Position numbers and translations under genes: made by a program. The notes under the pieces are model-generated. The model saw nothing but the letters and a program-made list of their open reading frames with translations, did no database searches and had not been told where the DNA came from. 64,000 nt of DNA from the NCBI RefSeq assembly GCF_004421185.1, contig NZ_LXQB01000016.1, positions 1-64,000 on the forward strand, written 5' to 3'. Below, in pieces: positions 1-64,000 of the stretch (position 1 is its first letter; each line of letters starts with the position of its first letter). Origin of the DNA: Methylacidiphilum sp. Yel (GTDB lineage Bacteria; Verrucomicrobiota; Verrucomicrobiia; Methylacidiphilales; Methylacidiphilaceae).

Positions 1-102
1 GCCGATGAGAGTGTCAGGGTCTATCAAAACCTCAACACCCTCATCGGAGAGCTTGCCCTGGCTAAATCTGGTCAGTTATCTCCAGGAATCCCCTGCCTTT
101 AG
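1..102 (+). pseudogene. C-terminal end of an IS200/IS605-type TnpB (cut by window edge)
   Basis: Frame 1 is open from the first base to a TAG at 100-102 and reads as a short tail with ESVRVYQNLNTLIGEL followed by a low-complexity end. Such a tail running straight into a terminal hairpin is what the 3' end of an orfB/tnpB gene of the IS1341/IS605 group looks like. The catalytic part would lie left of the window, so the call rests mainly on the adjoining hairpin. It could also be a chance open frame. Confidence 0.35.
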
Positions 103-1305
103 GCATGGGGAGGATGTCAATGGTTCCTTTTCCATTAAAAGCTCACAGATCAAATGGTAAACGGTAGCCTGCACTTCTTGGATTCGAGGAATGTAATCAG
201 AACGAACGATAATGGATAGGTCAGCAAGCCCCCTGCGAACGATCTCCCCTCCATCGTATCCCAAAATGGCAATAGTAGAAAGCCCCTTTTTCCTTGCTTC
301 CTCAAAACAGGCCAAAACATTGCGTGATCCCCCACTGGTCGAAATTCCAATGACTACATCCCCAGATTCCAAATGGGCCATCAATTGACGCGAAAAAATG
401 ACTTCTGCTCCCACATCATTTGCCAGGGCAGAGAGCACCGCTGGTTCTATAGATAATGAATAGGCAGTTAAAGGTTTGGGCCATTCTAGAGAGATATTCA
501 GTAGGTCTAAAGCAAAGTCATTGGCATCCGTAGCTGATCCTCCATTGCCAAAGAGAATAATTTTAGCCCCCTGTTGACCTTTTTCTTTAAGTAGTTTTGC
601 TGCCTGAAGAATCTTTTCGCCCTCTTCTTCTACCAACTTTAATCTTAATCTTTCATCTTCTTTGGCTTTTTCTTGTATTGACCAACTTACTTCCTCAATA
701 ATCCCTGCCTCTGGCTGTCCATCCATACCCAAAAAGGGATAGAGAAACTGTGCTTCTCCTCCTGATTGTCCCAACTGACGGTGTTCAAAAAAAAGATGCA
801 CTGTTTCCCATAAGGTGTGATAAAGGATTTCGACGATCTCTTGAAATATAAAAGGATCTTCAGAAGGATTCTCTATAAAATAACTTCCTTTCTTTCCAGG
901 GAGCGCTAAAGTCAAAGCCCCCCTTCCCATTGCTAGATCAATGGCCTTTTCAACTAAAACATCTCCTTCAATTCCACTGAATCCAAAAACAATATCATTA
1001 GCCTTGCAGATGGCCTTAAGCCAATTAAAAAAATCCGCTGAGATATCTAAAGCCGGCAGCGCTCGTTTGCCAACGATTACAGGATGGACAAACTCTACCG
1101 AAACATGCTGTGCATCCGTTTGAGAAGAGCCTCGACCAAAAGCCAAAATTCTACCTCCATTCAAAAACCGGCTAGCAATCTGCTGGCAGATTGTAGCCAA
1201 TGATAAAGCTTCTTTTTGGAAAAACAGGGTTGAGAGCCCGTTCCGCTTCTCAACCCGTTGCCTTATCCAATTAAGCTCTTTTGTTATTTTTTCTTTCCTT
1301 AACAT
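76..1305 (-). CDS. Double SIS-domain sugar-phosphate isomerase (GmhA-like)
   Basis: The 409-residue protein carries two SIS (sugar isomerase) domains in tandem. The first lies around residues 40-180 (FGRGSSQTDAQH), the second around 225-395 (FGNGGSATDAND, then GISTSGGSRNV). Both resemble phosphoheptose isomerase (GmhA), which converts sedoheptulose-7-phosphate. Single-domain GmhA is about 190 residues, so this is a duplication or fusion. It is the last gene of the hyp operon and its start overlaps the hypE end by 7 bases. GmhA-like genes occur next to hyp genes in several hydrogenase clusters, but their role there is not settled. The final dozen residues (SSPCLKAGDSWR) are encoded by the IS605-type end hairpin, so the native C-terminus has probably been replaced by the insertion. 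Confidence 0.8.
   Translation of the reverse strand: MLRKEKITKELNWIRQRVEKRNGLSTLFFQKEALSLATICQQIASRFLNGGRILAFGRGSSQTDAQHVSVEFVHPVIVGKRALPALDISADFFNWLKAICKANDIVFGFSGIEGDVLVEKAIDLAMGRGALTLALPGKKGSYFIENPSEDPFIFQEIVEILYHTLWETVHLFFEHRQLGQSGGEAQFLYPFLGMDGQPEAGIIEEVSWSIQEKAKEDERLRLKLVEEEGEKILQAAKLLKEKGQQGAKIILFGNGGSATDANDFALDLLNISLEWPKPLTAYSLSIEPAVLSALANDVGAEVIFSRQLMAHLESGDVVIGISTSGGSRNVLACFEEARKKGLSTIAILGYDGGEIVRRGLADLSIIVRSDYIPRIQEVQATVYHLICELLMEKEPLTSSPCLKAGDSWR
85..120 (+). mobile_element. Right-end hairpin of an IS200/IS605-family element
   Basis: The stretch holds an imperfect palindrome (CCCC-TGCC-TTTA-GGCA-TGGGG, 90-110) followed by AGGATGTCAA. Subterminal hairpins of this shape close the right end of IS605/IS1341 elements and form the 3' part of the TnpB guide RNA. 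It is read on the plus strand, just after the putative tnpB tail. The same bases encode, on the minus strand, the last residues of the SIS-domain gene. Confidence 0.5.
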
Positions 1306-2315
1306 ATCCTTGGCAAGGGATCTCCTACAAGCATATCAACCATCCGACTCCCGCCATATGCAGAAAGAGTAACCACTTTCCCAGAAGGTTTGTCCGAAAT
1401 TACCCCAATAATTCTGGCTTCTTCTCCTCCAGGAATGTCATTTAGCAGCTTTTGAAAATCAACGGCCTTCTTCTGATCCACAACAGCAACAAATTGCCCT
1501 TCAGAAGCTATGTGCAGAGGATCCAGACCCAAGATCTCACAAGCTCCCCGAACTTCTTGACGAATTGGGATCAACTCCTCTTCGATCATAACGCCAAAGC
1601 CAATGTCATGGGCAAGTTCATTAAGGACGGAAGCCAAGCCTCCCCTTGTCGGATCCCGCATCCACTTGATAGCCGAAGGCTCCAATCTAATCATGGGTTC
1701 AATCATTGGCCAAAGAGGGCGGCTATCTGTTTTAAGAGTTGCTTCCAGTTCTATTTCTCCCCTGGCTAAAAGAACTGTAATCCCATGGTCACCGATAGGA
1801 CCTGAAAGTAAAATTTTATCTCCAACTTCCACTCTATGAGGATCTAAATTCACCCCTGGTTCCACAAGCCCATACCCAGTCGTTGTAATATAAAGCCCGT
1901 CTCCTTTTCCGTGCTCAACGACTTTTGTATCCCCACCAGCAATAATAACCGAGGCAGCTTTTGCAGCCCGAGCCATGGCTTTGACTTCCCGTTGAAAAAC
2001 CTCCATCGACAGCCCTGCTTCCAGAATCCAACTGGATAAAATAACAAGCGGCTTTGCTCCCGAAACGGCCAAGTCATTCACAGTCCCGTTGACCGCAAGT
2101 TCACCAATGGACCCACCCGGAAAGGCTAAGGGGCTGACCACATAACTGTCTGTTGTGAGCGCATACCTGGTTTTATCCCATTCGATAATCGCAGCGTCAG
2201 CAAGAGGCTCTAAAAGTGGGTTCCTGCATTCAGCCAATATCACCTGTTCAATTAACCTCCTACTCGATTTACCTCCCGCTCCATGAGCCAGTTCTATGCA
2301 CTGTTCCAGTTTCAT
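1299..2315 (-). CDS. hypE: Hydrogenase maturation carbamoyl-dehydratase HypE
   Basis: HypE dehydrates the thiocarboxamide on its C-terminal cysteine to thiocyanate, giving the cyanide ligands of the NiFe site. The 338-residue protein starts with the AIR-synthase-like fold (ELAHGAGGKSSRRLI) and contains the ATP-binding DPTRGGLASVLNELA segment near residue 223. It ends in PRIC, the catalytic C-terminal cysteine expected of the family, so it appears functional. It lies between hypD (54-base gap) and the SIS gene (7-base overlap) on the same strand. Length and motifs are typical. Confidence 0.97.
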   Translation of the reverse strand: MKLEQCIELAHGAGGKSSRRLIEQVILAECRNPLLEPLADAAIIEWDKTRYALTTDSYVVSPLAFPGGSIGELAVNGTVNDLAVSGAKPLVILSSWILEAGLSMEVFQREVKAMARAAKAASVIIAGGDTKVVEHGKGDGLYITTTGYGLVEPGVNLDPHRVEVGDKILLSGPIGDHGITVLLARGEIELEATLKTDSRPLWPMIEPMIRLEPSAIKWMRDPTRGGLASVLNELAHDIGFGVMIEEELIPIRQEVRGACEILGLDPLHIASEGQFVAVVDQKKAVDFQKLLNDIPGGEEARIIGVISDKPSGKVVTLSAYGGSRMVDMLVGDPLPRIC

Positions 2316-2369
2316 TTTCCAATTCTAAGGCAAAACCTAATTAACTTGAAAGCCCACTTGTCCCTCTGC

Positions 2370-3476
2370 CTAGAGCTCTGTTTTCTGATAGACGTGATGG
2401 AAGTAGGCTGCACACGCTCCTTCAGAAGAGACCATCAAGGCTCCTACTGGATGTTCTGGATTGCAGCTTCTTCCAAAAAGCTTACACTGATAAGGCTTAA
2501 GCACTCCTTTAAGGACTTCTCCACACTGTGCTGCTTTTGGATCAGTAAGAGTAATGCCTTGAGTGCCAAAACGCAGTTCAGCATCCCAATAAGAAAATTC
2601 CTTTTTAATTTTAAGGGCTGACTGAGCTATGAATCCCAGTCCGCGCCATTCGAAATACGAACGAAGCTCAAAAACCCGTTCAAGCAGCTTCAACGCTGTG
2701 CGATTACCTTCCCAAGGAACAACGCGGCCATACTGATTTTCCACCTCGCTCTTTTTTTCTTTTAACTGGCGCAAGATTCGTAGAATGGATTCTAAAATAT
2801 CTAAAGGTTCAAAACCTGAAATCACTATTGGTTTCTTATAATTTTGAGCAACAAATGCATATGGCCGACACCCAATCACTGTAGACACATGACCAGGACC
2901 AATAAACCCATCAAGTCGCATATCTGGCGAATCTAGAATCGCTCGAATGGCAGGCAGAATCAACACATGGTTACAAAATACAGAAAAGTTTTTTATTCCC
3001 CATTCCTGTGCCTTTAAAAGCGTTAGAGCCGTTGCAGGAGCTGTAGTTTCAAAACCAATTGCAAAAAAAACAACCTCTTTTTTAGGATGTTCTTTAGCCA
3101 GCTTCAGGCTGTCTAATGGGGAATACACCATTCGAATGTCTCTGCCTTTTGCTTTCAGGACCAAAGGACTGCCTGTTTGACCTGGCACTCGCATCATATC
3201 CCCAAAAGCGGTTAAAATCACTTTTGGATCTTCAGCAATTCTCAGCCCCTCGTCAATTCTTCCCATCGGCAATACACATACAGGACATCCTGGACCATGG
3301 ATCAATTCAACATTTGAAGGAATAAGAGCATGTAGGCCAAATCGGTAAATAGAAAAAGTATGGCCCCCGCAGACTTCCATGATCCGGTAATGTACCGTAG
3401 GATCAGCTAGCTGTTGAATCGTTTCTATTGTCTTTTTAATAAGTCGACTGTCCCGAAATTCATCTACATATTGCAT
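2370..3476 (-). CDS. hypD: Hydrogenase maturation factor HypD
   Basis: HypD is the [4Fe-4S] scaffold on which Fe(CN)2CO is assembled together with HypC before transfer to the hydrogenase large subunit. The 368-residue protein shows the conserved VCGGHTFSIYRFGL near residue 34, GPGCPVCVLP near 63 and the C-terminal cysteine region FGRSCNPEHPVGALMVSSEGAC that binds the cluster. It follows hypC by 29 bases in the hyp operon, so HypC and HypD are probably made together. Confidence 0.97.
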   Translation of the reverse strand: MQYVDEFRDSRLIKKTIETIQQLADPTVHYRIMEVCGGHTFSIYRFGLHALIPSNVELIHGPGCPVCVLPMGRIDEGLRIAEDPKVILTAFGDMMRVPGQTGSPLVLKAKGRDIRMVYSPLDSLKLAKEHPKKEVVFFAIGFETTAPATALTLLKAQEWGIKNFSVFCNHVLILPAIRAILDSPDMRLDGFIGPGHVSTVIGCRPYAFVAQNYKKPIVISGFEPLDILESILRILRQLKEKKSEVENQYGRVVPWEGNRTALKLLERVFELRSYFEWRGLGFIAQSALKIKKEFSYWDAELRFGTQGITLTDPKAAQCGEVLKGVLKPYQCKLFGRSCNPEHPVGALMVSSEGACAAYFHHVYQKTEL

Positions 3477-3505
3477 CTAAATCAGATCCTTCAAAGAAGT
3501 ATCTT

Positions 3506-3802
3506 TTATGTTTTTTTTTCTTCTTCCATAGAATAACCTTGAAGCTCTTCCATTGCCTGTTTATCTTCTCCAAGCATGGAAAGAATCCGCAACTGATCCT
3601 GAGCTTCACGTTCAGATATTTTCGCCAATGCAAATCCGACATGAATTAATACCCAATCCCCTGGTTTCGGCTCTTCGTCCTTTATTAATTCAATGTTGAT
3701 CCTCCTCCTCACTGAAGAAACCTCAACAAGAGCTGTTTGAATAAAAGGCATTTGATCATAAGGATCCATTTCAACTATTTTTCCAGGAATTGCTAAACAC
3801 AT
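3506..3802 (-). CDS. hypC: Hydrogenase maturation chaperone HypC
   Basis: HypC carries the Fe(CN)2CO unit from HypD to the apo large subunit, using the sulfur of its N-terminal cysteine. The 98-residue protein begins MCLAIPGKIVEM, with the catalytic Cys2, and contains the family core GDWVLIHVGFALAKIS around residue 48. A charged tail (MEELQGYSMEEEKKT) follows. It sits between hypF and hypD on the minus strand. A second, divergent HypC-like gene lies at 11705-12106. Confidence 0.96.
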   Translation of the reverse strand: MCLAIPGKIVEMDPYDQMPFIQTALVEVSSVRRRINIELIKDEEPKPGDWVLIHVGFALAKISEREAQDQLRILSMLGEDKQAMEELQGYSMEEEKKT

Positions 3803-3858
3803 ATCCTTTTGTAGGCTATTCTTTTTCTCATTGATGTCAATGCCAAGTAAAGAAGGCT

Positions 3859-6198
3859 TCAGAGCTTTTTCTTTATCCAGTGATTTTCATAAGCAAGGGC
3901 AATGAGCTGACCAAAACTGATATTTTCGTCATTGGGACAGAGAGCCGTATGAAAATAGAGTTCAAATTTGTCTCCCCACAAAAGCTTCAAAAGGTCAACT
4001 AATAAGCCATTTTGAAAGACTCCGCCAGAAAAAGCTATTTTCCGCACTCTAAACTCGTTGGCTAGTCTTCCGACCAGCAGGGCTAGCCAATAGTGTAGTC
4101 CAAAAGCGATCTCCTCCTTCGGTCTTTTATCTTCTGCCATCTGCCTCATCCATCGGATCAACTGACCTAGTTGAACCACACTGTTATAAAGCTTAGCCTC
4201 AGGAACTTTCCAATTTTTTATTGCCTGCATGTTGTTCCAAAGACCTGCAGATAAAGCGTACCGGGTAGCTTGTTTTTGCAACTCCATGGCTGCTTGACCT
4301 TCAAAAGTAGTATAATCGCAAAGACCAAGTATCGAGGCTACTCCATCAAAAATTCTGCCAACACTTGAACTTAAAACATATTTTCTTGCTTCAATCATCT
4401 TCAGATAGGTTCTCCATTCAAGAGCTGAAAACTTCGGTCTTAAAAAATTCAGTTCATCTAATGTTCCAACCTGTGATGACCACAAGCCAAGAGCAGAAAT
4501 ACGCGGTTCTTTAATGCCCTTGTCGGCTAAGAGAAGAGGGAAATATTCGAAATGAGCTAGCCTCTTCATTTCTTGATCCCTTTGAAAAAGAAAAAATTCT
4601 CCCCCCCAAATTCTTCCGTCTTCCCCATATCCAGTCCCATCCCACACGACACCCAATACAGGCTGCTGTTGCCAAAGAAGGTCGTTTTCGGCTAAAACCG
4701 CCCAAAAATGGGCTTTATGATGCTGTATAAAAACAGGGTTGAGTTTATAATTCTTTGAAATCTCCAACCCCAATTCAGTCGAATGATACCGAGGATGAAG
4801 GTCCACAGCGAGAGCTGTGGGTATAAAATCAAAAAGTTTTGTAAAATGAGACAGGACTTTCTGATAAGTTTCATAAGCATTCCAGTTGCCCAGATCACCT
4901 AAATATTGAGAAACATACAGGTTTGATTCGTGACAAAGACTGAAAGTAGCTTTGAGATCCGATCCCAAAGCCAACAGAGAAGCTGACTGTGAAATTTCGT
5001 AAGAGTCTAAACTATAAAAAGGAGCAAAAGAACGACTTCTTCGGAGCAAAATCGGCGTCTTCGTCACAGGGGAACATGCCATGACGGAATCATCCTGAGG
5101 AACAGCAATGTCTCTGTTATGACTAAGAACTTTATCAACTACCCCTTGGAGTTGAGAGAATACTTCTTCCTCTGTAGTTAGTATGGGAGAGCCGGAAATG
5201 TTCGCGCTGGTTGCTACCACTGGATGTTGGATGAGATCAAGAAGCAAAACGTACAAGGGAGCATAAGCAAGCATGATCCCAAGAGTATCTTGCAAAGGTG
5301 CAATGTGCTCAGAAAGGACCAAAGAGAGGTTTATTTTTTTCCTTAGGAGCATAATTGGCTTTTGACGGGATGTCAGCCACCTTTCTTCTTCATCGGAAAT
5401 TTCAGTATGTTCTTTGACAGTCTTAAGGTCTTGAAACATTAAGGCAAAAGGTTTATGAGCCCTTTTTTTGCTTTCTCTCAGGCGCAAGACAGTCCGATCG
5501 CTGTAGCCGTCTGCAATAAGTAAAAAGCCTCCGATACCCTTCACAGCGACAATTTCTCCTGCTAAGATTGCCTTTGCCGCTTCGTCAAGCGCAGCCTGAT
5601 TGCAGCCCAATTCATTTCTTTGTTTATCATAAAGTCTTAGGGTTATCCCGCAGTCTTTGCATGAATTGGTTTGAGAATAAAATCGGCGATCCAGTGGCTC
5701 CTCATATTCCCTTTGGCATTCATAACACATCTTAAAAGAAACCATCGTCGTTCTCTGCCTGTCATACGGTAACGAAAGGGTGATGGAGAAACGTGGCCCG
5801 CATTGCGTACAGGTTATGAAAGGATAACCAAAGCGCCGATTGGTTGGAGAACGAAGCTCCACCAGGCAATCCTCACAAAGATCAAGATCAGGCAAAAGAA
5901 GGACCGATGGTTTACCTTCTTCTTGACTTTGTTCGATGGTAAAATACTCATAATTTTTGATTTCTGTTTGTTCGAAGACCGACGAACTGATAAATGCAAT
6001 AGACGGAGCTTGATCGATGAGATCACGACAAAAAGTTTCAACATTTTCTTGAGGCCCCTCGACATGGATGTGGACTCCACTTGTCGTATTGTTGACCCAG
6101 CCTTGCAGTGCAAGTCTTTGAGCAAGCCTGTAAACAAAAGGCCGAAAACCAACTCCTTGAACTTTGCCTTTTAAATGAATGCGTAAGGCTTTTTTCAT
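3859..6198 (-). CDS. hypF: Carbamoyltransferase HypF
   Basis: HypF makes the carbamoyl group for cyanide-ligand synthesis from carbamoyl phosphate and ATP and passes it to HypE. The 779-residue protein has the expected order: an acylphosphatase-like domain (GKVQGVGFRPFVYRLA, residues 9-24), zinc-finger pairs (CEDC, CTQCG, CYEC, CKDCG, about 105-185), a YrdC-like domain (KGIGGFLLIAD near 220) and a Kae1/TobZ-like C-terminal half with HHKAHFWAVLAEN near 490. It is intact and of normal length. It is preceded by the nickel permease and followed by hypC. Confidence 0.97.
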   Translation of the reverse strand: MKKALRIHLKGKVQGVGFRPFVYRLAQRLALQGWVNNTTSGVHIHVEGPQENVETFCRDLIDQAPSIAFISSSVFEQTEIKNYEYFTIEQSQEEGKPSVLLLPDLDLCEDCLVELRSPTNRRFGYPFITCTQCGPRFSITLSLPYDRQRTTMVSFKMCYECQREYEEPLDRRFYSQTNSCKDCGITLRLYDKQRNELGCNQAALDEAAKAILAGEIVAVKGIGGFLLIADGYSDRTVLRLRESKKRAHKPFALMFQDLKTVKEHTEISDEEERWLTSRQKPIMLLRKKINLSLVLSEHIAPLQDTLGIMLAYAPLYVLLLDLIQHPVVATSANISGSPILTTEEEVFSQLQGVVDKVLSHNRDIAVPQDDSVMACSPVTKTPILLRRSRSFAPFYSLDSYEISQSASLLALGSDLKATFSLCHESNLYVSQYLGDLGNWNAYETYQKVLSHFTKLFDFIPTALAVDLHPRYHSTELGLEISKNYKLNPVFIQHHKAHFWAVLAENDLLWQQQPVLGVVWDGTGYGEDGRIWGGEFFLFQRDQEMKRLAHFEYFPLLLADKGIKEPRISALGLWSSQVGTLDELNFLRPKFSALEWRTYLKMIEARKYVLSSSVGRIFDGVASILGLCDYTTFEGQAAMELQKQATRYALSAGLWNNMQAIKNWKVPEAKLYNSVVQLGQLIRWMRQMAEDKRPKEEIAFGLHYWLALLVGRLANEFRVRKIAFSGGVFQNGLLVDLLKLLWGDKFELYFHTALCPNDENISFGQLIALAYENHWIKKKL

Positions 6199-6252
6199 TA
6201 CAGGTGCTTTGACATCAGCTAGGTCGTAAACGAAAGGCTGAGCTTTTTAGCT

Positions 6253-6964
6253 TCATTCTCCTCCTCCAAACAACCAGAACAAACCCACTCCTATAGCCAA
6301 ACTGCCAAAACAGATATTTAACCATTTCCCTTTCCTTTGCGTATCTAATAGTCGACTAAAAACCATCCTGGATAAAAAGAATGAAAAAACGATCATTCCC
6401 AATATAGCTCCTACCCCAAATCCTAAAACATAAAGGGCTGCAAGTGTTTGAGTGGGAAATGCCAAAACGGGAAGGGCACCGAGAAAATGGTTGGATCCCG
6501 CAACACCATGCAACAACCCTATCCCTAGGGATGCATGGGTATGATAATGTGGACTATGCTCGTGTACGAGGGAAGTAGAGGAGACAGACGGAGTTTCCTC
6601 GTGGTAGTGAATATGACAATGTTCTATCCCCTCATGATGATGGCTATGGATATGAATTTTCTTTTGAAAGACTCGGCGAATGGTCCACATCCCTATCCCA
6701 ATCAAGACAATCCCAACCGCTTTTTCCGACCACCGAGAAAGCTGAGCGATCGGGAAGAGATTACGAAAAAAAAAATAAAATAACCGCTAAAATCCAGATT
6801 CCTCCGCTATGTCCTAGGCCCCAGAACAAACCAATTTTCCAGGCTGCCTTCCTGCTTTCAATAGCCAAGGGAGCAATGGCGCTCAAATGATCCGGTCCTG
6901 TTAAAGCATGAATGAATCCAGCAACTAGGCCAGTAATCAACACAAGTTCTGGGGATAAATCCAC
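6253..6964 (-). pseudogene. Nickel permease (UreH/NiCoT-like), split by a frameshift in an A10 run
   Basis: Two overlapping reading frames together encode one membrane protein of about 236 residues. The N-terminal part (from 6964) has FIHALTGPDHLSAIAPLA, a His-Asp-His motif typical of nickel/cobalt permeases. The second part has a histidine-rich loop (HIHSHHHEGIEHCHIH) and HGVAGSNHFLGALPVL, then more hydrophobic segments. The frames meet at ten consecutive A (6766-6775, T10 on the coding strand). Nine would give a continuous protein reading FFF-RNLFPIAQLSRW. Placed between hypB and hypF, it would supply nickel for hydrogenase. The run could be a sequencing error, a phase-variable tract or an inactivating mutation. 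Confidence 0.8.
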
Positions 6965-7008
6965 AAAACGCCTCTAATCAAGTTGGTAAAAATTCAACAA
7001 CTAGATCC

Positions 7009-7794
7009 TTATCCTCTAATAGTGGCCAATTGTTGATTAACCCAATGAAACCACTTTTCTATTCCTTCTCCTGTTTTTGCTGATAAGGCAACGACTTCCA
7101 TTCCTGGCCGAATCCTTCGAAGACCATCCATACATTTTTCCACTGAAAAGTCGACATAAGGGAGCAAGTCGATTTTGGTCAAAACCAATAAATCAGCTCC
7201 GTAAAAAGCTTCAGGATATTTAAGGGGTTTATCATCCCCTTCAGCTACAGACAAAAGCAACACTCTCTTTGTTTCACCTAAATCAAAAAGAGCAGGACAA
7301 ATCAAATTACCCACATTTTCAATCCATACGATCCCCTCCGAAGGTAAAGGGATCTCTTCTAGAGCATGACCAATGGTATGGGCATCCAAATGACATCCTT
7401 TGCCTGTTTGGATTTGTACCGCTTCAACACCAGTCTGCCGAATTCTTTGGGCATCTATTTCACTCTGCTGATCCCCTTCGATGACCGCTTGAGGGAATTT
7501 CCCCTGAAAAGCCTCAATGGTTTTCACTAAAAGAGAGGTTTTCCCTGAACCTGGGCTTGAAATTACATTTAGAGCCAAAATTTTTCGGGCAGAAAACAAA
7601 GAGCGGTTCGCCTTTGCAAATCGGCTGTTTTTTTCAAGAACATCCATTTGAAGTTTCACCTGCTCTCTTGGTTTCTCAGCCTTCTTCTCATTGTGATCAT
7701 TATGATCATGGTGAGAATGAAGTAATTCCGGATGGTGGTTTGCTGACTGAGCTGATTGATGAGAAGCAGGCTGACAACCGCAATGTTCGCACAT
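7009..7794 (-). CDS. hypB: Nickel-inserting GTPase HypB
   Basis: HypB is the SIMIBI-class GTPase that, with HypA, loads nickel into NiFe hydrogenase. The 261-residue protein starts with the high-affinity metal motif MCEHCGC, followed by a histidine-rich stretch (HHPELLHSHHDHNDH, residues 21-35) that can store nickel. The P-loop SSPGSGKTSLL is near residue 80, and VLTKIDLLPYVDF supplies the guanine-specificity motif. It is the first gene of the leftward hyp operon, so the promoter should lie just right of 7794. No hypA is seen in the window, so the partner must be encoded elsewhere. Confidence 0.96.
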   Translation of the reverse strand: MCEHCGCQPASHQSAQSANHHPELLHSHHDHNDHNEKKAEKPREQVKLQMDVLEKNSRFAKANRSLFSARKILALNVISSPGSGKTSLLVKTIEAFQGKFPQAVIEGDQQSEIDAQRIRQTGVEAVQIQTGKGCHLDAHTIGHALEEIPLPSEGIVWIENVGNLICPALFDLGETKRVLLLSVAEGDDKPLKYPEAFYGADLLVLTKIDLLPYVDFSVEKCMDGLRRIRPGMEVVALSAKTGEGIEKWFHWVNQQLATIRG

Positions 7795-8452
7795 AAGTCT
7801 ATCCTCCCCACAATAAACAATGGTTGTTTAGAATATGAGTATAAAGTATAGGTCATTTTCTTTTTTTCTAAAGTGAAATTTGTGGCTATGGAGATTTTGT
7901 CGACCACACTCAAGCTTTCTATCCTTTTAAGGATTCAGGGCATAAGCTAAAAAAATAAGTGGAAAAGACCTAGATCGGCTTTTTAGCTTCTTTCAAACTA
8001 ATTGTCGAAGAGCAGCTTACCTTCTAAACTCATTCAGTTTCACTTATTTGCTTCAGTTTTTGGAAAACAGGTTTTCCATCATTCTGAAAGTGTTGCTCCT
8101 CATACATAGGTAACAGCAAGCTAAAAAAATATACCTTTAAACCTCATTCAACCGGTCTTGAAGATCACATTGCCAATGGCACTTTTTGTCGCAATATTTT
8201 GCCTCAAGCGATGGATAAGTGAAGACATGGGAAATCAAAGTCCAAATAAAACTAATGTCTTTGACTTTTTGCTAGTGTAATTTCATTACGCCATCAGAAG
8301 ACCATGTTCCAGTCACTACACCATCAATGTATTATGGAAGATTAGCTTCAAGATTGTTAAAAACAGTTCTAAAAGCTTTTAGGCATTCTTAAGAAAAACT
8401 AGTTACTCCCTATAGAGCATATTCGAGGAACCATAATAAAGAAAAAACGGCA
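7795..8452. other. Intergenic region upstream of the hyp operon
   Basis: About 650 AT-rich bases without a convincing gene. The leftward promoter for hypB and the operon probably lies in the part nearest 7795, which contains several AT-rich, TATAAT-like stretches around 7835-7850. No defined operator, riboswitch or RNA was recognised. Confidence 0.3.
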
Positions 8453-8782
8453 TTAATTAGCCGCTGGCGATTCGTTCTCCCTGGAAGGACCATTGGGAGT
8501 CTCTGATGATGTCTTGGAATCCGTTTCTTGACTATCTTTAATTATTATGTTCCATAATTGATGAAGAATATAATAAAAGAAACCGATTCGGATCATTTTG
8601 GAAAGTATCCACCGGAGAGAATATAAGAGAAGACCTATAATAATTCCAATGATCAAACTGATCCAAAGGAGGTTTTCATTAGGTAAGTTTTTACTAACCC
8701 GCTTTAAAGATTCCAAGAAGCGGGCTTGAGCTTCTTCTAGCCTTAATTTAAAATCTTGTGAGCTATTTTTCGTATTATCCAT
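8453..8782 (-). CDS. Small membrane protein, YqjD/DUF883-like
   Basis: The 109-residue protein has an N-terminal amphipathic part (DFKLRLEEAQARFLESLKRV), a hydrophobic segment around residues 40-56 (WISLIIGIIIGLLLYSL) and a charged, Ser/Thr-rich tail. This layout resembles the stress-associated ribosome- or membrane-binding YqjD family, but the match is by architecture only. Its start overlaps the end of the next upstream gene by 40 bases, so the two probably form one transcription unit. The function is not known. Confidence 0.6.
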   Translation of the reverse strand: MDNTKNSSQDFKLRLEEAQARFLESLKRVSKNLPNENLLWISLIIGIIIGLLLYSLRWILSKMIRIGFFYYILHQLWNIIIKDSQETDSKTSSETPNGPSRENESPAAN

Positions 8783-9081
8783 AAAAAAAATCCAGACAAT
8801 AACATTAAGAAGGCGCCACAGAGAAATGCTCCTCCAATTTTTCCTATTCCTGCACTAAAAAGAAGATAAAGACCCCATATTCCATAAAAAAACCCAATAA
8901 GAAAAGAAATTGCCGAAAATATAATAAAAATTAAACTGATTAAGAGAAGAATAAGAAAAGCCCAAGCCTTGCTACCAAGATAATTTAGCTCCGATTCCAA
9001 AAATTCGAAAAAGTGGAGAACTAGCTGGCCAATTCCCCAAAATGGCTCTTTTCTTCCTGAAGTCTCGCCTTCTTTGTTTGC
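8743..9081 (-). CDS. Membrane protein, YqjE/phage-holin-3-like (DUF1469)
   Basis: The protein of about 112 residues (starting MANKEGETSGRKEP; the open frame begins 18 bases earlier) has two strongly hydrophobic hairpins, about residues 40-70 and 75-105, separated by a short turn. Such four-segment proteins next to a YqjD-like gene match the YqjD-YqjE pair of many proteobacteria, annotated as holin-superfamily proteins. It is probably co-expressed with the downstream gene because the two overlap. No catalytic motif is visible. Confidence 0.6.
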   Translation of the reverse strand, partial: ANKEGETSGRKEPFWGIGQLVLHFFEFLESELNYLGSKAWAFLILLLISLIFIIFSAISFLIGFFYGIWGLYLLFSAGIGKIGGAFLCGAFLMLLSGFFLWIIRKIAHKILN

Positions 9082-9294
9082 CATCAAAATCTTGATCAAT
9101 TGAGAAGTATATTACAGAAAAAAAAACTGAATTTAAAGAATCATTTCAGGAAACACACTCATAATTTTGGGTATCTACAGATAATTTTTGAAATAAATGA
9201 TAAAGTCAGACTCCCGTATTCAACCAGAGTGCCCAAATTTTTTTTCTAGAAAGGACAATGATTTATTAAAAAAAGATTTGCAATGTTGCCTGAA

Positions 9295-11813
9295 TCAAAA
9301 AGGCATTTGCAAAGCGGCATAATCGTAATCTAAACTTGCAGCTGGAGTAAATCCAGCTCCTCCTGCCAGCAAATAATGGTTGTTGGTCAGATTATAAATC
9401 CAAAGACTGGCTTCCCATCTTCTTGCTGTATAAAACAATCTACCATTCAGCGTATACCATGAAGGGGTGCGCAAAGCATAATTAAATCCCAACCACTGAC
9501 CTGTCTCCGCAATGGCCCATAGCGAAATACCAAATCCATTATCCATTTTGTATGTTGCTATCCAATTAGCATAGTTGGAAGGAAATCCCGGGAAAGGATA
9601 CAGGCCAGGAGCCAGAGAAACAATAGGATCAACAGGCAAATGGTACAATGCTGCCACACGGGTCGAATAAGGTTGGTTAACTGTTGGCCCGATAGGATCC
9701 GAAGACCAGTTTTCAAAGCCATCAATTAGGTTGTATCCAAAGTTGATCCACAACTGTTTACAGGGTTGGTAACTTCCTTGGATCTGAAAGCCTCTGACCG
9801 TAGCTGAAACTGTTGGAGTTATCCCGCTAGGTAAAACAAAAGCAGGTACAAAACCCGTCTGATTATAGACAGAAAGAGCTAAGAAAAATCGATTGTTCAA
9901 TAAATTGCATTTGACACCAATTTCCTCTAACTCATTAAGCTGATGGTAATAAGACCCCAGTGAATTCTGGAGCAAAAGCTCCAAATTGAGATTGAGCAGT
10001 AGTCTGCCCAAAAAAGCCTGTTGCATAAAGACTCATCCACGGATAAGGTCTGTACGAAGAGCTGAATGTTAACTGCGGTAATATGGCTGTTAGTTGAGTA
10101 CGGTCATAGGGTTCAAAAGGTTCAAGAAGAATGGCTGGCGTTCCATCTGGAGGACTAGCATCAACATGGTAAAAATCCATCCTTCCACCAAAAAGCAAAG
10201 AAAGCTTGGTGCCAATCTGAATTTGATCTTGAAAAAAAGGAGAAATTTCAAAAAAACGACATTGAGTAGAAAGAAAATTATCAACGTTAAAAAAACCTCC
10301 AGGAAATCCAGGAATAGGAACGTCTGTTAAAAATGGATTGCCATAGGCAACCGCTGTATCATAAGAAACAGGAGAAGGATCATCCTGTCCTCCACTAAAA
10401 GGCTTGGTCATATCCACCTGATTTGCAGGGCCATGCCATGTTCCAAAGTATTCCAAATCGGATAAAAATCTAAAAGCCATCCCAGAATCAATCAGTTGTT
10501 TGATTTTATTGTCTTCCAAGGTAGTTATGACTTCGAGACGATCGGCTACATTATAGCCATAAGGCAGAAAAGCCCAGGTGTCCATGGGCACCGGTTGGCC
10601 AATTTCCGTTCGAAAATATTCTATCATAAGGTTATTAACAATCCGCAGCCGATCATCAATCTCCAACCGGATAATCGGTTGAAAAACTCCATAGGTTTGA
10701 AGTGTGAAATTCAAAGGACTATTGAAGATGTTGTTTCTGCGGCTAATTGGAACTTCAGGCCCAAAATCTATCACGTATCCTCCCGAAGGAGGCGGGGTAA
10801 CATGACCAGGAATAAAAGCTCCTGTAGGACCTATTGATCCAATCCAACTCCCTGTCTGGTAAAGTCCGTCATGGATAAGAGCAGCATTAGGTCGATTAAG
10901 TCCTGCGTAAGGAACAAAATTGTTGAGATCCACTTCTCCATTCCAGTCGATCCAAAGATTTTCCCATGGATGGGCACTAAAAGCCAAATAGAAGGCCTCC
11001 CTTTGCATATATGCCCCATCGTAGTAATTAAAGGGTGCATAACCAGCCTGCCCAAAATAATCTATTCTGAAAGCGGCTTTTTTGGTTTTCCCGACTGGTC
11101 CTCCTAAATCTACATTCCAAAAGCTATCCCCATACATGCCAAAAGTATAGGCAGCATTTCCATGAAACCGGTCGAAATAAGGCTGTTTAGTTAGCTCATT
11201 AACGTAACCCCCAGCAAATTCTTGAGGGCCGAATATAATACTTACTGGACCAGTCACTATATCCATAGAATCATAAGCCATCATGTTCATTAAAGGACCC
11301 CAATTACCCCCCACTTGAAAAGCCCACTAACATTCCATTACGAAACACTGTTCCTGGCAGGCCCCGGATGATAGGTTCACTAACAATATTACCAGTCGCT
11401 TGAGTGGGATTTATCGAAGGGCTAAATGCAGCTAAATCATTTACAGTTAAAGCCATGACCGTTTGCATCTCCTCTTGACTTACAGGACGAATGTCGCGAG
11501 GAATTTCTAGGATGTTCATTTCAGGACCATAAGAAGAAATCTGTCGGCTGGTAGGCAAAATAGTAGGCTCGGAAGAAACAGTCTGAGCACTAACGGTAAC
11601 TTCAGGTAGAGAAATGGTCGGAATGCTTCCTGGAGGTTTATTTGAATCTTTTGAATGCTTTTCTATGGCCCCATCGATTGGATCATCCATTACTTGTGCC
11701 CAAGCTACAGATTCAAAATAAATTTCCAGCTTAAAGAAAAGAGAAAGATTAAAAAAACCAGGCAAAAAAACAAAGGAGGAAGAGGATCCAAAGAGAAAGA
11801 TCCGTAACAACAA
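9295..11813 (-). pseudogene. TonB-dependent outer-membrane receptor with two frameshifts
   Basis: Three overlapping frames add up to a receptor of about 830 residues. The first (11304-11813) has a signal sequence ending near VAWAQ and the start of a plug domain (NDLAAFSPSINPTQATGN, then IIRGLPGTVFRNGM). The middle frame (9935-11314) continues the plug (MDIVTGPVSIIFGPQEFAGG) and the barrel. The third (9295-10026) ends the barrel with ALQMPF, a terminal phenylalanine as is usual for outer-membrane proteins. Frames change at a C6 run (11307-11312; five would restore) and near a C4 run (9955-9958; three would restore). The substrate cannot be read from sequence; the hyp context would allow nickel uptake. 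Two sequencing errors are an alternative explanation. Confidence 0.85.
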
Positions 11814-12106
11814 GCTTCAGCTTCAATCCAAGGTCCTTCATGTAAAAAAGTCGCTAATTCTTTAAGCAAAAGAATTTCATATGCAGAAAACTTAGCAAAA
11901 TCGACTTTGGTTTTGGCAAAACCAAACTGCACAATAACCCAATCATCTACCTGGATTTCGGGTATAAAAGAAAAGCTAATCCTGCTTTTTCTACCTCCAC
12001 ACTGCACCCAGCCAACCAGATCTTTTTGCATAGGATCATAAGTAATGGAGAGAACTTGAGCAAAAAAAGGACAATTTCCAGGATAAAATTCTTTTATAAA
12101 TCTCAT
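11705..12106 (-). CDS. HypC/HupF-like protein lacking the N-terminal Met-Cys
   Basis: The 133-residue protein resembles HypC in its core: NCPFFAQVLSI lines up with the CLAIPGKIVEM of true HypC, and DDWVIVQFGFAKTKVD with GDWVLIHVGFALAKIS. The cysteine is at residue 12 instead of 2, so it could not act as the N-terminal thiol without processing or another start. The last 35 residues are hydrophobic (PPLFFCLVFLIFLFSLSW) and overlap the start of the TonB-receptor frame by 109 bases, so the C-terminal end may not be native. It diverged originally from the DUF6084 gene across a promoter region now duplicated. It is probably an accessory protein of the second hydrogenase system. Confidence 0.65.
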   Translation of the reverse strand: MRFIKEFYPGNCPFFAQVLSITYDPMQKDLVGWVQCGGRKSRISFSFIPEIQVDDWVIVQFGFAKTKVDFAKFSAYEILLLKELATFLHEGPWIEAEACCYGSFSLDPLPPLFFCLVFLIFLFSLSWKFILNL

Positions 12107-12185
12107 TTTCCGGTAGAATAATACTTTAAAAGAATATCAATATAGTAAACCAAAAGAAAAAAAATTAAACTAACCAACAGTGCAC
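12041..12185 (+). repeat. Direct repeat copy 1 (old hypC-like/DUF6084 intergenic region)
   Basis: This stretch, from the first codons of the HypC-like gene through the AT-rich intergenic part to CAGTGCAC, recurs at 13847-13972 with small indels. It contains the putative divergent promoter and, at its right end, the GTG start plus one further codon of the DUF6084 gene. The two copies bracket about 1.7 kb of inserted DNA. Confidence 0.9.
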
Positions 12186-12422
12186 TCGCAGCAGCCGGTC
12201 TTTATGGGTGATGACCAGCGGCCAAACTAGCCTTTAATCGCCTACAGCAGCCTTTCTTGTTGGAGTTTATACCAAAACCAATCTCAGCAACCAGCTCGAA
12301 CGTCCAGCCCTTATGGGGCAATAGAGTTCCAGCACCTGCTTTTGCTGCTCTAGAGCACATTTCTTGACATTCTCATAAAGAGTAGCTACTATATTTTGGA
12401 AATAGCTACTTAGAGGCAAATC
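12186..12422. other. Inserted non-coding stretch
   Basis: About 240 bases between the first repeat and the antitoxin gene, slightly richer in GC than its neighbours. No gene or terminal repeat was recognised. The end just before the antitoxin is AT-rich (TACTATATTTTGG near 12387) and could hold its promoter. Confidence 0.3.
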
Positions 12423-12704
12423 ATGGAAGGAATCAAGATAATGACGGCTAAAGAATTAAAGAACAAAACAGGTAGCGCTTTACGATATGTGGCTAAAGGT
12501 GGAAAGATATTGATAACCTTGAGGGGAAAACCCATAGCGATCATATCTCCCCCGAATCTTGAAGGATCACTACAACAACCCCTGTTACGCTCCTTTGAGG
12601 AAGCGTGGAGAGACATAGAGGAAACTTTGGAAAAGACAGAACCCTTCTTTATAAACTGGAAGGAGGCTGAGAGTTGGTCAAGAAGAAAAGAAAAAAAGAG
12701 GTAA
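12423..12704 (+). CDS. Type II antitoxin, Phd/YefM family
   Basis: The 93-residue protein has the Phd/YefM N-terminal DNA-binding fold: MTAKELKNKTGSALRYVAKGG, then ILITLRGKPIAIISP, characteristic of the family. The C-terminal half is charged and would bind and neutralise the toxin. AGAGG lies upstream of the ATG; a second in-frame ATG at 12441 is possible. The toxin gene overlaps it by 31 bases. Such antitoxins usually repress their own operon. It lies inside the insert bracketed by direct repeats. Confidence 0.85.
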   Translation: MEGIKIMTAKELKNKTGSALRYVAKGGKILITLRGKPIAIISPPNLEGSLQQPLLRSFEEAWRDIEETLEKTEPFFINWKEAESWSRRKEKKR

Positions 12705-13174
12705 TCTTTGTAGATAGCAATGTTTTTATAATAGACTTGCGATATAAAAAGGATAAAGATTATAAGATCAACAAGAGTTTTTTGGATTACTTGTATGAGA
12801 AAAAGACAGGAATTACAAGTGTATTCAACCTCCTGGAAATATGTGGGATCCTTTCCTTCAACCTAAACGAAAGGCAGATTGTAGAGCTTTATCATTACTT
12901 CCCGGATAAATATAATGTTGAAATAATACCTTCCCCACTACTGGAGTTATCCTTGCCCCAACTTGCCATAAGAAAGGTTTTTGAAGTTATAAACAGAAAA
13001 GTTAGCTTCGGGGATGCATTAATTATATCTCTAGTTGAAAGCTATATTCCCCATATCACTCATTTTCTTTCTTGGAATGCGATTCATTTTAAAAAGAAAA
13101 TTTCAGTGGAAGCATCACTAAAAGTCTTAACACCCAGGGAATTTTTAACTCCTCCGGGAAATCCCCTTCCATAA
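12674..13174 (+). CDS. PIN-domain toxin (VapC-like)
   Basis: The 166-residue protein has a PIN ribonuclease fold. VDSNVFIIDL at the start supplies the first acidic residue, SVFNLLEIC the second (Glu), and FGDALIISLVES around residue 115 the third; THFLSWNAIHF follows as in VapC. PIN toxins cleave RNA and are silenced by the paired antitoxin. The start is a TTG at 12674, chosen because AGGAGG ends 7 bases before it and it overlaps the antitoxin gene. All acidic positions are present, so it may be active. Confidence 0.85.
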   Translation: MVKKKRKKEVIFVDSNVFIIDLRYKKDKDYKINKSFLDYLYEKKTGITSVFNLLEICGILSFNLNERQIVELYHYFPDKYNVEIIPSPLLELSLPQLAIRKVFEVINRKVSFGDALIISLVESYIPHITHFLSWNAIHFKKKISVEASLKVLTPREFLTPPGNPLP

Positions 13175-13240
13175 GGTAGCATTGGGAGAGGCGAAGGTTT
13201 TTAGAGATGTTTTGAAGAAGTATGGAGAGGAGCAAGGAAA

Positions 13241-13479
13241 ATGAGAGTCTCTTATAGATTCAGGGCACATAACCTTCTAAGACTACCCAACAGATTCTTG
13301 AGGAATATCTTGAGGCGTGTAGGTAGCTTTATGACAGGTTGCTTGATGAGATAAAGAGGGCTAGAGAAGAGAGCAAGAAGATTTCTCGGGAAGAGACTCA
13401 AAAGTTCATTGTAAGGTTTATAGAAGAGAAACCAGAGCTTAAGGGTGTTTATTCCAGGCTACTTCAGATGATGAACTAA
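13241..13479 (+). pseudogene. tnpB: tnpB remnant (IS200/IS605 group), N-terminal fragment
   Basis: The stretch starts MRVSYRFRAH, like the VTYRFRAYPS start of TnpB. After a one-base frameshift it continues with QILEEYLEACR, a stop, then LYDRLLDEIKRAREESKKIS and EEKPELKGVYSRLLQMMN. This is the N-terminal helical region of TnpB, the RNA-guided nuclease of IS605-type elements. The RuvC-like part is absent. It is a decayed fragment inside the repeat-bracketed insert and matches in kind the TnpB end seen at the window start. Confidence 0.7.
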
Positions 13480-13547
13480 GTAATCATTCAAAAGAATTCT
13501 AGAAAAATGGTTAAACCAAAATCTGAGTATCGGTAATGTAGTCAGAA

Positions 13548-13865
13548 GGATGGAATATGTTGAAGCAAAGGATGAATTGCACTACGTAAAACAAAAAGAA
13601 CAGTTCAAAGGTGCTGAAAAAGCCTGTAAAGATGCTTGAAGAATTAGCAAAAGATGAAAAAAGTCATGCTTCTACCTTACGTAATCTCCTTGAAGAAAGT
13701 CCCTTACCTAAAAATAGAATAGAAAGCATTTTGATTAGAGAAAAATGGCATGGCAAAGGAAGAAACTGGATAACTGACTCCATTTATTGTATAAATAATG
13801 GGTTAGGAGCTGTTTTTGGCAAAGATGCTTGGGTAACTGGCGCTACTGTAAGGGACAGAACTTGA
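13548..13865 (+). pseudogene. Rubrerythrin/VIT1-like gene fragment
   Basis: Two frames together read AKDELHYVKQKEQFKGAEKACKD and then LEELAKDEKSHASTLRNLL, a ferritin-like helix with the E..H iron-binding pattern. KWHGKGRNWITDSIY and INNGLGAVFG follow, which match the start of the VIT1/CCC1 iron or manganese transporter domain. The gene stops abruptly at the junction with direct repeat copy 2, so the transporter part is missing. One frameshift lies near 13610. It is a broken remnant carried by the insert. Confidence 0.65.
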
Positions 13866-13972
13866 GCAAAAAAGGACAATTTCCAGGATAAAATTCTTGT
13901 ATAAATCTCAACTATTTTGAAAGAATATCAATATAGTAAACCAAAAAAAAATTAAACTAACCAACAGTGCAC
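13847..13972 (+). repeat. Direct repeat copy 2
   Basis: This is the second copy of the 12041-12185 segment. It begins inside what was the HypC-like coding sequence (minus strand) and runs to CAGTGCAC, where the DUF6084 gene starts. The copies differ by a few substitutions and missing bases, including loss of a short stretch around TTTTCCGGTAG, so the duplication is not brand new. The VIT1 fragment is cut at its left edge. Confidence 0.9.
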
Positions 13973-14602
13973 CTTAATTTTGAAATCCTAAAAGCCCTTC
14001 CCAAAACGCAATGTTTGTCTCCTACTCTAAATTTTTTAGTCCAAGTCCATTATCTTGGAAAAGAATGTCTTGATTCGGCTCTTCTGCAAGTACGGGTTAT
14101 GATAGAGCCGAAAATCAAAGATTACAGCTTATCGGAACTAAAAAGGATAGAGCGTCGTTTTGGTCCACCCGAATCTCTCAATAGTATTTTGTGGTGTGAA
14201 AAGATGCTGCTTTTAAATCGAATCAATTCGATCCAGACCGTAGATCTACCCATTGAGATTAGAGATGATCATGAATCGGCTATGTGGTATTATTTTTCCT
14301 CGTTAGAAGGAGGAGAAATCTTTTTAAAATTTTTTTTCAGTGGAATTTGTTATCTTTTAGCTGAAGACAAAATAACAGTCCGATCTATTCCTTGGAGTTC
14401 TGAATGCAGCTATCTGATGCCTTACGAAATCTGGAAAGAAACACTTTTTCGATACTATCCTGATTCCCTTTGGATCCGATTGGATCATAGCCTCTATGAA
14501 AGACCTCAGGATTATCAATTATCCCATAGACTTCCTTCGCTGCAAACGGCCTTAGAAAGGCTATTAGATAAAGAGCAAACTGAAACAAGGAGAATAGGTT
14601 GA
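13967..14602 (+). CDS. DUF6084 hydrogenase-associated protein
   Basis: The 211-residue protein matches the DUF6084 pattern throughout: LNFEILKALPKTQCLSPTL at the start, VRVMIEPKIKDYS, then FGPPESLNSILW, SLEGGEIFLKFFFSGICY, and VRSIPWSSECSYLMPYEIW near residue 142. DUF6084 genes sit in clusters for high-affinity (group 1h-type) NiFe hydrogenases, mainly known from actinobacteria; the function is unknown. The GTG start at 13967 lies in the duplicated repeat. The TGA stop overlaps the TTG start of the next frame, indicating translational coupling. It suggests that a hydrogenase locus once continued to the right. Confidence 0.8.
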   Translation: MHLNFEILKALPKTQCLSPTLNFLVQVHYLGKECLDSALLQVRVMIEPKIKDYSLSELKRIERRFGPPESLNSILWCEKMLLLNRINSIQTVDLPIEIRDDHESAMWYYFSSLEGGEIFLKFFFSGICYLLAEDKITVRSIPWSSECSYLMPYEIWKETLFRYYPDSLWIRLDHSLYERPQDYQLSHRLPSLQTALERLLDKEQTETRRIG

Positions 14603-14765
14603 CAATAGAACAAGCCCGTCTTTTATCTCAATCTCTTCTCTACGAAGGCTATATTCTATGGCCTTATCGAGCCAACGCTTTAAAGAATAACCCGGCAACC
14701 CGATTTCAATTTGGGGTTCTGATGCCACAACTCTCTGATCCTCAATTCCAACAGGAACCATATTC
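14599..14765 (+). pseudogene. 5' stub of a hydrogenase-associated gene, cut by the defence island
   Basis: The first ~45 codons from the TTG at 14599 read EQARLLSQSLLYEGYILWPY, RANALKNNPATRFQFGVLMP. This resembles the start of a conserved protein of unknown function (typically with YEGYLLYPYR and a W/F-FGVL block) encoded next to DUF6084 in group 1h-type hydrogenase clusters. The AT-rich sequence then gives way to very GC-rich DNA between about 14765 and 14815, and the frame runs on into the helicase. The rest of the gene is missing. The ribosome-binding sequence AAGGAGAATAGG precedes the TTG. Confidence 0.65.
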
Positions 14766-14838
14766 TGCCTCTTACGGGTGTGGATCCTTCCGCTCCTGCC
14801 ATCGTCTGTTTGGAAACGTGGTCCGGATGGGGAAACCC

Positions 14839-17800
14839 ATGGACGTTTTTCGTCTGAGAGACCGCCTGGTCAAGGAGTACAGCGACTTCGTCAGGAGCTT
14901 CCTGACCGTTCGCGACGAGCGAATCTGCCAGCTCGTCGAGGATGAGCTCGAGCAGGGCCTCCTCTGGCCGGAGGCTCTGGTCCAACTGAACCCGGGATTC
15001 GAGATGGCGGAGACCATCGACGAGCTCGTTGACCAAGGGATGCTCCACGAAACCTGCCGACAAATCTTCCGGATCAAGAGCGAGGCCGACCCATATGGGC
15101 GTCCCCTGCGGCTGTACCGGCATCAGGCGGACGCGATCCGGGTGGCACGGACGGGCGCGAGCTACGTGCTGACGAGCGGCACGGGATCAGGGAAGAGTCT
15201 TGCTTACCTCGTTCCCATTGTGGACGCCGTGCTGCGCGAGGGGCCCGGGAAGGGCATCCGGGCCATCGTCGTCTACCCCATGAACGCCCTCGCCAACAGC
15301 CAGGCTAGCGAGCTCCGCAAGTTTCTGGAGCTGGGGTTCCCCAACGGGCGAGGCCCCGTCCGTTTCCGCCGCTACACCGGTCAAGAAACGGACGCCGAAA
15401 GGCAAGAGATCGTCAAGAATCCCCCGGACATCCTGCTCACTAACTACGTCATGCTCGAGCTCATCCTCACCAGGCCCATCGAGCGGGGCCTGGTTGAAGC
15501 AGCTCGGGGTCTCCGCTTCCTGGTACTGGACGAGCTTCACACCTACCGCGGCCGCCAGGGATCCGACGTGGCGATGTTGGTTCGTCGGGTCCGGGAGGCC
15601 TGCCAGGCACGGGAACTCCAGTGCGTGGGCACCTCTGCCACCCTTGCGGGGGTCGAGGACCTGAGCAAGCAACGCGCCCGCATCGCTGAGGTCGCCACTT
15701 TGCTGTTCGGTACGGAGGTGCGTCGCGGGGCGGTCATCGTGGAGACGCTCCGGCGCGTGACCGATGCGTGGGACGCATCCGACCCTGCCTTCCGCCAGGA
15801 GCTCCGGCGTCGGGTGGAGGACGGGGCGGTCCCCGAGAGCGTCGACGCCTTCCGACGGGATCCCCTGGCCCGCTGGATCGAGAGCGCCCTCGGCATCGAA
15901 GAAGTGGGCCACGAAAGGCGGCGGGCACGGCCGCGGCCCATCCGGGGCGAGGACGGTCTCGCCCGGAAGCTGGCCACACCGACCGCGCTTTCGGAGGACC
16001 GGTGCGCGGAAGCTATCCAGCGGACGCTTTTGGCGGGCTGCACGCTGCGTGACCCTGAGACCGACGCGCCTCTGTTCGCGTTCCGCGTGCACCAGTTCTT
16101 CACCCGGGGGGATACGGTCTACGCGTCGCTGGAGCCGCCTGAGGCTCGCTACCTCACCTTGCGTGAGCAGCAGTACGTCCCCGGAGATCGGACGCGATGG
16201 CTCATTCCCCTAGTCTTTTGTCGAGAGTGCGGACAGGAATACTACGCGGTACGAGAGATCCGCGACGATGGAGGGCGCACGGTTTTTGAACCCCGAGAGC
16301 CATGGGAGCGAGAGGAGGGAAGTGCATACCTCTACCTTGCCCCGGATGATCCCTGGCCTGAGGAGCCTGAGGCCGTCTTGGAGCGCATCCCCGGCGATTG
16401 GTTCGACGCGTCAGGACAGCTTCGGAATTCCCGCCGGGACTGGCTCCCTCGCCCGGTGCGCATCGGCACGGATGGTCGGGAGACACCTGACGGGTCCACG
16501 TTCCTGCTTATTCGCGCTCCCCTCCCCTTTTGTATGCGTTGCGGGGTCTCCTACGAGGGTCGAGAGCGGCGCGACTACGCGCGATTGGCCACCGTGGGCG
16601 AGGGGGGCCGCGCCACCTCGACAACGATCCTCGTCGCCGAAGCGATCCGGAGGCTCGCCGAGGACGAGGAGCTACCTGCGACCGCGCGCAATATTTTGAG
16701 CTTCACCGACAACCGGCAGGACGCCTCGCTCCAGGCCGGTCACTTCAACGATTTCGTGGAGGTGGGACTCCTCCGTGCTGCGCTGTACCGCGCAACCCAG
16801 CAGGCCGCCGCCCCAGGAATCCGTCACGACGAGCTCACGCAGCGTGTCTTCGAAGCACTGGCGCTCCCCATCGAGGGCTACGCGCGCGACCCCTCGGTCC
16901 GGTTCGCGTTCCGCGAGGAGACGGACAGGGCCCTCCGAGACGTCCTCGGCTACCGCCTCTATCGGGATCTGGAGCGCGGGTGGCGCCTGACAGCCCCCAA
17001 TCTCGAGCAGTGCGACCTCCTCAGGATCGAGTACCTCTCCCTCGACGAGGTGTGCGCAGCGGAGGACATCTGGCGCGGCCTGCATCCTGTCCTGACCGGA
17101 GCCAGGCCCGAGGAGCGGCAAGAGGCGGCTCGAACGCTCCTGGATTTGCTACGCCGCGAGCTGGCCATCAAGGTGGACTACCTCGACCCTGTCTACCAGG
17201 ACGGACTCCGCCAACGCTCCAGCCAGTACCTCGCCCCGCCATGGGCCTTCGACGAGGACGAACGGCTTGTGAGCGCGGCTGTCGCCTACCCGCGCCCGCG
17301 CCGCAAGGAGGACTACGGGGGACATCTCTTTGTTTCCCCCAGGAGCCTGTTTGGTCAGTACCTCCGCCGCCCGAGCACCTTCCCTGGAAACCGGACTCAG
17401 CTTCGGCTTGAGGATACCGAGCGGATCATCCGCGATCTCTTCGCGGCCTTGAGAGAGGGCGGCCTGGTGGCGGCGGTCGACCAGCCGCTCCGCGACGTCC
17501 CCGGGTACCAGTTGCTGGCAGCCTGCATGATCTGGAAAGCAGGTGACGGGAGCAGGCCCTACCAGGACCCCCTGCGGCGGGTCACGGTCCGCGCCGCGAC
17601 GGGCCGCCAGGCGAACCCGTATTTCGTTGACCTCTACACCGGGGTGGCGGGGACCATGGTCGGCGTCGAGGCCCGGGAGCACACCGCCCAAGTTCAGGCG
17701 GAGGTCCGCGAGCAGCGCGAGAAGGACTTCCGGGAGGGCCGGTTGCCTATTCTGTTCTGCTCCCCCACGATGGAGCTCGGCATCGACATCGCCGATCTCA

Positions 17801-19992
17801 ACGTGGTGAACCTGCGGAACGTCCCTCCGACACCCGCCAACTACGCCCAGCGGAGCGGGCGCGCGGGCCGGAGCGGCCAGCCGGCCCTCGTGTTCACGTA
17901 CTGTGCCGCCAAAAGCTCCCACGATCAGTACTTCTTCCGCCGTCCCGAGGAGATGGTGTCGGGCCAGGTCCAGCCGCCCCAGCTCGACCTCACCAACGAA
18001 GATCTTCTCCGAGCCCACGTCCACGCCGTCTGGCTTGCCGAGACCGGGGTGGACCTGCGTTCGTCCCTCGCCGATGTCCTCGACACCGAGGGCGAAAATC
18101 CCACGCTGCAGATCCGCCCCTCCCTGCGTGACGCGCTTGCCAGACCCGAGGCGCGTGAGCGCGCCCACGAGCGGTGCCGCCGCATCCTCCGTAGCATCCG
18201 CGGACTCGAGGAAGCCGACTGGTACCACCCGGACTGGCTTGACCGGGTCCTCGACGGGGCCCTCGGGGCCTTTGACCAGTCCTGTAACCGATGGCGTACC
18301 CTGTATCGAGCGGCCCTCAAGACCCGCGAGGAGCAGAATCGGGTCATCGGAGATGCCTCCCGGAGTCCCAAGGACCGCGACCGCGCCAAGCGCCTGCGGG
18401 CCGAGGCCGAGTCGCAGCTTGAGCTCCTCCGGGCCGACGTCGAGGGCGCCCGGCCCTACCAGTCGGACTTCTACAGCTACCGGTACTTCGCGAGCGAGGG
18501 GTTCCTGCCTGGCTACAACTTCCCGCGCCTGCCGCTCTCGGCCTTCATCCCGGGTCGCCGGGGCACCAGGGGTCGCGACGAGTTTCTCTCGCGCCCCCGC
18601 TTCCTGGCGATCTCCGAGTTCGGGCCTCGCGGGATCGTCTACCACGAGGGATCGCGGTACGTGATCCACCGCGTGCTGCTGCCGCCCGAGCGGACGGGCG
18701 AAGGGCGGCTCGTGACCCACACCGCAAAGCAGTGCGGGGCATGCGGCTACCTCCACCCTATCCTCGAGTCCCCCGGGCCCGACCTCTGCGAGCGCTGCGG
18801 CGCGGTGCTCCCCGCTCCCGTCGAGCGCCTCTTCCGCCTCCAGAACGTCTCCACCAGGCGGCGAGACCGCATCAGCTCCGACGAGGAAGAGCGGCTGCGC
18901 ATCGGCTACGAGATCCGCACGGGGGTGCGCTTTGCCGAGGAGAACGGCAGGCCACGCGCCAGGTCTGCCCGCGTCGTTCTCGACGGCGAGCCCCTGGCTA
19001 CTCTGACCTACAGCGGTGCGGCCACCCTGTGGCGGATCAATCTGGGCTGGGCCCGGCGGAGCAACCCTGACCGCCTGGGCTTCCTCCTCGACACGGAGCG
19101 GGGGATCTGGCAGCAGCACGAGGCCAAGGAGCCGACCGAGGACGAGGATGCCGCCACAGCGACAGAGCGGGTCGTCCCCTTCGTGGAGGACCGCCGCAAC
19201 GCGCTGCTCTTCGAACCTGCCAGCGAGCTCTCGGAGGAAACCATGGCCTCTCTGGGTGCTGCCCTCATGAAGGCCATCCAGGTCGAATTCCAACTGGAGG
19301 AGCAGGAGCTGGCCGTCGAGCCCCTGCCCACCCCTGAGCGCCGCCGGCTGCTGCTCTTCTACGAGGCCGCCGAGGGCGGGGCCGGGGTACTCCGGAGGCT
19401 CGTCACAGAACCCGAGGCCCTGCCCCGGGTCGCTCGGGCCGCGCTCGCGCTCTGCCACTTCGACCCCGAGACCGGCGAGGACCGCCGCCGCGCCCCGCGG
19501 GCCCGCGAGGACTGTGAGGCCGCCTGCTACGACTGCCTGATGAGCTACACCAACCAGCCGGACCACCGGCTTTTGGACCGTCGCCTCGTACGGGATGTCC
19601 TCATGAAGATCGCCCGGGCTCGCTGTGAGCCGTCGCCCGGCCCTGGCCCCCGCGCCGACCACCTGGAGGCGCTGCTTCGTTCCTGTCAGACGGAGCTCGA
19701 GCGGCGGTGGCTCCGGTTCCTCGACGCTAGGGGCCTTTTGCTCCCTTCGCGGGCCCAGGTGCTCATCCAAGACGCCCGCGCGCGCCCGGATTTCGTCTAC
19801 GACGCCGACCGGGTAGCGGTCTTTGTCGACGGACCCGTCCACGATTACCCGGACGTGGCTATCCGCGACGCGCGGGCCGCCGAGCGCCTGGAGGACCTCG
19901 GCTACACCGTGATCCGCTTTGGTCCCAACGAGGCCGCCTGGGAGGAGGTGATCGACCAATGGCCCAGCCTTTTCGGGAAGCCTTCCCGGTAG
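14839..19992 (+). CDS. DEAD/DEAH helicase with DUF1998 and C-terminal nuclease-like domain (DrmA/DrmB- or DruE-like)
   Basis: About 1717 residues from the ATG at 14839 (MDVFRLRDRLVKEYSDFVRS); the open frame extends back to 14599 through the hydrogenase-gene stub. Helicase motifs: GTGSGKSLAYLVP (near 15180), VYPMNALANSQ, LDELHTYRGRQGSD, GTSATLAG, then the second RecA domain with CSPTMELGIDIADLNVVNLR and QRSGRAGRSGQ. A zinc-binding CGACGY...CERCG and a DUF1998 region (YEAAEGGAGVLRRLV, then CEAACYDCLMSY) follow. The last ~100 residues (RPDFVYDADRVAVFVDGPVH, YTVIRFG) look like a Vsr/DUF559-type endonuclease fold. DUF1998 helicases are core to DISARM (DrmA/DrmB) and Druantia (DruE). The gene overlaps the SNF2 gene by 34 bases. 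Third codon positions are almost all G or C, unlike the flanking genes. Confidence 0.88.
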   Translation: MDVFRLRDRLVKEYSDFVRSFLTVRDERICQLVEDELEQGLLWPEALVQLNPGFEMAETIDELVDQGMLHETCRQIFRIKSEADPYGRPLRLYRHQADAIRVARTGASYVLTSGTGSGKSLAYLVPIVDAVLREGPGKGIRAIVVYPMNALANSQASELRKFLELGFPNGRGPVRFRRYTGQETDAERQEIVKNPPDILLTNYVMLELILTRPIERGLVEAARGLRFLVLDELHTYRGRQGSDVAMLVRRVREACQARELQCVGTSATLAGVEDLSKQRARIAEVATLLFGTEVRRGAVIVETLRRVTDAWDASDPAFRQELRRRVEDGAVPESVDAFRRDPLARWIESALGIEEVGHERRRARPRPIRGEDGLARKLATPTALSEDRCAEAIQRTLLAGCTLRDPETDAPLFAFRVHQFFTRGDTVYASLEPPEARYLTLREQQYVPGDRTRWLIPLVFCRECGQEYYAVREIRDDGGRTVFEPREPWEREEGSAYLYLAPDDPWPEEPEAVLERIPGDWFDASGQLRNSRRDWLPRPVRIGTDGRETPDGSTFLLIRAPLPFCMRCGVSYEGRERRDYARLATVGEGGRATSTTILVAEAIRRLAEDEELPATARNILSFTDNRQDASLQAGHFNDFVEVGLLRAALYRATQQAAAPGIRHDELTQRVFEALALPIEGYARDPSVRFAFREETDRALRDVLGYRLYRDLERGWRLTAPNLEQCDLLRIEYLSLDEVCAAEDIWRGLHPVLTGARPEERQEAARTLLDLLRRELAIKVDYLDPVYQDGLRQRSSQYLAPPWAFDEDERLVSAAVAYPRPRRKEDYGGHLFVSPRSLFGQYLRRPSTFPGNRTQLRLEDTERIIRDLFAALREGGLVAAVDQPLRDVPGYQLLAACMIWKAGDGSRPYQDPLRRVTVRAATGRQANPYFVDLYTGVAGTMVGVEAREHTAQVQAEVREQREKDFREGRLPILFCSPTMELGIDIADLNVVNLRNVPPTPANYAQRSGRAGRSGQPALVFTYCAAKSSHDQYFFRRPEEMVSGQVQPPQLDLTNEDLLRAHVHAVWLAETGVDLRSSLADVLDTEGENPTLQIRPSLRDALARPEARERAHERCRRILRSIRGLEEADWYHPDWLDRVLDGALGAFDQSCNRWRTLYRAALKTREEQNRVIGDASRSPKDRDRAKRLRAEAESQLELLRADVEGARPYQSDFYSYRYFASEGFLPGYNFPRLPLSAFIPGRRGTRGRDEFLSRPRFLAISEFGPRGIVYHEGSRYVIHRVLLPPERTGEGRLVTHTAKQCGACGYLHPILESPGPDLCERCGAVLPAPVERLFRLQNVSTRRRDRISSDEEERLRIGYEIRTGVRFAEENGRPRARSARVVLDGEPLATLTYSGAATLWRINLGWARRSNPDRLGFLLDTERGIWQQHEAKEPTEDEDAATATERVVPFVEDRRNALLFEPASELSEETMASLGAALMKAIQVEFQLEEQELAVEPLPTPERRRLLLFYEAAEGGAGVLRRLVTEPEALPRVARAALALCHFDPETGEDRRRAPRAREDCEAACYDCLMSYTNQPDHRLLDRRLVRDVLMKIARARCEPSPGPGPRADHLEALLRSCQTELERRWLRFLDARGLLLPSRAQVLIQDARARPDFVYDADRVAVFVDGPVHDYPDVAIRDARAAERLEDLGYTVIRFGPNEAAWEEVIDQWPSLFGKPSR

Positions 19993-22802
19993 GCTCACTG
20001 GTGCGGGCGCGGGGCCGGGATTGGGTCGTGCTCCCCCGGTCCGACCCCGAGGTCCTCGTCGTCCGGCCCCTAGGCGGCACCGAGGACGAGGTCACCGGGA
20101 TCTACCTTCTGTTGGAGCATGTCGAGCCGGCCACCTTCCTCCCGCCTGACCCCTCGGACCTCGGAGACTTCCTCTCCGCGCGCCTGCTGCACGACGCGCT
20201 CCGCTTGGGCTTCCGCGAGACCACCACGCCACTGCGCTGTCTCGCCCGTATTGCCGTAGAACCTCGGCCTTACCAGCTTGTCCCGCTTCTCATGGCCCTT
20301 AAACTCGACCCCGTCCGTCTGCTTATCGCCGACGACGTCGGAGTGGGAAAGACCGTCGAGGCGGCCCTCGTGGCGCGAGAGCTTCTGGACCGCGGGGAGG
20401 TGCAGCGGCTTGCCGTCCTCTGCCCCCCGCACCTGGCCGAGCAGTGGCGGCGGGAGCTTAAGGAGAAGTTCCACATCGCGGCCGAGGCGGTCCTGGCCGG
20501 CACTACGACGGGCCTGGAGCGAAGTCTTGGGCTCGGCGAGAGCCTGTTCGAGCACTATCCCTTCGTCGTGGTCTCCACGGACTTCATCAAGTCCGAGCGG
20601 CGCTGGCAGGAGTTCGTTCGGACCTGCCCCGATCTGGTCATCGTTGACGAGGCCCACGAGTGCGCCGACCAGTCGGGAGGACGCGGCGCCCACCTGCGGT
20701 ACCGCCTCGTCGCGAAGATCGCCGAGGACCCCCGCCGCCACCTGATCCTCGTGACGGCCACGCCCCACTCGGGGAAGCAAGACGCTTTCCGGAACCTCCT
20801 CAGCTTCCTCGACCGCTCGCTGGCCACCATCCCGGAGGACCTCTCCCCCGAGGCCCGGCGGGCAGAGCGGCAGCGCCTGGCCCGCCACTTCGTCCAGCGC
20901 AGGCGCGCCGACGTCGAGCACTACCTCACCACCGAAACTCCGTTTCCGAATCGGGAGGCTAGGGAGGAGACCTATACCCTCTCGGCCGAGTACAAGGACT
21001 TCTTCCAGCGGGTGCTGCGCTGGTGCCGCGAGAGGGTCCGCGACCCCTCAGGCGGTGCCCACCGTCAGCGGGTGCGCTGGTGGGCGGCCCTCGGCTTGCT
21101 CCGGGCGGTGGGGTCGAGCCCGGCGGCGGCCGCTGGCACCCTGCGCGAGCGGGCCCAGGGGTCACACACCTCTACCCCCGAGGAGGCCGACGAACTTGGC
21201 CGCCGCACGGTCATGGATCTCACCGATGAAACCGCCGAGGCGACGGACGTCACCCCGGGAGCCGACGCAGAGGACGAGGCCCCGACGTCACCGGAGAGGC
21301 GCCGCTTGCTGGAGCTGGCCCGCGCCGCGGACGCCCTGCGAAGGCAGGCCGACCGAAAGCTCGCTAAGGGCATTGAGCTCGTCCGCGGCCTCCGCGAGGA
21401 CGGCTTCTACCCCGTCGTCTTCTGCAAGTTCATCGAGACGGCCGAGTACGTAGCAGCGGCCCTGCGCGAGGCGCTCCCCGGGGTGGAGGTGGAGGCCGTG
21501 ACGGGCCGGCTCCCTCACACCGACCGCGAGCAGCGTGTGACCGAGCTCGCTACGCATCCCCGGCGGGTGCTCGTCGCCACCGACTGCCTGTCGGAGGGGA
21601 TTAACCTCCAGGACCACTTCGACGCTGTCCTCCACTACGACCTCGCCTGGAACCCCACTCGTCACGAGCAGCGGGAAGGCCGCGTGGACCGATTCGGCCA
21701 GCGGCGCCGGCTAGTCCGCACGGTGATGGTCTATGGGGCGGACAACCCCGTCGACGGGATCGTTCTTGACGTGCTCCTGCGCAAGCACCGGGAGATCCGC
21801 AGGAGCCTCGGCGTGAGCGTGCCCGTCCCGGAGAGCGAAAGCGTCCTGGAGGCTATTCTCGAAGGTCTACTCCTCCGAGGCAGGCCGGACGATGTCATCG
21901 AGGCCAAGCTGCAGCTTTTCGAGACGGAGGTCATCGCGCCCAAGCGGACCGAGTTCCACCGACGCTGGGATCGGGCCGCCGAGCGGGAGCGGCGCTCCCG
22001 CTCGATCTTCGCCCAGGAGGGGATCAAGGCCGACGAGGTGGCCGCCGAGCTCCAGGCTCACCGCCGCACCCTGGGCGGACCCGAGGACGTGGCCCGCTTC
22101 ACCCAGGACGCCCTCCACGCCCTCGGGGCTGCCGTCGCCATCCGCGACGGGGCGCTTGAAGCCGAGCTGCGCGAGACTCCCCAGGCGCTGCGCGACGTGC
22201 TCGGGCTCGACCGCGACACCATCCGAGGCCGCTTCGACCTCCGCGTGGGGGATGGCGAGTTCCACCTCTCCCGCACCCACCCGGTGGTTGAGGGCCTCAC
22301 ATCGTTCGTTCTCGACACCGCCCTCGACCCGCATGCACCCGAGGAAGTCCGGGTCGCCCGGCGGGCGGGCGTGGTGCGCACCCGGGGAGTGGAGCGGCGC
22401 ACCACCCTGCTGCTCGTGCGGCTGCGCTTCGACCTCATGACCCGCAGGCCCGACGGCACAGAGCATCGCCAGCTCGCTGAGGAGGCCTCGCTCGTGGCCT
22501 TCGAAGGTCCCTCCGACGATCCCAGCTGGCTCTCCGACGAGGACGCCGAGCGGGTGCTGGCCATCACGCCCGACGCAAACATTACCCCCGAGCAGGCCCG
22601 CTACCACTTGAGCCGCGTGCTCGAGGGGATGTCCGCACTCCAGCCTGCCCTGGACAAACGCGCCCGCCGCCGGGCCGAGGCTATCCGCGAGGTCCACCAG
22701 CGCCTCGCCGCCGGCGCGCGCCTGCGCGGACTACGCATCACGGTCGAGCCGAAACTCCCGCCAGACGTCCTCGGCGTCTACGTCTACCTGCCGGTAAGCT
22801 AG
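19959..22802 (+). CDS. SNF2-family helicase (DrmD-like)
   Basis: The 947-residue protein has an SNF2/SWI2 ATPase core: LLIADDVGVGKTVEAALVA (Walker A, near residue 122), LVIVDEAHECAD (DEAH box, near 226), LVTATPHSGK, and the second RecA lobe with VLVATDCLSEGINLQDHF and NPTRHEQREGRVDRFGQRR near 570. An acidic insert (about residues 405-440) precedes the second lobe, and a long helical C-terminal part follows. DrmD of class 1 DISARM is an SNF2 helicase paired with an adenine methyltransferase, as here. It overlaps the upstream helicase by 34 bases, and the methyltransferase ATG follows its stop by two bases, so the three are translated as one operon. Confidence 0.88.
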   Translation: MAQPFREAFPVGSLVRARGRDWVVLPRSDPEVLVVRPLGGTEDEVTGIYLLLEHVEPATFLPPDPSDLGDFLSARLLHDALRLGFRETTTPLRCLARIAVEPRPYQLVPLLMALKLDPVRLLIADDVGVGKTVEAALVARELLDRGEVQRLAVLCPPHLAEQWRRELKEKFHIAAEAVLAGTTTGLERSLGLGESLFEHYPFVVVSTDFIKSERRWQEFVRTCPDLVIVDEAHECADQSGGRGAHLRYRLVAKIAEDPRRHLILVTATPHSGKQDAFRNLLSFLDRSLATIPEDLSPEARRAERQRLARHFVQRRRADVEHYLTTETPFPNREAREETYTLSAEYKDFFQRVLRWCRERVRDPSGGAHRQRVRWWAALGLLRAVGSSPAAAAGTLRERAQGSHTSTPEEADELGRRTVMDLTDETAEATDVTPGADAEDEAPTSPERRRLLELARAADALRRQADRKLAKGIELVRGLREDGFYPVVFCKFIETAEYVAAALREALPGVEVEAVTGRLPHTDREQRVTELATHPRRVLVATDCLSEGINLQDHFDAVLHYDLAWNPTRHEQREGRVDRFGQRRRLVRTVMVYGADNPVDGIVLDVLLRKHREIRRSLGVSVPVPESESVLEAILEGLLLRGRPDDVIEAKLQLFETEVIAPKRTEFHRRWDRAAERERRSRSIFAQEGIKADEVAAELQAHRRTLGGPEDVARFTQDALHALGAAVAIRDGALEAELRETPQALRDVLGLDRDTIRGRFDLRVGDGEFHLSRTHPVVEGLTSFVLDTALDPHAPEEVRVARRAGVVRTRGVERRTTLLLVRLRFDLMTRRPDGTEHRQLAEEASLVAFEGPSDDPSWLSDEDAERVLAITPDANITPEQARYHLSRVLEGMSALQPALDKRARRRAEAIREVHQRLAAGARLRGLRITVEPKLPPDVLGVYVYLPVS

Positions 22803-22804
22803 CC

Positions 22805-26905
<4,101 letters not shown>

Positions 26906-26906
26906 G

Positions 26907-27224
26907 ATGGGAGAAAGACGTGGAGAACCCGAGGGCAGCAGCCGTTTCCGTGACACAAACGATGAGTTACAGCGCTCGATCGCGGAACGGATTCCGCAAT
27001 CCCGGAGTCTTGACTACAAGGAGCAGCTGGAGCTCGATACCGATAGCCAGAAGCGCGAGCTCCTCACAGACCTCACCGGAACGGAGAACGGTGGTGGGGG
27101 TAAGATCATACATCGTATGCGGGAGGCTGCTGATCGATCTGGCCGTCCTGTCGAACTCATGCCCCTCACGGATCCAGCTCCGCCCGGCCGCCGCTCATCA
27201 TGGAACTGCAACGGATCAAAGTGA
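26907..27224 (+). pseudogene. AlbA_2/Schlafen-like DNA-binding domain, truncated
   Basis: The frame reads RIPQSRSLDYKEQLELDTDS, QKRELLTDLTGTENGGGGKI, IHRMREAADRSGRPVELMP, which fits the N-terminal part of AlbA_2 proteins (E..LEYK then a GN-GG-G core). The expected ~100 residues of the domain end without the rest, and the frame closes at 27224 in sequence with no similarity. It begins 2 bases after the methyltransferase stop, so it was probably a fourth gene of the defence operon before being truncated. Confidence 0.6.
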
Positions 27225-27230
27225 ACACCC

Positions 27231-27533
27231 ATGAAACGGCGGAAACCTGTCTTCCGCAGCATAATAGACGAAATCATGACGAACCCGCCTTTAATTAAGG
27301 CGACGCGGGATTTGGCTCTGTTTCTCGGTACAAGACTCCAGAATCCTGTCTTGTCTCTAGAGATTAGCCGGCATCCCGACGATGACGGCACATACGTGGT
27401 TTTATATGCACGGTTTAACAATTATGACGACACGGTAATGAAAAGGCTGCGTGCCGTTCGAGAAGAGTTTCTGTCAGGCTTGGGGAATCAGAGCGAATGG
27501 CCCTTGCTGACGACGGACTTCCGCAGCCCCTAG
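27231..27533 (+). CDS. Small hypothetical protein
   Basis: The 100-residue frame (MKRRKPVFRSIIDEIMTNPP; later SLEISRHPDDDGTYVVLYAR and FNNYDDTVMKRLRAVREEFL) has a balanced, protein-like composition with an apparent alpha-beta-alpha pattern. It could be a small intact gene. The family was not recognised and no ribosome-binding site is evident. It sits between two decayed genes, so it may be a fragment. Confidence 0.4.
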   Translation: MKRRKPVFRSIIDEIMTNPPLIKATRDLALFLGTRLQNPVLSLEISRHPDDDGTYVVLYARFNNYDDTVMKRLRAVREEFLSGLGNQSEWPLLTTDFRSP

Positions 27534-27689
27534 GAAGGGGTGCTTATCTTACGGTGGTGGGTCGAATTGGGTTTCCGTGGCCGACGTTTCCCTCGCAGGA
27601 GGGTTGCCGCTTCGACGTCCGCCGGCGGATCCGGCTCAACCTCAAGGACGTCGGAGGTCCTCTTCTGCACCGTTACGTCCTTGCGTAGG

Positions 27690-28126
27690 CACCACCAAAA
27701 GCCACATCAGCCACGTGGTGCTCGACGCACCCGGATAGGAACATAGCGTAGCCTACCAGCTTGAGCAGATGCCGGAGGTCATTGCCTATGCCCGAAACCA
27801 TCACCTGGACTTTACGATCCCCTACGAATGGCAGGGTTTCCAACATGAATACCGGCCCCGATTATCTAATCCGGTGGCGGAGCGCAGACGGGTTGGACAT
27901 AAAGGTCGTCCTAGAGGTCAAGGGCTTGGAGATGGAGCAGGACCGCCAGAAAGAAGTTGCAGCCGGGCGCTGGGTGCGGGCGGTAAACCGCCACGGTGAG
28001 TTCGGCTGGTGGGTTTACGTTGTGTGCAAGGACGCGCTTCAGGTGCAAAGCGCCACCACTAAAGTGATGCCTCCTGAGCTTGATCCCTCGCAAAAGCATG
28101 CAACCGTCTCAAAGTACCTTCCATAA
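27690..28126 (+). pseudogene. Type III restriction enzyme Res subunit, C-terminal remnant
   Basis: One frame reads KSHISHVVLDAPG, a stop, YQLEQMPEVIAYARNHHLD, FTIPYEWQGFQHEYRP. A second, entered by a one-base slip in a C run near 27857, continues DYLIRWRSADGLDIKVVLEV, KGLEMEQDRQKEVAAGRW, VRAVNRHGEFGWWVYVVCKD. This is the endonuclease end of type III Res proteins, where D...EVKG forms the PD-(D/E)XK site. The helicase part is absent. It is a remnant of another restriction system next to the GC-rich island. Confidence 0.75.
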
Positions 28127-28300
28127 AACACCGCCGCCGCGTTTGCGTCCATCTAGAACACTTGCTGCCGGCTTTTACTTCTAGCAATAACAAGCTTTGA
28201 CATACCCTTTCTTCTGCGCACATTCATTTAGAGCGCTGTTACCCATCCACATACTGGCGAGAATAAAGCACTGTACGGGTTTTTTAGACAATAGCTTCGC
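28127..28300. other. Short intergenic stretch
   Basis: About 170 bases between the Res remnant and the convergent TOPRIM gene. No gene, hairpin-plus-T-run terminator or repeat was recognised. Confidence 0.2.
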
Positions 28301-28657
28301 CTATAAAAGTGTGTCTTTAAACGTCTTAAAGGACTGGCAGCGGTTTAAAACCTTTTCAACATCGAGTCCTTCTGCTAGCATCTCAGCTATCTTTGGTATG
28401 TAATTAATGCCTTTGCTGCGCAAGCGCCTTTTAAGCTCCTCCTTAGGGTTCAAAACGTCCTCTGGGTTTTCGTAGTCCGATCGGCAAACCTTTGGATGTG
28501 CAAGCAGCCACGCTTCGATGGCACGGACTGGGATCACCACACGAACTGAAGGAAGGGAACCCATGCGATTTTGAACCGTATTTCTTAGGTCGGAAGGAAG
28601 AGCGCGCACGATTGCCTCGTCATAATCGCCCTCAACAACGATTCCGATACCAGACAT
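28301..28657 (-). CDS. Small TOPRIM-like protein (DUF4276-like), partner of AAA ATPase
   Basis: The 118-residue protein begins SGIGIVVEGDYDEAIVRALP, a TOPRIM-type start with the acidic VEGDYDE. VVIPVRAIEAWLLAHPKV and NPKEELKRRLRSKGINYIPK follow, resembling the C-terminal part of DUF4276/RloB-like proteins. At about half the usual length it may be a short form or a deletion that lost the DxD strand. It lies 36 bases downstream of the AAA-ATPase gene on the same strand, the usual order for ATPase/TOPRIM defence pairs (AbiL, PARIS and OLD-like systems). Confidence 0.6.
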   Translation of the reverse strand: MSGIGIVVEGDYDEAIVRALPSDLRNTVQNRMGSLPSVRVVIPVRAIEAWLLAHPKVCRSDYENPEDVLNPKEELKRRLRSKGINYIPKIAEMLAEGLDVEKVLNRCQSFKTFKDTLL

Positions 28658-28693
28658 TGGCTCGATGGTTTGCCCCAGGGCTAGCCGAGCTCC

Positions 28694-29884
28694 TCATCTT
28701 GCGGGCAAACTATCCTCGTCAAGAGCTCCTGAGTAAACAAGGTCGCTAACCGAAAGCTCACGCCGAGAAAGAAGCTCCCTGGCTTTATCTTTGGAATCCG
28801 CTGGCTCTAGCTGCGTAGCTCCGTTCATTTTTCGTACGAGGAAGACGTCTTCGAGCTCCAGAAAATTCAATAGCTCTGTGGAATGGGTTGTCGCGAACAA
28901 CTGAGGGGAGCGCGGCTCCTTAGCTCTCTGTTCTTGGGTTAGGAGCTCCACCAGGACTTCCAAAAGGGCCGGGTGGAGATGATTTTCAGGTTCCTCGATA
29001 AGGAAGACCGCATCCTGGGGATTCATCAAAGGACCAAAGAGAAGCGAAAGAAAAGCCAACAAGCAAAGGACGCCGTTAGCCACGTGCTCCATGGGAATAG
29101 GCCTGCTATAGTCGCGCTCGAAGAGGGACAGCGCCGAAAACCCCACCTGGTGCCTTGGGGGAAAAAGGATTCGGTCCACAGGCAGAAGGTCTTGGATGAC
29201 CTTTAAGATTCTTTCGTAGCTTTGCGGATATCGGTTCTGCAGGTTGAAAAGCCATTGCGTGAGGTTCTCTCCCCTTGGGCTGAGCCAGGGGCTTGGAGCA
29301 AGGGGGGTTGGATTCCGCATAAGCTGGGGGTCTAGGTGGTATAAGTACATTCCTTGTGTTAGGAGGCGTTTAAATGTCAGCCCTTCCCAGTTTGGCACCT
29401 CATATTCGAGCAGGGATTTTCCCTTGTGATCTTTTGGGATTGCAAAGGCCTGACTCCCATCCACCCGATAGGCGGATCCGCCTTCTTCTGACCGGCAAGC
29501 AAGTATTAGTTCCTTGTTCTCCTGAAGAAGGAGAAGGCGTTCCTCAAGAATCGTTGCGTCCCATTCCTGCAATCGGAACCGGAGGGTATATCTGTAGCAT
29601 ATTTCCCCCTTATCCGATTGTTCAAGCGGTTCCGCCAGTCTCCAATCAAGCTCAAAGCAAGCCTCCCGGGAAAAGCTCTCCCCTTTTCAGAAGCATTCTT
29701 CTCCTCCAAACTGCAAAAGCGACTGAGAAAGACCTCGGCTTGCCATGGAAGAAAGAAAGAGGATGGCTTTAAGGAGGTTGCTTTTGCCCGACATGTTGGG
29801 ACCTACCAACACTGTCCGAATGCGAGGGGAAACGCAGAGATCTTTAAAGCTTAGAAAATTGCAGATTCGAAGGTGCGTAATCAT
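28694..29884 (-). pseudogene. AAA/OLD-type ATPase interrupted by one in-frame TGA
   Basis: From the ATG at 29884 the frame reads MITHLRICNFLSFKDL, then LVGPNMSGKSNLLKAIL (Walker A). At 29687-29689 it meets a TGA and continues unshifted through REACFELDWRLAEPLEQ and CYRYTLRFRLQEWD to the C-terminal part, with AVFLIEEPENHLHPALLEVL (Walker B/signature) and LFATTHSTELLNFL. The total of about 396 codons suits an AAA_21/OLD-like ATPase. Only one codon disrupts it, so it is either a recent pseudogene, a sequence error or a readthrough gene. Its partner is the TOPRIM-like gene downstream. Confidence 0.8.
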
Positions 29885-29944
29885 GCGCAAGTCAAAGGTA
29901 AAAACAGAAGGAGGGTTTTGCAAGGAAAAGGGCCCCTGGGCCAA

Positions 29945-31276
29945 GACGGCGAAGGCTTTTGTGGATCATCTTGTTTGTGCGGCTTGGCGGAATCCTTTTT
30001 CCCTTGGCTTCCTGTAATACGGCTCGAGGCTGGGTGACACTCCCAGTCCCCTAAAGGGGACAGGCTTCTAGGCAACTTTCGCAGTGTAGCCTGCCTCTTG
30101 CGAGACTCTGGCGCAGAGCAAGCCTGCGGCAGGTGGTTGACCTGCGAACTTCTCATCCCGACCCTCTAAAGAGGGTGGGGATTCCCGCGCTGTTCTCTAA
30201 AGAAGGCCTTTTTCGCGGAGTTTATCTCACCAAAAATGCCGCCGCCCGTCCGTCAAAGGGTCCGCCGAGGCCCCAAAAACGGAGCTTCTCCCGAAGAGAG
30301 CGTTGTAGCGCTTAACGGCTACGCTGCGGCCAGGGAAGGGAAGCGGCAACGCTTTGCCGCACCCGCGGTCGCCCTCTGGCTGTACCCAGAGGCTGGGACT
30401 GAGTTTCGCGGAGAAGGTGCAGGGAATAGTTTTGCGAGGTCCGGAGGAAGGGAAAAGCGTTCCCATGCACAAGAACTGGCGAAAAACCCGCGCAGCAAAC
30501 CGGTCCGTGCGTCTTAACCTAACCTCCGTCGTCGTTCCATGAGGCCCTAGTCGGTAGAGCTTTGCGGTGCCAACCTCTCTGGCAACAGCCGGACCCAAGC
30601 AAAGCCGACACTGTCTCGGTCTTGGAGATCCACCGGTCGCACGCGGCAGGGTTTGCCCGGCCGAAAACGGAGTACCGTGCTTCGGTTCATCTTCCGAGTG
30701 ACACCCTCCAAGGCGTTTACTCGCTGGGTTGTTGCCTCTTTTGCCCAGCCTAGCTCGGCCTACCTGCCCCGAAAACGGGCCAGTAAGCAAAAGCTTCCGC
30801 CTGACGAAGATGCTCCAGGATCTCTCCAGTATTCCGCCGCCCCGCCGCCTGGAGCTCCACCGAAGGCCCCCTCCCCATGGCTCTTAGACGGAGCCCGGAT
30901 TGGCTGTACTCATGATCCCTCGGTGCCAAACAAAGACTGCCCGGCCCTGGGCCAAAACGCTTGTCTTAAAGTCCTTGTTTACTAACAAAAATCGCCTTCT
31001 TTTCTGGAGCACCATCAAACTCAGGCTATTTTTACCAAACACGGGCTAGGAAAACCCTGCATCTTAAGCCCTCCGGTCCTCCTTCGAAACGGCATCCTAC
31101 ATTGCACCCAGCACCCCTTAAGCCCAGGGCTAAAGAGGGCAAAATCCCCACGTTTTCCACTCTCCCACATGCGGCCTGGCTTTCCCAATAAAGCTATCCA
31201 GATATACTGGCTACAGTTTACTATATCCTTGGAAAGACCTCGCCGGTTAGTTTCGTTTTGTAGACGAGGCAGCGAT
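29945..31276. other. Long stretch without a recognised gene, with IS605-like hairpins
   Basis: About 1.3 kb of GC-rich DNA. Several open frames exist but none has a recognisable domain or a ribosome-binding site. Near the left end two strong palindromes are present: GTCCCC-TAAA-GGGGAC (30046-30061) and ACCCTC-TAAA-GAGGGT (30161-30176), the latter followed by GGGGATTCC. They resemble the subterminal hairpins of IS200/IS605 elements. The remainder shows no clear structure. Confidence 0.3.
30046..30188 (-). mobile_element. Possible IS200/IS605-type end with two hairpins
   Basis: Read on the minus strand the stretch begins GGAATCCCCACCCTCTTTA, with a perfect stem of six pairs, and ends with a second six-pair stem around a TAAA/TTTA loop. 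The hairpin plus GGAATCCCC is the same design as the TnpB element end at 85-120. No transposase is recognisable beside it, so it would be a remnant or a solo end. The hairpins could also be transcription terminators. Confidence 0.35.
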
Positions 31277-31807
31277 TTAATCGTCTTCACCAGTCATCCG
31301 GCGTTCTCTTTCAAGTTCGCTTCTCCTTTCTTGAATCCAAGAAGATACTTTGCTCTCCAATTCCCGACGGAGCTCAACAATGGCCCGATGAACCTGCATC
31401 TGCTGCAGCCTTAAATAATCCCTGAGTGTTTGTAAAAACAGATTGCGATCTCCGCGAAACGCTTGCGCATATGGCGCTAGGGGAATCTCAATCTTTTGAC
31501 CCATTAGCTTGCCCACCAGCGGTACCCTGTCGAAATGGCTTATCGGAAAATACTTGCCAGTATCCCAATCCAAGTAAAGCTCGGCGCCGCGAAACTTAAT
31601 GACCACCTGCCCCTCCTGGACTTCGACGTTATCGAGATCGAAGGCCAGAGGCTCTGGCAATCTACGTTGTAGCAGCTCTTGACAAAGCTCCGCGTCCGTA
31701 TGCTGGTTTAATTGTTCCCACGTAAGAGAAGGGACGTCATCATTAAAAAGTTTCTGCCGAATCTCCAGAAACTCATCCTGTATCGGCTTGCTTGCAAAAA
31801 GTTTCAT
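31277..31807 (-). CDS. Hypothetical protein, intact
   Basis: The 176-residue frame begins MKLFASKPIQDEFLEIRQKL and contains DLDNVEVQEGQVVIKFRGAE, LYLDWDTGKYFPISHFDRVP and a long C-terminal helix (VHRAIVELRRELESKVSSWI) ending in charged residues. A GGAGG sequence lies a short distance before the ATG, on the coding strand near 31820, which supports the start. The composition is protein-like and the gene appears intact, unlike most neighbours. No family was recognised; the terminal helix suggests a coiled coil. Confidence 0.6.
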   Translation of the reverse strand: MKLFASKPIQDEFLEIRQKLFNDDVPSLTWEQLNQHTDAELCQELLQRRLPEPLAFDLDNVEVQEGQVVIKFRGAELYLDWDTGKYFPISHFDRVPLVGKLMGQKIEIPLAPYAQAFRGDRNLFLQTLRDYLRLQQMQVHRAIVELRRELESKVSSWIQERRSELERERRMTGEDD

Positions 31808-32045
31808 AGCAGTCTACCACACCTCCTTTCAGTTTTCATAAGTTAAGCCAGTCAATGTTTTCGTCAATAGTAATCAGAAGATCTGATCGCCTTTTACGCT
31901 GTTTCTATCTTTGGGAAGGCTCGAGGCTTTTGTGACCGGCAGGATGATGTCCTTCAAAAAGCCGGTACTTAAGTTTCTCCTGGATCGGTTCCTCTTAAAG
32001 CTCACTCTAAAAATGCCTTTCGTAATCAGCCTTTTGCCACCCTTC
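31808..32045. other. Intergenic stretch
   Basis: About 240 bases between the intact hypothetical gene and the degenerate lipoprotein copy. It should contain the promoter of the leftward gene at 31807. Nothing else was recognised. Confidence 0.2.
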
Positions 32046-32530
32046 TTACCTACACTTTACCAGCCGAAGCACCAGCACCTCTCCCCTCCGGATGTACACA
32101 AGGTAAACGCCCACGGAAGATTTGGTAGTGGATCTAAACGTTCCCCAATTATAGGTTTGGGTGGAGCCAAACCCTGAGTAGCCGGCAACTTCCCTTTGTT
32201 CGGTTATGATCCATACAGCGTTTCCCCCAAGTTTCTGCACCTCCTCCATCCATTGATGAATAAGTATTGAATGGGCCAAGGGACGGGGGCCTCGCTTGGC
32301 CACGTGAAGAACCCAAGGATCCGATAGGGACGGTCCGGTTCGTAGTAGTAGACAGGGATTCCTTCCACCTGCTCGACAAAAGCTCCCCTTCGATTCTCCG
32401 GATGCACAGCTGCCGAACCCGAGTAGGGTGTAAACCGTGTTGCAACCCCGACACAACCGCCAAAAGAAAGCACTGCCAGACAAAGAAGGAGCCCTGGGAG
32501 AAGCGCCAACGCCCAGCCGAAACAGCTCCT
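32046..32530 (-). pseudogene. Degenerate small lipoprotein, copy 1 of a family
   Basis: A hydrophobic segment ending in a lipobox-like LSFGGC (near 32460) is followed by GAFVEQVEGIPVYYYEPDRP, then YRILG. The frame changes at the CCC near 32312 and continues HVAKRGPRPLAHSILIHQWM, EEVQKLGGNAVWIITEQREV and GEVLVLRLVK. Copy 2 at 45339-45780 has the uninterrupted junction YRVLGVLHVGKLGPRPLAHS, which shows that one base is missing here. The function is unknown; it looks like an envelope lipoprotein. The open frame continues upstream to 33073 without recognisable content. Confidence 0.65.
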
Positions 32531-33472
32531 CCTTAAGTCCGCGCCGTTTTGAGAGAGGAACTCCCCCAGGCCCAGCCCCCAAAGCTTGCTCCTTCTTGAG
32601 TTGCAACGAAGTTTCCGGAAGACCGGTTTAGGCCCAGCGACGTTTTTGCCTGCCGGCAAGAAGGATCGTTGTGCGGAAGAAACACCGAGGCATGCCACCA
32701 AAGCCGGCCGCACCACCGCGGTATGATTTTCCAGAGGCACATGCTCGCTAACCAAGGCTTCTTGCGTCCAACACCGCTCGTCAAAGCCGTCAAGGAGAAA
32801 AAAGCGGCCGCGAAAGCCTGCAGGGGACACTTGCGGGCGCTGAAACACCCCTGGAGCCCTGTCAGGAAATCTCAGGGCAATGCCCCGCGGCTCCATAAAG
32901 AGGCCCCAGCTCTCCAAAAGGCACCAAGGCCTTGGCCCTTCTTCCCATCTCACGGGAGAGGCCCCTATGACCGTCGCCGGCAAACCGTCGGGTCCGTTCT
33001 CTGTGGCTGCCACGGCCAACCGGATCCAGTGGGCCCTTCCTACCAGCAACCTGTTCCTCCGCCGGCAAGCCATACAGCTCCTTTGTTAAAAATCCGGCCC
33101 TCACCATATCCCACCCGGTAGGACAAATACGGTCCCACCAAAAAATTTTTGCCGCTCGACGAGCTGTTTTCCCTCCGAAGGCTTTTGGTCTAGAAAACCG
33201 CACCCTGCCGACTCTATACGCGTGCTTTTGGTTCCCCGCGGCGCTTGAGTACCTGTGTTAGCCCATGCTCAAAATTTGGGCTCGCCCTTCAAGCACGGGG
33301 GCCCCTTCTTCTTTCCGATAGGTGGAACGGCGACCGAAGGCTTTTCCAGGTGCGCCTGGGGCGCATAGTTCGGGCACAAAACGCCGTTTGAAAACATCGC
33401 AGCCCGCCCGCCAGTAGACATCACAACCTTCGCGCGCACTCCCCTTCTTGCCCGCAAGAGCCAAAGGCAGCT
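32531..33472. other. GC-rich stretch without a recognised gene
   Basis: Long open frames exist on the minus strand up to about 33200 but they overlap one another, show no known domain and have no convincing start. This is what high-GC non-coding or decayed DNA looks like. A frame reading RPWCLLESWGLFMEPRGIAL is the most protein-like and may be the remains of an unrecognised gene. Confidence 0.25.
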
Positions 33473-33575
33473 AGCCCATGTTTCGTGGAAGTTTCGTAAG
33501 TCGTTGAATTTCCATGCTCATTTTTCTAAGGCCCTAAAGGGCCAACTTGGAGGGCGGAAAAGAATTCCGATCATA
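33473..33575 (+). repeat. Dispersed repeat, partial copy C
   Basis: It starts CCCATGTTTCGTGGAAGTTT and contains CGTAAGTCGTTGA, CATGCTCATTTTT, the palindrome GGCCC-TAAA-GGGCC and GGAGGGCGGAAAAG. The same blocks occur in the same order in the copies at 34990-35216 (inverted) and 40317-40545. The middle part between the T-run and the palindrome is shortened here. It lies just left of the truncated hydrolase gene. Confidence 0.8.
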
Positions 33576-33617
33576 AGGTAAATTCTCGACTCGCCGGTCG
33601 ATAGCCTCTAGAAACTT

Positions 33618-33941
33618 GTGGTCGGCATGATCGCGCAAACGCCTAACGTTGGAATTGCAGAAGTTCGCTTCACCAAGTCCGGTGCCCTTGAGAGCCCGTT
33701 CGACAAAGGAAAGCTTTCAGACTGCCAGCACGTCTTTCTCCTTAGCCACGGGTGGCTTAACGACCCCCAGTCCGCTCGTCAGGAGCTCTACGAGCCCCTC
33801 GTTGGCTCAATCGAAAAGGTAAAGAACCAATTGTTCCAAGGAAAGTTTGGCAAAATCGAGTTTCTTTTTGCCTACTGGCGCGCCAAGGAGTTTCCTCCAG
33901 GAGGAGACCCTTTTCCGGCTCGCGGAGGTGCACATGCCTAA
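33618..33941 (+). pseudogene. Truncated alpha/beta-hydrolase-like protein
   Basis: The 107-residue frame starts at a GTG and has GIAEVRFTKSGALESP, then HVFLLSHGWLNDPQSARQEL and IEFLFAYWRAKEF. FLSHGW and the following helix match the beginning of an alpha/beta-hydrolase fold (oxyanion strand with HGW) in large uncharacterised hydrolases. The nucleophile and the rest of the catalytic core are missing, and the frame ends inside the start of the next gene. It appears to be an N-terminal fragment left after a deletion or replacement. Confidence 0.5.
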
Positions 33942-34983
33942 AAAGGAGGAAGGCATAAGAGCGCTAGAAACGCTCTTATCAGGTTATTACTCTCCCGTTT
34001 TATTCGCCGGGCTGTCCTCTCTTATTACAGATTCCCCAGAATTTGTGCATGAATTCAAGGATCAGCTCTTGTGGGTCCTGGAATTGTATGCCGAAAAGCT
34101 CGAGGGTGATCGCCGCCTAAGAGAATTCCTTTGGGCGAAAATGGCCAAACCCCTTGTAGAAAAAGAACCACGACGGGTTTGCCTGGCTGCGATCAAAGCG
34201 TGTAAAGGACACCCCTATTCTTTTCGTCCAGACATAAAGCCCCGTATTTTCCCATTGGTCCCTCTACTCGAACGCCTCTGGAACGATCCACAGGCTCGCG
34301 AGCTCCTCATAGAGGCAGCTCAAACCGGTCAGGGCGGGTTTTTGTTGTTAAGCTGGGTCAAACACAAGATGCCAACGGAGGAAGCTCCGATCCAGGGGGA
34401 GGCGCGTGGACAGAAGAAGCAGCAAGAGGAAGGCATTCTCTGCTGCCTTTTTGACTACCTGGGCTGCCGCCCCACCCGAATGAGCATGGGCGAATCTCCG
34501 GATTGTGTCGCAGAAATTGCAGGAAAACGGATTGGGATCGAGGTAACGATTCTACACCCGGCAGAGAAAGAAACCGGCGGCAGTCCTCTGCGCCGCCAAG
34601 AGGAGGAGACAGTTCGCCGTATCGGCCTACAACCATACCCAATGTGGGCATCGCTCGACTGGAAACGAGCCTTACAAAGACTAACCAAGCAAAAAGTTCG
34701 GGCCGCTAGCCGGTTCAATCGGTCCTCCATTGATAAACTGTGGCTGGTTGTTGTCGCCGCATCGGCGCCCATCTGGGGAGCAGCTGTCTCAACCTGGGTG
34801 CCCGCGTTCGACGTCACGGCGGAGAAACTGTGTAACCTTACTGCCGGCGTCCTGGAGGAGTCTGCTTACGATCTTGTCTTTTTTTACATCATCATGCAGA
34901 AGAAGCTCTTCCGTTGGAAAAAAGGCAGCTCCTGGAAGGAAATGAGGCAACGACGGAACCTGAGTACGGGCGAACTCGCGTAG
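33934..34983 (+). CDS. Uncharacterised protein with a PD-(D/E)XK-like nuclease motif
   Basis: The 349-residue protein starts at the ATG at 33934 because GGAGGTG lies four bases before it. The N-terminal half is helical (VHEFKDQLLWVLELYAEKLE, then KPRIFPLVPLLERLW). The C-terminal half has YLGCRPTRMSMGESPDCVAE, IAGKRIGIEVTILHPAEKE, with a PD, a G and an EVT spaced as in restriction-endonuclease-like folds. SSIDKLWLVVVAA is a further core strand. No family was recognised; a role in defence or DNA repair is inferred from the motif and neighbourhood. The frame is intact. Confidence 0.55.
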   Translation: MPKKEEGIRALETLLSGYYSPVLFAGLSSLITDSPEFVHEFKDQLLWVLELYAEKLEGDRRLREFLWAKMAKPLVEKEPRRVCLAAIKACKGHPYSFRPDIKPRIFPLVPLLERLWNDPQARELLIEAAQTGQGGFLLLSWVKHKMPTEEAPIQGEARGQKKQQEEGILCCLFDYLGCRPTRMSMGESPDCVAEIAGKRIGIEVTILHPAEKETGGSPLRRQEEETVRRIGLQPYPMWASLDWKRALQRLTKQKVRAASRFNRSSIDKLWLVVVAASAPIWGAAVSTWVPAFDVTAEKLCNLTAGVLEESAYDLVFFYIIMQKKLFRWKKGSSWKEMRQRRNLSTGELA

Positions 34984-34989
34984 CAATGT

Positions 34990-35216
34990 AACCGGTCAAA
35001 GAAAGCCGAGGCAGACCTCGGAGGCACCAAACACCGTGGGTCACTGCAGGAAAGGGAGCAGGCGCGTCACAATCCTTTCCGCCCTCTAAGTCGGCTCCTT
35101 AGAGCCTTGGAAAAAGAAGAAATAGCTCCGAAACCGGCCACATCGTGACACATGAAAAAAAAATAGGCATGGATAATCAACACCTTACGAAACTTCTACC
35201 AAACATGGGGCAGGAG
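34990..35216 (-). repeat. Dispersed repeat, full copy B
   Basis: Read on the minus strand it runs from CCCCATGTTTGGTAGAAGTT through TCATGTGTCACGATG, CCAAGGCTCTAAGGAGCC, AGAGGGCGGAAAGG and GCAGTGACCCACGGTGTTTG to GAGGTCTGCCTCGGC. The blocks match copy A (40317-40545) along about 225 bases. The stem GGCTC-TAAG-GAGCC is intact. It fills the gap between two converging genes, so it could act as a terminator-bearing or mobile non-coding element. Confidence 0.85.
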
Positions 35217-35267
35217 ATCTTCCATCGCCCCTCGAGAAGGTAGCCAGCCACTCGCTGCACGCTTGCT

Positions 35268-36247
35268 TTAGGCCCCCGAACCGGCCGGTTGGGGCGGGGA
35301 GGGGACGGCCTGCGGAACCTGGACAGCCAGCTTCACGTAGGCCCGACCTAGGTGGTTTTCCACGATCTTAACGGCGGGACCCTGGAAGGTGTGCATCGTC
35401 GCATGGTGCACGCTGAGGACGGCGTCTTCGAGCTCCCGATCGTCTTCGAGGTTAAGGACCATAACACCTTTCTCCCTGGCTGAGTCGCGGTCGATTCCGA
35501 GGGAGTGAGACCGGTGCAGGGTATAGTCGCCGAAGAAATCGGCGATTTCCGCCGCCTTCCTCTCACGCTCTGTCTCCGCACAGGCAGCCAGCATCCACCT
35601 GGTCAGCCACTCTCTGGTGAGTCTCTTCGCCAACACCTCTGCGTCTTCGCACTGGCTTAAGAGGCCTGGGCCGTACTGCTGGAGGATGGGAAACCAGGCG
35701 GCTAGGAGCGCGGGATCGAAGCACTCGGCCTTGGCCTTCTCGAACTGCTCGATGATGGCGCGGGCCGGGACGTAGCGGTACACAACATGCTGACCTACCG
35801 CCACCGGGACGGCGATCTGCGGATCGATGGGCCCGAGCTGGGAGTGCTTGCCCATCACAATCTCGTTGGCTGCCAGGGCCCACATCGTCCCCGCCGACAT
35901 GGCAGCCACTGGCACAAAGGCGCGGATGTGCTGAAAGCTCTTGCGTAAGTACCGGACGACTGAATCCACGGCCTCGGGACTTCCGCCGGCGTGTGAAGGA
36001 TAAGATCCAGCATTCCAGACCTGAGGTCCTTGCAGACCTCCATTATAGCCTGGATGTCCTCGAGGGTGATAGAGGTGTGGATCTGATTCCCCGAGAGCCA
36101 GTCCGTGTAGTAGATGATGATGTCGCGGCAAGTGCGTGCGTGAAGCTCGGCCAAGTACTTGCGCCGGACGCCGTCGAAATCGGGCGCACCTCCCCGCGCC
36201 TGTGCTGACTGGCGAAGCTCCGCGAGGATCTCGCCCCAGGTGGGCAT
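35268..36247 (-). pseudogene. SDH/ClpP-type serine protease, one frameshift
   Basis: The first frame (from 36247) reads MPTWGEILAELRQSA, YYTDWLSGNQIHTSITLED and LDLILHTP. The second continues GGSPEAVDSVVRYLRK, VPVAAMSAGTMWALAANEI, VMGKHSQLGPIDPQI. The MSAGTMWALAA segment holds the nucleophile serine of the SDH (serine dehydrogenase proteinase, PF01972)/SppA group. The frames join at about 35985, where one missing G would restore LHTPGGSPEA. The restored protein would be about 326 residues. The missing base could be a sequencing error or a recent loss. A small gene lies 8 bases upstream. Confidence 0.75.
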
Positions 36248-36255
36248 CGGCCTGG

Positions 36256-36594
36256 CTAGCTGTTGGCTCCGACCGCGTACCGGATCGCGGGCTTGACGGG
36301 CTCGGTCTTGACCCGAGGGATCCGGGCCACAAGCTCCTCCAGGTCGCTGACGCCCGAAAGCTGTATCGCGCGCTGGAGCATGTCCTCCAGCTCTCGCTGC
36401 GGGGTGTGGAGTGCATCGGGAGGCTCCTCGATCTTTCGAACTGGCTCGATCACTTCAGTCACCTCCTCGTCTCCAGTCCTACCGGTCTGCCACACTACGT
36501 CGATTTCCTCTGACCGGTTGGATGAACCGAGCGAATTTTTCCTTGAACATAGCAGAAGCTCTGGAGAGGTATGATTAGTTGTCGTCATCGTCAT
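36256..36594 (-). CDS. Small hypothetical protein upstream of the SDH protease
   Basis: The 112-residue frame starts MTMTTTNHTSPELLL and ends in PVKPAIRYAVGANS. The middle is acidic and helical (EEVTEVIEPVRKIEEPPDAL, QRELEDMLQRAIQLSG). It lies 8 bases before the protease gene on the same strand, suggesting joint expression and perhaps a cofactor or substrate role. No family was recognised. Confidence 0.5.
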   Translation of the reverse strand: MTMTTTNHTSPELLLCSRKNSLGSSNRSEEIDVVWQTGRTGDEEVTEVIEPVRKIEEPPDALHTPQRELEDMLQRAIQLSGVSDLEELVARIPRVKTEPVKPAIRYAVGANS

Positions 36595-36886
36595 CTATCT
36601 CTTCTGAATATGAAGAATCCATATCTTCGTCATATCCACCAATCATCCATTCATTCCCATTGTTCAGCCAAATATTCTCTTCCCCAATTCGACCGACAGT
36701 CATAGTCGTTCCAAAAGTAGGTTCATAGAAGAATATGTTTTCCTTTCCCACATGACCTAAGCCAACTGGACCGACTTGATTGATCCAGAAGTTTTCTCCA
36801 TTGAACTGACCAAAAGCAGTAGTGCCTACCTGGTTCAGAATCAAGTTCCCACCGGCATATGAAGTGGAACACATGACGAACAACAT
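36575..36886 (-). CDS. Hypothetical protein with NQVG-type repeats and acidic tail
   Basis: From the ATG at 36886 the protein is about 103 residues (an open frame extends to 37045 through a repeat tract and is unlikely to be translated from there). It contains the repeating patterns LILNQVGTTAFGQF, FWINQVGPVGLGHV, NIFFYEP, MTVGRIGEENIWLN, and ends with an acidic run (EEIDDDDDN). The pattern suggests a small beta-structured surface protein. Family and function are unknown. Its 3' end overlaps the next gene by 20 bases. Confidence 0.45.
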   Translation of the reverse strand: MLFVMCSTSYAGGNLILNQVGTTAFGQFNGENFWINQVGPVGLGHVGKENIFFYEPTFGTTMTVGRIGEENIWLNNGNEWMIGGYDEDMDSSYSEEIDDDDDN

Positions 36887-36924
36887 CAGCTGACGCTCCC
36901 TAGAATTTGGGCACATTGCCATTT

Positions 36925-37025
36925 GCCCATAACATTCCCATTTGCCACTTACCACTCGCTGCCCGGCTGTCTCCTTGTGGCAAGGACAATTCTCGCGCAT
37001 TATCTCCTTGTCATAAGGACACGAA
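36925..37025 (-). repeat. Hairpin repeats and VNTR-like tract before the DUF4143 ATPase
   Basis: Two near-identical units TGTCCTTATGACAAGGAGA and TGTCCTTGCCACAAGGAGA (minus-strand reading, 33 bases apart) each form a short palindrome, TCCTT...AAGGA. A following tract repeats GGCAAATGG-like words. Tandem tracts of this type (GGGAAATGGGAA-like) are known beside mobile gene cassettes. The tract abuts the start of the DUF4143 ATPase gene. Confidence 0.6.
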
Positions 37026-37034
37026 TTTAGTAAT

Positions 37035-38363
37035 ATGGCCTTCATGGCACTACACCCAGTGCTTCAAGAAGAGCTCGTCGCAGGGTTCGAGCCGGTGGTT
37101 CTGGAAGGCCTCACCCAGCGGGATACGCGGCTTCCTGCCATCAAGAACAAGGTCCATGCAGTGCTCGGCATGCGGCGGGTCGGCAAAACCACCTTCTTGC
37201 GCCAAGTGCAGCAGGAACAGCAGCAAGCGCTTGCCCCAGAACGGGCGGTGTACGTGAGCTTCGATGACGATCGCCTGGCGGACCTGCCGCTTTCGCAGCT
37301 CGATGCGCTCTTGGAAGAGTACTACCGCACCTTCCCACAGTTCCGTGGCCGCGAGCTCGTGTGGTGGTTCTTCGATGAGATACAGGTGATTTCAGGCTGG
37401 GAGCGATTCATCCGCCGCTTGATGGACACGGAGAAGGCCGCGGTGGTTGTCTCTGGTTCCTCAGCTCGTCTTCTCTCCCGCGAGGTCCATACTTCCTTGC
37501 GTGGCCGCGGATTCGAGACGGTTCTACGCCCCTTTAGCTTCCGCGAATTCCTTCGTCACCGGAATGAGGAGCCGACCAAACCCGTCGCCCGACTGAGTGC
37601 GGCCGAGCGCTCGCTCATCGAGAAGCGCTTGCTCGAATATCTGCAGGTTGGTGGTTTCCCCGAGGCTCAGGGGCTGGATATGCGCCTGCGCATTCAATTG
37701 CTCCAGAGTTATGTGGACACGCTGCTTCTGCGCGATGTGGTCGAGCGCTACCAGGTGAGCCAGATCGCTGCCCTTCGCTCGATTACTCGGACTTGTCTGC
37801 GCAACCCTGCCGCGCTCCTCAGTGCGCACGCTATCTACCGCGATCTCAAATCCCAGGGATATGCCGTTTCCAAAGACACGGTACACGCCCTTCTCGGATA
37901 CCTGGTGGATGCCTTTTTGCTGACGCTCGTGCCGCTGGCTACGGACTATGAACGGCAGCGTAATGCCAATCCGCGCAAAATCTATCCTGCTGACCCAGGG
38001 CTGATTCATGCGTTCGATACGAGCGGTCGCGCTAACCTGGGGCGTCCCTTGGAAACAGCGGTGCTGAACGCCCTAGTCTCACGAGGGACGAAGGTGGGCT
38101 ACGTGAAGACTGATGAAGGATTCGAGGTAGATTTTCTCGCGCGCGCCCCCAGCAAGAGGGAACTACTCATCCAGGTATGCGCGGACCCGACCCAGCCAGA
38201 GGTTCTCGAACGCGAATTGCGTGCACTCGACGCAGCGGCTCGCACCCATCCTCGCGCCAAGCGGATTCTGATTGTGCTGACGCGAGACCAAGCAATTCAG
38301 GTGTCAGCTGACACCATTCGGGTGTGTGCAGCATACCAATGGTTTCTGGAGGAAGATCTATGA
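37035..38363 (+). CDS. AAA_14/DUF4143 ATP-binding protein
   Basis: The 442-residue protein has GMRRVGKTTFLRQVQQE (Walker A, near residue 50), WWFFDEIQVISGWERFIRRL (Walker B, near 115) and SGSSARLLSREVHTSLRGR (sensor region), and ends with the DUF4143 domain, whose GYVKTDEGFEVDFLARAPSK carries a PD-(D/E)XK-like E.DF core. Such proteins are widespread in bacteria and archaea, mobile between genomes, and have no settled role. The start at 37035 could also be the second ATG at 37044. The gene is intact, unlike its neighbours. Confidence 0.9.
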   Translation: MAFMALHPVLQEELVAGFEPVVLEGLTQRDTRLPAIKNKVHAVLGMRRVGKTTFLRQVQQEQQQALAPERAVYVSFDDDRLADLPLSQLDALLEEYYRTFPQFRGRELVWWFFDEIQVISGWERFIRRLMDTEKAAVVVSGSSARLLSREVHTSLRGRGFETVLRPFSFREFLRHRNEEPTKPVARLSAAERSLIEKRLLEYLQVGGFPEAQGLDMRLRIQLLQSYVDTLLLRDVVERYQVSQIAALRSITRTCLRNPAALLSAHAIYRDLKSQGYAVSKDTVHALLGYLVDAFLLTLVPLATDYERQRNANPRKIYPADPGLIHAFDTSGRANLGRPLETAVLNALVSRGTKVGYVKTDEGFEVDFLARAPSKRELLIQVCADPTQPEVLERELRALDAAARTHPRAKRILIVLTRDQAIQVSADTIRVCAAYQWFLEEDL

Positions 38364-38445
38364 ACACTATTTTTGATCTTCATGGCAGTGTACCTCCTCC
38401 TTTCTTCTCTCAACATTTTCCTCTTAGAAGGGCGGATACACCGCC

Positions 38446-39352
38446 TTGCGCGAATTTCCAGAGCTTTTGATGTTACCTCTCCCCCCAAAAAAGCTTGTGG
38501 TTTCTTTTCTTGCCTTTGAGGCATTAGCCCGCGCACGGGTTTGCGCACCTTCTGGCAGAGGCAGAAATCCCCGGGGAGAGCTTTCCGGCGTATTCGCGGG
38601 GTATGCCAGACGGGGATGGCTCATCCAACGGAGGTCTCAAGCGGCCCTTAGCCCAAGGGAGCAGGAACGCTTTCTTTGCGCCTACCGCACGCTTTCTTGG
38701 CAAGGCGTGCTTGGCCGCTTTGTGGACATCCACGCCGAAATCACGCACCACATGCACACGATGCCAGCGTCGGGGGACCCAAGCGGTCAAGCTCGGCAGA
38801 GAGCGCTTTCTTCCATGGCACCGGATCTACCTCTTTCTTTTTGAAAAGGCTTTGCAAGACCTAGACCCAAGCCTTGCTATCCCCTACTGGGATTGGAAAA
38901 GTACGAGCCAACAGGATTTACCGCACTGGGTAAGCGGGTTCACCGATCCGGTTAAGACTCCGCTCCAAGCTGAAATCCCAATGTGGGTTGCGCCGGGGGA
39001 TCCTAAGGAGCTTAACGCGATCGCCCAGACAATCCCTACAGTCTTGCAGCATAGCGCCTACACGGAGCTTACCCGCTCTCCAGAGATCGCCCGCAACCTT
39101 GTGCACCTATGGGTTGACGGAATCATGGCCCAGATCCCCACAGCGCCTGTGCACCCGATTTTTTGGATGCATCAGGCCAATCTTGACCGGCTGTGGTGGA
39201 CATGGCAGGAGAGCAGGGTTGGCCAGGGGAAACATCCAAACTTACCCGGAGGCCGTGCAGTGCTGGACCCATGGGGCTACCGCGAGGAAGACACCCGTGA
39301 TATCCTCCAACTGGGCTACCAGTATGTTGGAGCTCCTTTTCCCTCGCAATAG
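38446..39352 (+). pseudogene. Tyrosinase-family copper enzyme, one frameshift
   Basis: The first frame contains LSPREQERFLCAYRTL and FVDIHAEITHHMHTM, and the second GRERFLPWHRIYLFLFEKAL, AIPYWDWKS and VHPIFWMHQANLDRLWWTW. These are the CuA and CuB histidine motifs of tyrosinases, type-3 copper enzymes that oxidise phenols. The frames switch at a G5 run (38772-38776); four G would join HTMPASG to TQAVKLGRE. The true start is unclear, since the first ~60 codons before LSPREQ do not look like the family. A bacterial tyrosinase of about 240-300 residues would result. Confidence 0.8.
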
Positions 39353-39464
39353 ATCCTGCGGCCAAAAGAAAGTCGCTTCTTGTGCACCCCTCCCTTAGAG
39401 GGAAAAAGGATAGGCCAGGATTCTTAGGAGACTTCCAGGCAAGGCCATGAAGGCGCACCGAGAC

Positions 39465-40316
39465 CCCGTGACAAGCTTACCCCGAGTTCCTGGAGGTACT
39501 TGAAGAGACCCGCTCCTCCTGGGCCCTAAAGGAGGAGGATGAGCTTTGGTTCCGTGGCGAAGACAAGGAATACCCCACCCGGCTCATGCCGAAGGCCTGG
39601 AGACATCCTAATGCTCACCGATTTGAGGAAGTCCTTAAGGAAGAAAACCGCATCTATGAGGAGTTCTGCAGTCGCGTCTTACCTGTGCGACCTCACTACT
39701 GCGACGCGGAGGAGTGGGAATGGGACGCCTATCTTCTCATGCAGCAGCACGGCGCTCCCACGCGAATCCTAGACTGGACGGACTCTGCGCTCGTTGCCTT
39801 ACACTTCGCTGTCCGCGGTCCAGGAGCAGGCTCCGACGGCCAGAACGCCTTTGTTTACGTATGAAACCTAAAAAAGGCAACGGACTTGCTTGAGGATGAG
39901 CACGATCAAATCGAAAAGCGCTGGAAGGAAGCCTGCTGCAAGCAGTGGGATGAGCAGGAGGATCGCCACAAGTGGGAGAACGCTTGGCTGCCGGCGCCGG
40001 AAGCAGATCGAAAAGACTTTGAAATCCCTAAGGCGCGATTTTTCTTCTTCCCTTCCATGTGAGCCACAGGATGGCGGGCCAAGGATGGCAACCGATGATT
40101 TTCGGGACCGACCGGGAGTAGCTCATACGGAAGGTGGAGGGAGAAGAAGGGGAAAGCCCGATCCTTCAGGCAATCCCGATCGCCGGCGAAGCTGTGAAAA
40201 AGATCCGCTGGGAACTGCGCTGGGTTGGTGTAACGGACTTCCTAATCTTTCCCGATCTTGACGGACTGGGCAGAGAGTTTGCCCAAAGATGGGAGGATCT
40301 TTTTGGAATGCGTTAA
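39465..40316 (+). pseudogene. FRG-domain protein, broken by TGA, frameshift and TAG
   Basis: The frame begins YPEFLEVLEETRSSWALK and shows the FRG pattern ELWFRGEDKEYPTRLMP, LLMQQHGAPTRILDWTDSAL, VALHFAV. A TGA at 39862-39864 interrupts it after AFVYV, but the same frame continues NLKKATDLLEDEHDQIEKRW. A one-base shift near 40060 leads into HVSHRMAGQGWQPMIFGTDR, a TAG follows, and KVEGEEGESPILQAIPI runs to the end (VTDFLIFPDLDGLGREF). All parts of a ~280-residue protein are present. FRG-domain proteins are common in accessory and phage-defence regions. Confidence 0.75.
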
Positions 40317-40545
40317 CCCATGTTTGGTGAAAATTTCGTAAGTTATTGATTATCAATGGTCCTTTTTTCAATGTGTCACGATCTAGGGGGTTTTGGAGGT
40401 TCTTTTTTTCGGTTTCCAAGGCTCCAAGGAACTGATTTTGGAGGGCGGAAAAGATCTGACGGCCTGCTCGCTTTCCAGCAGTGACCCCGCGGTGTTTGGC
40501 GCCTCCGATGTCTGCCTCGAACGTCTTTGGACGGTGAGCAAGTGG
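40317..40545 (+). repeat. Dispersed repeat, full copy A
   Basis: It starts CCCATGTTTGGTGAAAATTT directly after the FRG stop and includes CGTAAGTTATTGATTATC, TCAATGTGTCACGATCT, TCCAAGGCTCCAAGGAACTG, GGAGGGCGGAAAAG, GCAGTGACCCCGCGGTGTTT and TCTGCCTCGAAC. It matches copy B along its whole length. The internal stem has lost pairing here (GGCTC versus GAACT). The rest of the gap up to 40730 shows nothing recognisable. Confidence 0.85.
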
Positions 40546-40730
40546 GCTAGGGTCTCTTAGGTGGGAAAAGAGAGCTTGGCCTGCCTGCCTCGAAAACCGG
40601 TTGATAGGCGAGCTGCCTTTAACCCTTTTAAGAGTAGCCCCAAGCAAAACAGTCAAGGCGACAACAAAGGGACCAATCGAGATCCTACCATCCCGAAAAG
40701 TCAAGAGTCACGACCTTGGGGGTAGACGTA

Positions 40731-41387
40731 TTAACGTATTTCCAGCAGAAAGCTCCTAACCTTTTCAAACGCTTCCGAATCCAGCCGGATCTCGCTCGCC
40801 TCGGCAGCCTCCCCGAGCCGAAGCCCAGGCTTCTGCCGGGACGCCAAAAAAACCTGGAGCTTAACTTTTCCCAATTTTGAAGATAACTGAACGTTCTTTT
40901 TTCGCAGGCAATCGAGGTACTGGTCAACACATTCTAACGCTGCCTTCTCATGCTCGGCCACCGCACGGATGCAAAGATCCTCCAGTTCACCCTGCTCAGA
41001 GCAGTCGGGTAGTACGAACACGCCCGTCCGTGGCCGGCCTCCCTCTGTCCAGACACCGGGCTGCTGTGGAGCTTCCCAACCTACCCTTATCAAAGTGTCT
41101 CTCACGCTTTGAAATCTGGCTGAAGCGTTCTTGTCTGCGTCCACAATGATGCCCAAGGTCTCCAGATCGAATCGAACGCTAGATTCGCCCCTGATTAACT
41201 GAAGGGTACCACCCAAATTGTTGCGCCCATTAAGGGGAATGATCTGGATTCTCTGCAGTTCCAGTTGCCTCACCAACGCAGAAAAAAAACGCTTATCGTC
41301 CTCTCCTTCTACAAGAAGCAAGTTGGGTTGAGAGATTTGAGCTCTACACTTCTCCATCAGCTCCGACGTCGCCATTGCGAACCTCAA
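40731..41387 (-). CDS. TOPRIM-domain protein (DUF3226-like), partner of AAA ATPase
   Basis: The 218-residue protein has LLLVEGEDDKRFFSALVRQL (TOPRIM glutamate, near residue 25), TLGIIVDADKNASARF (the DxD motif, near 80) and TGVFVLPDCSEQGELEDLCI (near 120). This is the layout of DUF3226-type TOPRIM proteins, which act as nucleases in OLD-like and PARIS-like two-gene defence systems. It overlaps the 3' end of the ATPase gene by 44 bases, so translation should be coupled. The acidic residues are present and the frame is intact. The start could also be the ATG at 41375. Confidence 0.8.
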   Translation of the reverse strand: MRFAMATSELMEKCRAQISQPNLLLVEGEDDKRFFSALVRQLELQRIQIIPLNGRNNLGGTLQLIRGESSVRFDLETLGIIVDADKNASARFQSVRDTLIRVGWEAPQQPGVWTEGGRPRTGVFVLPDCSEQGELEDLCIRAVAEHEKAALECVDQYLDCLRKKNVQLSSKLGKVKLQVFLASRQKPGLRLGEAAEASEIRLDSEAFEKVRSFLLEIR

Positions 41388-42468
41388 GATTCGTCTCTAT
41401 TGCCGCCGCTAAAGCTTCGCGGCCCAAAACAGCAGCAACGATATCCCCGTCACGGCGACCCAGTTTGTGAACCGCAAAATCGTATTGCCCCTCTTCCGGC
41501 GAGGATTCTTTCGACGAAAACGCCTCATGCGCGGACGTCACACACTCCCAGCTGTGGGTAGTCGCAAAGACTTGGACGTCAAACAGAACAGCGGCTTTCT
41601 TTATGGTTCGCCACATCTTTTTTAAAGCGGAGTAATGTATGCCGTTTTCAATTTCGTCTATCAATACCACCCCTCCGGAGGCGTCCACAATTGCAAGGAC
41701 TATGCTCGCCAAGCGTGCAGCACCGTCGCTTATCATCGTCAGCGGGAGCCAATGCGCCGCCCCGATGTCGGCAAAAATGGCAAGCGAATCGCCTAAGAGG
41801 CCTATCCGGACATCTTTAAGACGCGGCTCGATGATTTGTAGCGCTTTTAAGAGGTCAACTTCCCTTTTATCTAGGACAAGCCGTGAAAACCGCTGAACGT
41901 CTTCGGCTACAGGGACGCGGTTCCTGGCACCGATGAATATCCCTGGGAACGGCGGTGAGGGTAGTGGGGTCGGCTGAACGGAGACACCCGCTGGCGTAAC
42001 CACAAAATAGGATACCTTATCCTCCTTGCCTGATTGCTTATATCGAAACTCAAGCGCGTGCACGTCGCTTGCCACTGCAAGGGAACCAGGTCGTGACTGC
42101 GTCTGCCATGATATCGGAAAAAGGGACAGCTCCGGCTTCTGCGGCTCTTGAACCTGCACAATGTGTGTCTGCTCCTTCTCATCGGTCGCGATCAGCTCAA
42201 TCTTCTGGGAAAGATTGCAGTCGAAAAAAAGCCATCGCCAAGGTACTTCCGCCCGGGGACTAAACTCAACCTTGACCTCCACTCCGCGAAAGGCGTTGAC
42301 CCGCACGCCTAGCTCCGCGTTATAGGCACCGGAGTGCAGAAAGATGGCCTCAAGAAGGGCCGTCTTACCTACTCCATTGCGTCCTATAAATAAGTTAATC
42401 CGCTCCAGGCCTGTGAGTTTGGTAGCCTTGAAGCACCGAAAGTTCCTTATTTCGAAGGTCCGGTACAT
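41344..42468 (-). CDS. AAA_21/OLD-like ATPase of a TOPRIM defence pair
   Basis: From the ATG at 42468 (MYRTFEIRNFRCFKATKL; the open frame starts 27 bases earlier) the protein is about 374 residues. FIGRNGVGKTALLEAIFLHS is the Walker A site, MISDGAARLASIVLAIVD the signature region, VVLIDEIENGIHYSAL Walker B, and QVFATTHSWECV the H-loop. This is the RecF/OLD-type ABC fold used in AriA (PARIS), AbiLi and retron-associated ATPases. The downstream TOPRIM gene overlaps it. Unlike the related pair at 28301-29884 it has no stop inside, so the module may work. Confidence 0.85.
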   Translation of the reverse strand: MYRTFEIRNFRCFKATKLTGLERINLFIGRNGVGKTALLEAIFLHSGAYNAELGVRVNAFRGVEVKVEFSPRAEVPWRWLFFDCNLSQKIELIATDEKEQTHIVQVQEPQKPELSLFPISWQTQSRPGSLAVASDVHALEFRYKQSGKEDKVSYFVVTPAGVSVQPTPLPSPPFPGIFIGARNRVPVAEDVQRFSRLVLDKREVDLLKALQIIEPRLKDVRIGLLGDSLAIFADIGAAHWLPLTMISDGAARLASIVLAIVDASGGVVLIDEIENGIHYSALKKMWRTIKKAAVLFDVQVFATTHSWECVTSAHEAFSSKESSPEEGQYDFAVHKLGRRDGDIVAAVLGREALAAAIETNLEVRNGDVGADGEV

Positions 42469-42495
42469 GCAGCCTCCAGGTAAACAATTCCCCAC

Positions 42496-42995
42496 TCAGG
42501 GCAAGTTAGTACGCTGGCTCCCCCTGTGTCAAGATTAAACAACCGATAGCCGAGCTTAGCGTCGTAGCGTCTTTCCCCGAAAGACTTCGAGATCACCCGG
42601 GAGATCTGTGCAGGAGAGCCGCGCGGTTTAGTTCGTGGCTCCCACGCCCACCCCCTCAAGGCTAGCAGAAAGTCACACGAGGATCACTCGTCTTTGTCGT
42701 CCTCGTCGTTGGGATCGTGGAAGGTTCAGACATGGTCATCGCCGATCCAGCCGGAATCCAAGCCCAACCCGTGGTCAATGAAGACGTGCTCGTCACCAAT
42801 CCATAAACACGGCTTAAGGAAAAAGTGACCGTAAGCACCTGCCGATCGGCTTGTCCCCAAAACCCTTGCGCAACTCCGCATCTGCGTGACACACCGTGGA
42901 TGGTCACGTCCCGCGTATTACAGAACTGGTTTTCGGTTCTTTAAACGTTGCCTTTCCGGGGCAATCGCTGCTACAAAGAAGCCCACAAGCTCAAG
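42496..42995. other. Intergenic stretch with a possible small gene remnant
   Basis: On the minus strand one frame reads FFLKPCLWIGDEHVFIDHG and GLDSGWIGDDHV, then TGA, then TFHDPNDEDDKDE (about 42690-42860). The Trp/Gly-rich strands and acidic end recall the protein at 36575-36886, so this may be a decayed relative. No other gene was recognised. The promoter of the divergent genes on both sides should also lie here. Confidence 0.3.
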
Positions 42996-44791
42996 GTGAC
43001 CTCTGTTCGAAGCCTTGCCTTGGCCGTCTATCTTGCCGGTGGCGTTTCTGTTCCCGCGACGGCGGCCGCTGTGGCCCCGACACACTTCAAGCAACTGCTC
43101 CCTAGCGAACTCCAGCAGGGCTTGACCCTTGCTGAGCGGAAACTCCTTCAATGTGTCGAACAAGGTAAGGAGGCAGACTTCTCATCGGCCGACGCCAGCG
43201 AAAACGATCCGCAGCAATGGTCCCGGTGGGGGCCTGAGCGTATGATCCGAGGACGGCTACTTTGTTGGCTCTGCACGGACCGGACTGTAGCTCGATATGT
43301 TTCTCCAAAAGGGATTTGCGTCCGGGGCGCAAAGATTGCCGGCTCCATTGAGTGTGAAGGAGCTGAGGTTCTGTATCCACTTGCGTTACGCCACTTTGCA
43401 CTTCCTGAGGGAATCATCCTCACCAGGGCACGGGCAAAAACGATGGACTTTTCTGGATCCTATGTTCGAGGGCTCTGGGCAAACTGGACTGTGCTCGAGG
43501 GCGACCTTGTCCTTTCCGGAGCCACCTATCTCGGCGAGCTTCAGCTCCGTAGCGCGACGATCAGAGGAGACTTAAATTGCTCCGGTGCCCGGTTCGAAAA
43601 CCCGAGTGGCTACATCCTTCTGGCTCCCGGAGCTAGCATTACAGGAAACGTGGACCTGCGGTGGCTTCGCGGATGGGGATGTGAGTCGCTAATGGGAGCC
43701 AATATCCAGGGAAATCTACTTTGCATGTGAGCTGAGATATCAAACCCAAACGATGCTGCATTTGTTGGGAACGGAATGATCGTGCAAGGGGATGTCGATT
43801 TTGCTGACGCGTTTCGAACCCAGGGCATGGTATCGTTGTTCGGAGCCCGAATCGATGGCGCATTGATATGTATAGGAGCCCAACTGGAGAACCCCGGAGG
43901 ACTAGCTCTCAACGCCGATGGAGCCACAATCAAGCGGGGCGCTTTCTTTACTAGAGGCTTTCGTGCCGAGGGAGTTGTTGCGCTTGATGGTGCCAACATC
44001 GGATCTGTACTACTCTTCGAAGATGCCCACGTAGAAAACCCTACCTCGATTGCATTGCAAGCAAGCAAGATGGCCGTGCAAGGCAATGTCTCCTTTTCGA
44101 ATGGGACGTTTAAGGGGTCTATATGGCTCTTAGGGGCCAAGATTGGCGGGAGTCTACGCTTATCGACGACGATGTTGCGAGCTGGCCGAAGCCAGGCCAG
44201 CTCTGGCTCGATGGACTCGAGTATCACGGCTTTGGCGGCGATCTTGTCCCCAACGTGAAAGTAAGGCTCCAGTGGGTCCGCCGGCAGCTACCCAGGTTCC
44301 GCACCCAACCTTACGACCAGCTTGCGAAGGTCTTTCGTCAGATGGCACGTGAAAAAGATGCCATTGAGGTAATGCTTGCCAAAGGGGATGATTTTACACA
44401 GTACGGCTGGTTAAGCTTTTTTGGGAAGGTGCGGCAGGTGATATCCCGATGGACTATCGGGTACGGCTACCGTCCATGGCAGTCGCTTTGGTGGATTTTG
44501 GGCTCGGTCAGCACAAGCACTTTTCTATTCCAACGGGCCCGGAGGAGGGGCTTAATCGTACCGGCAGATCCGAGCAAAAACCCCCCACATGCCGTGTTTC
44601 AACCTCTTGCGTATGCCTTGGAGACGTTCATACCCCTCCTTGATTTTGAACAAAAGAAATTTTGGGTTCCTGATGCGACTAAGCCCATGGAGAGGTATCT
44701 TCGAAGGTATCTCTGGGTCTATAAGTCCCTAGGGTGGATTCTTTTTACCCTCTTTGCTGCCGGCGTGAGCGGACTGGTTCAGAAGCTGTAA
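42996..44791 (+). pseudogene. Beta-helix membrane protein with an in-frame TGA and a frameshift
   Basis: The gene starts with a signal-like segment (SLALAVYLAGGVSVPATAAA), then MIRGRLLCWLCTD and a long right-handed repeat: GSIECEGAEVLYPLALRH, GDLVLSGATYLGELQLRS, GNVDLRWLRG, GANIQGNLLCM. A TGA at 43728-43730 follows, and the same frame continues AEISNPNDAAFVGNGMIV, GALICIGAQLENPGGLALN, SVLLFEDAHVENP. Near 44160 the frame shifts into WPKPGQLWLDGLEYHGFGG, YDQLAKVFRQMAREKDAIEV, WTIGYGYRPWQSLWWILG and a terminal membrane helix. Proteins of this layout are often annotated as membrane-associated oxidoreductases without evidence of catalysis. The start is probably the GTG at 42996. Confidence 0.7.
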
Positions 44792-45338
44792 TGGTGGGCG
44801 GGTCAGGAGACTGCTCGGCGGATTCTGGGATGCGAGAGTCCCGCCACAGGGCCGATTTATACGAATGTACAACCCAAGCGGGAGGTCTAGCCACCTCTTA
44901 ATGTGCGGGGTCAGGAGCCGTTCACTTTCCAGTGTACCCTGGAAGGGTCTTGTCAAGTCTGTTGAAGTCCCGCGATGTCCGTGAAGCCAGTGTCGGAGTG
45001 GTCAGTTTTTGTTGGTCGGCGCAGGCCGGTGGTTGTGTCGCGTCGTGCGAGGGTGAGGTTAGCCCTATCAGAGCGATGCAGGTGGGGTGGATTGAATTCC
45101 TTCTCAGGTTGGATGCGGCCAGTTGCCCTATTAGCCGGGGTGCACTGCCGACGGCGCAAGCTAAGCCCCTACGCCCAGCACTTTTGAGCATCTGACACAA
45201 AGCCAAAGGAGCGGTCATTAGTTCCATCTGTTTTTTTCACCATTGCAAACGGGGACAATTTTTGCTCAGACTGGCTGACTTCGCTGGTTAAGTGGGCTTC
45301 TGGGGGTGAGCAGAGGCAGTTTTTTTCGATCCCTACAT
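44792..45338. other. Stretch without a recognised gene
   Basis: About 550 bases between the beta-helix gene and the second lipoprotein remnant. Short open frames on both strands show no known domain. No repeats or strong hairpins were recognised. Confidence 0.2.
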
Positions 45339-45780
45339 TCACTTTTGCAGTCGGAGCACCAACACCTCCCCGCTTGTAGCATAGTTGGGATAAGCATGGA
45401 TGGACGATTAGGTTGTGGAACTATACCCCCCAACTGTACGTGCTGGCCAAGCCATGCCAAGTATAGCCCACAACTTTTGTTCGTTCAGAGACGAGCCACA
45501 CAGCGTTACCCCCGACTTTCCACACTTCATGCATCCATTGACCGGTAAGTCTTGAATGGGCCAAAGGACGCGGGCCTAGCTTGCCTACATGAAGAACTCC
45601 CAGGACTCGATAAGGGCGGTCCGGTTCCGAGTAATACACTGGTATCCCCCCCACTAACTCAACAAAGGCCCTTGCCGGCTGCCTGGGTGTACAGCCATTG
45701 AACTGGAATAGGGGGTAAAGTAGTAGAAACGCATCCAGCCAAAGAAAGGCATGCCATAAGAAGCCGGAGACCCCGAAGGA
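45339..45780 (-). pseudogene. Degenerate small lipoprotein, copy 2 of a family
   Basis: The main frame reads ARAFVELVGGIPVYYSEPDR, PYRVLGVLHVGKLGPRPLAH, SRLTGQWMHEVWKVGGNAVW, LVSERTKVVGYTW, the same protein as copy 1 (32046-32530). At a C6 run (45426-45431) the frame is lost. With one base less it continues SSTT, meets a TAA, and ends GEVLVLRLQK, matching GEVLVLRLVK of copy 1. Both copies are therefore inactive but at different sites. The N-terminal signal part is poorly preserved. Confidence 0.65.
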
Positions 45781-45799
45781 AGCGGCTCGCTGTTGATCG

Positions 45800-45865
45800 G
45801 GAGCATCTTAGTTCTTGATTATCAAGGCGGTTTTTCAATGTCTCGCTACGTTGGGGTTCTGGGGG
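45800..45865 (+). repeat. Possible fragment of the dispersed repeat (copy D)
   Basis: TTCTTGATTATCAAGG, TTTTTCAATGTCTCGCTACG and TTGGGGTTCTGG line up with TTATTGATTATCAATGG, TTTTTTCAATGTGTCACGAT and GGGGGTTTTGG of copy A. The outer blocks were not found around it. It lies just right of lipoprotein copy 2. Confidence 0.5.
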
Positions 45866-46462
45866 CTATCTTGCCCTATCTTGACATATCACTATCTCAA
45901 GAGGGGTCTTGTGGCAAGAAAATTTCCCTCAAAAAAAACAACAAGGCCGTGTCGCCATTTTGGTTTTCCGGGATATGAACGTGCTGCCGGTTTTCAATGG
46001 TCCAGTGGCACCAGCCGGGGTGGAAAAACTTTTTGGAAAAAGACAAGACGGGATGCGCTTATTAAGAGGCGGGAGAGAGATAGGGAGCATCCCACCCGCG
46101 CGCGTCTGCCTAAGGCGGATCGTCCTACAAACCAAGTTTGTCACAGCAAACGCCGGCCACCCCTAGATCGGACGCAAACCAAAGACAAGACCCGCACCGA
46201 AATTCGAGCACCCCACTCTCCTGGCACGGGTGAGGAGAGCTCTGCCTGGACATCCTCCAATCGGCAGCTTTGGGGCACCTTGCCCCGCTTCGGCTAGCCA
46301 GCCCTCCCCATTCCCAGTGTCGTTGGTTTGTCGTCAACTTTGTTGTGCATTTATGCACACGTGTGTTAACGTCTACGCAATGCCTTCCAGAGGAAAAATC
46401 CCGTGATTCAATATAGAATGAGGATACTTGGCTAAGATTTGGTCTCCTACCAGAGGAAAATC
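45866..46462. other. Stretch without a recognised gene next to the tRNA
   Basis: About 600 bases leading up to the 3' end of tRNA-Ser. Overlapping open frames are basic and low in complexity and show no known domain. Near 46345 the sequence TTGTGCATTTATGCACACG is a short palindrome. No second copy of the tRNA 3' end was found by eye. Confidence 0.25.
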
Positions 46463-46550
46463 GGAGCCGGAGGGATTCGAACCCTCGAAGGGATTTTGGT
46501 CCCTTAACGGTTTAGCAAACCGCTGCCTTCAGCCACTCGGCCACAGCTCC
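46463..46550 (-). tRNA. tRNA-Ser (anticodon GCT)
   Basis: The minus strand reads GGAGCTGTGGCCGAGTGGCT at the 5' end and GGTTCGAATCCCTCCGGCTCC at the 3' end, with complementary 7-base acceptor arms (GGAGCTG-like/CGGCTCC). The anticodon loop TTTGCTAAA carries GCT for serine codons AGC/AGU. A long variable arm (GGGACCAAAATCCC) confirms class II serine tRNA. No CCA is encoded. Its 3' end faces the accessory region. Confidence 0.95.
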
Positions 46551-46677
46551 AATTTTATCCATAAACTATATTTTAAGCTTTTAGACTACAAACAAATATC
46601 TTAAACTTTAAAAAAATTTCGAAAAAGAATGAAGCATTAATTAGGTAAAAAATTTAACTTTAAAAGAAACAAGGAAA

Positions 46678-47319
46678 ATGCAGCCTATGAAATACCTTCT
46701 ATTAGAAAAGCTATCGTCGGCACCAGTGATTATGGATCCTTTTGAATATATTATCGTCAAAGGGTTCGTTAATACCGAGATCAAAGCAGCTTTGCTTTCA
46801 GATTTTCCGAAAATCCAAAAACCTGGTGTTTTCCCTCTCTCTGAGTTAAATTATGGTCCCGCCTTTGCTTCGTTTATAGAAGAACTGGAAAGCCCGCAAC
46901 TCACTGAAATCATTCAAGAAAAATTTAGAATAGACCTTCAAAATAGACCCATTTTAACAACAGTACGAGGTTGGTGTTCAAAAGACAGAGATGGCAATAT
47001 CCATACGGATTCTGAATGGAAACTCGTGACGCTACTTATTTATTTGAATGAGGAATGGGAACCTCAAGGAGGGAGATTACGCCTTTTAAGAAGTAAAAAT
47101 ATCAATGATTTTGCAGCTGAAGTGCCTCCAGATTGGGGATCTCTGATTATCTTCAAAAGATCCGATAATTCGTATCATGGCCATTTGCCATTTGAAGGAG
47201 AAAGAAGAGTGGTTATGCTCAATTGGGTAACCGATCAAGAGAAATTGAAAAAGGAATTAGAAAGACACAATTTTTCCAGTTTGTTTAAAAAACTAGTGCC
47301 TTTTACAATTAAACGTTAA
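46678..47319 (+). CDS. 2OG-Fe(II) oxygenase family protein
   Basis: The 213-residue protein has the iron-binding H-x-D at residues 109-111 (GNIHTDSEW), a second histidine in NSYHGHLPFEG (167 or 169) and the 2-oxoglutarate-binding arginine in GERRVVMLN. The LVTLLIYLNEEWEPQGGRL strand pair is typical of prolyl-hydroxylase-like double-stranded beta-helices. The substrate cannot be inferred. AAGGAAA lies just before the ATG at 46678; an ATG at 46687 is also possible. The gene is AT-rich like the core and follows the tRNA by about 130 bases. It appears intact. Confidence 0.85.
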   Translation: MQPMKYLLLEKLSSAPVIMDPFEYIIVKGFVNTEIKAALLSDFPKIQKPGVFPLSELNYGPAFASFIEELESPQLTEIIQEKFRIDLQNRPILTTVRGWCSKDRDGNIHTDSEWKLVTLLIYLNEEWEPQGGRLRLLRSKNINDFAAEVPPDWGSLIIFKRSDNSYHGHLPFEGERRVVMLNWVTDQEKLKKELERHNFSSLFKKLVPFTIKR

Positions 47320-47355
47320 AGTCTTTTTTCTTTAAGTAGTATTTTGAATTGCGCT

Positions 47356-47388
47356 AGCAAGAGCCATTTGTTCTTTGTTCTTGCTTTT
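47356..47388 (+). terminator. Possible Rho-independent terminator
   Basis: AGCAAGA (47356-47362) pairs with TCTTGCT (47379-47385) and is followed by TTT. The 16-base loop is long for a terminator, so the call is tentative. It lies between the oxygenase gene and the lipoprotein gene on the same strand. Confidence 0.35.
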
Positions 47389-47426
47389 CAATAAGTTAAT
47401 GTCAAAATTATTCGACTTTTCCAACT

Positions 47427-49397
47427 ATGCGCAATTCCATTTGCATCCTTGCTGTTTTTTTTCTTCTTTTTGGATGCTCTGGTATTCGAACTCCTCCTGA
47501 AGAACAAAAACTTTTTTTAAAAGAACCATCCATTTCCAATCATGGGAGAAAAACTCTTTACGATCATGTTGTCGATATAGATCCTGGACGTATAAAAAGC
47601 AGAACAAGTAGCTTATTTTACGAACTTCCTCCCAAATCGATTGCTGTTCTACCTTTTGTCAACAAAGATAGTGGGAATTTTTATTTAGACAAAGTTGCCC
47701 TGACTAATCGAAATCCTCAATGGAAAGAACAATATCGGTGGACAAGAGCGCAAAGAGTTAGAAAACTAATCTACGGCAATCTGGCTCAAAGAGAATATTA
47801 TCCCATTAAGTTAGAAAAGGTCGATACGGTATTAAAAGAACATGGAATCAAAAATAGCACAGATCTTTCGAAGATATCTCCTGAAGTTTTAGGCGCATGG
47901 CTTAATGCAGATGCAGTGATATACGGAATAGTCAAAAATTATGAAAGTTATTATGCGGGAATTATTTGTGGTTACAGTATTGCTACAGATGTACAAATGA
48001 TCTCAACAAAAACGGGTGATCAGCTCTTTTATTCTTCAGCCTCTAGAAACCAAGTGGGATTTGATTTTGGATTGAACCCAACTGATTTAGCTATAAATAT
48101 GATTGCCAATGGGACCTATTTAAGAGATGTGGTCTTGAGAAGAGCAGAAGAAGATATTTCAAGAGAAATTGTTTTAAGAATTCCAACTAGAAGGCCATTG
48201 CCCTATTTTCCTCAAACGGAAAAAACAAAGCTTTCTGAAAATCAACCTAAAGCAAAAATAAAGAAAAAAGAATCTCTCAACCATTCTCTAAATTTCCAAA
48301 GTCAATTGTTGGCCAATAAAAAAAATGAGCAGCAACCCATTATGAGACATTCTGTTGGAAATATTCCACAGAATGATGTTATAGCCTTTAATCATCCTAC
48401 CTTTTCTGCTCATTTATTCAGAAAAGAAAAAGAAACTAAAAATGAAATAAAAGAAAAAGAACAAATTAGAAAAGCAGATTTCGCCCTAGCACCAATAGAA
48501 GAAGCAAGGGGGGACCATAACAAGAAGGAACTAGCCTTGCCACCAAACCTTCTCAATTCTGTCTCTCAACAAAGTTTTTTCCTGCCCGAAATTGCTGAAA
48601 AACAACATGGAAAAAAAACCATGTTTGATCGGTTAATTGAAATGGACATTCAAAAACCTGAGGTAATTGTTCATCCCAGTTATTCCAGTAAAAAGTGCGG
48701 TACAATTGCTATCCTTCCTTTTTCAGATCAAGCAACCGGAGGCAACTTACTGATAAATCACATACCACTTTTCCCAAAAACAAAGGAACAAAAGCAAAAT
48801 TGGAGATGGACAGTAGGAAATAGAATACGCAAAGCAATTGCGTGCTATCTTGCACAAAGGGATTTTGACATCCTTAACATTGGCCAAACAGACACGATTT
48901 TAAAATCTCATGGTCTATCCACTATGAAGGATCTACTTAGGGTTCCTCCAAAAACACTAGGCAGATGGCTATCAGTAGACAGTCTAATTTATGGGGAAGT
49001 CACGACCTATGAAGGATTCTATTCTATCGTATGGGCAGCATGGCGGGTTGGGGCAAAGCTTAATCTTGTCTCTACCCATTCGGGGATCACACTTTTAACT
49101 ACACAAGCAACAAGAACCTCTAATCGTTTCATTCCAGCCATTACTCCTATTGATCTAGCTATAGCAGGAGTAACTACCATGACCACTATGATGCGCGATT
49201 ACAAATTACGACAGGCTGAAGAAGAATTATCACGGGAATTGGTTTTGAGTTTTCCAAAGGAAGATAATCTTTCTGAAGCAAAAGAGCCAGGAAAGATCCC
49301 TAGAAGAACAGCCCATAAAATTTCATTTCTAGAAAATTCCTCAAGCAAAAGAAAAGATCCATTTTTGGCTTTAAATGATAACAAAAACGAATTTTAG
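47427..49397 (+). CDS. Lipoprotein with two GNA1162 (DUF799)-like domains
   Basis: The 656-residue protein begins MRNSICILAVFFLLFGCSG, a lipoprotein signal with cleavage before Cys17. Two homologous domains follow, about residues 45-255 and 390-620. The pairs are KTLYDHVVDIDP/KTMFDRLIEMDI, SIAVLPFVNKDSGNFYLD/TIAILPFSDQATGGNLLI, RWTRAQRVRKLIYGNLAQRE/RWTVGNRIRKAIACYLAQRD and LGAWLNADAVIYGIVKNYE/LGRWLSVDSLIYGEVTTYE. GNA1162 proteins are envelope lipoproteins of uncertain role. The internal duplication joined by a charged, low-complexity linker is unusual. It is followed closely by a HlyD-type gene. Confidence 0.85.
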   Translation: MRNSICILAVFFLLFGCSGIRTPPEEQKLFLKEPSISNHGRKTLYDHVVDIDPGRIKSRTSSLFYELPPKSIAVLPFVNKDSGNFYLDKVALTNRNPQWKEQYRWTRAQRVRKLIYGNLAQREYYPIKLEKVDTVLKEHGIKNSTDLSKISPEVLGAWLNADAVIYGIVKNYESYYAGIICGYSIATDVQMISTKTGDQLFYSSASRNQVGFDFGLNPTDLAINMIANGTYLRDVVLRRAEEDISREIVLRIPTRRPLPYFPQTEKTKLSENQPKAKIKKKESLNHSLNFQSQLLANKKNEQQPIMRHSVGNIPQNDVIAFNHPTFSAHLFRKEKETKNEIKEKEQIRKADFALAPIEEARGDHNKKELALPPNLLNSVSQQSFFLPEIAEKQHGKKTMFDRLIEMDIQKPEVIVHPSYSSKKCGTIAILPFSDQATGGNLLINHIPLFPKTKEQKQNWRWTVGNRIRKAIACYLAQRDFDILNIGQTDTILKSHGLSTMKDLLRVPPKTLGRWLSVDSLIYGEVTTYEGFYSIVWAAWRVGAKLNLVSTHSGITLLTTQATRTSNRFIPAITPIDLAIAGVTTMTTMMRDYKLRQAEEELSRELVLSFPKEDNLSEAKEPGKIPRRTAHKISFLENSSSKRKDPFLALNDNKNEF

Positions 49398-49438
49398 TTA
49401 ATGAGTCGTTTGATAGTACAGTAAGCAATTACTTACTT

Positions 49439-50386
49439 ATGAAATTAACAAAAAAATATCCATTGTTCATTCTCATGGCTTTCATTCTTTTAGAAGGGAT
49501 AGTATTCATTTTTTGGAAATATTTCTTGGAGAGGGGGTGTTATCAAAAAACGAAGGATGCGTATATAGCAGCCCATGTTCTTCGCATTGCCACTAAGGTT
49601 TCTGGTTACATTGAAACACTCCTTGTTCAGGATAATTGGGAGGTAAAAAAAGGCGAACTTTTAGTAAAAATTGATAGTAGAGATTATATGTCCAGAGTAG
49701 CTGTGGCCGATGCCATAAGAAAACTTGCTCAAACTGAATGGTTAAGAATCCGCCAACTAAGCGTGATCAATGCGTTAAGTGCTTTCAATTACGATCTAGC
49801 CTTAGCCACTAACGTAATTACTCGTTCTATTTTGCGACTAGAGAGCCTCTCACTGGGTTATACCAATATCTATAGCCCAATAGAAGGAAAAATCACAGCC
49901 CGAAGTATTGAAGAAGGAGAATATGTAAGGGAGGGCCAGTATCTTTTGTCCATTATTTCTGGAAACTACTACTGGATCATTGGTAATTTTAAGGAGAACC
50001 AATTAGAGAACATTCGTCCTGGGCAACTGGCCAAAGTCAGAATCGACGCCTATCCTAAGAAATGGTTCAGAGCTCATGTTGATAGTGTACAAAGAGGGAC
50101 CAAAGGAGCTTTTAGCCCTTATCCTTTGGAAGATCTTTCCCTTAATTATGTGAAAACTACGCAACGAATCCCAGTCAAAATCCTTTTCGATGACAATCAA
50201 AAATTCGATACTTCTAATATTGGCCCTTGGATGACCGCAACAGTAGAGGTAAAAACAAAAGACTGCAAAGCCGTTTATATATTAAGTGTAGTATATTCTT
50301 TTATAACTCTTATTGCTTTTGTTATCCTTGGTAAGATTATGAGAAAGAATATTTTCAAAAACTCACTCCCAACCACTACTTTTTAA
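49439..50386 (+). CDS. HlyD/EmrA-type membrane-fusion protein
   Basis: The 315-residue protein has an N-terminal membrane anchor (residues 9-28, PLFILMAFILLEGIVFIFW). The first lipoyl-like strand set is TKVSGYIETLLVQDNWEVKK, then GELLVKIDSRDY. A helical hairpin follows, and the second lipoyl half (IYSPIEGKITARSIEEGEYV) precedes a beta-barrel with WIIGNFKENQLENIRPGQLA. Such proteins bridge inner-membrane exporters to the outer membrane. A second hydrophobic helix near residues 278-300 is not usual for the family. No exporter gene is adjacent. Its stop overlaps the secY stop on the other strand by 11 bases. Confidence 0.85.
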   Translation: MKLTKKYPLFILMAFILLEGIVFIFWKYFLERGCYQKTKDAYIAAHVLRIATKVSGYIETLLVQDNWEVKKGELLVKIDSRDYMSRVAVADAIRKLAQTEWLRIRQLSVINALSAFNYDLALATNVITRSILRLESLSLGYTNIYSPIEGKITARSIEEGEYVREGQYLLSIISGNYYWIIGNFKENQLENIRPGQLAKVRIDAYPKKWFRAHVDSVQRGTKGAFSPYPLEDLSLNYVKTTQRIPVKILFDDNQKFDTSNIGPWMTATVEVKTKDCKAVYILSVVYSFITLIAFVILGKIMRKNIFKNSLPTTTF

Positions 50387-51866
50387 ACAGAGACACAGTG
50401 ATGCCAGCAATTACAAGAATACCAATAAAAGTATAAATCCACACCAACGTTCCTTCTTTTGTAACATTTGCCACCACTGGGCTTCCAGCCACTTTCCCAA
50501 CCTTTTTCTTTCTAAGAAAACCATCGTAATTTCTTTGAAGTAAATAGGTTTCTGCTTGTCGCATTGTATCCAATATTACTCCCACAACAATGAGCAAACT
50601 TGTCCCGCCAAAAAATTGTGCTGTGATAGCAGGAATGCCCAGAAGAGTTTGAACTACCATAGGTAAGACAGCTAAAATAGATAAAAAAATAGCTCCCGCT
50701 AAGGTCAATCTTGTCATCGAGTAATCAAGGAACTCAGCGGTTGGCGCTCCCGGTCTAATTCCAGGAATAAAGCCACCATGTTTTTTTAAATCATCAGCAA
50801 TCTGAACAGGATTGAATTGGGTCGCCACCCAAAAATAAGAAAAGAAGAAAATCAACACCACTGAAAGGGCATAATAGAGGCCTCCAGCAGATAAAGAATT
50901 AGCAATCCTGGCGGCAACGGCAGAATTGGGGACTACAAATCCTATTATAGTCGAGGGGAATAACAGAATGGCTTGAGCAAAAATGATAGGCATCACCCCT
51001 GCATAATTCACTTTCAGAGGCAAAAAAGAAGTCTGTCCGCCATAGACCCTATTCCCTCGTACCTGCTTAGCATAATGAATAGTGATTTTTCGCATAGCCT
51101 GAGTCATTGCCACCGTTGCCGCAATGACACCAAACAAAAAGAGGAGAAGTAGGGCAATTAAAAAGGGACTTGATGCGGTGATGCTTGAGGGGGATATCAG
51201 TTTTGACCATCCTTGAACCAGTCCTGCAGGCAATCTGGCCAGAATCCCTATGGTGATAATCAAAGAAACCCCATTACCAATTCCTTTGTCGGATATTTGT
51301 TCCCCTAGCCACATGAGCAATAACGTCCCTGTGGTCAAACTGATCATAGTTATAAGTCTAAAGCTCCAACCCGGTTCAGGAACCAGTGGACTCCCCAGTT
51401 TTTCTATTATCCCGTGTATCCCATGAAGCAAAGGTATACTTTCAGGATTTTCAAAACCTATGGCAAGTAAATATCCTTGGAAAAGACATAGTAGAACGGT
51501 TAAAAGCCTGGAATATTGGGTTAATTTCTGCCTACCCCCTTCTTCTCTTGCAAGCTTGCCAAGAGTCGGAACAACGGTAGTCAACAGTTGCATCATAATG
51601 CTTGCACTTATATAAGGCATGACACTTAAAGAAAAAATGGCACAATTTTCAAGTGCTCCACCACTGAAAAGATTCAGCATCCCCACCACCGAACCCTGAG
51701 CTTGTTGGTCAACAACGGTCCGGAAAAATTCTCCTAGGACATTAGGATTGACCCCTGGACAAGGTATAGCTGAACCAAGCCTTATAATTATGATAACTCC
51801 CAAAGTAAATAGGATTCTAGATCTTAGTTCAGGAATTTTAAAAATATTGACAAAGGCATTAAGCAT
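50376..51866 (-). CDS. secY: Preprotein translocase subunit SecY
   Basis: SecY forms the protein-conducting channel with SecE and SecG in the inner membrane. The 496-residue protein has ten hydrophobic segments, the plug-region text LGSAIPCPGVNP, KGIGNGVSLIITIGI and the cytosolic loop PGIRPGAPTAEFLDY. It is the last gene seen in the spc part of the ribosomal operon, about 120 bases after rplO; no adk or map follows. It is somewhat longer than E. coli SecY (443) because of loop insertions. Its end converges with the HlyD-type gene. Confidence 0.97.
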   Translation of the reverse strand: MLNAFVNIFKIPELRSRILFTLGVIIIIRLGSAIPCPGVNPNVLGEFFRTVVDQQAQGSVVGMLNLFSGGALENCAIFSLSVMPYISASIMMQLLTTVVPTLGKLAREEGGRQKLTQYSRLLTVLLCLFQGYLLAIGFENPESIPLLHGIHGIIEKLGSPLVPEPGWSFRLITMISLTTGTLLLMWLGEQISDKGIGNGVSLIITIGILARLPAGLVQGWSKLISPSSITASSPFLIALLLLFLFGVIAATVAMTQAMRKITIHYAKQVRGNRVYGGQTSFLPLKVNYAGVMPIIFAQAILLFPSTIIGFVVPNSAVAARIANSLSAGGLYYALSVVLIFFFSYFWVATQFNPVQIADDLKKHGGFIPGIRPGAPTAEFLDYSMTRLTLAGAIFLSILAVLPMVVQTLLGIPAITAQFFGGTSLLIVVGVILDTMRQAETYLLQRNYDGFLRKKKVGKVAGSPVVANVTKEGTLVWIYTFIGILVIAGITVSLFKK

Positions 51867-51983
51867 GGACTTATCATCAATATAATTTTAAAGAATTTTA
51901 CAATTCCACAGTTTTTTATTCATTCTACCCAGAGAACATTCTAGACAATTACTCCAGATTATAGATAAAAATGGAATAAAAAC

Positions 51984-52427
51984 CTATTGAATCAATACAA
52001 TCTTGCCGCCTACTTTTTCGATTTTTTCTTTTGCAGAAGTACTCACGGCATGGACTTTAAAAACATAGGCTCTACTGATTTCTCCTTTTCCTAATATCTT
52101 TATCCCCTCGACTCTTCCTTTGACTAATCCCAATTTCCTTAACAAGTTTTCGTCTATTATCTCCTCAGTAATTCCCTCGATGGAGCTAAGATTAACAGGT
52201 GCATACTGAATATGAAAGCGCTTATTATTAAATCCTCTTTTGGGGATTCTTCGGATAAGTGGCATTTGACCGCCTTCAAAACCTATTCGTATCGATCCCC
52301 CAGAGCGTGCTTTCTGTCCTTTATGCCCTCTGCCACTAGTTTTGCCATGACCTGAACTTTCTCCACAGCCAACCCTTTTTTTTCTCTTCTTGGCTCCTAT
52401 TGCAGGTTTGATATCATTAAGCATCAT
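51984..52427 (-). CDS. rplO: Ribosomal protein uL15
   Basis: The 147-residue protein of the large subunit shows the typical N-terminal glycine-rich arm (RVGCGESSGHGKTSGRGHKG) and GFEGGQMPLIRRIPKRGFNN. The C-terminal globular part is complete. It follows rpsE by 43 bases. In many bacteria rpmD (bL30/uL30) separates these two genes; it is absent here, and the gap is too small to hold it. Confidence 0.96.
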   Translation of the reverse strand: MMLNDIKPAIGAKKRKKRVGCGESSGHGKTSGRGHKGQKARSGGSIRIGFEGGQMPLIRRIPKRGFNNKRFHIQYAPVNLSSIEGITEEIIDENLLRKLGLVKGRVEGIKILGKGEISRAYVFKVHAVSTSAKEKIEKVGGKIVLIQ

Positions 52428-52470
52428 AACTGGTTCCTTATAAAATCATTCTCATTGTCAGCTTACATTG

Positions 52471-53109
52471 TTATTTTTTAGAGGAAAGATTTATTTCTTT
52501 TCCTCTTCTCTGAAAAACTTCGTCTCGAGATTTCAATTGAGCTAATGCTTTAAAAGTAGCTTTAGCCACATTGTAGGGATTCTTTGAACCTAACGATTTC
52601 GTTAAAACATCCTTGATACCTGCTGCTTCCAATATAGAACGAACCGTAACCCCGGCAATAATCCCAGTGCCTGGAGAAGCAGGCTTTAACAACACTTTTC
52701 CTCCACTAAATTCTCCTATCACCTCATGTGGAATGGTATCACCGTTTCTCATTATCTGTTCCATATTTTTTCGAGCATTTTCTGTAGCCTTCTTGACAGC
52801 GTCAGTTACTTCATTTGCCTTTCCAAAACCTAATCCAATCTGTCCAGCCCTATCGCCTACAACTACTAAGGCCCCAAAACTATACCGTCTACCACCCTTT
52901 ACTACCTTTGCACACCGGTTCACATAGATGACCCTATCCATCAACTCTTCATGGAAAGACTCATCCTGTCTAAGATCTTTCTTTTCAAAATGACGCCGAA
53001 TCCTTTTTTTAGAGCCTTTAGGCTCTATAGCCCCTTCCTCTTCTTTTGAAATATAGGAAGACTTTTCCTCTAAAATTGCAGGTGAGATAGAATTTTCTTT
53101 TGAATTCAT
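52471..53109 (-). CDS. rpsE: Ribosomal protein uS5
   Basis: The 212-residue small-subunit protein contains the double-stranded RNA-binding fold (VIYVNRCAKVVKGGRRYSFG, then GDRAGQIGLGFGKANEVTDA) and the C-terminal IIAGVTVRSILEAAGIKDVL. An N-terminal extension of about 55 charged residues (KEEEGAIEPKGSKKRIRRHF) precedes the domain and makes it longer than the usual ~165. It lies 4 bases after rplR. The protein affects decoding accuracy. Confidence 0.96.
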   Translation of the reverse strand: MNSKENSISPAILEEKSSYISKEEEGAIEPKGSKKRIRRHFEKKDLRQDESFHEELMDRVIYVNRCAKVVKGGRRYSFGALVVVGDRAGQIGLGFGKANEVTDAVKKATENARKNMEQIMRNGDTIPHEVIGEFSGGKVLLKPASPGTGIIAGVTVRSILEAAGIKDVLTKSLGSKNPYNVAKATFKALAQLKSRDEVFQRRGKEINLSSKK

Positions 53110-53113
53110 TCTT

Positions 53114-53473
53114 TTAAAACTCCAATCCTTTTGCTCTTGCAGAATCTGCTAAGGCTTTGACTTTCCCATGATATAAGAATCCCCCTCGATCAAAAACTAC
53201 TTTACTTATTTTCTTTTCTTGCGCCCGTATAGCAATGGCTTCTCCCAATTTTGCTGCCCCATTGATATTTGGTTTTAGTTCGGAAAATGCTTTTTCTCTA
53301 GTCGATGCACTAACAAGAGTTTTTCCTTCTTCATCATTTATTATTTGGAGATAGATATGTTTGTTAGAAATATGAACACTTAACCGCGGTCTTTGCGATG
53401 TGCCAAAAACTTTTTTCCTTATTCTCAGATGACGAATCTTTCTTGCTTCCAATCTATTTTTTCTCATAGCCAA
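53114..53473 (-). CDS. rplR: Ribosomal protein uL18
   Basis: The 119-residue protein binds 5S rRNA in the large subunit. It shows [21 protein letters not shown] and the C-terminal [21 protein letters not shown], typical of the family. It lies between rplF and rpsE with short gaps of 9 and 4 bases, as in other spc operons. Confidence 0.96.
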
Positions 53474-53482
53474 TTTCCCTTC

Positions 53483-54022
53483 CTATTTTTGAGCTGTCTT
53501 CCCCGCTTTTCTTCGGATTTGTTCATCCGCATATCTTATCCCTTTTCCCTTATAGGGCTCCGGAGGATAAAACCCTCGAATATCCGCTGCCACCGCCCCT
53601 ACTAAACATTTATCAATCCCTTCTACCGTCAACTTTGTATTGTCTTGGACTTTTACCGTTACTCCTTCGGGGATTTCATAAACAACAGGATGAGAAAAGC
53701 CTAATTGCATCACTAACTTTCTTCCTTCAACCGAAGCTTTAAAGCCAATGCCGTGTATTTCCAATTTTTTTTGAAAACCCTCCTGAACCCCTACAAGGGC
53801 ATTATACAGTAGGGATCTATGCAATCCATGCATCGCCTTGGCCTGGCGACTTTCGGATACATTTTCCACCACTAAAGTATTATCACGCTTATGAACTTTC
53901 AAAAAGTCGGGCAATGAATGAGAAAGCTTTCCCTTTTTCCCCACAAAAGTTACAACATTCTTATCGATAGTCAGTTGTAACCCATCCGGCAATTTAATAG
54001 GCATCTTTCCAATTCTTGACAT
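53483..54022 (-). CDS. rplF: Ribosomal protein uL6
   Basis: The 179-residue protein starts MSRIGKMPIKLPDGLQL and has the two L6 repeats, with the C-terminal signature GFYPPEPYKGKGIRYADE. It sits on the large subunit near the GTPase-associated centre. Length and motifs are normal. It follows rpsH by 13 bases. Confidence 0.97.
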   Translation of the reverse strand: MSRIGKMPIKLPDGLQLTIDKNVVTFVGKKGKLSHSLPDFLKVHKRDNTLVVENVSESRQAKAMHGLHRSLLYNALVGVQEGFQKKLEIHGIGFKASVEGRKLVMQLGFSHPVVYEIPEGVTVKVQDNTKLTVEGIDKCLVGAVAADIRGFYPPEPYKGKGIRYADEQIRRKAGKTAQK

Positions 54023-54035
54023 GTTTCAACCCCTC

Positions 54036-54422
54036 TTAATAAATCGATAACAAAAGTTCTCCCCCCACTCGCATTTTCTTTGCTTTATGCCCTGCCATTA
54101 TTCCTTTCGATGTAGAAAGGATGCAAATTCCTAAACCTCTTAATACATTGGGAATTTCTTTAAATCCAACATATTGCCGTAATCCAGGCTTACTTATCCT
54201 TTTTATTTTGGTTATAAGAGCCGGATCTTTGATAGTTAGCTTCAATACAAATATATTTTTACCAATGGCTATTTTTTCAGATTTTTCTAAATACCCCTCA
54301 TCCAGCATCACTTTAGCGATTTGCTCTTTAATCCGAGAATAAGGAACAGTTAATTCTTTTTTCTTCGCATATGCAGCATTTTGCAATGCAGAACAGAAAT
54401 CAGCAATAGGATCCGTTGTCAT
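54036..54422 (-). CDS. rpsH: Ribosomal protein uS8
   Basis: The 128-residue small-subunit protein starts MTTDPIADFCSALQNAAYAK and ends with the rRNA-binding signature STSKGIMAGHKAKKMRVGGE. It nucleates assembly of the 30S central domain and in many bacteria represses the spc operon. It lies 15 bases after rpsN. Confidence 0.97.
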   Translation of the reverse strand: MTTDPIADFCSALQNAAYAKKKELTVPYSRIKEQIAKVMLDEGYLEKSEKIAIGKNIFVLKLTIKDPALITKIKRISKPGLRQYVGFKEIPNVLRGLGICILSTSKGIMAGHKAKKMRVGGELLLSIY

Positions 54423-54437
54423 ATTTCCTTTCCCTGT

Positions 54438-54623
54438 TTACCAACTAGCTTTAATTACCCCCGGAATTTCTCCCCATGAAGCTAATTCTCTAAATTGAAT
54501 CCTACTAAGCCCAAATTTCCTCATATAAGCCCTCCGCCTCCCGGAGATTTGGCATCGGTTATACTTTCTTGTACTAAATTTCGGTTTTCTCTTTTGCTTT
54601 GCTATCCACGCTTTGGTAGCCAT
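54438..54623 (-). CDS. rpsN: Ribosomal protein uS14, short form without zinc cysteines
   Basis: The 61-residue protein has the short type of S14 ([20 protein letters not shown], then [20 protein letters not shown]). Short S14 normally binds zinc through CxxC...CxxC. Here the four positions read C-x-x-S and S-x-x-Q, so only one cysteine remains and zinc binding is unlikely. It is a zinc-independent protein with the short architecture. Its place between rplE and rpsH is standard. Confidence 0.95.
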
Positions 54624-54652
54624 ATTATACCTCCCCTTACTCTTAGCTCTCT

Positions 54653-55243
54653 TTAAGCAGATACAGCAGATAAAACGAGCGGTTTATTCTTTTCTCCAAT
54701 GAACGGAAAACCCATCGCCGAAAGAAGATCGATTGCCTCTTTCTTTGTCTTCGCAGTGGTGACAATCGTCAGGTCAAATCCTAGATTCCTCTTAATGTTT
54801 TCAATATCTACTTCAGGAAAAATTGTATGATCTTTAATACCTATTGTATAATTACCTTGGGAATCAAAAGAACGAGTAGGAAGACCCCTAAAATCCCTGA
54901 CCCTGGGTAAAGCCGCCCAGACAAATCTTTCCAAAAACTCATACATTCTCGCTCCCCTTAATGTGACCATACAGCCAATCTCTTGACCTTTTCTTAACTT
55001 AAAATTGGAAATACTTTTTTTCGCTCTCGTCTTTACTGGCTTCTGCCCTGTTATTAATGCAAGCTCCTTGACTGCTTCCTCTAAGGCTACTTTTATATCC
55101 CCAGAGGAACCCACACAGCAATTAATGGTGATTTTTACTATTTTGGGCACCTCATGGATGTTCCTATAGTTATTTAAAGCCATCAGATGAGGAACCACTA
55201 TTTCCTTGTAGGCTTTCCAAAAGGTGGGCATATCACTTTTCAT
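54653..55243 (-). CDS. rplE: Ribosomal protein uL5
   Basis: The 196-residue 5S-rRNA-binding protein contains [37 protein letters not shown] and the C-terminal [20 protein letters not shown]. It is slightly longer than the usual ~180. The start could also be the second Met (MPTFWKAY). It follows rplX by about 65 bases. Confidence 0.97.
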
Positions 55244-55307
55244 TTTCTTTGGGTACTTCCTTTATATTAGCCAACATGCCATCAAACCCTTTTGCAAGGG
55301 TTATCTT

Positions 55308-55622
55308 TTATGCTTCGGTTGTTGAAGTGCTCTTCTTTTTTTTCTGTCTTTCTTCCCATCTTGAAAAAAGCATAACGTTTGAAATTGAAATGGGCATTTC
55401 TTTTTCAATAATACCTCCTTGTGGATTTTCTTGGGTAGGCCGTACCGCTTTTTTCATCATCCTAATTCCTTCCACTATGACTTTACTTTTTTGTCTGAGA
55501 ACCTGCAAGACTTTCCCCTTTTTGCCACGTTCACTGCCCGATATAACGATGACCTCATCGCCCCGTTTTACAGGAAATTTTTTTAATGGAATAATGCACT
55601 TTTTTTCTCCCCTTTTCTTCAT
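55308..55622 (-). CDS. rplX: Ribosomal protein uL24
   Basis: The 104-residue protein has the KOW motif ([20 protein letters not shown]) and [20 protein letters not shown], with a lysine-rich tail. It initiates assembly of the 50S subunit. Its start overlaps the rplN stop by four bases, indicating translational coupling. Confidence 0.96.
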
Positions 55623-55984
55623 ACTACCTCCGGCGCAAGGGAAAGAATTTTTATAAAATTCTTTTCGCGCAATTCTCGAGCTACAGGACCAAATATTCGA
55701 GTTCCTTTAGGATTAGATTCTTTATCGATGATGACGATAGCATTATTATCAAATTTAAGATAGGAGCCATCACTTCTCCTAATCGGGCTTCTAGTCCGTA
55801 CCACCACCGCTCTTACCACCTCTCCCTTTTTTACCGATCCATTAGGAATGGCATCTTTGACCGAAGCAGTAATAATATCCCCCACTTTTGCAACCAATGT
55901 TTTTCTACCAATCACTCCGATCATGGTCGCTTTTTTTGCTCCTGTATTATCGGCGACCTCTAACCAACTACGTATCTGAAGCAT
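55619..55984 (-). CDS. rplN: Ribosomal protein uL14
   Basis: The 121-residue protein begins [20 protein letters not shown] and contains [20 protein letters not shown] and [20 protein letters not shown]. It lies at the subunit interface of the 50S particle. Length is typical. It overlaps rplX by four bases. Confidence 0.97.
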
Positions 55985-56006
55985 TTCTTGACCCCCTTCC
56001 CATTTA

Positions 56007-56300
56007 CTATGATTTTAAAACCTCTACCACTTTCCACCTCTTCAAGCGACTCAATGGGCGACACTCTTGAATTCGAACTTTATCTCCTTCTTTGGCAATA
56101 CCTTCTTCATCATGTGCATAAAACTTTTTTCTCACCAAAACAACCTTTTTATATAAAGGATGGGACTTATGCCTAGATACAAGGACGACAGCAGTTTTCG
56201 CCATTTTCGTCGATACCACCGTGCCTATCTTCTCCTTCGGTTTTCTTTTAGATAGGGCTTTCTCATTGGCAACAGTTTTGAGTTCCATATTCTCTTCCAT
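56007..56300 (-). CDS. rpsQ: Ribosomal protein uS17
   Basis: The 97-residue small-subunit protein has [20 protein letters not shown] and the signature [20 protein letters not shown]. An N-terminal extension of about 23 residues ([20 protein letters not shown]) is a little longer than usual. It follows rpmC by 15 bases. Confidence 0.96.
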
Positions 56301-56315
56301 CTTAATCCCCCCCTT

Positions 56316-56528
56316 TTACTTACCTTCTTCTGCGAACTTTTGCTTGGATATCGTTTTAATCCGTGCTATCAGCTTTTTCAATTCCTTGATGCGCGATGGC
56401 TTTTCCAGCTGAGCCGTTGATTTTTGCATTCGCAACCGAAAAAGTTCCTCCCGGCATTCCTGTTCTTTAACTAAAAGCTCCTGCTTTCCTAGCGATCTTA
56501 ATTCAGTGAGCAGATTTTTGCTTTTCAT
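56316..56528 (-). CDS. rpmC: Ribosomal protein uL29
   Basis: The 70-residue helical protein contains [20 protein letters not shown] and [20 protein letters not shown], the two-helix pattern of L29 at the peptide exit tunnel. Its start overlaps the rplP stop by four bases. Confidence 0.95.
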
Positions 56529-56950
56529 ACTTTAATCAACCTCTCCCTAGTTATAAAACGGGTGTGAATCGGAAGCTTTGCGGCAGCAAGCCTCATTGCC
56601 TCCTTAGCCACTGATTCTGGTAGTCCATCCAGTTCAAAAAGTACTCTACCCGGTAGGACAACAGCAACCCAAAATGCAGGTTGGCCTTTACCTTTACCCA
56701 TACGAGTTTCTGGAGGTCGCGCCGTTACAGATTTATCAGGAAAAATTCTAATCCATAACCTACCTTTCCTTTTTACATTGCGCATGATAGCAACACGCGC
56801 TGCTTCTATTTGGGTATTAGTGATCCAGGCTCTCTCCAAAGCCTGCATTCCATAAGATCCAAAAGCCAATTCAGTTCCTCGCGTCGCGTTCCCTTTTCGG
56901 CTGCCACGCTGACTTTTCCTATATTTTACTCTTCGAGGCAATAGGGGCAT
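56525..56950 (-). CDS. rplP: Ribosomal protein uL16
   Basis: The 141-residue protein starts [20 protein letters not shown] and has [20 protein letters not shown] and the C-terminal [12 protein letters not shown]. It organises the A-site side of the 50S subunit. Length and sequence are typical. Confidence 0.97.
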
Positions 56951-56972
56951 ATAGAAATCTCCTGCTAAACTA

Positions 56973-57620
56973 TTAAACGACCGCCGTCGCTATATCTTCC
57001 TTTCTACAAATCCATACTTTCACTCCAATTTTTCCAGCTACCGTCAGAGCTTCTGCAAACCCATAATCAATATCTGCTCTGAGAGAATGAAGTGGAACTT
57101 TGCCTTCATGATACCGCTCAGCCCTAGCAATCTCCGCTCCACCTAACCTTCCTGCACATCTTACCTTAATCCCCATTGCTCCAGCATCCATAGTCAGTTG
57201 TATAGCCCTTTTGATTGCCCTTCGATAAGCCACCCTTCTTTCAATCTGCAGGGCAATATTTTCAGCTATCAGCTGGGCTTCAAGTTCTGGATGTTTAACT
57301 TCTTTAACATCAATTAAAACTTCCCTTCCTTTTTCAACAATATTAGCAATCTCCTCTTTGATCTTATCGAGTTCAGCCGCTCTTCTCCCAATAACCAACC
57401 CTGGCCGAGCTGTATGAATATTGATCCGTACACGGTTTCCAGCTCTTTCTATAACAATCTTTGATACAGCAGCTGATTCCAACCGTTTTTTAATAAATTT
57501 CCTAATCTGATAGTCTTCCCAAATAAATCTAGGAAAAGTTTTTTTATCCGCGTACCAAATCGATCGCCATTGTCTATTAACTGGCAGCCTAAATAGAATT
57601 GGGTTTACTTTTTGTCCCAT
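56973..57620 (-). CDS. rpsC: Ribosomal protein uS3
   Basis: The 215-residue protein begins [20 protein letters not shown], has the KH domain ([20 protein letters not shown]) and the C-terminal [20 protein letters not shown]. It forms part of the mRNA entry channel. It lies 20 bases after rplV. Confidence 0.97.
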
Positions 57621-57640
57621 AAGAATACCTTATTTCCTTC

Positions 57641-57979
57641 TTATTTTTCTTTTTCTTCCAAAATCACCTTAATATGACTCGTCCGCTTCCTTATAATCCC
57701 AGCGCTCCCCCGAGCCTTAGGTTGATACCGTCGAAAGGTTGGTCCTTCCTCTACAAAGACCCCTTTTACATAAAGATCTTGGACTCGCAAATTGTGATTA
57801 TTTTCCGCATTGGCAATTGCCGAGCCAAGCGTTTTTCGTAGAATCCGAGCCGCTTTTTTAGGATAGAATGCCAGCAGATTAAAAGCCTCTTTAGCATCCA
57901 TCCCCTTTATGGAACGTGCAACATCCCTAGATTTAAACGCTGAAATCCTAGCCATTTTATATACTGCCCGAACTTCCAT
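57641..57979 (-). CDS. rplV: Ribosomal protein uL22
   Basis: The 112-residue protein shows MARISAFKSRDVARSIKGMD, ILRKTLGSAIANAENNHNLR and the exit-tunnel loop region FRRYQPKARGSAGIIRKRTS. Positions match the family. It follows rpsS by 9 bases. Confidence 0.97.
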   Translation of the reverse strand: MEVRAVYKMARISAFKSRDVARSIKGMDAKEAFNLLAFYPKKAARILRKTLGSAIANAENNHNLRVQDLYVKGVFVEEGPTFRRYQPKARGSAGIIRKRTSHIKVILEEKEK

Positions 57980-57988
57980 ATGAATCTC

Positions 57989-58264
57989 CTATTTCACTGA
58001 AGCCTTTTCGGTATGTGCACCATGCTTTCTGAAGGTGCGGGTCGGAGCAAATTCCCCTAACTTATGCCCCACCATATTCTCTGTCACATAGACAGATTGA
58101 AAGGTTTTTCCATTATGCACCAAAAAGGTATGTCCCACAAAATCGGGTATAATCATCGATCGCCTTGACCATGTTTTAATAGGCTTTTTTGCTCCTTTTA
58201 ACTTTTCTATTTTCTCTAGTAAATGAGCATCTACAAAAGGTCCCTTTTTAAGACTTCTACCCAT
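57989..58264 (-). CDS. rpsS: Ribosomal protein uS19
   Basis: The 91-residue protein starts [20 protein letters not shown] and contains [20 protein letters not shown] and the signature [20 protein letters not shown]. It lies in the 30S head. It follows rplB by 15 bases. Confidence 0.97.
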
Positions 58265-58279
58265 AGTAGCTCCCTCCCT

Positions 58280-59146
58280 TTACTTTTTCTTCTTTTTCTT
58301 AGGCCGTCTTTCCACAATAAACCTAGTAGAATTTTTCCTTTTTTTCCTTGTCTTTTTGCCTTTGGCTGGTTTCCCCCATGGAGATTCCAACTGCTGCCAT
58401 CCTCCCCCGCCTTTACTTTTTCCTTGTCCCCCTCCATTAGGATGATCTACTGGATTCATGGCCACTCCCCTAACTCGAGGTCTCCAGCCAAGCCATCTTG
58501 TTCTACCGGCTTTTCCAAGAGATTTGTTGAAATGATCCGGGTTGCTGACTTGCCCAATAGTTGCATAGCATTCAGAGAAAATTTTTCTCACTTCTCCAGA
58601 AGGCAACTTCACAATGGCATATTCTTTATCTAAACCCATCATGCAAGCACTGCTTCCAGCAGAGCGAACTAGCTGTCCTCCTTTTCCAGGTACCAACTCT
58701 ATATTGTATATCGGAAGGCCCGAAGGAATGTTCTTTAAAGGCAAAGCATTCCCCACTTCTGGTGGAGCCTCTGGGCCACTAATCACCCGACTACCCACTT
58801 TCAGTTCCTGTGGAGCAATAATATATCTTTTTTCTTGATCCTCATACTTCAGTAAAGCAATTCGAGCCGTTCGTATTGGGTCGTATTCTATACTCTCTAC
58901 TATAGCTGGTATTCCAAACTTGTTCCTTTTAAAATCTACAATCCTATAACGTTGTTTATGCCCCCCCCCTCTATGACGAGCCGTAATCCTTCCATAGTTA
59001 TTTCTTCCACCCTTCTTTTTGTATGGTTCGGTTAAAGACCATTCGGGCTTTCTATTGGTAATGTCGGAAAAATCATCCAACGCTACAAACCGCAAAGTGG
59101 GTGTCAACGGTCGAAAATTTTTTATTCCCATACTCTTTCCTTTCAA
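58280..59146 (-). CDS. rplB: Ribosomal protein uL2
   Basis: The 288-residue protein, a primary 23S rRNA binder near the peptidyl-transferase centre, has [40 protein letters not shown] and the conserved [20 protein letters not shown] with the essential histidine. The end is very basic (KKTRKKRK...KKKKKK). The ATG at 59146 overlaps rplW by four bases; an in-frame ATG at 59131 (MGIKNFRP) is an alternative. Confidence 0.97.
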
Positions 59147-59427
59147 ACTGTAATGTCTATTTTTTCACCAGGATATAACTGGACGATTGCCCTTTTAATC
59201 CTTGGAGTCTTGCCCGGCCTGCCTATTCTATTCCATTTTGTCTTTGACTGGACGTGATATAAATTAACTTTAAGAACCTTTTTCCCAAAAGCCTTTTCCA
59301 CCGATTTCTTAACATCAATTTTGGTCGCCCTTGGATCGACATCAAAAAGATACTTGTTTTGTTCCCTTAGCATCGTAGCTTTTTCAGTCACTCTAGCTTG
59401 CCGGAGGATAGAAAACGGATCATTCAT
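59143..59427 (-). CDS. rplW: Ribosomal protein uL23
   Basis: The 94-residue protein begins [20 protein letters not shown] and contains [20 protein letters not shown] and [20 protein letters not shown]23 docks trigger factor and SRP at the tunnel exit. The start is 18 bases after the rplD stop. Confidence 0.96.
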
Positions 59428-59445
59428 AGATTGCCTCCATTATGG

Positions 59446-60081
59446 TTATTGGCTATTGGCATTGCCAGTTTGATGATGCTTTTTAATTCTTTCAACAAGG
59501 ATAGTAATGGCTTCTTTTTCAATAAAAATTTTCCTAAAGCTCACCAAGTCCAAGGCATTCACATCCCAAGCCGTAACTATGTTTAAATGGGGAATATTTC
59601 TTCCGGAAAGTAAGACATTCCTATTGGGAGATTTTAAAATCAACAAACAACTCTCTTTCCCATCCCATCCATCAAGTAATGAAAATATATGTTTTGTTTT
59701 AATCTTAGCAAGATTCGCATTGTCTATGCATAGGACAGATTCATCATTTATTTTCGCAGCCAAAGCTTTGATTAATGCTAATTGTTTAATCTTTTTGGGA
59801 ATTTTTTTAGAAAAATCTCTTGGCTGTGGCCCAAATACTACTCCTCCTCCTACCCATATTGGTGAAGAAACATATCCAGCCCTAGCTCTACCTGTTCCCT
59901 TTTGTCTCCATGGTTTTCTACCAGAAGCTTTAACGGTTGCCTTTGTCTTTGTAGCTCGAGTGCCACTCCGGATATTCGCAAGATATCCACAAAGGGCATC
60001 ATGCAACACCTGATCCCTTTCTTTAATCTTAGGGAAAACCAATCCATACTGTTCTGCTTTTTCTCTACTTAGCAATTCCAT
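59446..60081 (-). CDS. rplD: Ribosomal protein uL4
   Basis: The 211-residue protein is taken from the ATG at 60081 (MELLSREKAEQYGLVFPK), since AAAGG lies eight bases before it; the open frame begins 21 bases earlier. It has the conserved tunnel loop RKPWRQKGTGRARAGYVSSP and GGGVVFGPQPRDFSKKIPKK. L4 in many bacteria also represses the S10 operon. Confidence 0.96.
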   Translation of the reverse strand: MELLSREKAEQYGLVFPKIKERDQVLHDALCGYLANIRSGTRATKTKATVKASGRKPWRQKGTGRARAGYVSSPIWVGGGVVFGPQPRDFSKKIPKKIKQLALIKALAAKINDESVLCIDNANLAKIKTKHIFSLLDGWDGKESCLLILKSPNRNVLLSGRNIPHLNIVTAWDVNALDLVSFRKIFIEKEAITILVERIKKHHQTGNANSQ

Positions 60082-60103
60082 GACGAAACCTTTGGTTATC
60101 AAC

Positions 60104-60754
60104 TTATTTGTTGTTCGATGCTTGCCCTTTTATAGCTTTTCGAACAATGACTACATCCCCCCTAGCCCCAGGGACGCTCCCAGTCACTAGAAGCGCATTG
60201 TCTTCAGGAAGAATTTTAAAAAGATCCAAATTCTGTATAGTTACCCGTTCTCTTCCCATATGTCCTGGCATCCCTTGATTTTTAAATACTCTTCCTGGGA
60301 ATGATCTCTCCCCAATAGCCCCATTTCTCCTATGGGTTTTAGATCCATGAGAGGCAGGTTGACCTGCAAATCCATGTTTTTTCATTACTCCTTGAAATCC
60401 CTTCCCTTTAGTAATTCCAATAACGTCTACTTTTTCACCTTCTTCAAAATCCCTTACAGAGAGTGTTTGCCCAGGCTGCCACTGTTTTTCTGACTCAAAT
60501 ACAAATTCTTTCAGAAACCTCCGAGGGCTGATCCCATTTTTCTTATAATGTCCCAAAAGAGGTTTGCTTAGCTTTCTCTCTGCTACTTGTTCAAAACCCA
60601 CTTGCAAGCGTACAATATTCTCCTCTTTATTAAATCGCACCACCACGTTTGGCTCTGCAACTAGAACCGTTAGAGGACATAATCTACCTTTAGAATCAAA
60701 CAGTTGGGTCATACCCACTTTCCTTGCCATTAGCCCAAATCCTTTGATGCTCAT
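60104..60754 (-). CDS. rplC: Ribosomal protein uL3
   Basis: The 216-residue protein starts MSIKGFGLMARKVGMTQLFD and contains the W-loop region GFQGVMKKHGFAGQPASHGS, then RNGAIGERSFPGRVFKNQGM. L3 is an early assembly protein at the peptidyl-transferase centre. It follows rpsJ by about 107 bases. Confidence 0.97.
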   Translation of the reverse strand: MSIKGFGLMARKVGMTQLFDSKGRLCPLTVLVAEPNVVVRFNKEENIVRLQVGFEQVAERKLSKPLLGHYKKNGISPRRFLKEFVFESEKQWQPGQTLSVRDFEEGEKVDVIGITKGKGFQGVMKKHGFAGQPASHGSKTHRRNGAIGERSFPGRVFKNQGMPGHMGRERVTIQNLDLFKILPEDNALLVTGSVPGARGDVVIVRKAIKGQASNNK

Positions 60755-60861
60755 AGTAATCCGTTTTGTTTTTTTTCCTCTCTCTCTCCTCTATAAGTTG
60801 AAAACTCCGGTAAATTCTTCCCTCAATGCTAAACTCCAATAACTGCTTTTCTTTTTCCCCA

Positions 60862-61167
60862 TTAAATCCTAATGCTAATATCAACACCTGCAGGTAAATT
60901 TAATTTTTTTAATTCATCTACCGTCTTAGAGGTTGGTTCTTTGATGTCAATAAGCCTCTTATGAGTTCTAATTTCAAATAGATCCATGCTCTTCTTATCA
61001 ACATGTGGTGACCGATTCACAGCCCACCGTTCTATTTTCGTAGGCAAAGGAATTGGACCTGATACAGCAGAACCTGTTCTTCGAGCAGTTTCTGCAATTT
61101 CAGAAGCTGCCCTATCCAATAGACGATAATCGAAAGATTTTAAACGAATCCTAATTTTGTTAGCCAT
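60862..61167 (-). CDS. rpsJ: Ribosomal protein uS10
   Basis: The 101-residue protein begins [20 protein letters not shown] and has [20 protein letters not shown] and the C-terminal [13 protein letters not shown]. It also serves as NusE in antitermination. It lies 18 bases after fusA, with no tuf gene between as found in many other bacteria. Confidence 0.97.
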
Positions 61168-61185
61168 TTGTCATCCCCCCTTTTC

Positions 61186-63357
61186 CTATTTTTTCTTTTG
61201 ATCCAATAGTGCATTATAAATATGAACGGGGACTTCTTCGAAATGAGAAGGCTCCATCGAATAGGCTGCCCGCCCCTTAGACATCGAACGGATATCATTG
61301 ACATATCCGAACATTTCTGCCAGAGGCACCTCTGCATTAATAATAGAGGTATTCCCTTTGGTTTCCACATTAAGAATCTTGCCTCTTCTTCGAGTTAAAT
61401 CCCCAAGGATATCGCCTTGGAATTCAGAAGGTGTGGACACTTCCACTTTCATGATAGGCTCAAGCAAATAGCAATCGGCTTTTTTAAGAGCATCTTTAAC
61501 GGCAAATATAGCAGCCATTTTAAAAGCCAATTCACTCGAATCCACTTCATGGTAACTTCCATCGATAATTGTTATTTTAAGATCTGTTACGGGACTGCCG
61601 TAGAGAATACCTGCGCCTAATGCTTCTTGAATTCCCTTAAAACAGGCCGGAATATACTCTTTGGGGATGGTGCCTCCAACAATTTTGCTTTCCCATTCCA
61701 CCCCTTTGCCCCGCTCCAGAGGTGCCATCTCCAGAATCACATGTCCATACTGGCCACGACCACCACTTTGCTTAATCAATTTTCCTTCTCCTACGGCATG
61801 TTTTCTAATCGTTTCTCTATAAGCAATCTGAGGAGCGCCCGCATTGACACTGACTCCAAACTCCCTCCTTAGCCTATCGATAATAATATCGAGATGAAGC
61901 TCTCCCATTCCCGATATAATAGTCTGGCCAGTTTCAAGATCCGTATGAACTCGAAAAGTGGGGTCTTCTTCCATTAACCGTTGCAAAGAATGAGAAAGTT
62001 TTTCTCTATCTGACTGAGCTTTAGGCTCTACAGCCATAGATATGACAGGTTCAGGAAAGACAGGAGGCTCCAAAGACACTTCAAAGCCTTCTGCAGTAAG
62101 GGTGTCCCCAGTAGCCACTTCTTTAATTCCAACAAGAGCTGCAATATCTCCGGAATAGACCACTTCGATATCTTTTCTTTCGTTGGCTTGTATTTGAACT
62201 ATTCTACTGATTCTTTCCTTCTTTCCGGTCCGGACATTATAAACGCTGTCTCCTTTTCTCAAAATCCCAGAATAAACCCTAAAAAACACCAGTTTGCCTA
62301 CATAAGGATCAGACCATATTTTAAAGACAAGGGCACAAAATTTAGAGGCATCACTTACAATGACTTCTACTGGAGCATGGGTATAAGGATGCTGTCCTTT
62401 TGGGGGATCAATATCTAAGGGACTTGGTAAATAATCGATAACGGCATTGATCAAAGATTGAACGCCTTTATTACGAAAAGCAGAGCCTCCTACGACAGGT
62501 ACAAATTCATTTTTAACAACGAGTCTGCGAATAGCCAGTTTTATCTCAAGAGGAGAAGGTTCCTTTTCTTCTAGAAAGAGCTCAGCCATTGTTTCGTCTC
62601 GATCTGCTAAAGCAGCAATAAGTTTAGCCTTAGCCTCCCGTGCAACAGCTTGATACTCTGCGGGAATATCCGTTATCACATAGGTGGAACCAAGTTTGTC
62701 ATTATCCGTATACACTATAGCCTTTTGACAGATGACATCTATCTGACCGCGGAGTTGATCTTCCTTTCCCAAAGGAAGAAGCACTGGCCAAGCATAACCA
62801 TCCAGCTTTGTCCGAATCTCTTCGATGACTTTATCAAAATCGGCCCCTATCCGATCCATTTTATTAACAAAAGCAATTCGAGGGACTTTGTACCGATTCG
62901 CTTGCCTCCAGACCGTTTCGGATTGCGGTTGTACTCCAGCCACTCCACAGAATACTACAATCACTCCATCTAGCACTCGCAAAGACCTCTCCACTTCTGC
63001 AGTAAAATCGACATGCCCCGGGGTATCAATGATGTTAATCCTAAATTTTTCGCCTTCGAACAACTTTACTAAGCCTTGCTCCTTTTTCTCAGGCCAGAAA
63101 CAAGAAATAGCCGCCGCCGTAATAGTAATCCCCCGTTCTCTTTCCTGCTCCATCCAGTCGGTAACTGTTGTCCCTTCGTGAACCTCCCCCATCTTATGAA
63201 TCATCCCAGTATAAAAAAGAATCCTTTCGGTAAGTGTCGTCTTTCCCGCATCGATATGGGCGGCAATCCCTATATTTCTTGTTCTTTCTAAAGGGAAGGT
63301 TCGATGAGGAGAATTCACTGCTGGGCTTTTTACAGTTTGTAGTAACTCGCTACTCAT
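61186..63357 (-). CDS. fusA: Elongation factor G
   Basis: The 723-residue translational GTPase shows [20 protein letters not shown] (G1), [20 protein letters not shown] (G3) and [12 protein letters not shown] (G4), and the domain IV/V patterns [19 protein letters not shown] and [20 protein letters not shown]. It drives tRNA-mRNA translocation. It is intact and of normal length. It lies between rpsG and rpsJ, as in the str operon. Confidence 0.98.
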
Positions 63358-63428
63358 AAAAAATCCTTTATTTTTAAACTATTGCTTCCAAATGCGATAT
63401 TCAACCATATATCAAAAGATCCATTCTT

Positions 63429-63899
63429 TTAAAAACGAAGATGCGCAAAAGCTCTATTTGCCTGCGCCATTTTATGGACTTCATCCCTTTTCTTAATCGA
63501 GCTTCCCTGACCATTAGCCGCATCCATGAGCTCCAAAAACAATGCTTTGGACATAGGAACTCCCTTCCTAGAATTGGCATATCGCACAATCCAACGCAAT
63601 GCCAGGGAGACTTGGCGATGAGGGTTGACCTCAACTGGCACTTGATAGGTTGCTCCACCCACTCTTCTGGATTTCACTTCCAGCTTTGGTTTTACATTGT
63701 CCACCGCTTTTCTAACAATCTCCACCGGATCTCCTTCCTTGTTGTCTTGATTCAATGCCTCAATGGCATCGTAAACGATTCTTCTGGCCACGCTTTTTTT
63801 TCCTTTTCTCATCACCGTATTGACCAGCTTTGTAATAAGTTCAGAACCATATTTCGGATCCGGCTCTAGTTCCCTTCTCTCAGCTCTTCTTCTTCTCAT
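63429..63899 (-). CDS. rpsG: Ribosomal protein uS7
   Basis: Taken from the ATG at 63899 (MRRRRAERRELEPDPKYGSE) the protein has 156 residues, the usual size; the open frame begins four codons earlier. It contains KLVNTVMRKGKKSVARRIVY and GGATYQVPVEVNPHRQVSLA, the S7 signature. S7 nucleates assembly of the 30S head. It is the first gene of the operon seen here; rpsL would lie beyond the window edge. Confidence 0.97.
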   Translation of the reverse strand: MRRRRAERRELEPDPKYGSELITKLVNTVMRKGKKSVARRIVYDAIEALNQDNKEGDPVEIVRKAVDNVKPKLEVKSRRVGGATYQVPVEVNPHRQVSLALRWIVRYANSRKGVPMSKALFLELMDAANGQGSSIKKRDEVHKMAQANRAFAHLRF

Positions 63900-64000
63900 A
63901 AAACATTCCAAACCTAATCACCAATTTGGCTTTTTAGTAAAAAACCCACTCTACTATCAAAATATTTAAACGATGCCTCTATGACAAAGGAGCATCGATA

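Follow-up and report, generated by a model that had tools for sequence, protein, structure and literature searches.

Group 1h hydrogenases oxidise atmospheric or trace H2. In Cupriavidus necator pHG1 the genes of such a cluster run large subunit, NifU-like protein, DUF5947, DUF6084, homologue of a 414-aa protein and protease, and in Methylocystis parvus they run large subunit, DUF5947, DUF6084, 414-aa homologue and protease; in both, the full-length 414-aa homologue sits between DUF6084 and the protease, with a 4-nt overlap. Within the genus Methylacidiphilum, to which the hot-spring methanotroph Yel belongs, a review records the group 1h hydrogenase from SolV, Kam1 and Phi, does not name Yel, and notes that among the isolates Yel alone is without group 1d (PMC8498564). 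M. infernorum V4 has lost its group 1h hydrogenase through genome rearrangement (Kruse et al. 2019, PMC6688271). Thus the same hydrogenase is gone from a sister species, although the loss in Yel, unlike that in V4, maps to a defined replacement of hydrogenase genes by an island and has left a scar that can be read at the sequence level. The replacement explains at the sequence level why one Methylacidiphilum species has no group 1h hydrogenase, a difference that the review noted without explaining. What is left of the cluster in Yel follows the gene order of C. necator pHG1, including a 4-nt overlap at the same place, but Yel retains only DUF6084 and 58 codons of the gene that follows it.

The DNA that took the place of the missing genes can be compared with two further kinds of system. 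The first is the Islander-type tRNA-targeted genomic island (PMC4383910). Like these elements, the island in Yel abuts the 3′ end of a tRNA gene, here tRNA-Ser; a displaced piece of the tRNA is present in both of its sister elements, of which the tRNA-Arg one also encodes a tyrosine integrase. Unlike Islander-type elements, the island at tRNA-Ser (hereafter the Ser island) has neither integrase nor displaced fragment, and on its far side host genes have been deleted. The second comprises the defence systems Druantia, DISARM and Dpd, of which single components (DruE; DrmD and DrmMI; DpdE) are each resembled by a protein of the island; unlike these systems, the island holds a three-gene set without the partner genes of any of them. 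As described below, a hydrogenase-associated gene runs in frame into the first gene of this set. The fusion is genuine. It is a scar, left where a tRNA-linked island replaced the group 1h structural genes; a mobile element has thus exchanged a cluster of energy genes for a module of defence genes.

Replacement of the hydrogenase genes in Yel

The window, by which we mean the whole 64,000-nucleotide stretch of Yel DNA that was analysed, contains the following features.

13848–13966, + strand: region upstream of DUF6084, adjoining it; counterpart by blastn of a 66-bp divergent intergenic region in Kam1 (putative promoter)
13967–14602, + strand: intact DUF6084 gene of the group 1h accessory cluster (Pfam PF19562, E=2.1e-56)
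14599–14771, + strand: retained 5′ end of the 414-aa accessory gene, 58 residues, TTG start (97% identical to Kam1 residues 1–58)
14772–14838, + strand: island leader from the alignment joint, the 67 bp that precede the helicase's own ATG, GC 0.58
14839–19992, + strand: DruE-like DEAD/DEAH helicase with MrfA Zn-binding and DUF559 domains (Pfam; PADLOC DruE3, 338 bits), native start ATG 14839
19959–22802, + strand: SNF2-type helicase, DrmD/DpdE-like, second gene of the module (PADLOC DpdE, 813 bits)
22805–26905, + strand: Eco57I-type adenine methyltransferase, DrmMI-like, third gene of the module (Pfam PF07669, E=1e-17; PADLOC DrmMI, 256 bits)
14772–46460, no strand: GC-rich island of 31.7 kb in place of hhySL, the protease and the 414-aa gene beyond codon 58 (GC profile; alignment to SolV and Kam1)
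46300–46460, − strand: tRNA-proximal end of the island with two TTTTCCTCTGG repeats, common to the elements at tRNA-Arg (Yel) and tRNA-Thr (SolV) (pattern search)
46461–46551, − strand: tRNA-Ser (GCT), 3′ end towards the island, putative integration site (ARAGORN, Rfam)

Base-level alignment places the left joint between 14771 and 14772, where identity to both SolV and Kam1 breaks, in the one draft assembly (Yel, 88 contigs) from which this joint is known. Identity resumes at 46460–46462, which is the 3′ end of tRNA-Ser. These two points lie 5.8 kb apart in SolV and 5.1 kb apart in Kam1, compared with 31.7 kb in Yel. In both relatives the order is tRNA-Ser, hhyS, hhyL, protease, 414-aa gene and DUF6084, hhyL and hhyS being encoded on the other strand and the maturation protease that follows the 414-aa gene belonging to the HycI family. 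Hence hhyS, hhyL, the protease and 356 codons (86%) of the 414-aa gene have been replaced in Yel. A whole-genome search found no copy of the 356-codon remainder elsewhere in Yel, and a whole-genome search of the same assembly, which is 99.98% complete, found no hhyL, leaving the genome without the hhySL pair of structural genes. The only hydrogenase large subunit recovered from the Yel genome is group 3b-like; a group 1d large subunit was not found, which agrees with the review, yet hupB (group 1d) has been reported in YNP IV, whose ANI to Yel is 0.998 (PMC8779874), a discrepancy that may be a strain difference or an assembly gap.

The DUF6084 protein is 90% identical to that of Kam1 and 89% identical to that of SolV, and its TGA stop (14600–14602) is overlapped by the TTG at 14599 to give TTGA, preceded by a ribosome-binding site, AAGGAGA, that is identical in SolV, Kam1 and Yel. 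The original prediction had read this TTGA as the coupling of DUF6084 to the start of the fusion and had called for an uninterrupted version of the gene in related genomes. The overlap is there in SolV and Kam1 as well, where DUF6084 is followed by an intact 414-aa ORF that begins with TTG. The 414-aa protein itself has no family match in Pfam or NCBIfam, but because its homologues lie in the group 1h clusters of other bacteria (C. necator pHG1 and Methylocystis parvus), the earlier assignment of the truncated gene to a group 1h accessory cluster is right, and Yel has the arrangement by which such a cluster is known, DUF6084 followed by a 414-aa family gene with overlapping stop and start. Codon comparisons of DUF6084 in Yel against SolV and Kam1 give 18–20 synonymous and 22–24 amino-acid-changing differences, and SolV against Kam1 gives 24 and 27. 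These counts suggest no clear loss of constraint on DUF6084 and the 58 codons, and they are too small for dating the event.

Origin of the island at tRNA-Ser

The GC content of the island is 0.69 in the defence module and about 0.54 elsewhere. At its right side the island abuts the 3′ end of tRNA-Ser exactly, and an Rfam scan returned matches to tRNA only. The 165 bp that adjoin this tRNA 3′ end recur beside tRNA-Arg(CCT) in Yel and beside tRNA-Thr(TGT) in SolV; that is, the terminal sequence is common to sister elements at other tRNA genes. The tRNA-Arg element (Yel contig C88, 1125–10994) is complete at about 9.8 kb and has at its far end a tyrosine integrase (PF00589) and an exact 46-bp copy of the 3′ half of tRNA-Arg. 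Likewise, the tRNA-Thr element (SolV, L053:1791–8776) has a 44-bp tRNA copy at 91% identity. These two are ordinary tRNA-targeted integrative elements, and together with the Ser island they define a family of such elements in the genus Methylacidiphilum.

The Ser island differs from its sisters at the opposite end. A repeat of tRNA-Ser was looked for at the left joint and not found; there is no tRNA-Ser copy in the window, and a genome-wide search for a displaced fragment gave nothing except a 2-mismatch match on another contig. The window also contains no homologue of the tRNA-Arg element's integrase, and there is no recombinase among the island ORFs scanned. Because the displaced fragment is present in the sisters and missing here, we call the Ser island a truncated remnant, whose element type is recognised only from its conserved right end and by comparison with its sisters. 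That shared end and those sisters are likewise the grounds on which we infer integration at tRNA-Ser, the far att copy being missing. Given an island with neither integrase nor far att copy, integration followed by a deletion across the far end best explains the scar.

We therefore favour, with a probability of roughly 0.85, a history in which an element integrated at tRNA-Ser and a deletion then fused the side carrying DUF6084 and 58 codons to the DruE-like helicase. Specifically, the common tRNA-side end and the complete sister element suggest that an integrative element entered the 3′ end of the tRNA-Ser gene in the Yel lineage. A later deletion would have run from just upstream of the first defence gene, across the far end of the element and through hhyS, hhyL, the protease and the 356 codons. 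The loss of the hydrogenase interval from tRNA-Ser to codon 58 is observed, and the deletion is the step that would account for it. The group 1h hydrogenase would have been lost with this deletion, and DUF6084 with 58 codons would have come to adjoin the helicase, in a phase that happened to be right, so that a single frame beginning at the hydrogenase TTG continues through the helicase. The order, integration and then deletion, is how the sequence of the two ends is most readily understood; the same picture would result if the arrangement had already existed in another strain and had been acquired from it in one recombination step.

Several further observations concern the content of the island. 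A 32-bp sequence, AAGATGCTCCCGATCAACAGCGAGCCGCTTCC, occurs identically at 45778–45809 and near 1540–1572 in the tRNA-Arg island (Yel contig C88), and within 3 mismatches it was found in no other of 13 family genomes searched. A frameshifted tyrosinase-like gene (Pfam PF00264) lies at 38446–39352. There are also internal repeats, one pair inverted at 79% identity (34991–35209 and 40317–40535) and the other direct at 69% (32047–32434 and 45334–45719), and their divergence suggests that the island is an old mosaic.

The fusion frame and the start of the helicase

From the TTG at 14599 a single frame runs without a stop to 19992, encoding 1797 aa. As the original prediction stated, it passes uninterrupted into the helicase, and the residues quoted there (YEGYILWPYRANALKNN, FGVLMP and MDVFRLRDRLVKEYSDF) are all present in the translation of the window. 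Positions 14772–14838 are read as 22 extra residues within the fusion. All three reading frames are open across 14770–14841, so the in-frame phase can be taken as an accident with a chance of about 1 in 3, for which selection is unnecessary. Judged by alignment, then, the 58-residue match to the start of the intact Kam1 gene exceeds chance, and the phase of the fusion is about what chance would give.

Homologous helicases were compared in 18 genomes and one plasmid: four other Verrucomicrobia, 14 more spread over several phyla (among them Gemmataceae, Nannocystis, Actinomycetota and Anaerolineae) and D. radiodurans MP1. All of these homologues start at the equivalent of ATG 14839 and have no extension, and in every one of the 14 the first codon in the alignment is ATG, GTG or TTG. 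By the test that the original prediction set, a long N-terminus on such helicases outside a hydrogenase context would have spoken against the fusion as an insertion product; none of the homologues has one, which favours a genuine fusion. Since they begin where they do, the native start is ATG 14839, which the Yel helicase keeps, and the fusion adds 58 hydrogenase-derived and 22 leader residues. In an AlphaFold2 model, residues 1–81 have pLDDT below 50 and the helicase core is mostly above 85; the alignment behind the model held 13 sequences, and the low values come partly from the absence of aligned homologues at residues 1–81. The 80-residue extension is thus predicted to be probably unstructured.

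It is informative to consider which transcript and which start codon the helicase may use. Pairing with the anti-Shine–Dalgarno sequence is calculated at −8.3 kcal/mol before TTG 14599 and −6.2 kcal/mol before ATG 14839, and translation from the TTG, with its good ribosome-binding site, is possible. Only 67 bp of island DNA are left upstream of ATG 14839, the region 5′ of DUF6084 is retained in Yel, and in SolV the hhy cluster and its accessory genes are constitutively expressed (PMC5364354); a promoter scan of 13800–15200 gave matches at chance level only. Taken with the pairing energies, the short leader, the retained upstream region and the expression in SolV make it plausible that transcription of the hydrogenase operon extends into the defence operon and that the helicase is translated from the TTG as well as from the ATG. 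In the history that we favour, the defence operon would most likely be transcribed at least partly from the DUF6084 promoter, and the helicase might be made both at normal length from its own ATG and, from the TTG, with the 80 additional residues. A clear prediction also arises about the start codon used by the defence helicase. A stronger version, in which the island promoter has been lost, the constitutive accessory promoter drives the helicase operon and the chimeric helicase with its extension is the main product, so that anti-phage defence would now be controlled by an operon of energy metabolism, seems to us unlikely.

Unlikely, too, is the proposal that the fusion was selected, the 58 residues giving the helicase a useful new property or placing it under hydrogenase control. 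The single open frame with its good ribosome-binding site, the constitutive expression of the cluster in SolV and the shortness of the remaining island leader could all be read in this way, although the right phase without a stop is expected about one time in three, the extension is predicted to be unstructured and the fusion is seen in one genome only. The fusion is a neat accident of evolution and probably not a new mechanism.

An assembly artefact, with contaminant high-GC DNA misjoined to the Methylacidiphilum chromosome, is very improbable. The fragmented draft and the abrupt change in GC at the joint (0.38 to the left, 0.68 in the helicase) would fit such a misjoin, but both flanks match SolV and Kam1 loci that are separated by only 5.1–5.8 kb and agree with Yel in order and orientation, and the tRNA-side end recurs as an element end elsewhere in Yel and in the closed SolV genome. 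Flanks that are neighbours in the relatives, in the right orientation, one of them the end of a recurrent element, make a chimeric contig unlikely; furthermore, the omission of Yel from the review's list of group 1h strains (PMC8498564) is consistent with a real loss. Least probable of all is a simple insertion of the island into codon 58, as the original prediction envisaged when it spoke of an insertion that cut the accessory cluster: the gene is indeed cut at codon 58 and foreign DNA begins there, but beyond the island lies tRNA-Ser and not the rest of the gene, and since the remainder and hhyL are missing from Yel, whereas in the relatives the 356 codons, hhySL and the protease sit before tRNA-Ser, this reading is contradicted, the whole interval from tRNA-Ser to codon 58 having been replaced.

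The defence module and its surroundings

Although each of the three proteins resembles a component of a known system, none of those systems is recovered in the island. For Druantia there is the DruE-like helicase at 338 bits, and no DruA–D, F, G or H was among the matches listed for the island proteins scanned. For DISARM there are only the DrmMI-like and DrmD-like proteins, with no DrmB or DrmC among the matches listed, and the SNF2 protein scores 303 bits against NCBIfam DrmD, below the cut-off of 610. For Dpd, the same protein reaches 813 bits with one PADLOC DpdE model and 190 bits against NCBIfam DpdE, below the curated cut-off of 500, and no dpdA was among the matches listed. The three genes occur in the same order in another Methylacidiphilum, two other Verrucomicrobia, Limnoglobus, a Gemmataceae MAG, Nonomuraea, Acidimicrobiales and Thermoleophilia MAGs and Deinococcus radiodurans plasmid MP1; in Nannocystis the order is the same, with intervening genes. 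The module is therefore best described as a widespread helicase–helicase–methylase set, and its anti-phage role is suggested by resemblance only.

Outside the island, the region before DUF6084 has a duplicate near 12042–12185, and between 12186 and 13919 lies a separate 1.7-kb insertion that encodes a Phd-like antitoxin and perhaps a PIN-type toxin and is flanked by 144-bp copies at 83% identity. Further upstream, at 9295–12106, a TonB-dependent receptor gene is broken into several frames; its counterpart in Kam1 is one 945-aa ORF.
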